This document shows positions 1 through 49,095 of a stretch of 49,095 nucleotides of DNA, one piece after another. Each line of letters starts with the position of its first letter. The first letter of the stretch is position 1. Both the position numbers and the translations under genes were made by a program. This DNA is from Theionarchaea archaeon (GTDB lineage Archaea > Methanobacteriota_B > Thermococci > Methanofastidiosales > SZ-28-30): NCBI GenBank assembly GCA_018992565.1, contig JACVGW010000012.1, positions 1 to 49,095 on the forward strand, written 5' to 3'. Under the pieces are notes generated by a model. The model worked only from the letters and a program-made list of their open reading frames with translations. It was not told the origin of the DNA and ran no database searches.

Positions 1-245
1 AAGCTCGATGAGCGACGGCGGAATTCTGCAACTGCGTACTGTCCCGACAATGAACTCTCGTCCCTCTTGATCTGCGGAAGAAGAGGTCCCTTTCGGAGGG
101 AAGTGGATCAATCTTCTTTATCTTGTGAACCCCGTCAGGTCCGGAAGGAAGCAGCGGTAGTAGGAACGTTGGATGCTTGAGGGGTAGCGGGGAGGAGAAA
201 GGCTGTACTGCAAGTACAGGAGGAAACCCCCATCATCGAGCATGT
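1..245 (+). ncRNA. Archaeal signal recognition particle (SRP/7S) RNA, 5' end at or near window edge
   Basis: Contains the SRP helix 8 core GTGAACCCCGTCAGGTCCGGAAGGAAGCAGCGGTAG (about 133-168). Terminal helix: GCTCGATGA (3-11) is perfectly complementary to TCATCGAGC (233-241). Confidence 0.88.
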
Positions 246-283
246 CTTTTCCCTCGCAGTGAGAATAATCTGGGGTTTCCAGT

Positions 284-961
284 CTATTTCCTGGCTATTC
301 CCCCCATAATTTTCTTCATGTTGTCGTAATCATGAAACTTCTTTTCATCTCGTTTGAATTCGAGTGTGTGAGCCCAGAGTCTCCCTCCCCTCTCCTGAAG
401 GCCGTGTTTCTTGTGCAACAACTCATGATACATGATGAAGTCCAGAAATTCCTCAGGGACTTCACGCGAATCCAGGACAGGAGAAATAGACACTACATCC
501 CGCTGTGGGTCATACCTGCCCAGAGTCCGCCGGGCCTGGGCTCTCCCCCAGGTCACGGTTGGCTTTTTCATTGATCCACCAAAATACGTTGCGTTAACCC
601 GTTGAAAGCTGTCTGTCAGGCTTCTGTGATTTCCTTCAACAATGGGTACACTCCTTCTGCGCCCTGAAAGCAGGGTGGCAGCCTTCTCCTGCAGCTCCTC
701 ACCTGCAACGTACCTGCTGTATACAGCCCGGTCTTTCTTCGAGACTGGATTTCTTTTCAGCTTCGCCAGTAAAATCCTCCCCAGAGCCAGTAATACATCC
801 TGAGGAGCATCATAGAATGTGTCACTTATTCTGATAAGGATTTTCCCTTTTCTTTTGCGAATTGAATGCTTTATTCCTGCATAAGGATAAAATTCAACTT
901 TGATATTCTCTTTTGCTTGCAGCGGCCTGAAAATCTTTTCGAGATCACGGGTCATCATCAC
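284..961 (-). CDS. SprT-like/zinc metallopeptidase-like protein
   Basis: ORF 225 aa with HExxH-type motif YHELLHKKHG and NATYFGGSMKKPTVTWG. Confidence 0.6.
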   Translation of the reverse strand: MMMTRDLEKIFRPLQAKENIKVEFYPYAGIKHSIRKRKGKILIRISDTFYDAPQDVLLALGRILLAKLKRNPVSKKDRAVYSRYVAGEELQEKAATLLSGRRRSVPIVEGNHRSLTDSFQRVNATYFGGSMKKPTVTWGRAQARRTLGRYDPQRDVVSISPVLDSREVPEEFLDFIMYHELLHKKHGLQERGGRLWAHTLEFKRDEKKFHDYDNMKKIMGGIARK

Positions 962-1189
962 ATGCTCATCTCTCCGCTAAAAAAGGTTTCCTTCGACTCT
1001 CATGGTCTTCCCATCTCTTGGCTTGAACCCGGGTAGGTAGCCAGGAACCATTTCTCTGGTTCCACTGGGCTGCCCATGGTGCCCGAACATGCCTGTATCC
1101 AGGGCCCTCAGCAAGGACCTTTTTCTCCACGACTTACTAGTGGAATTGTCTCCGCAAACCTTTAAAAGTCTACGAAACCACAGACTCAC

Positions 1190-3436
1190 ATGCCTCACAA
1201 TCGTCGTACTCTTATCATTATTGCGGCATTGTTGGCCGTGATGTGTCTGGGCCTCTATGTTAGAAGTTATTACATTAGAACAGAAGGGAAGTATCTTCTG
1301 GCTTTTGATCCTTACTATCACTACAGGATGGCAGAGACTATTGTTGAACAGGGCTCGCGTCCCGAATGGGACACCATGGCAGTGTACCCATCTGGTGCAC
1401 CTGTAAGGCATCCCCCTTTTTTCCATTACTATCTGGCATACTCCTATCTCATGGTTCGCGCAGTCTCCGACATCTCACTCTTTCAATGGACTGTGTATGC
1501 CAATGTTATCCCGACTATACTGGCTATTCTCTTTGCGTACCTGGCAGGGAAGACTCTGACAAACGATGTTGGTGGGCTGTTCACTGCTCTCTTCATGTCG
1601 GTGAATGGATCCATAGCTTCCCGCACTGTTATTGGCTACACAGATACTGATATCTGGATTGTCATGTTTTCTTTTGCAGTAGCCTACTTCTTCTTCAAGA
1701 GCATCAGGAGTGAAAAAGCCAGAGAGAAGGTAGTCTATCCTGTTCTACTGGGATTCTCCTTATTCCTGTTTTCGATCACGTGGATAGGTCACTGGCATCT
1801 ATTTATTTTGGTAGTGGGTGCTTTCTGTCTTTCTCTGCTCATAGATGTTGCAAGGAGGAATATCAGCAGGGATATACCCCTGGCTGCGACCGTGACTGTT
1901 TTTTCATTCATTCTTCCCTATGCACTGTACAAGGAATACTTTGCCATGGCAGGGATACTGGGGGTACTGGCAGCAGTATGGATACTCTCATCCCGGATAG
2001 GAATCCCACGCGTGCAGAGAATTGCGATTCCCGCAATAGGGCTGGCTGGAATTGCAACAGCTGCAATCACCCTGGTATCTGACGGAATGGTCAGTAGAGT
2101 CACACAGGTATTGAAAGCCCTGCTGGGGCAGTCTTCACCAGGAACCTCTCCACTGGTTCTGCCCGATATTTCTGTTTCTATTGTGCAGAGATTTGAGGTC
2201 ACATTTGCCAGTGTCACCCAGTTGTTCAGTGCACTGCTGCTTATTGCACCTCTGGGCGTAGTGGTTCTCCTGTGGAAGCGGGATCGCTTTTCCCTGATTA
2301 CTCTGGGATATCTCGGACTGTATTATGCTGGCACTGGTGTGCTCCTCCTGATGGGAGGACGATACCTCATGCTCTTTGCCATACCACTCGTTCTTGCAGG
2401 CGGCATTTTCTTCGGGAAGTTGCCTGAGACCCTGGGAACCCGTGTCACAACCAGGGGAATGTGGGCTGTGGGATTTGTGTGTGCGCTGAGTATTGTTCCC
2501 TGCTACCTTGGGGCTTCAGATGCCAGTCAGGCAGAGGCAGTCATGGACGGCAACCTGTGGGAAGCACTAACCTGGATCAGGGACAATACCCCTGAGGACG
2601 CGGTGGTAATTTCGGGGTGGGATTCAGGATACTGGATCGAGTCTATTGCCAAACGGAGAACAGTGATGAATGGATCGCACCACGATATCTGGTGGAGGAT
2701 AGTCAAAGCTGGAAAGATCGTAGAAACAACAGATGAGGAAATCGCAATGAAGGAAATTTACGGGTTTGACAGCCTTTCTGAAGTCCGAGGGCTGAGAGAA
2801 TTCCCTGAAGGAAATACCAAAGCTGTGACAAAAGAAATGTCTGGGTTCGCAGAGGATGATGCGTACATCCTCATCAGTGAGTGGACAATTTTGACTTTTT
2901 ACTGGCTGTCCTACTTCGGTAACTGGGACTACGTTGCTGGAGAGGGCGAGGGTCGGATATACAACCCACTGTGGATTCAGGGCGCACGAAAGCTGTATGT
3001 GGGCACTGACTATGTATACGGAGACCAGAGCATTGCCTTTTCTGTCATCAGAGAAGGTGAGAATTACCACAGTTACATAATTGACCAGAATTCAGGTTAT
3101 GTGCCGACCATAGGAACTCTATTCATCAAGGATGATGTCATGTACTTCTTCAGTAGAGAAAATGGGGAATTTGGCGTAATTTTTGTACCTCCTGAAAGCT
3201 TGCAGTACTTCGAGGTCCAGAAAACGTGGGAGGATATGCCCAACCAGGTTTTCTTGATAAAGGAGGAAGACCTGGGATGCATGCTCACAAGGATGTTTTT
3301 CTTTAACGGAGAAGGACTGCACTATTTTGAGCTGGTGAAAGACTGTGGAACATCAAAAGTATTCAAGGTGCACAAGGTTCCTCTGGACTTTGATCAGGGT
3401 GTCATAGCAGTAGAAGACACATACACGCCCGTGTAG
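1190..3436 (+). CDS. aglB: Oligosaccharyltransferase STT3/AglB family
   Basis: Multi-TM N-terminus with DPYYHYR near TM1; soluble C-terminal part begins with GWDSGYWI, a variant of the WWDYG motif. Confidence 0.85.
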   Translation: MPHNRRTLIIIAALLAVMCLGLYVRSYYIRTEGKYLLAFDPYYHYRMAETIVEQGSRPEWDTMAVYPSGAPVRHPPFFHYYLAYSYLMVRAVSDISLFQWTVYANVIPTILAILFAYLAGKTLTNDVGGLFTALFMSVNGSIASRTVIGYTDTDIWIVMFSFAVAYFFFKSIRSEKAREKVVYPVLLGFSLFLFSITWIGHWHLFILVVGAFCLSLLIDVARRNISRDIPLAATVTVFSFILPYALYKEYFAMAGILGVLAAVWILSSRIGIPRVQRIAIPAIGLAGIATAAITLVSDGMVSRVTQVLKALLGQSSPGTSPLVLPDISVSIVQRFEVTFASVTQLFSALLLIAPLGVVVLLWKRDRFSLITLGYLGLYYAGTGVLLLMGGRYLMLFAIPLVLAGGIFFGKLPETLGTRVTTRGMWAVGFVCALSIVPCYLGASDASQAEAVMDGNLWEALTWIRDNTPEDAVVISGWDSGYWIESIAKRRTVMNGSHHDIWWRIVKAGKIVETTDEEIAMKEIYGFDSLSEVRGLREFPEGNTKAVTKEMSGFAEDDAYILISEWTILTFYWLSYFGNWDYVAGEGEGRIYNPLWIQGARKLYVGTDYVYGDQSIAFSVIREGENYHSYIIDQNSGYVPTIGTLFIKDDVMYFFSRENGEFGVIFVPPESLQYFEVQKTWEDMPNQVFLIKEEDLGCMLTRMFFFNGEGLHYFELVKDCGTSKVFKVHKVPLDFDQGVIAVEDTYTPV

Positions 3437-3593
3437 CGATGATACCTGAACTGAGATAGGAGAACACTTCAATTCGCTGTATCACCTCAGATTCCAGAGG
3501 GCTGAGTTGTCTGTCTACTACAGACTGTGGCAGCCATGTAATCACAGATATGAAATATGATTATGAAGAATAACCCAGCACAAAGGTGATCAT

Positions 3594-4178
3594 GTGAATG
3601 AGCTCTTGGAGAAATTACGAGGGGGGGATCTGCGTTCAGACGGGCGAGCCAATGAGGTAGTGAAAGACGTCCTGGAATCCCGTCATCTGCTGCCCATGGT
3701 GATCCAGGGATTGGATGAACCTGATGATGTGGTGCGTCGAAGAACAGCTGATGCTCTGGAGAAGATTTCTCGGATAGCTCCAGAATTGCTGAAAGAGTTC
3801 ATGAGAAAACTCACGGATTTGATGGTGCATGATGATGTCCCCATGGTACGATGGCATCTGGTAATGATATGTGGGAATGTTGAGTTGTCTCACGAAGAGG
3901 CTCAGGAAGTGGTGTCAGTACTGGTTCACCTCCTGCAAGACAGGAGTACCTTTGTCAGGAGCTGGACAGTAGCCACCCTCTGTATCCTTGGATTGAAACA
4001 TGAGGGCAACCGCAGAGAAATCACAGAGAGAATACGGACCCTCACAGATGATGAGAGTATTGCAGTCAGGTCAAGAGTCGCCAGAGCACTTGATGTTCTG
4101 GAGTTCAAAAGTGACGTTCCAGCAGGCTGGCGCAAGGGTCAAAAAGGATCTTCTTACCGCATGGACAAAGGTGTGTAA
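3594..4178 (+). CDS. HEAT-repeat-like protein
   Basis: 194 aa with repeated helical DDVVRRRTADALEKIS / VPMVRWHLVMICGNV / STFVRSWTVATLCILG patterns; GTG start after AAGGTG. Confidence 0.6.
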   Translation: MNELLEKLRGGDLRSDGRANEVVKDVLESRHLLPMVIQGLDEPDDVVRRRTADALEKISRIAPELLKEFMRKLTDLMVHDDVPMVRWHLVMICGNVELSHEEAQEVVSVLVHLLQDRSTFVRSWTVATLCILGLKHEGNRREITERIRTLTDDESIAVRSRVARALDVLEFKSDVPAGWRKGQKGSSYRMDKGV

Positions 4179-4188
4179 TCAGGTTGCA

Positions 4189-5016
4189 TCAGGTAGACTG
4201 GGAGTTAGACAGTGCCCTGTATTCTTTCATTCTCTTCAGCAGAATGTAAGGGACCTTCATGCACCCCAGATCAATGTGGGGTTTGTGCGATCCATGGAAG
4301 TCAGATCCTCCTGTTATGAACAACCCATGCTGCTTTGCCAGGAATTTAAAGTGATCAACGTTCTCTTCAGTGTGCGAGGGGTAGTAGACCTCAATTCCTT
4401 TGAGCCCTTCTTTACACAGTCTTTCTACAGTCTTTTCAACGTCAAAGACTGTCACAGGGTGGGCAAGAACTGGAATCCCTCCTGCCCCTATAAGTGACCG
4501 TATTGTTGCTCGTTCCGACAATTTTTCACGTTCTACATATGCGGAAGCTCCCCTTTTCAGGTATTCTTCAAATGCTTCGTCAATAGTGCTGCAGTATCCG
4601 GCTCTCACCAGAGCTTGAGCAATGTGAGGCCTTCCCAGATATGCATTGTGCAGGAAAAGTTCTTTCTCAATAGACATCCCCATGACCTCAAGAGCTCCAA
4701 TGATGGAGATATTTCTTTCCCTCCTCTTTTTCTGGAGAAAAACTGTTGCTTCTGTGATAGAGTAACTTCTGGAGTCGACAAATAGCCCCAGAATGTGCAA
4801 GCTTCCTTTTTCACACTCTGCAGAGAGTTCGACTCCTGGAACGACTTCAATCCCTGTAGATACTCCTTCCTGGATTGCCCTTTCATTTCCAGCTACAGAA
4901 TCATGGTCAGTAACAGCAATAGCTTCCAGGTTTTTTTCTCTGGCATACTGGACCAGAGCTTCCGGGCTCAAGGTTCCATCTGAGCAGGTAGTATGAGTAT
5001 GGAGATCAATTGACAT
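4189..5016 (-). CDS. PHP-domain phosphoesterase
   Basis: DLHTHTTCSDGTLSPEALVQYA, AVTDHDS, HPVTVFD, GGSDFHGSHK motifs. Confidence 0.9.
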   Translation of the reverse strand: MSIDLHTHTTCSDGTLSPEALVQYAREKNLEAIAVTDHDSVAGNERAIQEGVSTGIEVVPGVELSAECEKGSLHILGLFVDSRSYSITEATVFLQKKRRERNISIIGALEVMGMSIEKELFLHNAYLGRPHIAQALVRAGYCSTIDEAFEEYLKRGASAYVEREKLSERATIRSLIGAGGIPVLAHPVTVFDVEKTVERLCKEGLKGIEVYYPSHTEENVDHFKFLAKQHGLFITGGSDFHGSHKPHIDLGCMKVPYILLKRMKEYRALSNSQST

Positions 5017-5063
5017 GGTGATACTTGGTCACGGTCTTTTTAAGTAATAGGTTATAGTATTAC

Positions 5064-5990
5064 TCAATCCTTCAATAGCCGTGCATTTCTTCCAACGTGG
5101 AGAGAACATGTTTCTACGCCCATATCTCTGATTCTTTGCTCAATTGTTTCTCTATCCTCAGGATACGAGTTAATGTACAACCCAATCCAATCAGCGTTGA
5201 AATAGGCTGTTACCCCCTCCTCACGCAGCACCGTCACTTCACGGAGAACTCTCAGGACATCAGGTGACCACAGGACCTGGTCGCTTCCTGCAGCAGCAGC
5301 GTGAAGCAGTAGTGAATCTTTTTCTGCCAATTCACCAATTCCCTCTATATCATGATTCCTGATGGCTCTCTCCATCTCAATGACACCAGTACGGCATGTT
5401 TTCAGCCGCGCTTCGGCAAGAGGAGACTTTGCTATTTCAAAATCACTCATGAACAGGTCCACAAACACACGGACCATTCCTATTTCCAGTTCTTCCTCAA
5501 TGACTACTGAGTGAGAAAACTCCTCCTGCAAGCCAGCCGTCCACTTCGAAACCCACCCCACGACTGCCCCAGGTGCAGATTCTGAGCCCTTGGAAGCAAT
5601 CCGTGATAATTCCTTGTGGCTCAAATCCAGTCCACAGGCTTCGGCAGAAGCTGCAGCTACGGCAGCGATGAACGAAGGTTCATCAAGGGTAGTATCCATG
5701 GGCAGGTTGCTCTTCCCCAGAACAGAACACTCGCTCTCAATCCCGGATAGCCTCTTGACGTGAGAGATTACTGCGTCAACTCCGCGCCTCACTTTCCGGG
5801 TTACAGCACGCCCCTCAAAGATGATGTCTCTCGCTTCTCTTTCTTCCTGAAATTCCACAGTAACCATTGTCTCTAAGGGAGCTGTGCACACTGAAATACT
5901 GCCAAGAAAGGGTATATGTGCACCTGGCGTGGCCAATGGAAGTGGGCCTATCCAGGTTTGTACTGGGTGAGCATGTGCTGTGGCCTTCAT
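5064..5990 (-). CDS. GHMP superfamily, diphosphomevalonate/phosphomevalonate decarboxylase-like protein
   Basis: MKATAHAHPVQTWIG start about 26 nt after TTTATAAT. Similar to the MvaD family in SNLPMDTTLDEPSFIAAVAAASAEACGLDLSHKELSRIASKGSESAPGAVVGWVSKW. Confidence 0.6.
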   Translation of the reverse strand: MKATAHAHPVQTWIGPLPLATPGAHIPFLGSISVCTAPLETMVTVEFQEEREARDIIFEGRAVTRKVRRGVDAVISHVKRLSGIESECSVLGKSNLPMDTTLDEPSFIAAVAAASAEACGLDLSHKELSRIASKGSESAPGAVVGWVSKWTAGLQEEFSHSVVIEEELEIGMVRVFVDLFMSDFEIAKSPLAEARLKTCRTGVIEMERAIRNHDIEGIGELAEKDSLLLHAAAAGSDQVLWSPDVLRVLREVTVLREEGVTAYFNADWIGLYINSYPEDRETIEQRIRDMGVETCSLHVGRNARLLKD

Positions 5991-6086
5991 ATTGGTATTC
6001 ACTTTTCGGCAATTATAAAAGCTCTCCAACGATGCTCTCACCCTTGTCTTCAAAACCTATTTATGCGTCAAATTCACATAGTCTTT

Positions 6087-6689
6087 ATGGATATTGAATG
6101 GGTATCTGGTGTGGCTTTCGTTGTAATGTTCGTGGGTTACAATCTGGTCTACTTCAGATACACCAAGATCTATCCCAAGAAAACCCAGAAAGGACGCCAG
6201 AACATATACAGGGAGTACTGGATTGAAAATGTTCTCAAGGGAGAAAGAGGGATGGTTGCAGTGCAGCAGATCAGAAATATGACCACCATCACCACATTCC
6301 TGGCTTCTTCCACTCTGATCTTTATGGGTGTTGCAGTGAGCTATGCCAGGGGATCTCTTCCTGGCCTGCAGGATTACTACGACTACAAATTGTATGCTCT
6401 GATAGGAATCATTGCCCTGGCTTTCTTCAATTTCCTCTTCACTTTGAGGACAGCCAATGAGATTACCATTCTGATAGAATCGTCTCCCTCGAAGATTGAG
6501 GAACTGGAGGGAATTCCAGCTGTGGAGTACCTTACTAAGAAAACAAACCAAGCCTTTCTCCACCATACTTTTGGAATGCGGTGCCTGTACTACAGTATCC
6601 CGCTGTTTTTCTGGTTTTTCAGTCCTGTAGTCTTTGTGGCACTGACTGTAGTCATAACAGCGGGGATTGCAAAGTTCCTGGATTTCTGA
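6087..6689 (+). CDS. DUF599-like integral membrane protein
   Basis: TM segments and VQQIRNMTTITTFLASSTLIFMGVAV; internal ATG at 6087 preferred over the longer ORF start. Confidence 0.5.
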   Translation: MDIEWVSGVAFVVMFVGYNLVYFRYTKIYPKKTQKGRQNIYREYWIENVLKGERGMVAVQQIRNMTTITTFLASSTLIFMGVAVSYARGSLPGLQDYYDYKLYALIGIIALAFFNFLFTLRTANEITILIESSPSKIEELEGIPAVEYLTKKTNQAFLHHTFGMRCLYYSIPLFFWFFSPVVFVALTVVITAGIAKFLDF

Positions 6690-6772
6690 CTACTCCCGGA
6701 AGCTTCTCCTGTTAGGGGAAGTTCTCTCCTCCAGACAAGAAACCTTTTTTATGTGGATTCCAACCCCACCAT

Positions 6773-7597
6773 ATGTTTGAAGAAGTTGTGGCCCAGCTCA
6801 ATAGCCAGTACTCACATAAACAGACGTATTTTGTCACTCCAATCTCGGGTGAAGAACCAGGGACCTTAGCTGCAGTAGATGGAGGAGCTGCAATCCTGTG
6901 GAGCAACACTGTCCAGAGTATTGGAGTGGTGACTGCAGGATACATTGTATATGATGAGAATCACCGTATTGTGCGTCATCAGGTGCGCAGTAAGGCGATC
7001 CTCCTCTCTGGAGAGGATATTGATGTGTTTCGATTTGACTATGAGCTTGAGCATCTTGAGGCGGCTGCCTCTTTCTCTGACTGTGTTTTGTTTGATGGAG
7101 CATTACAGGATATACCCAAGACATCATTCAGGAAGGTCATTGAAGCCTTGGGTGACACCACAACTGTCATAGGGATTTCTAAGAAGACGCGGCTGGATAC
7201 TCTGCAGGAAGGTATTCCTGATACTCAGGTTCTGGACTATCCGGGAACGTGGTATTACAGGCTCTCCGAGAAGGCGTGTGCATCAGTGAAGCCTCTGGGA
7301 GACATTTACATTGCCAGGCTGCATGAGGGTGGACCATCTTTCAGAGTTGATGTGAAAGGAATCCCCTTGTTTTCACGGTTGGCCTATTTTTCCCGCTATC
7401 TCTTCTGTTTGGGGTATCCATATCCTCTAACGGAAATACACAGGGCTACCACGCTGAGGGACAAGAAAGAATACTACCAGAGTGTCCTGCAAAATGCCAT
7501 GATTCAACAGGGGCTTGAAAAGGAATATTTCTCAGGAATCTACTATCTTGAGAGGCAGAAAGAGGAATTCCACCATGTTCTGGATGGATTGATCTGA
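6773..7597 (+). CDS. NurA-domain-like nuclease
   Basis: AAVDGGAAILW near the N-terminus resembles the NurA active-site strand; a HerA-family ATPase is nearby at 11767. Confidence 0.5.
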   Translation: MFEEVVAQLNSQYSHKQTYFVTPISGEEPGTLAAVDGGAAILWSNTVQSIGVVTAGYIVYDENHRIVRHQVRSKAILLSGEDIDVFRFDYELEHLEAAASFSDCVLFDGALQDIPKTSFRKVIEALGDTTTVIGISKKTRLDTLQEGIPDTQVLDYPGTWYYRLSEKACASVKPLGDIYIARLHEGGPSFRVDVKGIPLFSRLAYFSRYLFCLGYPYPLTEIHRATTLRDKKEYYQSVLQNAMIQQGLEKEYFSGIYYLERQKEEFHHVLDGLI

Positions 7598-7756
7598 AAG
7601 TTGTTCCTGATTCTCGCTATTGACGAAACATGAAGAATCAGCGTATGCATTCTGAAAGACCCCTTGGTAATTCCTTTAAAGGCCCAACTGAACCCAAACA
7701 TTTAAAAAGCAGGCAGACTTGATACAATATAGAATTCTCAAAGGAGAAAGGAGGAA

Positions 7757-10700
7757 ATGGATATGCAGAAGTCGACCAAGCTCGTAATGGCTGTAGCACT
7801 TGTTCTGCTGCTGGTAGGTTCAGGTATCACCTACGAAACCAAAGCCAGCGGACCCCGACCTGTAGAGTTACAGGTCAACGAGAACAGTGTGCTCCTCCGT
7901 TCTGCCTCTATCGATGTCAGGTTTGCTGATAACTTGAGAGGGAACCAACAGCTGCCGGTGGACGGCGGATACTACCTCGTGCATTTCAAGGACATGCTGG
8001 GAAAGGATACGGCATCCCGGTTTGTTCTGGCTGTGTCACAGGGAAATATCAAAGAATACATTGGATACAGTACCTATCTGTGTCGATTAAGTAGTTCTCA
8101 CATGGCAGCATTGAATTCCATGAAGGAAATTGACTGGATAGGTCCGTGGAAACCTGAGTACAAGATCAGCCCTGATGTCTATGAGACTGCCAAGACAACG
8201 ACTACCTCAGAAGGGATGCCCTTCGATGGGGATCAAGCGCCGAAGTTCAATGAGCTTTCGCAGCCTGAGAATGAGTTTGCGATTACGTTTTTCACGGGAG
8301 AGAACTCCGCCAACTATATACCTCAGATCAGAGCAATAGGTGGTTATATTCACAATTATACTGCTGAAAGGATGTATGTAACCCTGGACAGGGAGAAAGT
8401 GGTCCAGCTTGCTGATCTGAATGGTGTGTACTTCGTGGAGAGACGATACTTGATGGCACCTGTAAACGACAATGACACCTGGATCGTACAGACCAACCAA
8501 CTTGGAAACAGGAAGGTGTTTAGCAATGGTATTACTGGTTCGGGGCAGGTTGTCGCAATTTCCGATACGGGTATTGATGCAGACCACCTGATGTTCTGGG
8601 ATTCTGTACAGGGACTGCCCTCCCACACGTATAATGCAGCTCAGAGGAAGGTTCTATCATACTACAACTGGTATCAAACCGGAGTCTATACCGTGGCTAC
8701 TCCTTACAACTATTACAATCCTGGAGACGGATACTACCCAGGAGCCGCAGATCCCATGTACAACGTGTACGACTGGGATATTGAGAATCCCATTGGGACC
8801 AACTACGCCGCAGGCCATGGTACACACACATCTGGTACTATTGCAGGTGAGTGGGTGACTGGTAGCGTGTTGCCCACATGGGGTATAACTCCTACTGCCG
8901 GATATGACTTCTACGAGGGAACTGCTTTCCAGGGCAAGCTGGTATTTCAGGATTTGGGACGGTCTGATTCACCGTATGTGTATGGACCTCCAGATCTCAA
9001 TGACCCGACACCTGCAGGGACGCTGAATGGTGTCGCATTCCCTGGGACTGTTGGATTGTTCCCCCAGGCCATGGCAGATGGTGCATACATTCACTCTAAT
9101 TCCTGGGGAGGAGGAGCGTATGGAGCATATGACCCTTACTCCAGGGATGTTGATGAGATGATGTGGGCCAACAAGAATTTCCTGGTGGTATTCTCAAACG
9201 GGAATGACGGGCCCGGTACTACGACTATCACTCCCCCCGCCACTGCCAAGGACTGCCTGAGCGTTGGAGCCTCTGAAACCTCAAATGACGGGTATGGCGA
9301 CAATTCAGAGGACGTGGCTTCATTCTCCAGCTGGGGACCTACTGGAGGCTGGGGAAGAATAAAGCCTGATGTGTGCGCCCCTGGACAGATCATATTCTCA
9401 GGAGCCAACAACAATGTTACAGATGGCACATCACCCAACGATGGATTGGTGGGCCTTCAGGGAACCAGTATGGCGGCCCCCGGTATTGCAGGATGCTGTG
9501 CGTTGGTACGAGAATACTTTATGACTGGGAGTTACACACCTGTAGGTTCATCAACAGGATTCCAGGCTGGAGGAGCTTTCACTCCCTCAGCTGCCATGAT
9601 GAAAGCAGTCATCATCAACAGTGCCCAGCCCATGACTGGATACAACATAGGTGGGACTATCCCCGGTGATGGCCAGGGATGGGGCCGCGTGCTACTTGAC
9701 AATGCACTGTACTTCTCTGGAGATACCCAGTCCCTTCTGATAGATGACAACACTGCAGGATTGGATGGAGCTGCCATCGTACAACCCTTCTTCAAGGCGT
9801 ATACAGCTGTTGTTGGACCTGGAGGATATCTTGACGTCACTATGGCCTATACCGATCCCCCAGGAACAGCAGGTTCCGCTTTCCAGATGGTCAACTACAT
9901 GTACATAGAGGTAGATCATCCTAACGGGATTACATACTACTTGAGCGGAGCCGGCAACTTTTCCGGCGGCTGGACAGTGCCCAATACTGCCTTTATATAC
10001 CCTGATACAGTGCAGAAGGTTCGCATCAACAACCCAACACCCGGTTTATACACCATATTCGTTGTAGCGTTCCAGACGAATCAAGTGACTCCTGGCTGGA
10101 ATGTGCAGCCCTATGCTCTCTCTGTCTCAGGGAACATTGTTCAGTCACAGGGCGTGGTGCAGTTCGATCAGGATTACTACGGGACTACTGATACGCTGGG
10201 AATAACACTCACAGATGCAGACCTGGCAGGAACAGGTACAGCAAGTGTCACAGTTTCCAGTGCTGCCACAGGAGACAGTGAATCTGTCACTGTGAATGAA
10301 ACTGGCGGTGCTACTGGTATTTTCCAGGGGACACTCGGTTGCCTCCCGGGTACGGCAAATCCAGGAAATGGTCAACTGGAAGTATCAGATCCCGACACTC
10401 TCACTGTGACCTACAATGACGCCAGTCCTGCAGGAACAAGGACGGATACTGCCCAAATTGATGGAGTGCCTCCAGTGATCACCAATGTGGCGGCCAACAC
10501 CTGTAATGGGTCAAGTGTCGAGATTACCTGGGACACTGATGAGAACGCCACAACTGTGGTCAACTGGGGAACAACTACCGCATATGGGAACACAATCTCA
10601 GACTCAAACCTGGTGCTCAACCACTATGTTGAATTCGACGGGCTACAGATGGGGACTACCTACTACTACGAGGTATGTTCAACAGATCAAGCAGGGAATT

Positions 10701-11617
10701 CCGGGTGTTCCGGACCGCACACTTTCACTACACCCATGATATATACGCCACTTCAGTACCACGCAGGCTACGTGGCAGAAACAGATTATGGTGTAGTCCT
10801 GGACGATGATGACATGTGGACAGGACACAATACCAGCTATGCAGGTACACGAAACGGAGTATTCCAGTTCAATTTGAACAACCTTCCCCCGAAATCCTAC
10901 ATCCAGAGTGTGCAGGTGGTTATCTTCAAGCAGGCAGATCAATTAGATAGTGGCCAGGCTGATACCTGGAGTTGTAACCTCATTGATTTCAGAGGAGACC
11001 TCTACCTTATGGGTACTGTAGGCAGTATCATGAATGCCCCCGTACTTGTAACGTTGACTCCCACCTGGACTACTGCACAGCTTCTGTCAGATGCTTCAGG
11101 TACAATGTATACCTTGACTATCAGCGACCCCTCGCAGCTCAAATTCTTCAACAAGACTGGTTGTGCCAACAGTCTCTTGACCTTCAGGTTGGACGGTGCA
11201 ACGACAGGAGACACCATCATGAGCTGGGATACAGGATTCCGACAAGATCTGGGCAGCCTTGGTGTATGTTACAAGCCACAGCTGATCATTACCTACGATG
11301 ATTCGGGCACCTGCGAAGATGTCTTTACCACTCCTCAGAACCCTTCACCTTCACTGTGCCCCCTGGCCAAGTACAATATTCGGCAAACACAGAACCTCAA
11401 AGAAGAAGCAGAATCTCTCCTTGCAGAAGCTCAAGGGCAGGGACTGGATACGTCTGCTGTGGAAGAGCTGATGAACGAAGCACAGAAGTTCCTAGAAATC
11501 GCTCAGCAGTTCTGCAATGAAGGTTCCAACTGTGTTGCTGGAAATTGGAATGTCCTCAAGGCCATGCAACTCTATAAGGAAGCCATTGACGAGCTCAACG
11601 AAGTGCTTGGAAAATAG
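7757..11617 (+). CDS. Secreted subtilisin-like (S8) serine protease, multidomain
   Basis: Signal peptide. Catalytic motifs AISDTGIDADH, GHGTHTSGTIAG, SNSWGG, GTSMAAPGIAG. Ig/Fn3-like modules and C-terminal coiled-coil. Confidence 0.93.
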   Translation: MDMQKSTKLVMAVALVLLLVGSGITYETKASGPRPVELQVNENSVLLRSASIDVRFADNLRGNQQLPVDGGYYLVHFKDMLGKDTASRFVLAVSQGNIKEYIGYSTYLCRLSSSHMAALNSMKEIDWIGPWKPEYKISPDVYETAKTTTTSEGMPFDGDQAPKFNELSQPENEFAITFFTGENSANYIPQIRAIGGYIHNYTAERMYVTLDREKVVQLADLNGVYFVERRYLMAPVNDNDTWIVQTNQLGNRKVFSNGITGSGQVVAISDTGIDADHLMFWDSVQGLPSHTYNAAQRKVLSYYNWYQTGVYTVATPYNYYNPGDGYYPGAADPMYNVYDWDIENPIGTNYAAGHGTHTSGTIAGEWVTGSVLPTWGITPTAGYDFYEGTAFQGKLVFQDLGRSDSPYVYGPPDLNDPTPAGTLNGVAFPGTVGLFPQAMADGAYIHSNSWGGGAYGAYDPYSRDVDEMMWANKNFLVVFSNGNDGPGTTTITPPATAKDCLSVGASETSNDGYGDNSEDVASFSSWGPTGGWGRIKPDVCAPGQIIFSGANNNVTDGTSPNDGLVGLQGTSMAAPGIAGCCALVREYFMTGSYTPVGSSTGFQAGGAFTPSAAMMKAVIINSAQPMTGYNIGGTIPGDGQGWGRVLLDNALYFSGDTQSLLIDDNTAGLDGAAIVQPFFKAYTAVVGPGGYLDVTMAYTDPPGTAGSAFQMVNYMYIEVDHPNGITYYLSGAGNFSGGWTVPNTAFIYPDTVQKVRINNPTPGLYTIFVVAFQTNQVTPGWNVQPYALSVSGNIVQSQGVVQFDQDYYGTTDTLGITLTDADLAGTGTASVTVSSAATGDSESVTVNETGGATGIFQGTLGCLPGTANPGNGQLEVSDPDTLTVTYNDASPAGTRTDTAQIDGVPPVITNVAANTCNGSSVEITWDTDENATTVVNWGTTTAYGNTISDSNLVLNHYVEFDGLQMGTTYYYEVCSTDQAGNSGCSGPHTFTTPMIYTPLQYHAGYVAETDYGVVLDDDDMWTGHNTSYAGTRNGVFQFNLNNLPPKSYIQSVQVVIFKQADQLDSGQADTWSCNLIDFRGDLYLMGTVGSIMNAPVLVTLTPTWTTAQLLSDASGTMYTLTISDPSQLKFFNKTGCANSLLTFRLDGATTGDTIMSWDTGFRQDLGSLGVCYKPQLIITYDDSGTCEDVFTTPQNPSPSLCPLAKYNIRQTQNLKEEAESLLAEAQGQGLDTSAVEELMNEAQKFLEIAQQFCNEGSNCVAGNWNVLKAMQLYKEAIDELNEVLGK

Positions 11618-11620
11618 AAT

Positions 11621-11660
11621 CCTTTTCTTTTCTCTTTCTATTTTATTTCACCTTTTCTTA
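11621..11660 (+). terminator. T-rich archaeal terminator after the subtilisin gene
   Basis: CCTTTTCTTTTCTCTTTCTATTTTATTTCACCTTTTCTTA directly after the stop codon. Confidence 0.6.
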
Positions 11661-11766
11661 TTGGATCTTGTTGGCTATGTGTTACGCTCCCTAATCTTTT
11701 TGTAGGCTAGTCCATCCACCAGATCCGCCAGTAAACCTTTAAAAATGCAGCTCTCAACACATATAC

Positions 11767-13236
11767 ATGCTTGGCAAGGTAATCTCATCCTCTACCCAGA
11801 CAGTACAGTTTCGGATTCATGACGCAGAGGAATTTGAGAACGTGAAAGTAGGCGATCTGGTAGTTATTGAATCAAAATATATATATCTGGCAAGAATAAA
11901 CGAATTGGAAGCCAGGCACCTGGGTGAATCTGTTCTTCCTGACAAGATTGCAGCCCTCACCTTTTCTGACACTGTGGATTCTATTCAGGGAGTGTATGGT
12001 CCTCAATTCTACTATACGGCTCTTGCCAGTCTCCTGGGCATCCTGGATGAGAATTCAAGGCGCATCAGGGGAGCAAAATCCCTTCCTAAATACCTCGCGC
12101 CTGTTCGCAGAGTGACAGAAGAAGATCTCGCCTTCCTGCCTACAGGAGTGTCTCAGATCTGTGTAGGAACAGTGAGAGATATGTCAGTTCCAATTCACCT
12201 GGATGTTGATACCTTTGTTTCCAAACACGCAGGTGTTTTTGGGAAAACGGGTTCAGGTAAGTCCAATGCAGTAAAAGTCATTCTGAGAGAAGTGAAAGCT
12301 CGATCCATTGCAACAGTTGTATTTGACGTCCACTCTGAATATGGATACCACCCAGTCGGCCTGGGGGGACTGGAAAACGTATTTGTTCTGGGATTGAGAG
12401 GAGCTGAGTGTGATGTTTCCTTGCATATCCCCCGTACTCTGATTAACCCTTCAGAATTGGCAGCTATTACAGACATCACATCAGCACAGCAGGATGCACT
12501 TGATTTGATCCACAACAGGGAAAGAGACTGGCTGGACTACCTTGCCACGCGGGGAGCAGAACACATTTATGAGGACTTCGAGAAGGAAATCCACCTCGAG
12601 ACAATATCTGCTCTAAAGAGGAAAGTGTCCCGCATCACCCATTACGAATTTGTTGGAGAGCAGTTCGATTCTCTCACTTACATATTGAAGAAGATATCTC
12701 AAGGGGGGACAGTTATCATTGATTTTGGTGAATACGAGAACAATGACTGGGTGATCCGCCTGGTGTCCAGCATTGTGGGACGGTATTTACTCAACCAATT
12801 CAGAACAGCGCGCAGGAAAAATAACCCCTTGCCAAAGACCCTGCTGGTTTTGGAAGAAGCCCACAAGCTCTTGAGCAAGGAACTGGCACGTGGGACTGTT
12901 TTCGAGAAAATCGTACGAGAAGGCAGGAAATTCAATTTGGGATTATGTATTATTGACCAGATGCCCAAGAAAATACTGGATGAGATAATTTCACAGTTGA
13001 ATACTATCATTATTCTCCTCTTGACAAACCTCAAAGACAGGGAGCAGTTGATTAATTCTTCAGAGAATGATCTCACTGATTTAAAAGAAGAAATGAAAAG
13101 ACTGGACATTGGAGAGGCTATCATCACTGGAATTTCAGTTCCCATACCCATCCCAGCTCAAATTGATCTATTTGACAGGAGAACTCTGGAGAAAAAAGAG
13201 GAAAAAGAAGAGTTCAGGGAATTCGACTGGAACTAG
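11767..13236 (+). CDS. herA: HerA-family ATPase (DUF87/FtsK-HerA superfamily)
   Basis: N-terminal HAS-barrel-like region; Walker A GVFGKTGSGKSNAVKVIL; VVFDVHSEYG; LLVLEEAHKLL; TATA-like CTTTAAAAATG upstream. Confidence 0.85.
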   Translation: MLGKVISSSTQTVQFRIHDAEEFENVKVGDLVVIESKYIYLARINELEARHLGESVLPDKIAALTFSDTVDSIQGVYGPQFYYTALASLLGILDENSRRIRGAKSLPKYLAPVRRVTEEDLAFLPTGVSQICVGTVRDMSVPIHLDVDTFVSKHAGVFGKTGSGKSNAVKVILREVKARSIATVVFDVHSEYGYHPVGLGGLENVFVLGLRGAECDVSLHIPRTLINPSELAAITDITSAQQDALDLIHNRERDWLDYLATRGAEHIYEDFEKEIHLETISALKRKVSRITHYEFVGEQFDSLTYILKKISQGGTVIIDFGEYENNDWVIRLVSSIVGRYLLNQFRTARRKNNPLPKTLLVLEEAHKLLSKELARGTVFEKIVREGRKFNLGLCIIDQMPKKILDEIISQLNTIIILLLTNLKDREQLINSSENDLTDLKEEMKRLDIGEAIITGISVPIPIPAQIDLFDRRTLEKKEEKEEFREFDWN

Positions 13237-13300
13237 GCTGGCACTCAGGACTCGCATGAGATGAGAAGCCCTGGCAAACATTTAAATGTGCTTTCTGGAA

Positions 13301-13648
13301 ATGATGACTATGAAAGTGTTTGATTATACTGAAATTCCAGCCCAGAAAGCTGAAGAAGGTGCCAGTAGCGTAACAGTGCGCTGGCTCATCACCAAGGATA
13401 CAGGCGCACCTCATTTCGCCATGCGGCTTTTTGAAATGGGTGTTTCAGGATACAGTCCATACCACGAGCACGATTGGGAACATGAAGTGTTCATCCTGGA
13501 AGGAGAAGGCATTGTGAGAAGTGAACAGGGAGATCACCCTTTCAAACCTGGTACGGTGGTTTTTATCCCACCCAATGAAAAGCACCAGTTCCGGAACACG
13601 GGGAAGACTCCGGTGCGCTTTCTGTGCTTGATCCCCTATAAGACGTGA
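13301..13648 (+). CDS. Cupin-domain protein
   Basis: HEHDWEHEVFILEGEG and PPNEKHQFRNTG cupin motifs; TATA CATTTAAATG just upstream. Confidence 0.85.
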   Translation: MMTMKVFDYTEIPAQKAEEGASSVTVRWLITKDTGAPHFAMRLFEMGVSGYSPYHEHDWEHEVFILEGEGIVRSEQGDHPFKPGTVVFIPPNEKHQFRNTGKTPVRFLCLIPYKT

Positions 13649-13652
13649 TTTC

Positions 13653-14759
13653 ATGGCTGCAGACATTCATCTGGCCCGGATGGCCAAGGTGCTGGTGGAT
13701 TATTCTGCAGAGATCAAAGAGAAAGACAAGGTCATGATACAGGGCACAGTACTGGCTGCCCCCCTCATAGAAGCACTCTACAAGGAACTGATAGTGAAAG
13801 GAGCGTACCCTGAGTTGCTCCTTCTGATGGACAATATTGAGACAATCTTCTACACATATGCGCAGGACCACCAGCTCACCTATGTGTCCCCTTTCAGAAA
13901 GTACTATGTAGAGAATGTGGACATCATTATCAGCATTATTGCAGACTACAATACAAAATGTCTGACAGCTGTACCTCCAGCAAAGATTGCCCAGAGAGCG
14001 AAAGCCAACCAGGAGATCAACACTACCATCTTTGAAAGGACATATCAGGGGCAGATGAAATGGACTCTCACCTTGTTTCCCACCCATGCTCTGGCTCAGG
14101 AGGCTTCCATGTCGCTCATGGAATATGAGGAGTTTGTGTACAAGGCATGTTTTCTGGACAAAGAGGACCCTGTGGCAGCATGGAGGGAGCTGTCCAGAAA
14201 CCAGGAAAAGGTGGTCTCATTCTTGCAGGGTAAATCAGAGCTGCACATCCTGGGAGAAGACACCGATCTCACTGTCAGTGTCAAGGGGAGAACCTGGGTC
14301 AACTCTGATGGTCGTCGAAATTTCCCCTCTGGCGAGGTGTTCACCAGCCCTGTGGAGACCTCTGCTGAAGGTCGTATCCGCTTCACATACCCAGGGATCT
14401 ATATGGGGAAAGAAGTTGAAGACATCACCTTAACCTTTGAGAAGGGTCAGGCGGTTGAAGCTTCGGCTCAGAAGGGTGATGACCTGTTGCAGGAAATGCT
14501 CAATACAGATGAGGGTGCCAGAAGACTGGGAGAGGTTGCCATTGGCACTAATTACGGGATTACGCAGTTTACCAAGAACATCCTGTTCGACGAGAAAATT
14601 GGGGGGACGATGCACCTGGCAGTTGGCCGCTCTCTGCCCGATGCTGGAGGACAGAACAATTCAGCCATCCACTGGGACCTGATAAAGGACATGAAGCGGG
14701 ACAGCCAGATCTATGCAGATGGTGAATTATTCTACGAGAATGGCGTTTTTGTGTTCTGA
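13653..14759 (+). CDS. M29-family (thermophilic) aminopeptidase
   Basis: LVDYSAEIKEKDKVMI; GRTWVNSDGRRNFPSGEVFTSPVETSAEG; GTNYGI; DEKIGGTMHLAVG. Confidence 0.85.
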   Translation: MAADIHLARMAKVLVDYSAEIKEKDKVMIQGTVLAAPLIEALYKELIVKGAYPELLLLMDNIETIFYTYAQDHQLTYVSPFRKYYVENVDIIISIIADYNTKCLTAVPPAKIAQRAKANQEINTTIFERTYQGQMKWTLTLFPTHALAQEASMSLMEYEEFVYKACFLDKEDPVAAWRELSRNQEKVVSFLQGKSELHILGEDTDLTVSVKGRTWVNSDGRRNFPSGEVFTSPVETSAEGRIRFTYPGIYMGKEVEDITLTFEKGQAVEASAQKGDDLLQEMLNTDEGARRLGEVAIGTNYGITQFTKNILFDEKIGGTMHLAVGRSLPDAGGQNNSAIHWDLIKDMKRDSQIYADGELFYENGVFVF

Positions 14760-14874
14760 TTAACGCTTTAAATCTGGACCAGTTCAGGAGCCATACCACT
14801 CTCAATGCAGAATTGGCGTTGAAGGTTGTCCATGATACAGAAAACCATTTAAATGGACAGGGGAGAAGAGGGTC

Positions 14875-15276
14875 ATGGATTGTAAGTATTGCCGCATAGC
14901 TGCAAATCAATATCCTGCTCATATCCTCTATGAGGATGAGAATGTCGTGGCATTTCTGGTAGAGAACCCTGTATCCAAAGGACATTCTGTGGTAGTCCCC
15001 AGAGAACATGCAGAACGGTACACTGAGATACAGAATGTATCAGGGTTTGCTCGCGGATTGAAGAATTTTCTGCTGCTCATGGAGGAATATATCTGTCCTG
15101 ACCTGCACATTGTAGTCAATCCTGGAAGGAAGGGAGGACAGAATAATCTCCACTTCCAGATGCACATTATTCCTCAGTATGAAGGTGAGAAGATATTTGA
15201 GTGGACCTGGCACCAGCTGACAGAGGATGAAGTGGAGGAAATAACCCGAAAAGTAAAAAATAAAAGTAAGGATTAA
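14875..15276 (+). CDS. HIT-family protein
   Basis: DCKYCRIAANQYPAHILYEDENVVAFL, KGHSVVVPREH; HIT-like segment NNLHFQMHIIPQY. Confidence 0.75.
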   Translation: MDCKYCRIAANQYPAHILYEDENVVAFLVENPVSKGHSVVVPREHAERYTEIQNVSGFARGLKNFLLLMEEYICPDLHIVVNPGRKGGQNNLHFQMHIIPQYEGEKIFEWTWHQLTEDEVEEITRKVKNKSKD

Positions 15277-16190
15277 CCCGTGGAAAGAGCCTCAATGACC
15301 TTGTGAGCTACTTCTATTCCAGCCTTCTCCTGGGCTTCTTCAGTTGAACCTGCAATGTGAGGAGTCAGCACGATATGTGGTGCAGTGAGCAGCGGCGATC
15401 CAGTAGGAGGTTCCTGTTCAAATACATCCAGAGCTGCCTCCACATCCCCTGCGATGAGGGCAGCACAGAGTGCTTTCTCATCTATGACTCCTCCTCGAGA
15501 TGTATTGATAAGAAGTGCTCCTTTTTTCATGGTTCTCAGTTGCTGTTCAGATATCATATTGCGGGTGGATGGGAGCAAGGGTACGTGGAGCGTCAGAAAG
15601 TCGCTTTCCTGAAGCAGGGTCTCCAGCGTAACCACTTCAGCACCAACCTCCTGTGCCCGCTGCGAGATGTCAATCACATCGTACGCCAGCACCCGCATCT
15701 TGAATCCCTTGGCAATTTCTCCCAGGCGTGACCCTATTCTCCCGAACCCAATGATGCCCAGAGTCTTCCCGTACAGCTCCCGCCCCATCAGCTGCTTCTT
15801 GATCCAGTTCCCCTCTCTCAAGGCCTGATCCGCACGGGGCACATCTCTGGCCTTGGACAGGAGGAGTGCAAAAACATGTTCCGCCACAGATTCAGTGCTG
15901 GCTTCGGGAGTGTTGACCACGTGTATCCCACGCGACCTGGCATACTCCACATCGATGTTATCAAGACCAACACCTGCCCGGCCTATCACTTTCAAGTTGG
16001 TAGCCGCGTCAATGATCTTCTGCGTGATCTGAGGTTTTGACCTGACGATCACAGCTTCATATTCAGGGACTTTCTTGAGGATTTCTTCTTCTTTAAGGTC
16101 GTAAGCCTCTTCTACTTCAGCATGCTCTCTGAGTACACGTAACCCCTCAGGGTGCAATTTTGCCAGTACCAATACTTTCATGAGTATCAC
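15273..16190 (-). CDS. serA: D-3-phosphoglycerate dehydrogenase-like D-2-hydroxyacid dehydrogenase
   Basis: GRAGVGLDNIDVEYARSRGIHVVNTPEAST, GIIGFGRIGSRLGEIAKGF, NTSRGGVIDEKAL, TPHIAGSTEEAQEKAG. Confidence 0.85.
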   Translation of the reverse strand: MILMKVLVLAKLHPEGLRVLREHAEVEEAYDLKEEEILKKVPEYEAVIVRSKPQITQKIIDAATNLKVIGRAGVGLDNIDVEYARSRGIHVVNTPEASTESVAEHVFALLLSKARDVPRADQALREGNWIKKQLMGRELYGKTLGIIGFGRIGSRLGEIAKGFKMRVLAYDVIDISQRAQEVGAEVVTLETLLQESDFLTLHVPLLPSTRNMISEQQLRTMKKGALLINTSRGGVIDEKALCAALIAGDVEAALDVFEQEPPTGSPLLTAPHIVLTPHIAGSTEEAQEKAGIEVAHKVIEALSTG

Positions 16191-16426
16191 CCATACGAAC
16201 CTAGGGAAAAGCTGTAGTCACAAAAAGGGCATTTGAAGGGTTCTGTTGTCACATAAAAATCCTTGTCACATTGGGGACAGTGGATTTTCTTGGCATTTCT
16301 GGGCAGTTCCAGGTCTTTAGGGAACATTCTCCCTCTGCATCGCGGGCAAAATGGCTCTTCCTTGCCTTCAACATACACTACCGTATGACAGCTTTCACAT
16401 TCATGCGCAGTAATCATACTGTTCAC
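16187..16426 (-). CDS. Small zinc-ribbon protein
   Basis: 79 aa with CESC, CPRC, CPQC and CPFC paired cysteine knuckles. Confidence 0.7.
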   Translation of the reverse strand: MNSMITAHECESCHTVVYVEGKEEPFCPRCRGRMFPKDLELPRNAKKIHCPQCDKDFYVTTEPFKCPFCDYSFSLGSYG

Positions 16427-16433
16427 CTTTACT

Positions 16434-17063
16434 CTACTCTAATACTGCGTGTCTCGCCTTCATATCCTTTTCGCCTTTCTCAAGCACTTCCATCAAGGAG
16501 GCTACAATGCCTTCCAGGAAGATCATGCAGCAGTCCTCGAACAAGGTACCCATGGGAGTGAGTTGTTGATACGGATGGAGCTCCCGCTCAATATAAGAGA
16601 CAGGTACATCGTCCTTGGTTCTCCCTTTGACAATGACCAGGCAATCTGCAGTCTTACCCAGGGATGAACTGGGATACGAGGTGATGGTTACCACCTTTCC
16701 TCCTCGCTGCTTGGCCACACGGGCAGATGTCAGCACTGAATTGGTTTCCCCTGATCCGGAGATGGCTATCAGGACATCCTGGTCTGTGAAAGCAGGAGTC
16801 GTCGTCTCTCCCACCACAAACACATTCAGATCCAGGTGCATCAATCGCATGGCAAATGCTCTCCCCACCAGACCAGATCTCCCGGCTCCCATAATAAAGA
16901 TCTTGCGAGCCTCCAGAAGCGTCCTGATCATCTGGTCAATGTCTTCATCTCGGATACGGTCTATGTAGGACCTCACATGATCCAGAATACTGATCATGCA
17001 TTGCTTGACAGTCTCGGCTTGTTCTCCGTAGTTCATTTCATTTACCTTTTTTGTCTCAATCAT
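16434..17063 (-). CDS. SIS-domain protein, 6-phospho-3-hexuloisomerase-like
   Basis: [55 protein letters not shown]; probable start MIETKK at 17063. Confidence 0.8.
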
Positions 17064-18627
17064 GCCTTTCACCCATTGCTTTGACGAATCCCACAAATGG
17101 CGGAGACGGATTCTCCAATCGTGACTTGAATTCAGGATGAAACTGGGTTCCCAGGAAGAACGGATGAGTTTTCAATTCTCCGGCTTCCATTTTCTTGATG
17201 TCTGATGATCTGGCTGAGAAAGTGAGACCTCCATCTTCTAGGAAAGGAATGAACTCGGGGTTGACCTCGTACCGGTGCCTGTGGCGTTCCCGGATCACGT
17301 TCTCATTGTACAGTGAGTGAATGAGGGTGTCTTTCTCCAGAAGGATGTCAGTATCCGCTCCCAGCCTCATGGTACCCCCCATGTTGTCTATACTACGCTG
17401 TTCAGGAAGAAGATCAATAACGGGCGTACATGCTATTGCCAGTTCACGGGCCACCTCCGTGCTGTTGGCGTCCTCCATTCCCAGGAACCGTGCATACTCC
17501 ACACAGGCCAGCTGAAACCCATAGCACAACCCCAAAAAGGGAATTTCATGCTCGCGAGCGTACCTGACTGCCTGTATCTTTCCCTCAACGCCGCGGGAAC
17601 CAAATCCGCCTGGAACCAGAATGCCATCGACATGGGCAAATGATGAATCTTCCACTGTCTCAGTATCCAGCATTTCGATTTCCACGTCGATTCCTGTGGC
17701 AAATGAGGCATGCTTCAGGGCTTCTTTTATAGAGATGTATGAATCCGGCAGGTCAACGTACTTCCCCGCCAGACCCAGGTGGACAGTTTTCTCCATCTTT
17801 TTGGAGATAATGGATTTCCAGCGGTTGAGATCGGGTTTTCGTCTTAATCCAATGGTGCGAATGATCTTTTCTCCCACTTTTTGCTCGTTAAGGACCAGTG
17901 GGATCTTGTATATGTCATCCACATCATGGTCACTTATCACCTGGTCTTCATGCACATTACAGAATAGGGCCAGTTTCCTGCGGGTCTTCTCCTCCAGCTC
18001 TTGATGGCATCTGCAGACGATCAGGTTTGGGGATATTCCCGCTTCCCGCAATGTCTTTACTGAGTGCTGGGTGGGTTTCGTCTTCTGTTCCCCCACGACG
18101 TCCAGGGAGGGAACCAGCGTGACGTGGATAAATATGACATCTTCCTCCAGAGAGAGTTGTCTCGCTGCTTCAAGAAAAGGCATTGACTCAATATCACCCA
18201 CTGTTCCTCCCACCTCTATCACGGTAAAATCCTGTTTCTCAGCCACAGAACGTATTTCTTCTGCAATCTCATTGATGACGTGGGGGATAACCTGCACCGT
18301 TTTCCCCAGATAGTCACCTCTCCTTTCCTTCTCGATAACCTGTAAATATACCTTACCTGTTGTAATGTTGTGATCACGGGTCAGGTTGACATTCAAGAAT
18401 CTCTCGTAATTACCCAAGTCGAGGTCAACCTCACCGCCATCTTCCATGACAAATACTTCCCCATGTTCAAAAGGGGACATAGTACCTGCATCAACATTCA
18501 AATATGGATCAATTTTGATGGCAGTGACTTTGTATCCCATGCTCTGCAGAATTTTTGCGACAGAGGCGGTGGTCACCCCTTTTCCTAGGCCTGACATCAC
18601 GCCGCCTGTGACCACAACATACCTCAT
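17056..18627 (-). CDS. pyrG: CTP synthase
   Basis: [52 protein letters not shown]; glutaminase [26 protein letters not shown]; start 18627 about 26 nt after TATTTAAG. Confidence 0.95.
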
Positions 18628-18896
18628 GTCAAATGGTATTGGATCATGCTTAAATAGGTTTTGGTTCTCTGTCATTCTGCCGACTGGCATGATCACTATC
18701 TGGGGTCATTGAACCTGTGTAGATCACACATCCTGGAAAGCAACAGACATTGTGAGCTTGAAAGAGACTAAATTCTGATATATATTTCTCTTTATATTTT
18801 AATATTGTGATTCGAAATACTCAATGTGATTTCGCAAAATACTATGAAGTCGTCTGACCTCTATTTATAGAGTATACTTGCTTTTTCTGCAGAAAT

Positions 18897-19079
18897 TTGC
18901 TTTTTTGTACTTTCGAGTTCATTGTACTGGATAAGAACGGCAACATACTGTGGACTGATCGGAGTCTGGACAGTATTTATGCAGTCGCAATCAGTCCTGA
19001 TGGAATCTATATGGCTTACAGTAATGGTCTTGGGAAGTCATACACATTCTCCAACCCACCAGAACAGAAGAGCTCCTGA
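18897..19079 (+). pseudogene. Remnant of a beta-propeller (PQQ/WD40-like repeat) protein
   Basis: Isolated ORF with VLDKNGNILWTDRSLDSIYAVAISPDGIYMAYSNG, typical propeller blade text, in an AT-rich stretch with no remaining domain context. Confidence 0.45.
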
Positions 19080-19273
19080 TGACAATCGAATGCTGAATCT
19101 CAGTGAGAAGAGAAGGTTATTGTTTCTTCTTTTTCTCTTTTGCCTATTATGATATGTCGCTGCATCACCTTGGGATCTCTTTGCTGAATCAGGAACTCAC
19201 AGGGATAAATCTTTTATATAAGAAGAGTTTAGGTACTGCAGCTAACCACCCGGCAGAAAAGAGGAGGAATAGC

Positions 19274-19777
19274 ATGATTGAGATAAAAATCCGTCCCTAT
19301 GCTTCAGAAGACTTAGAAGAATGCAGAACCTTATGGGAAGAACTCACCCAGCATCATCGAGAAATCTATGATGATCCCTCCATTGGTGGAGACAACCCTG
19401 GACTGTACTTCGACAAGCATTTATCAGATGTGGGTGCTGATCATATCTGGGTTGCAGAGTTCTCTGGTGATGTCGTAGGAATGACCGGACTGATCATAGA
19501 AGGTCAGGAAGCGGTAATAGAACCTGTCATAGTCAGCCGTGAATATCGCGCCCGGGGAATCGGCAGGGCCTTAGTTGCCCGTGCAGTACGGGAAGCTCAA
19601 ACCCTTGGCATCTGCTATGTATCCGTAAAGCCTGTGGCAAGGAATGTACATGCACTATCTTTCTTTCATGAATGTGGATTCCAGATAGTGGGTCACATCG
19701 ACCTATTTGTGGACCTCTCGATAAAAGGCAAATGGAAAGAAGGGTTATCCTTGTTTGACAATGATTTCAAGTATTAA
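19274..19777 (+). CDS. GNAT-family N-acetyltransferase
   Basis: MIEIKIRPYASEDLEECRTLWEEL; VSREYRARGIGRALVARAVREAQ; SD GAGGAGG and TATA TTTTATATAA upstream. Confidence 0.85.
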   Translation: MIEIKIRPYASEDLEECRTLWEELTQHHREIYDDPSIGGDNPGLYFDKHLSDVGADHIWVAEFSGDVVGMTGLIIEGQEAVIEPVIVSREYRARGIGRALVARAVREAQTLGICYVSVKPVARNVHALSFFHECGFQIVGHIDLFVDLSIKGKWKEGLSLFDNDFKY

Positions 19778-19783
19778 GAAGAA

Positions 19784-21898
19784 CTACTCCATCTCATGAG
19801 AGTACAAGACGAGAGAGTCAATATAGAAGGAAGATGCATACGGAAAAAGGGATATCCTAATGTCCTCACCAGGAGGCAACACAAAAAAGGCCACGAAGTG
19901 ATTGTCAGTGTTGAACCTAAAAATTGTCCCCGCGTATACATCATTGATTTCAATGTCCACATTTCCCTTTCCAGTATCTGCATAATGAATGCCCAGGAGG
20001 ACAGCCTCCCCTGCAGGAAGACTGAAATAAGATCGTACTCCGTGAGGTACTGATCCAGCACTCAGGTAAAGAAGGGGCGTATACAGAACTGGGTCTTCAT
20101 CTGTTACTGAAAGAATGTAAATGTCATTTTGATGAAATTCAAGGTTATACAAAGGAGAGTCTTCAACCATTTCAGGATCAATCCCGTCCTCCTCTTGAAT
20201 ATACACATGCGTAATCCCATACTTTTCCAGAATGCTCTTGCTGAACTCCGAAGAGGGTAGTGTCTTCAGAGTAGCCAGGTCGGTAAACCGTTCAGGAAGG
20301 TTCAATTCACTCATGGCATTGTCTCCCTTGTAGTAGAGATGATAAGGTAGTAGCACCCGCCTTCCAACTACTGCTGGAATCCAGGTAGAGGAATCTCCAG
20401 ATGATTGAAAATTCAGTATTGTGTCCTGCGGAGTGGTATTATTTGATAACCACCTGTATGCAGCGAGGGCGTCATCACTGATAGTGGGTTGCTGCTGCGG
20501 TAGTATGAAGAAGGGATCACTGACGTGAAGGATACAGGCTACCAGGACAAGCCCAGACAAGAACCACGTCATGTTCCTTTTTTCCAGTATCTGAGCCAGG
20601 AATAATCCTGCGAGCACAGACAATACTATGATTACCATTCTCATAATGAAAACAGGATCAAAGACCCACCATACTGGCACTAGTATACTGCTCAGGAGTG
20701 GAATACACAAACATACCGTATACAATCCTCCTACAGCCACAGGGAAAGAAACCACCTGTCTCACCCTGCGAACGGTGCATACCTGAAAGAGCGCAAATAT
20801 CAGTAACAAGGGCCCCATGGAAAAAAAGAATGTATTAAACTCCTTTAAACTATTCAAACTCTGGCTAAACCACTCTCCAGCAAACATGACCTCTAGGGGC
20901 TCGAGTGGGGGAAAGACGATTCTCGCCAGGGGGGGAAGACTGAACAGCAAGAAAGAGGCCAGAATATAGAAGGTAGACCGATAGACAATCATGAATCCCA
21001 CCAGAAAGACAGCAAGGGGAAGAAATGCATTCAAATCAACGCAAAAGCAGGCAGCGCAGGCTAATCCTGCCACTGCAAATTGAGAACGCGATTTCTGGGT
21101 AACGGCCTGAATGACCAGCGAAACAGCAAAGACCTGCAGAGTGATCCCTATGAGAAGAGGGTAGCTACCTGACAAGGCAACCTGGTGGAAGAGAAAAGAC
21201 AGTCCTGCAAAGGAGAATGCAGAAGTCAGCCCCACTTTCTCTGAATGTAAGGTCTTCCCCAGCATATAGACAGCAACACATCCCAGAGAGGCTGCAAGAA
21301 TGCCTACCATAGTACTGACTGGAACAAGGGGGCTGCGTGATGCCTGTGCCACCATGACAGCCATTCCATGGTATCCCAGAGGCTGGGTTACATGATGAAT
21401 CTCTGGATATAATGGAGCGTAACCGGAAGGAAGATTCATGGACTCCAGGATAGTACTGCAGTGCAGAAGGTGAAGCTTCATCTCATCCCCTGGTGGGAAA
21501 AATGCCACGTAATCTGTCCAGGGGTATACGTACGTCAACATGAAAAGGATACACCCCAGGAGATATACTGTTTTTCTGTCTATCAGAGGAAGAGGCGTAT
21601 CTCTCTTCAGTAGTATCATGGCAGAACCAAGGGATAACCCCAGGGGGATGGGGGCCCACACAATCCATGCACAGTAGTACACAACAACAGTGAGGAGTGC
21701 TGTACCACACAAAACACACACCAAAGGCGTTTTCTCTTCAAACCCCGCATACTCCCAGATCAAGAACCCGGGGAAGAAGGTCATCAGCAGCAATGCAGCA
21801 CCAATTCGGATGATACCTACAGGGATCAGTAGTGCACCTGCCAGTACAGCCCAGGCACTTAGGATAGAGACTCTGTTTCTGGTGAGATGTTCTCTCAT
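19784..21898 (-). CDS. Large polytopic membrane protein, possibly GT-C-type glycosyltransferase-like, with C-terminal soluble domain
   Basis: About 12 hydrophobic segments followed by a soluble domain (AAYRWLSNNTTPQDTILNFQSSGDSSTWIPAVVGRRVLLP). Longer in-frame start possible up to 22141. Confidence 0.5.
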   Translation of the reverse strand: MREHLTRNRVSILSAWAVLAGALLIPVGIIRIGAALLLMTFFPGFLIWEYAGFEEKTPLVCVLCGTALLTVVVYYCAWIVWAPIPLGLSLGSAMILLKRDTPLPLIDRKTVYLLGCILFMLTYVYPWTDYVAFFPPGDEMKLHLLHCSTILESMNLPSGYAPLYPEIHHVTQPLGYHGMAVMVAQASRSPLVPVSTMVGILAASLGCVAVYMLGKTLHSEKVGLTSAFSFAGLSFLFHQVALSGSYPLLIGITLQVFAVSLVIQAVTQKSRSQFAVAGLACAACFCVDLNAFLPLAVFLVGFMIVYRSTFYILASFLLFSLPPLARIVFPPLEPLEVMFAGEWFSQSLNSLKEFNTFFFSMGPLLLIFALFQVCTVRRVRQVVSFPVAVGGLYTVCLCIPLLSSILVPVWWVFDPVFIMRMVIIVLSVLAGLFLAQILEKRNMTWFLSGLVLVACILHVSDPFFILPQQQPTISDDALAAYRWLSNNTTPQDTILNFQSSGDSSTWIPAVVGRRVLLPYHLYYKGDNAMSELNLPERFTDLATLKTLPSSEFSKSILEKYGITHVYIQEEDGIDPEMVEDSPLYNLEFHQNDIYILSVTDEDPVLYTPLLYLSAGSVPHGVRSYFSLPAGEAVLLGIHYADTGKGNVDIEINDVYAGTIFRFNTDNHFVAFFVLPPGEDIRISLFPYASSFYIDSLVLYSHEME

Positions 21899-22032
21899 AT
21901 ACACACCACAATTCTGGTTGGAGTCTATAAGAATGTTGCCATCCTCTCCTGCTCTGTGCACCACATAATTTTCTTTCTTTAAGCTACTATCATAACCGTA
22001 AGTTTTATAAGGTATTGTGATATAGTACTGGC

Positions 22033-24333
22033 ATGAGAAGAGTGCTGGCTGCAGTACTGGTGCTGTTGCTTCTTTCGGGAAGCCTGGAAATGGAATCCAA
22101 GAAAATCGTGGTAGTCTCAAACTCGATTGACTATTCCTCAAGTCTTATCACGTATCTGGGCCAGTCATTTGAGGTTATATCCATTACCGCACAGCAGCTC
22201 CCCAGCTACCAGAATTACCAGCACTACGTCATTCTGGGTGGTCCAGATGCCCCTGAGGGGGTTGGCGAAGTGGTGCGCACATTGCTTGACCCTACTGAAC
22301 AGGAGTTTATCAGGACCCCAGGTGCATCTAATCTTTTCATAAGAGAGATCAGGGGAAAGACCTTTTTCATTTTCGCGGGAGCGACCCGGGAACTGACAAG
22401 GGAAGTCACAACTTCCAATAAGCGCCGGATTTTCGAATACATTCCCCGTGGCCCTGTATTGTGGCTGAAAGACCTGGATATCCAGCGCGTTACAGCCATG
22501 GATATTACAGATCTCGACCGGGACACCAGGTATGATTACGTTTTTGGCTGCCTGCGAGTCGTTTCAGACCCCTGGGACAGGGGCGCCATCTATGTTTACG
22601 AGAATAATGACCTCATGTGGTACTACCACGTGTCCAGAGAAATCAAGGCCTTAACCTGTTTTGATCTGGATCACAATGGGAAGGAGGAGATTATTGTCGC
22701 CTGCGATGTCCTCCTGGGTAATGAGGGTGATCTTTACGTTTTCGATCACAAAGGAATCCTCAAATGGAGGACTCATGTACCAGGATCTCCTCGAGGGCTG
22801 TACTGCTATGATCATTATGTAGCAGTAAACCTGTATGGGGGGGGAAACCGTGTCTTGATCTTTGATAATGAAGGGACCCGGGTAGCAGATTTGCCTGTGA
22901 ATGGGCGAATTTCCAAATTCATAATATCTGACATAAACAAGGATAGAAAGAAAGAGCTCGTGGTCAGTGGCATCGTGGATGAGAACTGGGAGCATTTCTT
23001 GACTGTGTATGACATGAGGGGGAATGTTCTGTGGAACTACACCACGTTCGAACATATCAATGATTTCCAATTTCATGACGTAGACAACGATGGCATGGAA
23101 GAAGCGCTCTTCATTTCCTATGACACGCTGTATGTGACCAGGGGAGGAGAGCTCCTGGGAAAAGTACATTTGCCCCCTGCCCTCCTGCATATGGAGGTTA
23201 TGGGTGATCAAATCTTGCTGGTTAACAGTGCCACCATGTTTGTTATAGAGGTACAGGCAGTAGCATCTCTGGAAGGAGAGAGTATTCCTCTTTCCGACTT
23301 CTCCCAAATGGTTACGTCATCTATTTCCCTCAGTTCTCAGCCGGAGTTTTTCATCGTGGAAGACATCGATCTGGACCATGTAGATGAAATTGTGGTTGGG
23401 AATGGTCAGGCGCTGGAAATCTACGTTCTGGAAGATTTCGGGCCTGGCATCAGTGGGTTCGTCACTGCGGCTGAGAGGATAATTCAGGGAGTGGCTGAAG
23501 AACGAGAAGAACTTCCTGATGCTGACTTTATAGTATATGAGGATTCGAAATTAGGGTTCAGAACAAAGTACTACAACCAATGGACAGAAGAACAGGTAGA
23601 GGGGGCAAATGCAGTTGTCTTTTACAGTCCTCTTGAGAGCGAACAGGATGTACTTCGAGAGAATGTGCTGGTATCAGTCTACAAGCTTCAGCCGGGAGAT
23701 CCTACAGATATTCATGAGTATGTTGAGCGAGAACTTGAAGAAATGAGAGAACAGAGTCCCGATTTGCGAGTCATTGAATCCACTGCAACTACTATGGGGG
23801 ACAGCCCTGCTCGCAGGGTTGTCTACATTGAAGGTGAAGAAATAGGCGGTGAACTGATTATAACTGTGCAGGTTGGCGCTATAAAGGAGAGCAACCTGTA
23901 TCTTATGACGTATATATCTGTGATCAGCACCTACAACCGATATTTACCCATTTTTGAGAAGATGGTATCTTCCTTTGAAATAATTGAACAGGTTCGACCA
24001 GTTGTTATTTGTCAGGTTCAATTTGATCCTGAGGGAGATGATAATGCAGACCTCAACAAGGAATGGGTGAAGGTCTGCAATAACAGTGATACTGATGTTG
24101 ATCTGTCGGGATGGACTCTGGAAAACGACGTTGGGGGGCTTTTTGAGTTTCCCCAGGGATTTGTAATCAAGGCAGGAAGCTTCGTTTTTGTATACACCGG
24201 TTCAGGTACCAACAGTGACGTTGCACTGTACTGGGGTTCTCCAGTGGAGAGGTGGAACAATTCAGGAGATACAGCTGTCTTGCGGGATGCAGAGGGGAAT
24301 GTGATGGACGAGTATGAATGGACTCCTCAGTAA
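22033..24333 (+). CDS. Secreted protein: S-layer-like N-terminal domain, FG-GAP/beta-propeller repeats, C-terminal lamin-tail-like domain
   Basis: Signal peptide; YHYVILGGPDAPEGVGEVV...IFAGATRELTREV; DLDHNGKEEIIVACDV, DINKDRKKELVVSG, DIDLDHVDEIVVGNG repeats; KEWVKVCNNSDTDVDLSGWTLENDVGGLFEFPQGFVIKAGSFVFVYTGSGTNSDVALYWG C-terminus. TATA TTTATAAGG upstream. Confidence 0.7.
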   Translation: MRRVLAAVLVLLLLSGSLEMESKKIVVVSNSIDYSSSLITYLGQSFEVISITAQQLPSYQNYQHYVILGGPDAPEGVGEVVRTLLDPTEQEFIRTPGASNLFIREIRGKTFFIFAGATRELTREVTTSNKRRIFEYIPRGPVLWLKDLDIQRVTAMDITDLDRDTRYDYVFGCLRVVSDPWDRGAIYVYENNDLMWYYHVSREIKALTCFDLDHNGKEEIIVACDVLLGNEGDLYVFDHKGILKWRTHVPGSPRGLYCYDHYVAVNLYGGGNRVLIFDNEGTRVADLPVNGRISKFIISDINKDRKKELVVSGIVDENWEHFLTVYDMRGNVLWNYTTFEHINDFQFHDVDNDGMEEALFISYDTLYVTRGGELLGKVHLPPALLHMEVMGDQILLVNSATMFVIEVQAVASLEGESIPLSDFSQMVTSSISLSSQPEFFIVEDIDLDHVDEIVVGNGQALEIYVLEDFGPGISGFVTAAERIIQGVAEEREELPDADFIVYEDSKLGFRTKYYNQWTEEQVEGANAVVFYSPLESEQDVLRENVLVSVYKLQPGDPTDIHEYVERELEEMREQSPDLRVIESTATTMGDSPARRVVYIEGEEIGGELIITVQVGAIKESNLYLMTYISVISTYNRYLPIFEKMVSSFEIIEQVRPVVICQVQFDPEGDDNADLNKEWVKVCNNSDTDVDLSGWTLENDVGGLFEFPQGFVIKAGSFVFVYTGSGTNSDVALYWGSPVERWNNSGDTAVLRDAEGNVMDEYEWTPQ

Positions 24334-24520
24334 TGGAGAGCGCTGCTGGGCACTGAGAATGAGGAGCCTGTAGGGTCATACGAAACGTACTGCTGAAAGA
24401 ATTCAGAAATACTCGTTCTCATGGATATATCTTTCAAGATTATCAGTTGTTTTCCTGCACGGTATGGAGCAGTCGAGATCAGGCTGCATTAGGAGGTTCT
24501 TTGCCGAGACAACCCATATC

Positions 24521-24528
24521 TTTATATA
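24521..24528 (+). promoter_or_regulatory. TATA box for the PqqD-like/rSAM transcript
   Basis: TTTATATA about 23-30 nt upstream of ATG 24551, consistent with a leaderless or short-leader mRNA. Confidence 0.6.
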
Positions 24529-24550
24529 CAATACTAACCCCCTTTTTTTC

Positions 24551-25159
24551 ATGGAAGATCCCCGAGGGAAGTACATCAGGTGGAGTGAAGAGTGTGTCTG
24601 GCAGCCTTTCGGTTCATCACTGGTTATTCTCAACCCTTCTCACTCTCACACAGAACTTGTGGATCCGTATGTGAGCCTCAATGAAACGGCAAGAGACATA
24701 TGGAACTGGTGTGATGGTACCAGGACCTTTGAGACTATTGTTGCCCTCATACAGCAGGAATACGAGGGAGATCCCGATCACATCAGTGCCAATGTGCAGT
24801 CTGTTATTTCTCAGCTTCACCAACAGGGACTTCTCAGCTATGAAGATGTCCCGTGCGTCCCCTCAGAACTTACTGTTTCCCCTCACGATTTCATCATGTG
24901 GGCAGATACTGTCCTGTGGGAAGAAGTCGAAGGCAAAATCATTGTCCTGGACAATCATACAGGAACCTCTTACACTCTCCCTGAGGAAGCAACAGACCTG
25001 TGGAAGCTTCTCAATGGACAGGCTGCGCTTCTCATGGTTTTACGCACCCTGAAAGAGAAGGGGACTATTAATGAGGATATGCCCTCAGCCAGATTCAAGC
25101 TGCTTCTCAAGGAGTTTATCAAACTGGGATTACTGACAGTAAAAGACGAACCCTGGTGA
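24551..25159 (+). CDS. Tandem PqqD-like protein (RiPP recognition element candidate)
   Basis: Two successive PqqD-like units: YIRWSEECVWQPFGSSLVILNPSHSHTELVDPYVSLNETARDIWNWCDGTRTFETIVALIQQEYEG... and VLWEEVEGKIIVLDNHTGTSYTLPEEATDLWKLLNGQAALLMVLRTLKEKG... Stop overlaps the next gene's start. Confidence 0.7.
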   Translation: MEDPRGKYIRWSEECVWQPFGSSLVILNPSHSHTELVDPYVSLNETARDIWNWCDGTRTFETIVALIQQEYEGDPDHISANVQSVISQLHQQGLLSYEDVPCVPSELTVSPHDFIMWADTVLWEEVEGKIIVLDNHTGTSYTLPEEATDLWKLLNGQAALLMVLRTLKEKGTINEDMPSARFKLLLKEFIKLGLLTVKDEPW

Positions 25160-26514
25160 AATACATGCAGTCCCTCAAGAGAAAAATCATCATCAAAGTG
25201 GATGAACAGAAATATCTTCTCGTGAACCCTTACACTGGGTTGGCAGATATAATTGATGAAGAGACCTGTCAGCTCCTCCAGCATGATTCTATATCCGTAG
25301 ACAGTGATACAATCCGTACCCTGCAGGCCAGGGGTCACATAGTACATGAGGGAGATGAGGAAGACCTCCTGGACTATCTTGAGCAACAGGCAAAGAAACT
25401 ACACCAGGAGGCCTTACAGTACCACAATCACTGTCTCATCCCCACCTATGGGTGCAATCTTCGCTGTCTTTACTGCTATGAGAAGCACATGTACAAGAAC
25501 GAGGTAAAACTGACACCAGTCATGAACAAGAAGACTGTTGATGCCTTTTTCAGCACCATTCTGTCTATGGATTCTGATGGTCCTCAACGGTTGATAACTC
25601 TGTATGGAGGGGAACCTCTTCAGCTCAAGAACAAGGAGATCATCCAGTACATTCTCTCCTTGGGGAACTCTCATGGATACACCTTTGAAGTGGTAACCAA
25701 TGGAGCTGATTTCCAGCACTTCGTCCCTCTTCTCAGCACTGTTTCTGTAAAATCTGTTCAGATTACTCTGGATGGGCCGGAACGTATTCATGATGCCCGC
25801 AGGTTTCGTCCTGGCAAAAAGGGAACCTTCCAGGATATAACCAGGGGAATAGACATGGCTGTTGACCATGATATCCCCGTAAAGATACGAATCAATGTGG
25901 ACTCTGACAACCTTGATCATATCCCTGAATTTGCTGACTTCTATCAGGAAAAGGGCTGGTACCCGGCTGCGAAGGCGTATGCCTGCAGTGTGCGTTCCTC
26001 AAGCTGTTCACCATATACCCGGGTCATCCCCCCAGAGGACTTTTCCAGGAAAATGATTGACCTTTTTGTGCATGACAGGAGAATGGAATTATTCCCTGGC
26101 ACATTTGGGAGTTTCAACTTCGTGTTCGGTCATCTCTTTCTAGGAACACCTCTCAAGAAACGATTCTGGGGATGCAGTGCGCATACTTCTCTGTTTTTCT
26201 ATGATCCCTTCGGCGATATATACGCCTGTGGGGAGGCTGTAGGGCATAAAGAACACCGAATTGGCACATTCCTTCCCGAACTCACTCTTAATGAGAACTA
26301 TCATAACTGGAGGGGCAGGACCATCCACACAGTACCTGAATGCGCAGACTGCAGCCTGAGTCTCTTCTGCGGTGGAGCGTGTGCATTCAAGGCATACCTC
26401 AAGAATGGCTCTATATACTCCCCGTACTGTGATCATGCCAAATCATCCGTGGAACATGAAGCGAAATATCTGTACCATCTAATGGAGACTCGAGGTACAA
26501 TGCTTTCACATTGA
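25156..26514 (+). CDS. Radical SAM/SPASM peptide maturase (RiPP locus), PqqD/RRE-like N-terminus
   Basis: CxxxCxxC motif IPTYGCNLRCLYCYEKH; LYGGEPL; SPASM CADCSLSLFCGGACAFKAY...PYC; N-terminal KYLLVNPYTGLADIIDEET. Confidence 0.9.
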   Translation: MKYMQSLKRKIIIKVDEQKYLLVNPYTGLADIIDEETCQLLQHDSISVDSDTIRTLQARGHIVHEGDEEDLLDYLEQQAKKLHQEALQYHNHCLIPTYGCNLRCLYCYEKHMYKNEVKLTPVMNKKTVDAFFSTILSMDSDGPQRLITLYGGEPLQLKNKEIIQYILSLGNSHGYTFEVVTNGADFQHFVPLLSTVSVKSVQITLDGPERIHDARRFRPGKKGTFQDITRGIDMAVDHDIPVKIRINVDSDNLDHIPEFADFYQEKGWYPAAKAYACSVRSSSCSPYTRVIPPEDFSRKMIDLFVHDRRMELFPGTFGSFNFVFGHLFLGTPLKKRFWGCSAHTSLFFYDPFGDIYACGEAVGHKEHRIGTFLPELTLNENYHNWRGRTIHTVPECADCSLSLFCGGACAFKAYLKNGSIYSPYCDHAKSSVEHEAKYLYHLMETRGTMLSH

Positions 26515-26593
26515 TAATTGGCCGCACTTTTTGCAGGGAAACTTCGAATAAAGACAACATTTTTAAATCCGCTCGCTGAATGTAATATAGAAA

Positions 26594-26604
26594 GATATTT
26601 AAAC
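26594..26604 (+). promoter_or_regulatory. TATA box for the 46-aa precursor gene
   Basis: GATATTTAAAC about 32 nt upstream of the GTG start, followed by SD GAGGTG (26625-26630). A second TATA-like ATTTTTAAAT lies further upstream (about 26559-26568). Confidence 0.6.
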
Positions 26605-26635
26605 CTACAGAGAGAAAGAGTTCAGAGGTGATTCA

Positions 26636-26776
26636 GTGGAAGTCAAGCGACTCAACAAGAAGACCTGGGCTGACGGTGTTATAAAGCCCCTTGGCGCTCC
26701 TCCCACTCCTGCTGCCATTGATGGCTGCGGCGGCAGCTGTTGCAGCTGCTTCGATTATACCTGTGACCACTGGTAG
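26636..26776 (+). CDS. Candidate RiPP precursor peptide, 46 aa, Cys-rich core
   Basis: GTG start 5 nt after SD GAGGTG. Translation MEVKRLNKKTWADGVIKPLGAPPTPAAIDGCGGSCCSCFDYTCDHW, TAG at 26774-26776. Not in the supplied ORF track (short, GTG start). Flanked by rSAM/SPASM genes. Confidence 0.85.
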   Translation: MEVKRLNKKTWADGVIKPLGAPPTPAAIDGCGGSCCSCFDYTCDHW

Positions 26777-26859
26777 AACTCAATGGTTCTGGTGTAGAGA
26801 AGGAGTAGCTCCAGGTCAAATCTTGAAAAAGAGAGATCAAGTCTATCAGGGCGGTGGGG

Positions 26860-26901
26860 TGAACCCAGCATTCGCGGGTTCTCACTGCCTCCCTTTTTTG
26901 T
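26860..26901 (+). terminator. Possible terminator downstream of the precursor gene
   Basis: GAACCC...GGGTTC inverted repeat followed by CCTCCCTTTTTTG. Confidence 0.4.
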
Positions 26902-26906
26902 GAATG

Positions 26907-27989
26907 TCATCCATTCTGGGTGGGAGTATATGGGCACTGGGGATCTGGCTGGAATGGATCATCATAGACTGCATACGCAATACAGGTGGCACCTCCACTG
27001 CAAATGTTGGGCGCTCTCTTGCAGAAGTAACAATCTCGACATTTTCCTTTGACAATGAGATGTTTCTGGCGGAGGTTCCATAGGACTGGATGACTCCAGA
27101 TCGTAACAAAGTCCTCTTTGAGGAGGTTTCCCAGGAAGACAGGCATCCTCCGACAGGGATAGACATCACCGTTCTCCATGACGCAGATGTGGGATAGCCC
27201 AGCACTGCACCGGTGGCCATTCTTGGTGAGAGCATCAGGATGGGAAGGGTCGAAGATAACTGGCCAGTCGCACCTGTCCCTGGCAATGTGCAGGCCAGAT
27301 GGTTTTTTCGTCGAGAGTTCGTCGAAATCATGGCTTAATTTTGTATATAAGGTCAAGATTTGTTCTGGAGAAAGCATCAATTCTTTGAGTGCCTTCCCCC
27401 TTCCCCAGGGGACAATCCGCGTGACAGTGAGAACATCTGCCCCCATAGCCACTGCAAGGTCTGTTATGTTGAAGGCATCTTCATAGTTGTCTTTGTGGAC
27501 TACATAGTGCATGTGAGTGACGATCTTGGACTTGCTGAGATGGTTCAGTGCTCTCAGTGCCTGGAGAAATGTGCCTCTTCCCCGTACTGCGTCGTGGATT
27601 TCTGAAGTCGCACCATCAAAGCTGATTTGAACATCTATGCGCATGGAGTATTTCTCAAGGCGGTGCACCATCTCTTCAGTCATGGTAGTCCCGTTGGTCA
27701 GTATGGCTGCATAGCAGGGAGACGAGGGGCTCTCCTCAATGTAGTCAAGTATATCCCAAAACTGAGGATGCAGTGTGGGTTCTCCTCCTGTCAGCCAGAT
27801 GACAGGCATCCTCTCAAACCTGGAGCAGTAGTCCAGAAATGCACGTATCACTTTCTTACAGTCCTGAAACCCCATATGATAGTGGGTTTCTGCATCATCA
27901 TAACAGTGGATACACCGCAAATTGCACTGGCCAGTGATTCCCACCTGCATGATGAAGGGATGTTTTCTGGACTCAGGATCATCTCTCAC
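26907..27989 (-). CDS. Radical SAM/SPASM protein of a subfamily distinct from its neighbours
   Basis: MQVGITGQCNLRCIHCYDD; WLTGGEPTLHP; SPASM GKCRDCYFCKRAPNICSGGATCIAY; GTG start 27989 overlaps the upstream stop (GTGA). Confidence 0.88.
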   Translation of the reverse strand: MRDDPESRKHPFIMQVGITGQCNLRCIHCYDDAETHYHMGFQDCKKVIRAFLDYCSRFERMPVIWLTGGEPTLHPQFWDILDYIEESPSSPCYAAILTNGTTMTEEMVHRLEKYSMRIDVQISFDGATSEIHDAVRGRGTFLQALRALNHLSKSKIVTHMHYVVHKDNYEDAFNITDLAVAMGADVLTVTRIVPWGRGKALKELMLSPEQILTLYTKLSHDFDELSTKKPSGLHIARDRCDWPVIFDPSHPDALTKNGHRCSAGLSHICVMENGDVYPCRRMPVFLGNLLKEDFVTIWSHPVLWNLRQKHLIVKGKCRDCYFCKRAPNICSGGATCIAYAVYDDPFQPDPQCPYTPTQNG

Positions 27990-29326
27990 GGTATCACCTT
28001 CTTTGCTTCCATGATCCTCCACAGGAGCGGGTAATATATGGTGCGGGCCTGCTTTGAAAACGTGCAATCAGGCCTCAGGAGCGTGCCTTTCTCATGATAC
28101 ACATAGTGGGCACATCCTCCTCCGCAGATCATGGCATACTTGCACGAGTGGCAAGGGTTCATGGTGAAGATCGTTCTCTCCTTCCACTGGTGGTAGTGTC
28201 GATTCAACACAAGTTCAGGGTAGTATCTCCCCACAGCATGCTCCCTGTCACCCAGAGTATCAGTGCACATGTAGATATCTCCATGGGGGTCCAGCCATAC
28301 TTGAGAAGGATTCTGTCTGCAGTAGGTAGTACAGGGAATCCAGGTGTCAACTCCCAGTCCAAGTTTCTTCCGTATAGGTTCCAGCCCAACCCAGAAAGCG
28401 TCCCGGACTGACTCCTCCTCAACCAGAAAATCCAGGTCTTCCTCATGAAGGTTACACACGAAATTAAAACATCCCCCCTCTGTATGATGGCGCTGCGGAG
28501 TTAGGAACACGGATACGTAGGCGCTGTTCTTCCATCCTTTCTCTTCTGCAAAGTCCATGAATGAGGGTAAGTCCCTTACCGTGGAATGGTCAAAGACTAC
28601 ACGCACATATACGCGTATCTTCTCATCTGCCAGTGCATCAACTGATGCCACAATTTCCTGAAAGGATCCCGTTCCATCCAGTTTCTTTTTTCTGGAATCG
28701 TGAACAGGTGGTAGCCCATCCAGGGTGACCTGCACTGAGGTAATGTCATGCTGCGACAGAAGAGGAATGAATCTTTTTGCTTCCAGCCCATTGGTGACTA
28801 TAATGAATGATTTTTCCTGAGATGATCCTTTTTCCAGTACATATTTGACCAGATCATAATTCCGGTAGAGGAGAGGCTCCCCCCCAAACAGATGAATGGG
28901 AGTATCAGCTTCAGGGTTCATGGTTTCCATGATTTCAAATGCTTTGTCTACATGGTCAAAACTCATGGTGTTCTCAAGCCAGTTCTTCTCTCTCTCAAAA
29001 ACATAAGACTCAAAGCAGTAGTCACACCGCATGTTGCAGGCATAGGTGAGGATCAGCACAAAGAACAAGTTGTCTTGGACAGGGTTGAAGGATGTGAGGC
29101 AATCGTATGCATGGATGATTTCCTCTCTGGGGGACATGGTAGTCAGAAACCCTGACTCCTGCAGTATTTTCACAGCCTCGGCGTCACATGCTTCTGGATT
29201 CTCACTGTCCAGAATCTCTTTCAGATGGTTCTTCCCCTGCAGAATGTGACCGGTGAATGTATTGACGAACAGGTAGTCTTCATCAGAGACCGGGATGACC
29301 ACAGCGTATCGGCTACGGGTCAACAT
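27986..29326 (-). CDS. Radical SAM/SPASM peptide maturase, PqqD/RRE-like N-terminus
   Basis: LTYACNMRCDYCFESY; HLFGGEPLLYRN; SPASM CHSCKYAMICGGGCAHYVY...PDC; N-terminal DYLFVNTFTGHIL. Confidence 0.9.
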   Translation of the reverse strand: MLTRSRYAVVIPVSDEDYLFVNTFTGHILQGKNHLKEILDSENPEACDAEAVKILQESGFLTTMSPREEIIHAYDCLTSFNPVQDNLFFVLILTYACNMRCDYCFESYVFEREKNWLENTMSFDHVDKAFEIMETMNPEADTPIHLFGGEPLLYRNYDLVKYVLEKGSSQEKSFIIVTNGLEAKRFIPLLSQHDITSVQVTLDGLPPVHDSRKKKLDGTGSFQEIVASVDALADEKIRVYVRVVFDHSTVRDLPSFMDFAEEKGWKNSAYVSVFLTPQRHHTEGGCFNFVCNLHEEDLDFLVEEESVRDAFWVGLEPIRKKLGLGVDTWIPCTTYCRQNPSQVWLDPHGDIYMCTDTLGDREHAVGRYYPELVLNRHYHQWKERTIFTMNPCHSCKYAMICGGGCAHYVYHEKGTLLRPDCTFSKQARTIYYPLLWRIMEAKKVIP

Positions 29327-30641
29327 GGCTCTTTTTCACCGCCCTGTAGAGGTGGGGAACCACACTTGAAAACACTTCTTCGTAGTTGTAGCACACTGGC
29401 CTACACAGGGTCCCAAACCGCGTCAAGGCTTCATACCCACATCCTCCCCCGCAGAATAAAGCGTATTTACATGTTCTGCACTCGGGGATGGTGAAAATAG
29501 TCCGATTCCTCCACTCGCTGTACATGTCATTCCACACCAGATCCGGGTAGTACCTCCCTACTCTAGCCTGTTCTTCCCCCACATGTTCAGTGCATACGTA
29601 TATGTCTCCAAAAGGATCAAAAACAAACGTGCCGCTCTGTGCATCGCAGTACCAGAAGCGGGGAGGTCCCAGTTCTCCTTTTTCAAATACCTGTTCAAAC
29701 AATTCTGCCCCTTTCAAGTCGAACGATACGTGCATAATATCAGGAGATTTCTGTGTTTGGGCTATGACTGTATCATACACTGTACTCCTGGGGACAATGG
29801 GGGTGTACTGGATTCCCGGTTTCTTGAAGACAGGTGACACATGCATTGATACCTTTGGATGGTGGAGCCAGCCCTTCTCATGGTAGAGCTGCACTACTTC
29901 AGGCAGGACAGACAGGTTGTCTGCATCAATGTTTGTGCGCAGCAGACAGGTCAGCCCTGCTTCCAGAGCAGCATCAATTCCTTCTATGATTTCTGAAAAA
30001 GTCCCAGATCCATTTTTTTTGAACCGTCTCTTGTCATGAATTTGCTGGGGCCCATCTATGGTGGTCTGTACGGCTACCTCATAGGGCTGGAAGTCCTCTA
30101 CAAAATCGCGGAGCAAGACACCATTTGTTAGAACCAAAAAGGAATACCCGAGATCATCTCCTGTCTCCAGTATCTTCTTCACAGCATCTCTGTTCTTCCT
30201 AAGGAGAGGCTCTCCTCCGTACAAGATGATTCGGTAGCGAGATTCATCCAGCCGGGCGATTATACTGAAAATAGTGTCTATGTGGGGACCATCGATAACT
30301 GTGGATTCTCTCTTTGACTGTATATCAGAAAGGTAACAATACGGGCACTGTAAATTGCACTCGTACGTGAGAACAATGAAATGCTGATGCAATACAGGGT
30401 GCCCCTGCACATATGTGTCGTACATGGTCTTTATGCACTCTGACTCCTGATAAGGTGTCAGTTCTGTAAGATGCCCTCTCTCGGTGAGAGTATCAAGAAT
30501 TGTTTCATCCGGAGGAATTTCATTCCTGAGTACTCTCAGGACTTCTTCATCTACCAGATCTAGTGCACCTGTTCTTGAATTGATAAGAAGGTACGTGTTT
30601 TCGTCGAGCTGCAGCGGAATGCTGTACACACTCACGTTCAC
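29313..30641 (-). CDS. Radical SAM/SPASM peptide maturase, PqqD/RRE-like N-terminus
   Basis: LTYECNLQCPYCYLSD; LYGGEPLLRKN; SPASM CRTCKYALFCGGGCGYEAL...PVC; N-terminal TYLLINSRTGALDLVDEEV; SD GGAGGTG before the GTG start. Confidence 0.9.
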   Translation of the reverse strand: MNVSVYSIPLQLDENTYLLINSRTGALDLVDEEVLRVLRNEIPPDETILDTLTERGHLTELTPYQESECIKTMYDTYVQGHPVLHQHFIVLTYECNLQCPYCYLSDIQSKRESTVIDGPHIDTIFSIIARLDESRYRIILYGGEPLLRKNRDAVKKILETGDDLGYSFLVLTNGVLLRDFVEDFQPYEVAVQTTIDGPQQIHDKRRFKKNGSGTFSEIIEGIDAALEAGLTCLLRTNIDADNLSVLPEVVQLYHEKGWLHHPKVSMHVSPVFKKPGIQYTPIVPRSTVYDTVIAQTQKSPDIMHVSFDLKGAELFEQVFEKGELGPPRFWYCDAQSGTFVFDPFGDIYVCTEHVGEEQARVGRYYPDLVWNDMYSEWRNRTIFTIPECRTCKYALFCGGGCGYEALTRFGTLCRPVCYNYEEVFSSVVPHLYRAVKKSHVDP

Positions 30642-30779
30642 CAGACCACCTCCTTGCCAGTCAATGCATCCTGGAATGGGTTATCATATAAATGTTTGCT
30701 CATCGTGGCTGGCTCTCTGAGCCAAGGAAGCATCGGCATAGAGACTGAAAACCTTTTTAACAGTACTGATTGACAGAAA

Positions 30780-31574
30780 ATGATGGATCATGATGATTTT
30801 GTCAGGTATGTAGAGGATTCACATACGGTATTTGTACTATATTCCATCAAGGAACGATTGGTAGGTATAGATGAGACCACAGACGTTGCTATCAAGAAGA
30901 TAGGGTATCCTGGAAGGATGGAGAATATTCTGAGGAAGCTCTTTTTTGGAGAAGGGATTCCTGGAATTGTGACAAGGAAGACCCGTCCGTATTTTCACAG
31001 TCTGATTTCCATTCCTTTGCGGAAGATCGACATATGTGCCTTTGCTCATGCTTCTCTTGAGACTCAGCTGGAGGAGAAATGGAAGGTTGAAATGGAGCAA
31101 GCACACGGGAGGAAAAGGATGTTGTTTGAATTTGCTGCATCACTGAGAGACATTTTTATGAAGCAGGAGATTCTGGCATCAGCTATCAGGGGTTCAACTG
31201 TCATTGAGGGAAGGTATCCCTCCCCTGTGGATGCTGTAAATTTCGTCATTTTCACCGAATTCGATTTGAAAGAATATTTTGAAAGGGAAATCACTCAACA
31301 TAAAGAGATCAGCTTTTTTAAATGGATTGACTGGGGATTTAGGGATGTTGTCGCAGGGAACAGAACAAGGAAAACACTCATAGAGCAGAAGACTGTTTTG
31401 TTCGAAAGGAATGGGATGTACAGGATTGATGTGCGATCTTTCAACCCTGAACAGTGGTTCTGGCTCAAGAAGGCTCCCAGAGTGACCCGGCTGGTATACC
31501 TCAAGAGCCTGGAAGGGATCTACCCTTTCAAAGGAGAAGAGCTCTTGCAGGAGTTCTGCAGTCTCATCACATAA
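30780..31574 (+). CDS. Uncharacterised 264-aa protein in the rSAM locus
   Basis: ORF immediately upstream of the next rSAM gene. The segment IRGSTVIEGRYPSPVDAVNFVIFTEFDLKEYFEREI faintly resembles a nucleotidyltransferase-type GS...D strand, but this is not secure. Confidence 0.7.
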   Translation: MMDHDDFVRYVEDSHTVFVLYSIKERLVGIDETTDVAIKKIGYPGRMENILRKLFFGEGIPGIVTRKTRPYFHSLISIPLRKIDICAFAHASLETQLEEKWKVEMEQAHGRKRMLFEFAASLRDIFMKQEILASAIRGSTVIEGRYPSPVDAVNFVIFTEFDLKEYFEREITQHKEISFFKWIDWGFRDVVAGNRTRKTLIEQKTVLFERNGMYRIDVRSFNPEQWFWLKKAPRVTRLVYLKSLEGIYPFKGEELLQEFCSLIT

Positions 31575-33008
31575 GTGGAAAGGATTTTAACTCTGAAAAC
31601 AGAGAGGAATGATAGTCCCATGTATGCCAGTACGTACAACAGCGTGATACCCATGGACTCGGGTGAAGCAGTGTTATTCAATTCGCTGAGCGGAGCTCTT
31701 TTTGTGCTGGATAGAAGAATTGCATCTGCTATAGGGAGGGGGGATTGTGGATCAGTGGACAATTCAATTCTTCAGTATCTTAAGAAGGACAATATCCTGT
31801 ATGATAGTATTGACGATGAGAAGGCTCACGTCAGCTTCACTGCAGAGATGGTGAAGAAGTCTCAGGAAAGTGAACGAATACGGTATCATGTGGTTCCCAC
31901 TCTCGGGTGCAATATTTCGTGTTCTTACTGCGATAGAGGAGGGGACAGAGACAGTATGTCTGCCAGCCAGGCTGCAAAGGTAATTGAGGCTATAGAGTAT
32001 GTTGAAGAGTTGACTTCTGGTAGCCATGCACCCCTTCTGATTCTGGATGGTGGTGAGCCGCTGTCTCTCCAGGAAGAGGTGAGAGAGAGTTGTTCCACTT
32101 TGCTGGATCTGGCCGACGAAAGGGATTTTCACGTAGCTTTCAGGACAAATGGAGTCACCTTGTCCGAATATGCTGCAGACCTGACACAGTACTATGTTGA
32201 GTACGTGGATGTTCCTGTAGATGGCACGAAATCATATCACGATAGGAGACGAAGATCCCAGAAAGGGGGAACCTTTGACGATATTGTGACAGGCATTGAG
32301 ACAGCTCTGGATTGTGGGTTACAGGTGAACCTGCGTCTGCAGGTATCATCTCACAACCTCATGGAAGCACCTGCAATGGCGGAGTTCATCATGGACAAGA
32401 CATGGCACCTGGCCAGGAATTTTCGTGCACTTCTTTGCCCACTTGAGGACTTCTCCTGTTATGGGTTTCGTACATGTAGGCCAGACTATAGTATCCTGAA
32501 GGATGTTCTTGAGTTGTACCAGGCGCATGCAGCAATGGAGCTTTTCACGCTAACTGGATTCTTTGAGATTTCAAGCCTGTTGTACCTTCTGGAGAGTGGA
32601 GTGAGTCTTCGCCCTCGGTTGTCCCCCTGTGATGCAGGAAAAGCACTGTACTGTTTTGACCCTTACAACACCATCTACCCCTGCGTGGCAGCCTGCATGA
32701 TGCGGACGTCACCTGTGGGCATGTACCAGCCCGAAATGACAGTATTTCCTGCCCTGGATCAGTGGCGAACCCGTAGCGTCTTCACTGTGGATTCCTGTCT
32801 ATCGTGCCCCTTCTGCTTTGTATGTGGTGGAGGGTGTACTCTGCAGGCGACGACCCATGGTGCTGTGACCAAACCTCAATGCCGTCCTGTAGACACGGCC
32901 TTACAGCTAGCATGTGCAGAATACTTGAGTGAGAATAGAGCAAGAGAGAGTTCTTTCATCTATTTTGATAACATTTTTATCCCAAAAAAAGAAATAACCT
33001 TCCCATGA
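31575..33008 (+). CDS. Radical SAM/SPASM peptide maturase, PqqD/RRE-like N-terminus
   Basis: VPTLGCNISCSYCDRGG; ILDGGEPLSL; SPASM CLSCPFCFVCGGGCTLQAT...PQC. The true start may be ATG 31620 (MYASTYNSVIPMDSGEAVLFNSLSGALFVLD). Confidence 0.88.
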   Translation: MERILTLKTERNDSPMYASTYNSVIPMDSGEAVLFNSLSGALFVLDRRIASAIGRGDCGSVDNSILQYLKKDNILYDSIDDEKAHVSFTAEMVKKSQESERIRYHVVPTLGCNISCSYCDRGGDRDSMSASQAAKVIEAIEYVEELTSGSHAPLLILDGGEPLSLQEEVRESCSTLLDLADERDFHVAFRTNGVTLSEYAADLTQYYVEYVDVPVDGTKSYHDRRRRSQKGGTFDDIVTGIETALDCGLQVNLRLQVSSHNLMEAPAMAEFIMDKTWHLARNFRALLCPLEDFSCYGFRTCRPDYSILKDVLELYQAHAAMELFTLTGFFEISSLLYLLESGVSLRPRLSPCDAGKALYCFDPYNTIYPCVAACMMRTSPVGMYQPEMTVFPALDQWRTRSVFTVDSCLSCPFCFVCGGGCTLQATTHGAVTKPQCRPVDTALQLACAEYLSENRARESSFIYFDNIFIPKKEITFP

Positions 33009-33031
33009 TACGTTATGGAAGAAAAACAGTC

Positions 33032-33481
33032 CTATCCATATGTTTCAATTTCGGGATGAGATCTGGCTTTTTCTACTATAGGGCCTTCCACGATGAATCC
33101 GAGAGCAATGCCGCTGCCACGCACTGAAAGAAGGCAGTCATTTGGTTTAATGGAATATCTCTCGAGGGTCACCACGGGAACTGTGAACTCTCTGTCCCGT
33201 ATAGTAATAGAGCAGCAGGGCTTTCCATCAATCTCAATGAGGGTTCCTTCAGGCACAGACGTGCTCAGAACCGCATCTACCATGCGTCTCATGGGTGAAT
33301 CCCTGGCCAATGACTGGGTGGTCACTGCAAATCCTTTTGATGATCTGCTTCCTGGCATGAGAACACCTGGACCTTCCAGCCTGTATTCTTGTGCTGCCTC
33401 CTCAGGGATGATGATTCTTCCTTCTCTTCCCACCCTTGACCATCCAAATATGTACTTACCACCCTTTGCAATTCGGGGCAT
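33032..33481 (-). CDS. AbrB/SpoVT-like DNA-binding regulator-like protein
   Basis: WSRVGREGRIIIPEEAAQEYRLEGPGVLMPGSRSSKGFAV; TTATATAAGG on the minus strand just upstream. Confidence 0.55.
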   Translation of the reverse strand: MPRIAKGGKYIFGWSRVGREGRIIIPEEAAQEYRLEGPGVLMPGSRSSKGFAVTTQSLARDSPMRRMVDAVLSTSVPEGTLIEIDGKPCCSITIRDREFTVPVVTLERYSIKPNDCLLSVRGSGIALGFIVEGPIVEKARSHPEIETYG

Positions 33482-33696
33482 GATGTAGATTGAACCTCTA
33501 CCTTATATAATGAGTGCGTGACAGCAGGAGATGGCTACGTATGGGCCTTCTAGGATTCGTTGTCTCATTCTTTAAGTCTACACGGAACAGTCTGTACGCG
33601 AAGAGTTCAGGGATCAGAAAAAGCACAAACAAGGGTTGCAGATTTATATACTGCGCTATTGGGAGATGATGTCATGAGAAGGAATAAAACGAAATG

Positions 33697-33708
33697 CTTA
33701 TATATAAG
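33697..33708 (+). promoter_or_regulatory. TATA box for the Cys-rich secreted protein
   Basis: CTTATATATAAG about 32-43 nt upstream of the proposed start; a further upstream TATA-like TTTATATA lies at about 33643. Confidence 0.6.
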
Positions 33709-33739
33709 TTAACCTATAGAAAAGTTCAGGACAGAAGAG

Positions 33740-34240
33740 GTGATAATCATAGACAAGAAACAGAAGTTGGGAATTGTAGTGATTCTTGCAGTCCTGGTGT
33801 TTTCTACGGTCACTTTCACTGCAGCTGATTTCTCAACGTTCTTCACGCCGCTATATACTGTGAGAATGGAGCAGGCAAGCAGCAAAATGAACTTCTTATC
33901 CACTCCAGTAAACGAGTTCACGTATTCTACTGAAGGAGGGCAAACATTTGGTTACCATATTACTGGCAGAACATGTGCTTGCTGGGGCGATCAGACCCCT
34001 CAACTGCCGCTGACATGCAACACCTGTGATGATTACTATTGCGAAGAACCTACGCATTGTGGCACCTGTGTTACCTGCTACAGCACATGCCAGGACACAT
34101 GCCCGAATACGTGCTCCACATGCTCCACGTGCAGTGGTTCTACATGTGAGCCTGCTACATGTCCATGGACGCAATGGCCCTACTGTGCAGAAACCCTGAG
34201 CTGGCCGACGTGCTACTGGGCAACCTGCTACTGGTGCTAA
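33740..34240 (+). CDS. Secreted/anchored Thr-Cys-repeat protein (possible modified polypeptide)
   Basis: Hydrophobic N-terminus LGIVVILAVLVFSTVTFTAADF, then a 19-Cys C-terminal domain TCNTCDDYYCEEPTHCGTCVTCYSTCQDTCPNTCSTCSTCSGSTCEPATC...CYWATCYWC. Start codon uncertain. Confidence 0.75.
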   Translation: MIIIDKKQKLGIVVILAVLVFSTVTFTAADFSTFFTPLYTVRMEQASSKMNFLSTPVNEFTYSTEGGQTFGYHITGRTCACWGDQTPQLPLTCNTCDDYYCEEPTHCGTCVTCYSTCQDTCPNTCSTCSTCSGSTCEPATCPWTQWPYCAETLSWPTCYWATCYWC

Positions 34241-34250
34241 TCTCACATCA

Positions 34251-34267
34251 TTTTTTTCTTTTTTTTC
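34251..34267 (+). terminator. T-rich terminator after the Cys-rich gene
   Basis: TTTTTTTCTTTTTTTTC shortly after the stop codon. Confidence 0.6.
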
Positions 34268-34441
34268 CTGATAGGCAGCAGCTATCATATGAAAGAAGAA
34301 TATGACTGCAGATGTCTCAGGGATCTTCTTCTGCGTCTCGTATTTCACTTCATGAGAGGTTACTATATTTGCACAAGGAGAGTCTGTTTATTCATCTCAG
34401 TGATCCTTGGGGTGGCTCTTTGTGTGTTCATCTGTCTTCCT

Positions 34442-35980
34442 TCAGAATTCCCAGAACTGGCTGGTCTTCTTGATGAGGATTCTCTGGTGAACAAGATTTC
34501 GCATTTCTTCCACTTCAGGATAGAGATATCTGTCTTCTTCCAGAAATGGGATGTGTTGGCGGGTCATGTCATAGACTCCGCGACTTCCCGCCCCCAGGTC
34601 ATCGGATGAGAATCCCTCATTTTTCCTGAGATCAACACCCTGTGCAGCACACAGAATTTCAATCCCGGTGATAGTCTCTGTATTCTTGATAATCTCCCTT
34701 GCTTTCCGGGCGGCAATGGTAGACATACTCACATGGTCTTCTGCATTGGCTGAGGTAGGTATGGAATCCACACATGCGGGATGAGACAGCACTTTGTTCT
34801 CCGATACCAGAGCTGCTGCTGTATATTGGGCAATCATGAGCCCACTATGTAGCCCTTCTTTTCCTTTTGGGATAAGAAAAATCGGAAGCCCATCAGAATG
34901 ATGAGAATCGACCAGCTTTGCTGTGTGCCGTTCTGAAATATTCCCTATTTCTGATACTGCGATCCCCAGAAAATCCATTGCCAGGGCCAGGGGTTGCCCG
35001 TGAAAATTCCCGCCTGAAATTGGATACTCATCAATAATCAACGGGTTATCTGTGGCAGAATTGATCTCTGTTTCTACAATATGGTGAACGTACTCAATAG
35101 CGTCAAGGGAACTTCCCAGTACCTGTGGGAAACACCGAACAGAGTAGTCGTCCTGCACCTTCTTCTCCATGGAATCAATGATCTTACTCCCCCGGGTAAG
35201 GTCTCTAATGTGTCGTGCAATCCGTATTTGCCCCTCATGGGGTCTTAACTGGTGAATTCTCTCATCAAATGCTTTGGAGGTGACCTTGAAAGCTTCAAAA
35301 CTCAACGCTGCTGCCAGTACTGCACTCTTGATAAGTGCTTCTGCATCAGAAACAGCCAGAGCCGCAATTCCTGCAGTGAATGTGGCTCCGTTGTTAATGG
35401 CCAACCCTTCTTTAGCTTTCAATTGTAACGGCAAAATACCCGCCTTCTCCATGGCCTCTTGTCCAGTCATTCTCTCTCCCTTGTGGTAGGCTTCACCTTC
35501 ACCGACCATGACCAGTGCCAGATGGGATAATGGAGCAAGATCTCCACTTGCACCCAGAGAACCTTTCTCCGGGACGAAAGGGGTGACATCTTTGTTCAAC
35601 ATCTGCAGCAGGGTCTCCACCACAGTGGTCCGAGCACCTGAATATCCCTTGGCTATAGTGTTGGCTCTGATTAGCATGGCTGCCCGCACCACTTCTTCAG
35701 GGAAGGGATCTCCGGTACCTACAGAATGGCTTCTGATGAGGTTAACCTGGAGCCTGCCTACTTCCTTCCGATCGATCTTTGTGTCCCGAAGAGGGCCAAA
35801 TCCCGTATTAATACCATAGACGGGTTCATCTCTTTCTACAATTTCCTGGACAGCTTTTTCAGTGACTTCCATCTTGGTTCGTGCTGCAGGGTCAAGAGCA
35901 GTATTCCAGTGATGGCGGGCAACATTCACCACCTGTTCTACGGCAAGATGTTCACCATCAATCACGACTTTTTCATCCAT
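34442..35980 (-). CDS. hutH: Histidine ammonia-lyase (MIO enzyme)
   Basis: YGINTGFGPLRDTKI; MIO motif GSLGASGDLAPLSHLALVMVGEGEA; SATDNPLI; GGNFHGQPLALAMD. Confidence 0.93.
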   Translation of the reverse strand: MDEKVVIDGEHLAVEQVVNVARHHWNTALDPAARTKMEVTEKAVQEIVERDEPVYGINTGFGPLRDTKIDRKEVGRLQVNLIRSHSVGTGDPFPEEVVRAAMLIRANTIAKGYSGARTTVVETLLQMLNKDVTPFVPEKGSLGASGDLAPLSHLALVMVGEGEAYHKGERMTGQEAMEKAGILPLQLKAKEGLAINNGATFTAGIAALAVSDAEALIKSAVLAAALSFEAFKVTSKAFDERIHQLRPHEGQIRIARHIRDLTRGSKIIDSMEKKVQDDYSVRCFPQVLGSSLDAIEYVHHIVETEINSATDNPLIIDEYPISGGNFHGQPLALAMDFLGIAVSEIGNISERHTAKLVDSHHSDGLPIFLIPKGKEGLHSGLMIAQYTAAALVSENKVLSHPACVDSIPTSANAEDHVSMSTIAARKAREIIKNTETITGIEILCAAQGVDLRKNEGFSSDDLGAGSRGVYDMTRQHIPFLEEDRYLYPEVEEMRNLVHQRILIKKTSQFWEF

Positions 35981-36132
35981 GTAATTCCCGTTTCTTCATG
36001 GAGTTCGATTTTAAAAAGGTTGGTGCTCCAGCGAAGTCCATCGCATGGTGGAAAGAAACGATGCACAACGAGGGCTCCCAAATGCACTGGATTGGCTCTT
36101 TTCTGAATCGAATGAGATGCTAACCGAAATCC

Positions 36133-36139
36133 TTATATA
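36133..36139 (+). promoter_or_regulatory. TATA box upstream of the hisS leader/ncRNA candidate
   Basis: TTATATA; predicted transcription start about 36158-36163. Confidence 0.5.
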
Positions 36140-36156
36140 CCCTTGCCTGTCTATGA

Positions 36157-36250
36157 GGCCAGGTGACAAAAATGCTCAGAAGGGATTGCCTTCACCCGGA
36201 CTAAGTCAGAATTTCTGTTGGAGGTAGTTGGACCTGGGCAGCTTTTTTTC
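36157..36250 (+). ncRNA. Candidate structured ncRNA or long structured 5' leader of hisS
   Basis: CCAGGT (36159-36164) pairs with ACCTGG (36232-36237); internal hairpins GAAGG-GATTG-CCTTC and CAGAATTTCTG; followed by T7 (36243-36249); TATA correctly spaced upstream. Confidence 0.35.
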
Positions 36251-36266
36251 GAATTGAGGTGGTTTT

Positions 36267-37775
36267 ATGGTAGAATTTAGCTTACCGCGAGGTACTATGG
36301 ATTTTCTCCCTGAGGAGATGGCCCAACGCCGATATGTGGAGGACATTGTCCGCAAGACCTTTGAGTCATTCGGGTTTCAGGAAGTTCAGACCCCCATATT
36401 TGAGGAATTTGCTTTGCTGGCAGCCCGGTCTGGGGAAGAAATCAGAGAAGGAATGTTCACCTTTATGGCAGATGAGGTAGAGTATGCACTGCGACCAGAG
36501 GTGACAGCAGCAGTATGCCGAATGATCGTCACAGGGAAAATAGCCCTTCCCAAGCCGTACAAGGTCTACTACCTTGGTCCCTGTTTCAGATACGAGGAAC
36601 CTCAGGCAGGTCGGTACCGTCAGTTCTGGCAGGCAGGCATTGAATTGATGGGCTCTCAGTCTCCTGTGGCAGACGCAGAGGTAATCTGTGTGGGAGCCAA
36701 AACCCTGGAAAATGTGGGTATTACTCCTTACAGGCTAAAGGTGGGTAATATTGGCATTTTTAGAGGTATTCTGGAAGATGTGGGGCTCGATCTGGAAGAT
36801 CAAAACCGCATCATTGGCAACATTGATGGAATCATGTCTAACAGGGAGAAATGTGCACTCATTGCAGAGAAGAAGGAACTGGGGATAGACGATCAGAATT
36901 ATATCAAGACGTATCTCAACCTGCTCTACGACATGCAGATGGGCCTAATCAATGAAGGGATAGAGGTTGTTGGTGAATATGAAATCCTACCCTCTGCCCT
37001 TGAGAATCTCTCTTTATGGGTGGATACGTTGCCCACCGTTATGGAACAGACGTACCGGGCTGCATGGATTGCAGAAGGGATGCCTGAAAAGACTGTCGAC
37101 TTGCTGCTGGAAGTGTCAAGGGTGAGTGGAGCTCGTTCTGATGTAATGCCCAGAGCACAGGTTCTCCTCAAGGGGAGTGCAGCAGAAACTCCATTGCAGG
37201 AACTGGACAAGGTTCTGTCAAATCTCGAAGCCTTCGGGGTTACCAACTATGAGGTGGTCCTGGGTGTGGCGAGAGGGCTTGACTATTACACAGGGACTGT
37301 CTTTGAGTTTGATGTTCCCCTGCTGGGTGCTCAGAAACAGGTGTGCGGAGGAGGACGATATGACAGGCTTGTAGAAGAATTCGGAGGACCTCCCACTCCT
37401 GCCACAGGGTACGCTTTTGGGTTCGACCGGATTGTCTTGTCCCGGCTGTTGGTTAAAGAGATTCCCGTTCCCCGGAAAGTGGATGTATTCATTGCAGTAG
37501 TAGATGAGAGTCTCGGCCAGAACGCAATACAGATTTCCCAGGGTCTGCGCGAACGAGGATATAAGGTAGAAATTGAGATGACCCAGCGGGACCTGAAAGG
37601 GCAATTGGGGTATGCCTCCGAAATCAAAGCAAAATACTGTGTTATTCTGGGACCGAGAGAACTTAGAGAGGGAAAGGTCATGCTTAAAAACCTGGATACA
37701 GAGGAACAAGCAGCCGTTCTCCTGGGAGAACTGACTGAGGTTATTGGGAAGGAAAAAGCAGGGATTGAGGATTGA
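36267..37775 (+). CDS. hisS: Histidyl-tRNA synthetase
   Basis: LPRGTMDFLPEEMAQRRYVEDIVRKTFESFGFQEVQTPIFE; GPCFRYEEPQAGRYRQFWQAGIE; ARGLDYYTGTVFEF; GGGRYDRLVEEFGGPPTPATGYAFGFDR. Confidence 0.95.
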   Translation: MVEFSLPRGTMDFLPEEMAQRRYVEDIVRKTFESFGFQEVQTPIFEEFALLAARSGEEIREGMFTFMADEVEYALRPEVTAAVCRMIVTGKIALPKPYKVYYLGPCFRYEEPQAGRYRQFWQAGIELMGSQSPVADAEVICVGAKTLENVGITPYRLKVGNIGIFRGILEDVGLDLEDQNRIIGNIDGIMSNREKCALIAEKKELGIDDQNYIKTYLNLLYDMQMGLINEGIEVVGEYEILPSALENLSLWVDTLPTVMEQTYRAAWIAEGMPEKTVDLLLEVSRVSGARSDVMPRAQVLLKGSAAETPLQELDKVLSNLEAFGVTNYEVVLGVARGLDYYTGTVFEFDVPLLGAQKQVCGGGRYDRLVEEFGGPPTPATGYAFGFDRIVLSRLLVKEIPVPRKVDVFIAVVDESLGQNAIQISQGLRERGYKVEIEMTQRDLKGQLGYASEIKAKYCVILGPRELREGKVMLKNLDTEEQAAVLLGELTEVIGKEKAGIED

Positions 37776-37817
37776 TACTAGATAGAGGAGTAAAATTGAA
37801 TGAAATGAGATGATACT

Positions 37818-39110
37818 ATGGAAAAACCGATGATCAACCTGATCATTGCAGGACATGTGGACCACGGCAAATCCACCTTGGTCGGGCGCCTTTTTGAGGA
37901 CTTGAACCTTGTCTCCAAGGCTGAAAAAGACAAAGCAGAGCGCGACGCCAAAGACCTGGGGAAAGAGACCTTTAGATATGCATTTGTCATGGACACCAGT
38001 CTCGAAGAGAGGAGACGTGGGCTCACCATTGAATTGGGATTCAAAGCATTTGAAACCCAGAACAGGAGGTTCAACATCATTGATGCTCCGGGGCACTCTG
38101 ACTTTGTGAAGAATATGATCACAGGTGCTGCTGAAGCCGATGCAGGTGTTCTGGTGGTAGACGCTCAGGATACTCTGGAAAAGATCATGCCTCAGACAAA
38201 AGAACATGCCATACTCATGTTAACCCTGGGAGTTGACCAGCTCATTGTTTTCATCAATAAAATGGACCTTGTCTCCTATTCCAAAGATGCCTTTGAGACG
38301 GTCAAAGGAAGGATAAAGGAGTTCTTGTCTTCCCTGGGCTTCTCCAAGATGGAAAACATAATGTATATACCAGGGTCTGCTTTCCACGGAGAGAATGTGT
38401 CCCGCCCTTCATCAAAGATGGATTGGTATAAGGGTCCAACCTTTCTGGAAGCTCTGGACACGCTTGAAGAACCACCCAGACCAGTTGATAGACCCTTCAG
38501 AATGCCTGTACTGAGGACGTTTACGTCTCGCGGTATGGGGAAGATCATTGTCGCAGGGAAGGTGGAGAGCGGTGAAGTGAAAGAAGGAGATACCATACAG
38601 GTGGTCCCCTATGGTGGTACTGGGAAGGTCCTCTCTATTGAGTGGCAGCACAAACGACTGGCCAAGGCTGAACCTGGATTCGATGTAGGGTTAGCTTTGT
38701 CAGGGGCAGTAAACAAGCGAGAAATCAAGAAAGGATACATGGTGTGCAAGACTGGAGAGTTGTCCCAGATGGCAGATCAATTCAAGGCCAGGGTGATGGC
38801 ATGGAACAGGTATCTTGGAACAGGATACTGTCCTCTGATACACTGCCACCAGGCCGTGGTGCCTGTGCAGGTTATGAAGGTGGAGAGCACATTTGATATT
38901 TCCACAGGAGAGGTGCTCTCTGGCAATGTTGAGGGAATACAGCCCGGTCAGGGGGGGATTGTGTGGATTAAACCTCTCAAGCCGCTGGTAATTGAGAAAG
39001 CCTCTGAATTCCCTCGATTATCTCGATTTGCCTTGAGGGATGGAGTTACCACGGTGGCTGCAGGAGTATGTGTGGAAATCATGCCCAAGAAAGAAGAAAA
39101 GAAGAAGTAG
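37818..39110 (+). CDS. Elongation factor 1A-like translational GTPase
   Basis: GHVDHGKSTLVGRLFEDLNLV; EERRRGLTIEL; DAPGHSDFVKNMITGAAEAD; INKMD; domain III ending in RFALRDGVTTVAAGV. Confidence 0.88.
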   Translation: MEKPMINLIIAGHVDHGKSTLVGRLFEDLNLVSKAEKDKAERDAKDLGKETFRYAFVMDTSLEERRRGLTIELGFKAFETQNRRFNIIDAPGHSDFVKNMITGAAEADAGVLVVDAQDTLEKIMPQTKEHAILMLTLGVDQLIVFINKMDLVSYSKDAFETVKGRIKEFLSSLGFSKMENIMYIPGSAFHGENVSRPSSKMDWYKGPTFLEALDTLEEPPRPVDRPFRMPVLRTFTSRGMGKIIVAGKVESGEVKEGDTIQVVPYGGTGKVLSIEWQHKRLAKAEPGFDVGLALSGAVNKREIKKGYMVCKTGELSQMADQFKARVMAWNRYLGTGYCPLIHCHQAVVPVQVMKVESTFDISTGEVLSGNVEGIQPGQGGIVWIKPLKPLVIEKASEFPRLSRFALRDGVTTVAAGVCVEIMPKKEEKKK

Positions 39111-39306
39111 GGATTGATTGATAACCCAGCCTGGCATTCGCAGCCATTGATAGTCTGCACCCGTTCAGGTGTGCTTTCAGTATTGAATTCTTCACAGTAC
39201 ACAGGATTCAGCTGGAAGACGGGCCATGCTGGATGGGTGGAGGATCTCTTGGTGAGGGACTGACCTGCCTGAGTAAACCTTAAAATATCATCTCCCTACC
39301 TGTACC

Positions 39307-40434
39307 ATGAACCTGGATGATATACGAGCCCGCATTCCCGCTTCCAGACAGTACGTTTATTTGAATCATGCTGCCTGTGCCCCCCTTCCTGTAGACGTAC
39401 AAGCTGCCCAGAAAGAATATGTGGAGGAACGGGCACTCCACGGAGATGTGGTCTACGAACAATGGATAGAGAAAACAGAGGCCACCAGAAGACTTGTAGC
39501 AGACTTCATTGGAGGCCATCCTGAAGAGATTGCTTTTCTTAAGAACACGTCGGAAGGCATAAACCTTGTGGCCACCATGTTGCCCTTTGCTGAGAACGAT
39601 AATGTTGTCACAACTGATCTGGAATTCCCCTCCAATTTCTTGCCCTGGTATGATCTTCAGAGAAAAGGAGTGGAATTCAGGGTGGTGAAAAGCAGAAACC
39701 ACGTGCTGGAGCTTGCAGACTTTGAGAAAGCAATTGATGATAATACCAGGTGCGTGGCTGTCTCTCACGTGGAATTTGCCACCGGATTCAAGAATGATAT
39801 TACTGCTTTGAGTAAGCTGTGCAGCGATCATCATGCATATTTCTTTGTGGACCCCATTCAATCCATGGGTGCACTTCCCTTCAATGTAAGAGAGACTCCC
39901 ATGGACTTCTTTTCAAGTGCCTGTTACAAGTGGCTGATGTCAGAGCTTGGTATTTCCATTTTCTACATTAAGAGAGATCTCATAGACCACTTCCATCCTT
40001 CATATATTGGATGGTTTTCCCTCAAAGACTACCTGGACTATGAGAAATTTAACAGAGAACATCCTGAGATTACCACCACAGCACGGAAATTCGAATGTGG
40101 GAACCTCAACTTCTACGGGGTTTGTACCCTCCACGCCTCTCTCCAGTTCTTGAATCAGTTTTCAAGTACGTGGGTGGAGGAGCGAGTCATGAACCTGGCA
40201 GCTCATGTTATTGATGCTGTGAGCGAAAAAGGGTTTGAAGTCCAGACTCCCTCAGACCATGCAGGCATCGTGAACTTCAAGGTCAAAAATCCAGGTCAGG
40301 TGGTAGAGGCTCTGAAAGCGCGCAACATCATTGTCAGCTCGCGAGCGGGAGGTATCAGGGTATCGGCACACTTCTGGAACACTTGTGAAGAGGTGGATAG
40401 GTTAGTTGAAGCTGTTGAGGACATATGCTGTTGA
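39307..40434 (+). CDS. Class V aminotransferase / cysteine desulfurase-like
   Basis: YVYLNHAACAPLP; FLKNTSEGINLVA; VAVSHVEFATGFKNDI; HAYFFVDPIQSMGALPFNV; SACYKWLMSELGISIFYIKRD. Confidence 0.85.
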   Translation: MNLDDIRARIPASRQYVYLNHAACAPLPVDVQAAQKEYVEERALHGDVVYEQWIEKTEATRRLVADFIGGHPEEIAFLKNTSEGINLVATMLPFAENDNVVTTDLEFPSNFLPWYDLQRKGVEFRVVKSRNHVLELADFEKAIDDNTRCVAVSHVEFATGFKNDITALSKLCSDHHAYFFVDPIQSMGALPFNVRETPMDFFSSACYKWLMSELGISIFYIKRDLIDHFHPSYIGWFSLKDYLDYEKFNREHPEITTTARKFECGNLNFYGVCTLHASLQFLNQFSSTWVEERVMNLAAHVIDAVSEKGFEVQTPSDHAGIVNFKVKNPGQVVEALKARNIIVSSRAGGIRVSAHFWNTCEEVDRLVEAVEDICC

Positions 40435-41243
40435 AGATTGCGTATGTGGGAGATAAATTCCGTGGAGTTGCCAGACAGCCAGGACTCCGGACAGTGGAAG
40501 GTGACATCATGAGAGCACTGGAAAAGACGAGGTGCCCCACTGGAGTGCAGGTAGCATCCCGGACCGACAGGGGGGTGTCCGCTCTGGGAAATGTAATTCA
40601 GGTTGAGAGCAGCAGAACCGACCTGTGCAGGATTCTGACCTGCTTGCTGGAAGACATTTGGGTGTACGCATGGACAGAGAGAGCAGTGCCCCTGCGCATG
40701 TGCACCAAGCATTACATGTACGTTCTCCCACAGGAATACGAGAGAAGTCTCGCAAAAGACTGCTGTTCTCTCTTCAGTGGGACTCACAATTTTCGTGCCT
40801 TCTCCAAGGAGAAGAAAAGAGGGGAAAAGGCAAGTACAATCCGCACCATAGCTGTTTCATATGAAGTGGAGGATGGGATGACTCTCTTTCATTTCAGAGG
40901 GAGGAGTTTTCTGTGGCACATGATCCGCTGCATCATGACTGCCATGGTGAGATACATGGAGGGCCAGTGGACAGCAGAAATCATTACAGGTCTTCTGGCA
41001 CAGGATACCAGGATTGACACCACAACACAGGGATGCAGTCTGGCAGTAGGTCCCCGGAAACAAGAAAGACTCCCACCAGCTCCAGCCACCAACTTGCTGC
41101 TTCTGGATCTGGAGTATGGAATTCCTTTTTCAACCGACAATTTCAGCAAAGAAAGGATGCGAACAGAGTTTTCTCACCGTATTGAGTCTCTCCTGGTGCA
41201 AGAACGTATATTTGAGAAAATGATGACTTATGAGAAGAAATAA
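40425..41243 (+). CDS. truA: tRNA pseudouridine synthase TruA-like
   Basis: IAYVGDKFRGVARQPGLRTVEGDIMRAL; SRTDRGVSALGNVI; FSGTHNFRAFSKE; FLWHMIRCIMTAMVRYMEG. Confidence 0.88.
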   Translation: MLLKIAYVGDKFRGVARQPGLRTVEGDIMRALEKTRCPTGVQVASRTDRGVSALGNVIQVESSRTDLCRILTCLLEDIWVYAWTERAVPLRMCTKHYMYVLPQEYERSLAKDCCSLFSGTHNFRAFSKEKKRGEKASTIRTIAVSYEVEDGMTLFHFRGRSFLWHMIRCIMTAMVRYMEGQWTAEIITGLLAQDTRIDTTTQGCSLAVGPRKQERLPPAPATNLLLLDLEYGIPFSTDNFSKERMRTEFSHRIESLLVQERIFEKMMTYEKK

Positions 41244-41265
41244 AAAAGAGAAAGAGTCATTTGAT

Positions 41266-42996
41266 CTACTCCTTCTCCAACACCGACTTCAGCTTTTCGT
41301 ATTCCTCTTTGCCAATTTCTCCTTTGGCGTACCGTTCGTCTAGGGTCTCCAGAGCACTTTTCTCTCCTTCTGCAGGTGGAGCAGGTTGTTCTGGTGCAGC
41401 AGATTCTGCTGGCTTGGGCTTTCTTCTCTTCACCAGGAGCACTACTACGACCACGAGAACCACTACAATGACTACCACCACAACGATAACCATCATCCTG
41501 AACTTCTCGATCCTGGCGATTTCCTGGTTGCACAGGTCGATCTTCTCCTGACAGGTGGTTTCCTTCTCTGGATCATCATATTCTTCCCACTTGGCCTTGG
41601 CCTGTTCGAATAGTGCCTTACTCTGCTGGTATCCTGAAGCATTGAAGGTACTGGGAGCTGTCTTGAGGGATTCCTCACCCTGTTCAAGTAAGAGAGATGC
41701 CTCTTCTCTGAGGGCAATCCAATCCTGGCTTTCTTCCACCTTGGCTGCACACTCCTGAGATCGTTCCGTGTACTCTATTTCTTGATATTTCTCCTGTGCC
41801 TTGTTGAACTCCTCGATAGCATTCTCGTATTCCCGCTGGTTATAGTAGTCCATCGCCTGGTCAAAGAGGCTGTTGGCTTCATTTCCGACATTGCACTTCT
41901 CAATGTAGGCGTTGGCATCCTCGATTCCATGGCTGGCATCTGTATTGGAATATATTTCGTTGGATCCCTCAAAGCTCTCAATAGCTTTCTCAAATTCCGT
42001 AATGGCTTGAGAAAACTTGTGGTTCTGATATAATGAGATTGCATTAGACAGTGTCCCCTGTGCCTGTTCATTCATGAGCTTGTATTGCTTGTAAGGACCA
42101 CCTGTTTCGCCAAGCCATTCCACTGCATTGGCCAAAAGATCCATATTCTCTTTCTCTTTTTCAACAATGCAGTTCCAGAACGACTTTTGGCTTGAGAAGA
42201 AGACAGCTCTACCTTTGCCCATTTCCAGAGCAAGCAGGAGGTCCAGAGGTCCTTCTTCCTCATCATCATCTTTGGAGCCCTGTCCAGTTCCAGATAGGTC
42301 TGCGTATGTTTCATCTCCAGACGTAGCCAAAACTTTTCCTGACTCGTAACTGGCAATGGGAATTCCGCTGTACATACCAAATTCAGTGATCCCTTGGGTA
42401 ATGGGATGAGATTTGAAGTCTTCGATTTCCACGAAGTATGCCGCAGGAACGCTCAAGATGATGCCCCTTTCCTCCCAGCGATACTGTCTTCGTGCAGATA
42501 GACTAGACTTTTCTCTTGCTATGGTCACTGTTTCTGAGGAAAACTGAACATCGAAGGAACGTGAGATACTATTGTTTGAGGCTGCAGGATCTGCCAGCAG
42601 CAACAGGCCTCCGCCATTCTCCACAAACTGCTTGATGGCCGATGCTTCATCAGAGCTGTAGCTGTTCTCAAAGGAAGCGATTATCAGCACATCATAGTTC
42701 TTGAGAGTATTGTAGCTGAGTTTTCCTGATCCCCTGACATCGACATAGCCCACATCCTGAATCTTCCTTGAAAGAGTACCTAGCCCCCATGCCTCATCAT
42801 TGTTATTAAAAGAATAACCCCAATTGGTGGACCTGGAGAAGTCTAGCTCCTCAATCAAATACTTCTGCTCTGTATCAGAAATTGCAGATATTCGCGACTC
42901 ATCCACAAGTACCTTAATGTTATCTGATCCACTTGCGATTGGTATAGTACTGAGCAGGAACAAAACTACACATGCACAAACTATTACTTTTTTCAT
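41266..42996 (-). CDS. Secreted/membrane protein: GATase1-like (DUF4350-type) domain, TPR-like repeats, TM, C-terminal SHOCT-like motif
   Basis: Signal peptide; YDVLIIASFENSYSSDEASAIKQFVENGGGLLLLAD; TPR-like segments; TM MMVIVVVVVIVVVLVVVVVLLV; LDERYAKGEIGKEEYEKLKSVLE. Confidence 0.7.
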   Translation of the reverse strand: MKKVIVCACVVLFLLSTIPIASGSDNIKVLVDESRISAISDTEQKYLIEELDFSRSTNWGYSFNNNDEAWGLGTLSRKIQDVGYVDVRGSGKLSYNTLKNYDVLIIASFENSYSSDEASAIKQFVENGGGLLLLADPAASNNSISRSFDVQFSSETVTIAREKSSLSARRQYRWEERGIILSVPAAYFVEIEDFKSHPITQGITEFGMYSGIPIASYESGKVLATSGDETYADLSGTGQGSKDDDEEEGPLDLLLALEMGKGRAVFFSSQKSFWNCIVEKEKENMDLLANAVEWLGETGGPYKQYKLMNEQAQGTLSNAISLYQNHKFSQAITEFEKAIESFEGSNEIYSNTDASHGIEDANAYIEKCNVGNEANSLFDQAMDYYNQREYENAIEEFNKAQEKYQEIEYTERSQECAAKVEESQDWIALREEASLLLEQGEESLKTAPSTFNASGYQQSKALFEQAKAKWEEYDDPEKETTCQEKIDLCNQEIARIEKFRMMVIVVVVVIVVVLVVVVVLLVKRRKPKPAESAAPEQPAPPAEGEKSALETLDERYAKGEIGKEEYEKLKSVLEKE

Positions 42997-43253
42997 TTTG
43001 TCACCTCCCTTAATGTGGCTTGAGATATCCGCGCCTCGGCCCAGAACTGCCCGAGCAATTATCCTGAGTCGACTGATGGAATGTCTTTACTCAGGTATAT
43101 ATAGGTTTCGGATGGAGAGAAAGGAAAGAGAAAAAAGGCAGGATTCTTCAAGAGAAATCATTCCTTCTCTCATCAACGGGGGATTTTAGATCATGGTTAA
43201 GACACTCTTCACCAGAGCATCTGATGTAGAGAAAAATGAGAATAAGTAAAAAA

Positions 43254-44139
43254 CTAAATGTAGTAGATTTCCCGTCCAATCGGAGTACCTGAGCTGGAAT
43301 TATCTGATTTTAGGTCATGATATTCCTTGTCGTTAAACCATCCCCAGATGTCAGGTGTGTAGAAGCTGTAGTACAAATCCTGTTCGAAGTAGTTGCATGA
43401 AGCACATGTAGATTCCAGTGCATACCAGGTGTCTCCCATCTTGAATTCAATCCACGCATGTCCACTCTGGCCTCCTGGGAAGTGGACTACTCCCAGTACT
43501 ACCTTCACATCAGAGGCTGGCACACCTGCTATTCTCATCATGGCACAAAGCAGGATGGATCTATCCTCGCAATCACCCTTTCTCCACTCAATGGTCTCTC
43601 TGGGCAACTGCCAGAAGTCAAACTTGAAGGCCAAAAACTCTTTGGGATATTTCCACTCTTTGGGATTTCCTTCTGTCACATATTCTATCTCTTTACGGAC
43701 ATATTCAAAGATGGCCTGCTGTTTTTCTTCAGTTGTCCTGCACAGACGAGTCACTTCCTCCACTTTTTCGATGACAACGGGATCATCTGTCGTAATGAGG
43801 ACCCGGGGATCTTTAGTCAGAATTTTCTTTTGAAGAGATACTTCACTTTCCAGAACAGATTTCTGGGAATCTAGTTCATCAATCTGCTGCTGGAGTTCTG
43901 CCTGTCTCTGCTGCTCCAGGGGAATACGATTCTCTGTTTCTATAATTTTCTGTTCAGTCTCCTGAAGCTCAGACTCGATGGAAGCAACTTCATCTGTCAC
44001 CTTCTGGGTTTCTTCTGTTATGGAGAAGCTCTTGGTGTGCTCTTCCTGCTGTAAGGTGTAGTACTGGTAGGTTGTACCCATGAAGACAATCATGACTGTA
44101 GCCAGTCCAGCGATCAATAATACTAGTCTCTTGTTCACG
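43254..44139 (-). CDS. Membrane-anchored transglutaminase-like domain protein
   Basis: GTG start 44139 with SD GAGGGTG; TM, coiled-coil, then WRKGDCEDRSILLCAMMRIAGVPASDVKVVLGVVHFPGGQSGHAWIEF. Confidence 0.8.
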
Positions 44140-44142
44140 ATA

Positions 44143-45114
44143 TCACCCTCTCCGGTATTGCGTGTCGTTGAACCACCACAGCACTCTGACTGTGTGCTCA
44201 TCATAGAACTCATCCCGCGGAGTAGTCGTGAAGGCAAATCCCTTGAAGGGATCCAGTATCCACCAGGTGGTTCCATCGTAGACCTCCACCCAGATCCATC
44301 CATCATTCCCGTCAACTTCTGCAGCTATGAATTTCACGTGTTCAGAAGGCGTTCCCGTTATGCGCAGCATGGTTAGAAGCAATAGGTACTTATCTTCGTA
44401 GTGTCCTTTCCCTCGTCTGAGAATGTCCTCCGGATACTCCCACAAGTCTGTTCTGCCGAACCGGAAAATTGACTCATCATCTTCAATCTCATCCCGGACG
44501 AAGTTGAATAGTGCCATTTGCCTCTGCTTTAACGTGGTCAGTCCGGACGTAATCTCATCTGTCTTTGCCTTCAGGTAGGGGTTATCCACTGTCACGAACT
44601 TGTCGGGGGTACACTGTTCCAGACACTGAAAATACGAGAGCTCTTCTTGCACAGCATCCAATGACTGCTGCGAGGTATTGAACGATTCTTCTAACTGAGA
44701 AGTCATGTCCTCTTCGTCTGTCAGTTCACCCAGGATGGATTGGTATCTGGTTTCTGTCTGGGCAGCCTGTGCTTCTAGCTGGGAAAGCTGAGAATCAACC
44801 ACCTGTTTCTGATGGAGGAGCGTTTCATTCTGGTTCAGCGCCTCTGCATATGCAGAGTAGTACTGGGCTGATAGCAGAATGAATATGATAATAGGAACAA
44901 CCAGCAGACTGGCCAGTATGTAGCCTTTTTGGGACACATTCCCCCGTCCCTGCTTGGTTATAAACCAGGCCCCCTGTTTGTTCTCTGCTAGATTCTTCTC
45001 TTCCAAAGTGATGAGAGTCTGGGCCAGATTCTTGTTGGGAAAGTCCGCTTGCAGTCCCTCGTAGGTTCGAGGTCCCCTGCTCAGAGTTCTCAAAATATCT
45101 TTCTCTAATCCCAC
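44143..45114 (-). CDS. wHTH-TM-coiled-coil-transglutaminase-like pseudoenzyme
   Basis: N-terminal winged-helix-like ILRTLSRGPRTYEGLQADFPNKNLAQTLITLEEKNLAE; one TM; coiled-coil; GHYEDKYLLLLTMLRITGTPSEHVKFIAAEVDGNDGWIWVEVYDGTTWWILDP. Confidence 0.75.
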   Translation of the reverse strand: MGLEKDILRTLSRGPRTYEGLQADFPNKNLAQTLITLEEKNLAENKQGAWFITKQGRGNVSQKGYILASLLVVPIIIFILLSAQYYSAYAEALNQNETLLHQKQVVDSQLSQLEAQAAQTETRYQSILGELTDEEDMTSQLEESFNTSQQSLDAVQEELSYFQCLEQCTPDKFVTVDNPYLKAKTDEITSGLTTLKQRQMALFNFVRDEIEDDESIFRFGRTDLWEYPEDILRRGKGHYEDKYLLLLTMLRITGTPSEHVKFIAAEVDGNDGWIWVEVYDGTTWWILDPFKGFAFTTTPRDEFYDEHTVRVLWWFNDTQYRRG

Positions 45115-45274
45115 GTAATCACCAGAAGATTATCCTGCCGTAGAGTAATATAAACTTTTCCTCTTCCTTCCATACTGATAATGAGAGGTGTACGGTACAC
45201 TGTGGGCTGCTGAATGCTGTACTTCCTACCTCCACAGGAGAAATCCTTTTATGAGGAAAGGAGAAGGTCTCTGC

Positions 45275-46435
45275 ATGGTAGGTACGGAACCCATGTCGCG
45301 CAGGGATTTCATCAAGAAGTCTGTAGTGGCAGGAGCCGGCCTTGCTCTGGGCGTGTACGGCGTGTCCCGGCTGCTGCAGCACGAGTCCCCTTCTGCGTCC
45401 GGTGACAGTGGACAGCCCTGGAAGTGGTCAAAAGAAGGGTACCACTATATTACTCTGGGAGACTACGTCCAGTGTCAGATCTGCCCCAATCAGTGTGTAC
45501 TGAGAGAAGGAGTCAGGAGTGTATGCCGCAACAAAACCAACTACAAGGGCACCTTATACACACTAGCCTATGGAAACCCGTGCGCAGTTCACGTGGATCC
45601 TGTGGAGAAAAAGCCTCTCTTTCACTTCCTTCCCTCTTCTTCGGTTTATTCTGTAGCCACTGCAGGGTGCAACTTCAGGTGCTTGAACTGCCAGAACTGG
45701 GAAATCTCTCAGAAAAGCCCGGAAGAGACCACAAATATGGAATTGTTCCCTGAGAATGTGGTGATGAAAGCAGAGCAAGCAGGGTGTCAGTGTGTCGGAT
45801 ATACATACAGTGAGCCTACAGCCTGGTATGAGTACATGTACGATACAGCTCGAATTGCCTCACAGAGAAGAATCAAGAATATCTGGGTGACCAATGGCTA
45901 TATGAATGAGCAGCCTTTGAGAGATTTATGTCAGTATCTTGATGCAGCCAATGTGGATGTGAAGAGCTTTGATGAGAGGATCTATCATGAGCTCAATTCT
46001 GGAATGCTACAACCTGTGCTTAACACTTTAAAGATATTGAAAGAGGAAGGGGTGTGGATTGAAATGACTAATCTGGTGATACCAACGTGGACAGACGATC
46101 TGGACATGATCCGTGAAATGTGCCAGTGGCTGTACGAGAATCTGGGTCCTGACTATCCACTGCACTTCTCCCGATTTCATCCTGATTATAAACTGCAGCA
46201 TTTGCCCCCCACTCCCATTGAAATCTTGAAAGAAGCGCACACCATAGCTGAAGAAGAAGGGCTGCACTACGTTTACATTGGGAATGTGCCAGGTGTTGAG
46301 GAGCAGAGCACGGTGTGTCCTTCATGCCAGAGAGTGGTGGTGGAAAGGAATGGGTTCTTCATTGTGCAAATGCATATTCAGAATGGAGCATGTGAATTTT
46401 GTGGAGAGACGGTGGCAGGTGTGTGGTCAGGATGA
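45275..46435 (+). CDS. AmmeMemoRadiSam-type radical SAM enzyme with TAT signal
   Basis: SRRDFIKKSVVAGAGLALG twin-arginine signal; TAGCNFRCLNCQNWEIS radical SAM motif; GYTYSEPTAWYEYMYD; VDVKSF. Confidence 0.9.
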   Translation: MVGTEPMSRRDFIKKSVVAGAGLALGVYGVSRLLQHESPSASGDSGQPWKWSKEGYHYITLGDYVQCQICPNQCVLREGVRSVCRNKTNYKGTLYTLAYGNPCAVHVDPVEKKPLFHFLPSSSVYSVATAGCNFRCLNCQNWEISQKSPEETTNMELFPENVVMKAEQAGCQCVGYTYSEPTAWYEYMYDTARIASQRRIKNIWVTNGYMNEQPLRDLCQYLDAANVDVKSFDERIYHELNSGMLQPVLNTLKILKEEGVWIEMTNLVIPTWTDDLDMIREMCQWLYENLGPDYPLHFSRFHPDYKLQHLPPTPIEILKEAHTIAEEEGLHYVYIGNVPGVEEQSTVCPSCQRVVVERNGFFIVQMHIQNGACEFCGETVAGVWSG

Positions 46436-47907
46436 AGAGCGTGAAGAGAAAATACTGGGGAGTCATCATGGTGGGTATCCTGGCTGTTAGTGTGTACTGT
46501 GGAGTAAGAGTCTTCCATTCTGAAGAGTCTGGAACATCTGGAGTGGAGGATGAGGTACGAATAGTGCGACCTCCTGCTGTGGCAGGCCAATTCTACCCTT
46601 CTTCTGAAGAAGAGCTGCAGCAATCTGTAGCTATGTACCTGAATCAAGTTCCAGACCTAGATATATCTCATATTCGCGCCCTGGTGTGTCCCCATGCAGG
46701 ATACGTTTACTCGGGACTGACTGCAGCGTACTGTTATAAGCAGCTTGACGATGTGTACGATACTGTCATATTGATAGGGCCTTCCCATTACGTGTGGTTT
46801 CAGGGAGCATCTGTCCCTGATTATACGCATTACAGGACACCTCTGGGCCTGGTCAGAATATCTGATATTGTGTCTGACATGAAAGAGAACGGGTTTACTA
46901 CAGTTCCTCATGTACATGTTGAGGAGCACTGTCTGGAAGTACAGCTTCCTTTTTTGCAGACTGTGCTCTCTGATTTTGAGATTGTTCCCATCGTGGTGGG
47001 TGATATTGATCCTCAGGAACTTGCCTCCGCACTTCATCCCTACATTGATGAGCGGACTCTGGTCATTGCCTCCACTGATCTCAGCCATTACCACCCATAT
47101 GGGGAGGCGCAGGAGCTGGACGAGGCCTGCACTGCAGCTGTGCCTGCCCTGGATTTTGATAGAGTGTCGCACTGCGAAGCTTGTGGCATCAGGGCTGTGG
47201 AAGCTGTCATGCACCTGGCCCAACAGAATGGATGGCAGGGGAATCTCCTGGATTACAGAAATTCAGGGGATACTGCAGGAGGAAGAGACCAGGTGGTAGG
47301 GTACATGGCTGTGGCATTCTGCGGAACACTCTCAGAGGATAGCTCCTCACTTCTGGATGAACAGGAACAGGCATGTCTGCTGCAGTTGGCAAGGCAGACT
47401 CTTCAGCAGTACCTGACTGAGGGCACCTTTCCTGATGTTGATGAATCAGTGATGTCACCACGGTTGAAAGAGAACAGAGCATGTTTTGTGACGTTGAATA
47501 AGGAGGGAATGCTTCGAGGGTGTATTGGAACTTTCACTGCAGAGACAATGCTGTATCAGGCTGTTATGGAGAATGCAGTGAATGCTGCGCTGAGAGACCC
47601 TCGATTTGTTCCTCTTACCAGCGATGAGCTTGAGGAGGTCACTATCGAGATATCTGTTCTCACGACACCGTACCGCATATGGTACAGGGACAGTGACGAT
47701 CTCTGTGAAAAAATACGAGAGAAAGGTGTGATTATTACCTGGGGGAGGCAGAGGGCAACCTATCTTCCACAGGTGTGGGAACAGCTTCCGGATCCTGGGG
47801 AGTTTCTTTCTCATTTATGTGTCAAGGCGGGCCTTCCTTCCCTTTACTGGAAGCAAGGGGGTCTGGATGTCCAGATATACACAGCTCAGGTGTTTGGAGA
47901 AGAGTGA
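46432..47907 (+). CDS. Memo-family + AMMECR1 fusion protein, N-terminal membrane anchor
   Basis: Start overlaps the previous stop (ATGA); TM YWGVIMVGILAVSVYCGVRVF; Memo CPHAGYVYSGLTA, GPSHYV, STDLSHYHPYGEA; AMMECR1 GMLRGCIGTFTAETMLYQAVMENAVNAALRDPRF. Confidence 0.93.
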   Translation: MKSVKRKYWGVIMVGILAVSVYCGVRVFHSEESGTSGVEDEVRIVRPPAVAGQFYPSSEEELQQSVAMYLNQVPDLDISHIRALVCPHAGYVYSGLTAAYCYKQLDDVYDTVILIGPSHYVWFQGASVPDYTHYRTPLGLVRISDIVSDMKENGFTTVPHVHVEEHCLEVQLPFLQTVLSDFEIVPIVVGDIDPQELASALHPYIDERTLVIASTDLSHYHPYGEAQELDEACTAAVPALDFDRVSHCEACGIRAVEAVMHLAQQNGWQGNLLDYRNSGDTAGGRDQVVGYMAVAFCGTLSEDSSSLLDEQEQACLLQLARQTLQQYLTEGTFPDVDESVMSPRLKENRACFVTLNKEGMLRGCIGTFTAETMLYQAVMENAVNAALRDPRFVPLTSDELEEVTIEISVLTTPYRIWYRDSDDLCEKIREKGVIITWGRQRATYLPQVWEQLPDPGEFLSHLCVKAGLPSLYWKQGGLDVQIYTAQVFGEE

Positions 47908-48042
47908 GGTAGTCTTCAGCCTCTGGTGGGTGGGCTGGAATAGAAACGGTCTACTTTCTTAGAGCTGCGATATAGGCCACAAGTTAAACTGTTTCTTGAC
48001 AAATCTGATTTCAAATGAAACATCGGTCAAAAGAGGTTACTA

Positions 48043-48083
48043 GAGAAAAAAACAGAAGAAAATACAAAAAAGAAAGAAAAATA
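48043..48083 (-). terminator. T-rich terminator of the S-layer-like gene
   Basis: Minus strand CATATTTTTCTTTCTTTTTTGTATTTTCTTCTGTTTTTTTC after the stop codon. Confidence 0.6.
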
Positions 48084-48086
48084 TGA

Positions 48087-49095
48087 TTACAGCTGGTCAA
48101 TCAGGTCTTGAGCTGCTTCTCTGGTGGCGTCTCTGTCAGCACCTGCGATGATCAGGATGTCACAGTCACCGTATGGGTCGGTGATGTACTCCCATTCACC
48201 TGGTGAGGTGGTCCAGTCAACTGTGGATACTCCCTCGTCAACCAACTGCTTGACGACGATGTTAGCCACAGGTCCACCAATCAGGACCAGGTTGTATTCG
48301 CAGGCAGCTTTCCAGCCAGCAAAGTCGAGCTCAGTGTCCAACATGACTATGCCGATCTCGTCTATATCAGCCGGAGCAACTGTTGTGAAGGTTGTGGTCT
48401 GGACTGCTTCCATGATGGTGTCATAGTAGATACCATCAAAGTCAGGACATTCCATGCCAATAAGTCCACCAAACAGCACATCAGTTACTTCGATGGTGAA
48501 GTAGGGTGGGTCTCTTGGGTAGGGTCCTGGGATAGGCCACTTGTACTCACAGCCAGGGGCACACATCTTGTCACACAGAGCAATGTTGATCTCTACAATG
48601 GGCTGCCCAGCGCCTGTCCAGAGGACTGGGTCCTCAATATCGTAGAGGTCGATTGCACCTGCCTGTAATACCCAGTTCATGTCTCTACCATCGTTGAAGG
48701 TAGTGACACCTGCAACATCGTCCCTGTCCAAGTTGTCCTGTTCTGGGAAGTAGAATCCGGCACCATTCAGAGCGGTCCACTCGTATCCGATGTGACCGTC
48801 ATTGTTGTCCAGGAATCCATCTCCAATGAAGTTTGCAGGTCCAACCTGCAAGGTCCACCAGGCAAGACCTATCTGTGGCCAGGATCCAGTTCCAGGGGGC
48901 TGGTACAGGTAGTAGCCATTGACATCGTATGCGTCCCATCCAGACTCGTATGCGTCCAGGTACATCTGGTAGTTGTTGGCTTCTGTTACCCATGGGTCGC
49001 AGCACAGGTGGTTGTAGAACACTTTCTTGTTCTCCAGCCAGTATACCTTGATCTCAATACCAATCGTACCCTGGGCACCAATGAAGATCTTGACA
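48087..49095 (-). CDS. S-layer-like surface protein, C-terminal part (5' end outside window)
   Basis: Frame is open to the window edge (VKIFIGAQGTIGIEIKVYWLENKKVFYNHLCC...); C-terminal ACEYNLVLIGGPVANIVVKQLVDEG...DILIIAGADRDATREAAQDLIDQL is S-layer-like. Confidence 0.75.
   Translation of the reverse strand, partial: VKIFIGAQGTIGIEIKVYWLENKKVFYNHLCCDPWVTEANNYQMYLDAYESGWDAYDVNGYYLYQPPGTGSWPQIGLAWWTLQVGPANFIGDGFLDNNDGHIGYEWTALNGAGFYFPEQDNLDRDDVAGVTTFNDGRDMNWVLQAGAIDLYDIEDPVLWTGAGQPIVEINIALCDKMCAPGCEYKWPIPGPYPRDPPYFTIEVTDVLFGGLIGMECPDFDGIYYDTIMEAVQTTTFTTVAPADIDEIGIVMLDTELDFAGWKAACEYNLVLIGGPVANIVVKQLVDEGVSTVDWTTSPGEWEYITDPYGDCDILIIAGADRDATREAAQDLIDQL

Follow-up and report, generated by a model that had tools for sequence, protein, structure and literature searches.

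A putative family of radical SAM RiPP precursors beside SPASM genes in two Theionarchaea genomes

Introduction

Archaeal RiPPs include haloarchaeal lanthipeptides, which have been experimentally verified, and a radical SAM (rSAM) type known from prediction (PMC12144867). The rSAM-SPASM kind of RiPP is itself known. Ranthipeptides such as SCIFF (CteA-CteB) and freyrasin (PapA-PapB) combine a short Cys-rich precursor with one rSAM, a SPASM maturase with an N-terminal RRE. In CteB the leader is bound to the RRE in the form of a beta strand (PMC8326336) and a conserved leader Asn of PapA has been proposed as necessary for RRE binding (PMC9413430). The acceptor residues known for PapB and SCIFF are Asp, Glu, and Thr (PMC9413430, PMC8326336). 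Sactipeptides, among them subtilosin A, SkfA, and ruminococcin C, are also Cys-rich and rSAM-SPASM modified. In the PQQ, mycofactocin, SynChlorMet, and GeoRSP cassettes a separate PqqD-like chaperone accompanies an rSAM and a short peptide. The cyanobactin oxidase ThcOx bears two RRE-like winged helices in tandem.

The literature searched contained no paper that connects Theionarchaea to RiPPs or to enzymes of this group. The DNA analysed here (the window) is a 49,095 bp stretch of a Theionarchaea contig. An initial annotation had read a 46-codon ORF at 26636-26776 as the precursor of a RiPP of no named family. The best reading of the present analysis is a new rSAM RiPP precursor family restricted to Theionarchaea.

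Gene Content of the Locus

A tandem PqqD-like protein, whose start was assigned from paralogs, is encoded at 24551-25159 (+). It matched Pfam PqqD at 1.5e-20, and a weak second match together with a repeated motif indicated the doubling. Its two RRE winged helices are proposed to act as a leader-binding chaperone in trans. The structure model was of low confidence (pLDDT 68) and had ThcOx as its top fold match, with the leader-bound RRE of TbiB1 also matched. The next gene, rSAM1 (25156-26514, +), was assigned from Pfam, motifs, and a model as a SPASM maturase that carries an RRE at its N-terminus. The best match of the rSAM1 model (pLDDT 83, pTM 0.84) in both sequence and fold was CteB, the SCIFF/ranthipeptide maturase, which is also the closest solved structure. 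This fold alignment is nearly full-length and so takes in the N-terminal RRE. An RRE is present in the locus by both the Pfam PqqD match and the full-length fold match to CteB, with leader binding predicted.

Three convergent rSAM genes occupy 26907-30641. The first, rSAM2 (26907-28067, -), matches Pfam SPASM and is an AhbD/MftC/PqqE-like protein. Only 47 residues precede its CxxxCxxC motif (the start is uncertain), leaving no room for an RRE, so it would need one in trans. The other two, rSAM3 (27986-29326, -) and rSAM4 (29313-30641, -), are CteB/CefB-like SPASM maturases. CxxxCxxC and the SPASM motifs CX9-15GX4C and CX2CX5CX3C were found in rSAM1, rSAM3, and rSAM4, and these cysteines are invariant in ten paralogs. 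Pfam agrees with the setting first described for the ORF, a PqqD-rSAM pair facing three convergent rSAM genes. A 264-aa ORF (30780-31574, +) with no Pfam or NCBIfam match and a fifth radical SAM protein, rSAM5 (31575-33008, +), detected in Pfam/NCBIfam searches, are candidate members of the system. No precursor was seen beside rSAM5. Neither a protease nor an exporter was found in the cluster, and a C39 peptidase search of the 88%-complete genome found none.

Comparison With Described Systems

The locus combines the features of an rSAM-SPASM RiPP system, namely a short precursor by maturase genes (as in all nine members of the family described below), CxxxCxxC with the seven-Cys SPASM motif, an RRE, and a conserved leader with a variable core. 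Named maturase families in NCBIfam matched every enzyme far below cut-off, including the best models of rSAM1, rSAM3, and rSAM4, among which were CefB, TIGR04463, and PapB.

Ranthipeptides resemble the locus in the short Cys-rich precursor, the SPASM maturase with N-terminal RRE, and CteB as best match of rSAM1. The leader Asn of PapA (PMC9413430) also has a parallel in an Asn that is invariant in the leaders of the six close family members. They differ in that the precursor here matched none of their families and has neither six-Cys-in-45 nor repeated CX3D/E. The rSAM1 protein scored 119.7 bits against a cut-off of 340 for PapB and 86.8 against 425 for the SCIFF maturase, and a tandem PqqD and four rSAMs are present where ranthipeptides have one rSAM. 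Sactipeptides have many possible acceptors, which would suit the varied cores, but the AlbA, StsB, and RumMC models were not over cut-off and the present system is archaeal with a tandem RRE in trans. CefB, the Cys-every-fifth maturase (NF038107), was the top NCBIfam model of rSAM1, rSAM3, and rSAM4 at near full length. It reached 160.7 bits against a cut-off of 600, however, and the precursor does not have Cys at every fifth residue.

The separate chaperone recalls the PQQ, mycofactocin, SynChlorMet, and GeoRSP cassettes, and ScmD was the best match of the PqqD protein. The scores fell short of the SynChlorMet cut-offs (ScmD 38.1 bits against 100, ScmE 57.1 or 112.7 against 400, ScmF 77.3 against 400) and of the GeoRSP PqqD cut-off (31.4 against 100). 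Unlike in those cassettes PqqD is doubled here, and the precursor is unrelated. In ThcOx, top fold match of the low-confidence model, the RREs are fused to an oxidase, whereas here they stand alone or, on contig C10 of a second Theionarchaea genome (G001), are fused to an rSAM2-type SPASM protein. This fusion is the best evidence for which proteins partner. The tandem PqqD alignment matched only Theionarchaea archaeon SZ_20-22.3 (JACVGT) in the named-genome collection, and no relative of the protein was found in the phage collection.

The Precursor Gene

The ORF lies on the plus strand in the 392-bp gap between rSAM1 and rSAM2. Re-reading confirmed the first annotation in its translation, its start (a GTG at 26636), and its stop, which ends at 26776, and the product is MEVKRLNKKTWADGVIKPLGAPPTPAAIDGCGGSCCSCFDYTCDHW. 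The Shine-Dalgarno sequence (SD) described for it, GAGGTG, was located at 26625-26630 inside AGAGGTGAT, 5 nt upstream of the GTG, and matches the archaeal anti-SD. The element as a whole is GAGGTGAT (26625-26632, +), and an SD of the GAGGTG/AGGTGA type precedes nearly all family members. The paralog on contig C97 has the identical SD and an ATG at the codon equivalent to the GTG of the window, so the GTG start is taken to be correct. The TATA box that had been noted is the TATA-like AAAGATATTTAAA at 26591-26603 (+). It recurs at C97 as AAAGATATATATA in nearly the same position relative to the start (45 nt in the window, 46 nt at C97). As for the possible terminator, a terminator-like GC-rich hairpin followed by T6 was found at about 26848-26899 (+), between the precursor and the convergent operon, with a dG of -26 kcal/mol and a z of -2.9; it was absent from the output of a simple terminator scan.

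Markov simulations of the 392-bp gap yielded a qualifying ORF (at least 35 aa, at least five Cys within the last 20 residues, and none before) in 9 of 20,000 runs; the window has one, a feature picked post hoc. The antisense ORF 26633-26770 and the remaining frames were dropped, as conservation tracks the plus frame with an excess of differences at third positions. Conservation in paralogs and in one ortholog pair is decisive, and on this comparative evidence 26636-26776 is a gene and not a chance ORF.

The Peptide Family

Searched against the whole of its own genome, the peptide matched itself, a peptide at C97 with an E value of 2.5e-10, and, marginally, one at C29. The degenerate pattern (L/V)NKKxW had five exact matches in 2.8 Mb, each at the start of a small ORF whose C-terminus is rich in Cys. 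The five strong members are the window peptide, MEVVRLNKKMWTDATVEPLDFNPGPAVICGCGGGCCYGRW at C97, MKALRVNKKLWTEILIEDISESPSICNPIITPYGVCGGCCCPFLCRPLIC at C29, and MKAISLNKKLWTDVTMDSLDFVSPDCEGPLINGCGGGGCYFSPCPPWIWPCNFF and MKAISLNKKLWRDVAMGDLDFVSPDCDVPLVTGCGSIPCPSLCILHCYPHMCIHF at C13. A five-member profile recovered these at E values of 4e-20 or better, as self-hits, and found no further credible match in the same genome. The pattern and HMM searches were blind to location and all five strong members adjoin SPASM rSAM genes; by a rough estimate, these genes and the regions around them account for only about 4% of the genome. One-mismatch LNKKxW matches beyond the five were inspected and rejected.

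The top profile match in G001, a MAG of the same genus, was MKALRVNKKLWTNVLIVDMNESPSLCEIIVTPYGVCGCGGCCCAFYCRTLIC (E value 1.7e-14). It is orthologous to the C29 paralog, and the same two rSAM genes follow both. Over the only 50 codons of this pair dS was 0.94 and dN 0.167, giving a dN/dS of about 0.18, and 20 of the 35 differences fall at third codon positions. The dS values of the neighboring genes were similar (1.02 for the rSAM and 0.93 for a nuclease-type gene). The plus frame of this pair, short as it is, is by these rates under purifying selection. For the locus of the window itself no ortholog with a precursor was found in the sister genome, and conservation across the two species is limited to this other paralog.

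When 1,174 small intergenic ORFs, taken from rSAM loci in the two genomes, were clustered by BLAST, the window peptide fell into a group of nine. Six are close relatives and three (C13, C140, and G001:C10) are distant ones that share a shorter motif around the Trp. All nine lie beside SPASM rSAM genes. A nine-row profile recovered its nine members and gave only two matches, with an E value of 0.02, in 114 other genomes of the phylum; as the members were also its training sequences this is a saturation check and not independent proof. Among the 116 genomes of the phylum searched, the family was not found beyond the two Theionarchaea, and a scan of the genome collection with the precursor alignment gave no relative outside. 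Neither NCBIfam nor Pfam matched the precursor family, in agreement with the statement that the peptide belongs to no named family. By sequence similarity it is a family of at least nine short Cys-rich peptides in two Theionarchaea genomes.

Weak single-peptide matches in Thermococcales-like genomes were translated and rejected, their frames being unrelated. In the C140 member (L091:5349-5597, +) the strong SD GGAGGTGAG precedes an ATG that lies outside the conserved frame.

Close members share the leader MxxxxLNKKxWtD, which is followed by a hinge and then by a Cys core that changes fast and opens with CGG or CGS. The LNKKxW motif of the window peptide (26651-26668, +) is the proposed RRE-binding element and the core CGGSCCSCFDYTCDHW (26726-26773, +), delimited by a putative cleavage site, is the proposed modified part. 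Mean identity among the six close members was 63% over the first 13 residues and 39% over the cores, a pattern that is typical of RiPP precursors and bears out the division into a leader-like N-terminal half and a Cys core that had been proposed for the single peptide. Cys is the sole core feature conserved in every member; its number and spacing differ among close members while the leader is constant. Most cores of the close relatives have no Asp, Glu, or Thr. The window core has one CX3D (C36-D40), and the cores of its five close relatives have none. Several cores terminate in aromatic residues (W, FF, HF).

Related Loci

The window locus is one among many rSAM-precursor loci of its genome. 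SPASM matches numbered at least 40 in this genome and 35 in G001, against between 0 and 11 in each of the remaining 114 genomes from the phylum, and by these counts the difference is a large lineage-specific expansion. The closest parallel is C13, which repeats the whole gene set of the window at 39-58% identity. Its order is rSAM1, PqqD, precursor, and convergent rSAM3 (54%) and rSAM4 (50%), with rSAM2 (58%) nearby. At C97 PqqD, rSAM1, a B12-type rSAM, and the precursor are followed by a convergent rSAM that is interrupted by the contig end. Beside the C13 precursor clusters, genes at L049:5477-6448 (-) and 16852-17817 (+) encode two 320-aa proteins that are related to each other, show a weak AsnC-like helix-turn-helix, and may regulate these clusters.

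Other short peptides were seen at rSAM loci. A second precursor family forms tandem pairs of the type MISMYI(R/K)SEIEEISMEIDQCMCCA (L092:7390-7476 and 7764-7871, -; L172:8155-8241 and 8539-8646, -), conserved across both genomes upstream of an orthologous rSAM. The peptide MEPMNMTILIEAEEQIMEPLCITEGTGSWCCKICHPYV (L095:3190-3306, +; L174:7109-7225, -) is near-identical in both genomes, with two rSAMs and a B12-type rSAM after it. Three peptides of the form MKCEKVE...CPP.PCxCxNI surround a single SPASM gene (L096:3790-3900, 5294-5473, and 5674-5772, +). An MKFNVKKVExVSTTA...W.E.K.QCL family occurs at SPASM loci of both genomes (L108:3000-3104 and 6111-6209; L176:8361-8450; L179:4021-4128). An xAxLI...LGNC/LGEC family is found at rSAM loci (L004:464-628; L097:5213-5374; L100:1845-2003 and 5423-5686), including on the C97 contig that bears the window-peptide paralog.

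Proposed Mechanism and Alternative Explanations

That 26636-26776 encodes an rSAM-SPASM RiPP precursor is very likely the best explanation of the locus, and for the precursor role of the peptide taken by itself our confidence, drawn from sequence comparison, is higher still. The RiPP precursor reading first given to the single peptide is supported by paralogs near SPASM genes that repeat its leader and also have a Cys core, and by the purifying selection in the ortholog pair. Weighing against it are the failure to find a protease or exporter in the cluster or a C39 peptidase in the 88%-complete genome, the below-cut-off scores of every enzyme for named maturase families, the scarcity of known acceptors in most cores of the close relatives, and the lack of a precursor-bearing ortholog of the window's own locus in the sister genome. 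By analogy with the families concerned, the leader, probably through its invariant Asn-Lys-Lys-x-Trp, would bind the wing of the RRE domains. For this rSAM2 would rely on the tandem PqqD protein acting in trans, and rSAM1, rSAM3, and rSAM4 on their own N-terminal RREs. The rSAMs would cleave SAM reductively, take hydrogen from core residues, and cross-link the cysteines there, most likely making the product a modified peptide type new to these archaea. The cross-links would be thioethers, each costing 2 Da. A protease outside the cluster would then remove the leader around residues 30/31, and the product is probably a signalling, antagonistic, or metal-binding peptide.

Thioether chemistry is somewhat favored, since nothing in the core but Cys is constant and CteB, the closest enzyme of solved structure, makes thioethers. 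The alternative that keeps the precursor role has a real but lesser chance. Here the modification would be C-C or ether links on Trp, Tyr, or Phe, epimerisation, or others, and the cysteines would serve as disulfides or metal ligands. The aromatic ends of several cores and the scarcity of known thioether acceptors would fit this, as would rSAM2, which is nearest to the AhbD, mycofactocin MftC, and PqqE types that are not thioether enzymes, and the extra B12-type rSAM at C97. Against it, every member retains Cys as the one shared core feature, and CteB/PapB/SCIFF-type maturases are the closest ones to rSAM1, rSAM3, and rSAM4. The absence of Asp, Glu, and Thr from most cores of the close relatives argues against both the PapB and the SCIFF rules and excludes a PapB-type Cys-Asp rule for the family as a whole. 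Together rSAM2 and the B12-type rSAM at C97 suggest more than one type of modification.

It is very unlikely that the peptide accompanies the rSAM genes as a small scaffold or Fe-S or zinc binding protein without being their substrate. The CGGxCC-rich tails are capable of binding metal and the anaerobic host has many Fe-S enzymes, but variable Cys number and spacing beside a fixed leader are the reverse of what a metal site would show, and RRE binding predicts a conserved leader. Slighter still is the chance that the ORF arose at random or is decayed. It is short, starts with GTG, and comes from a MAG assembly; the paralogs, the dN/dS of the ortholog pair, and the conserved SD and TATA elements stand against this.

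Significance

The putative RiPP precursor family is absent from NCBIfam and Pfam. What sets the locus apart from a plain new member of the rSAM-SPASM kind is its doubled trans RRE, the presence of four rSAMs for one precursor, and the recurrence of the whole set. Tentatively, the loci may form a multi-locus Theionarchaea RiPP system in which one shared leader precedes unlike Cys cores, each precursor has as many as four SPASM rSAMs of its own, in some cases joined by a B12-type rSAM, the tandem RRE is a shared docking protein, and the link is of a new kind. The novelty of the link, if true, would follow from the absence of Asp, Glu, and Thr, the established thioether acceptors, from most cores. 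In a lineage that has yet to be cultured, the locus offers small, well-defined candidate substrates matched to their enzymes. The recurrence of the set, with the leader kept and the core changed, amounts to a natural experiment in how several rSAMs may share one substrate via RRE docking.
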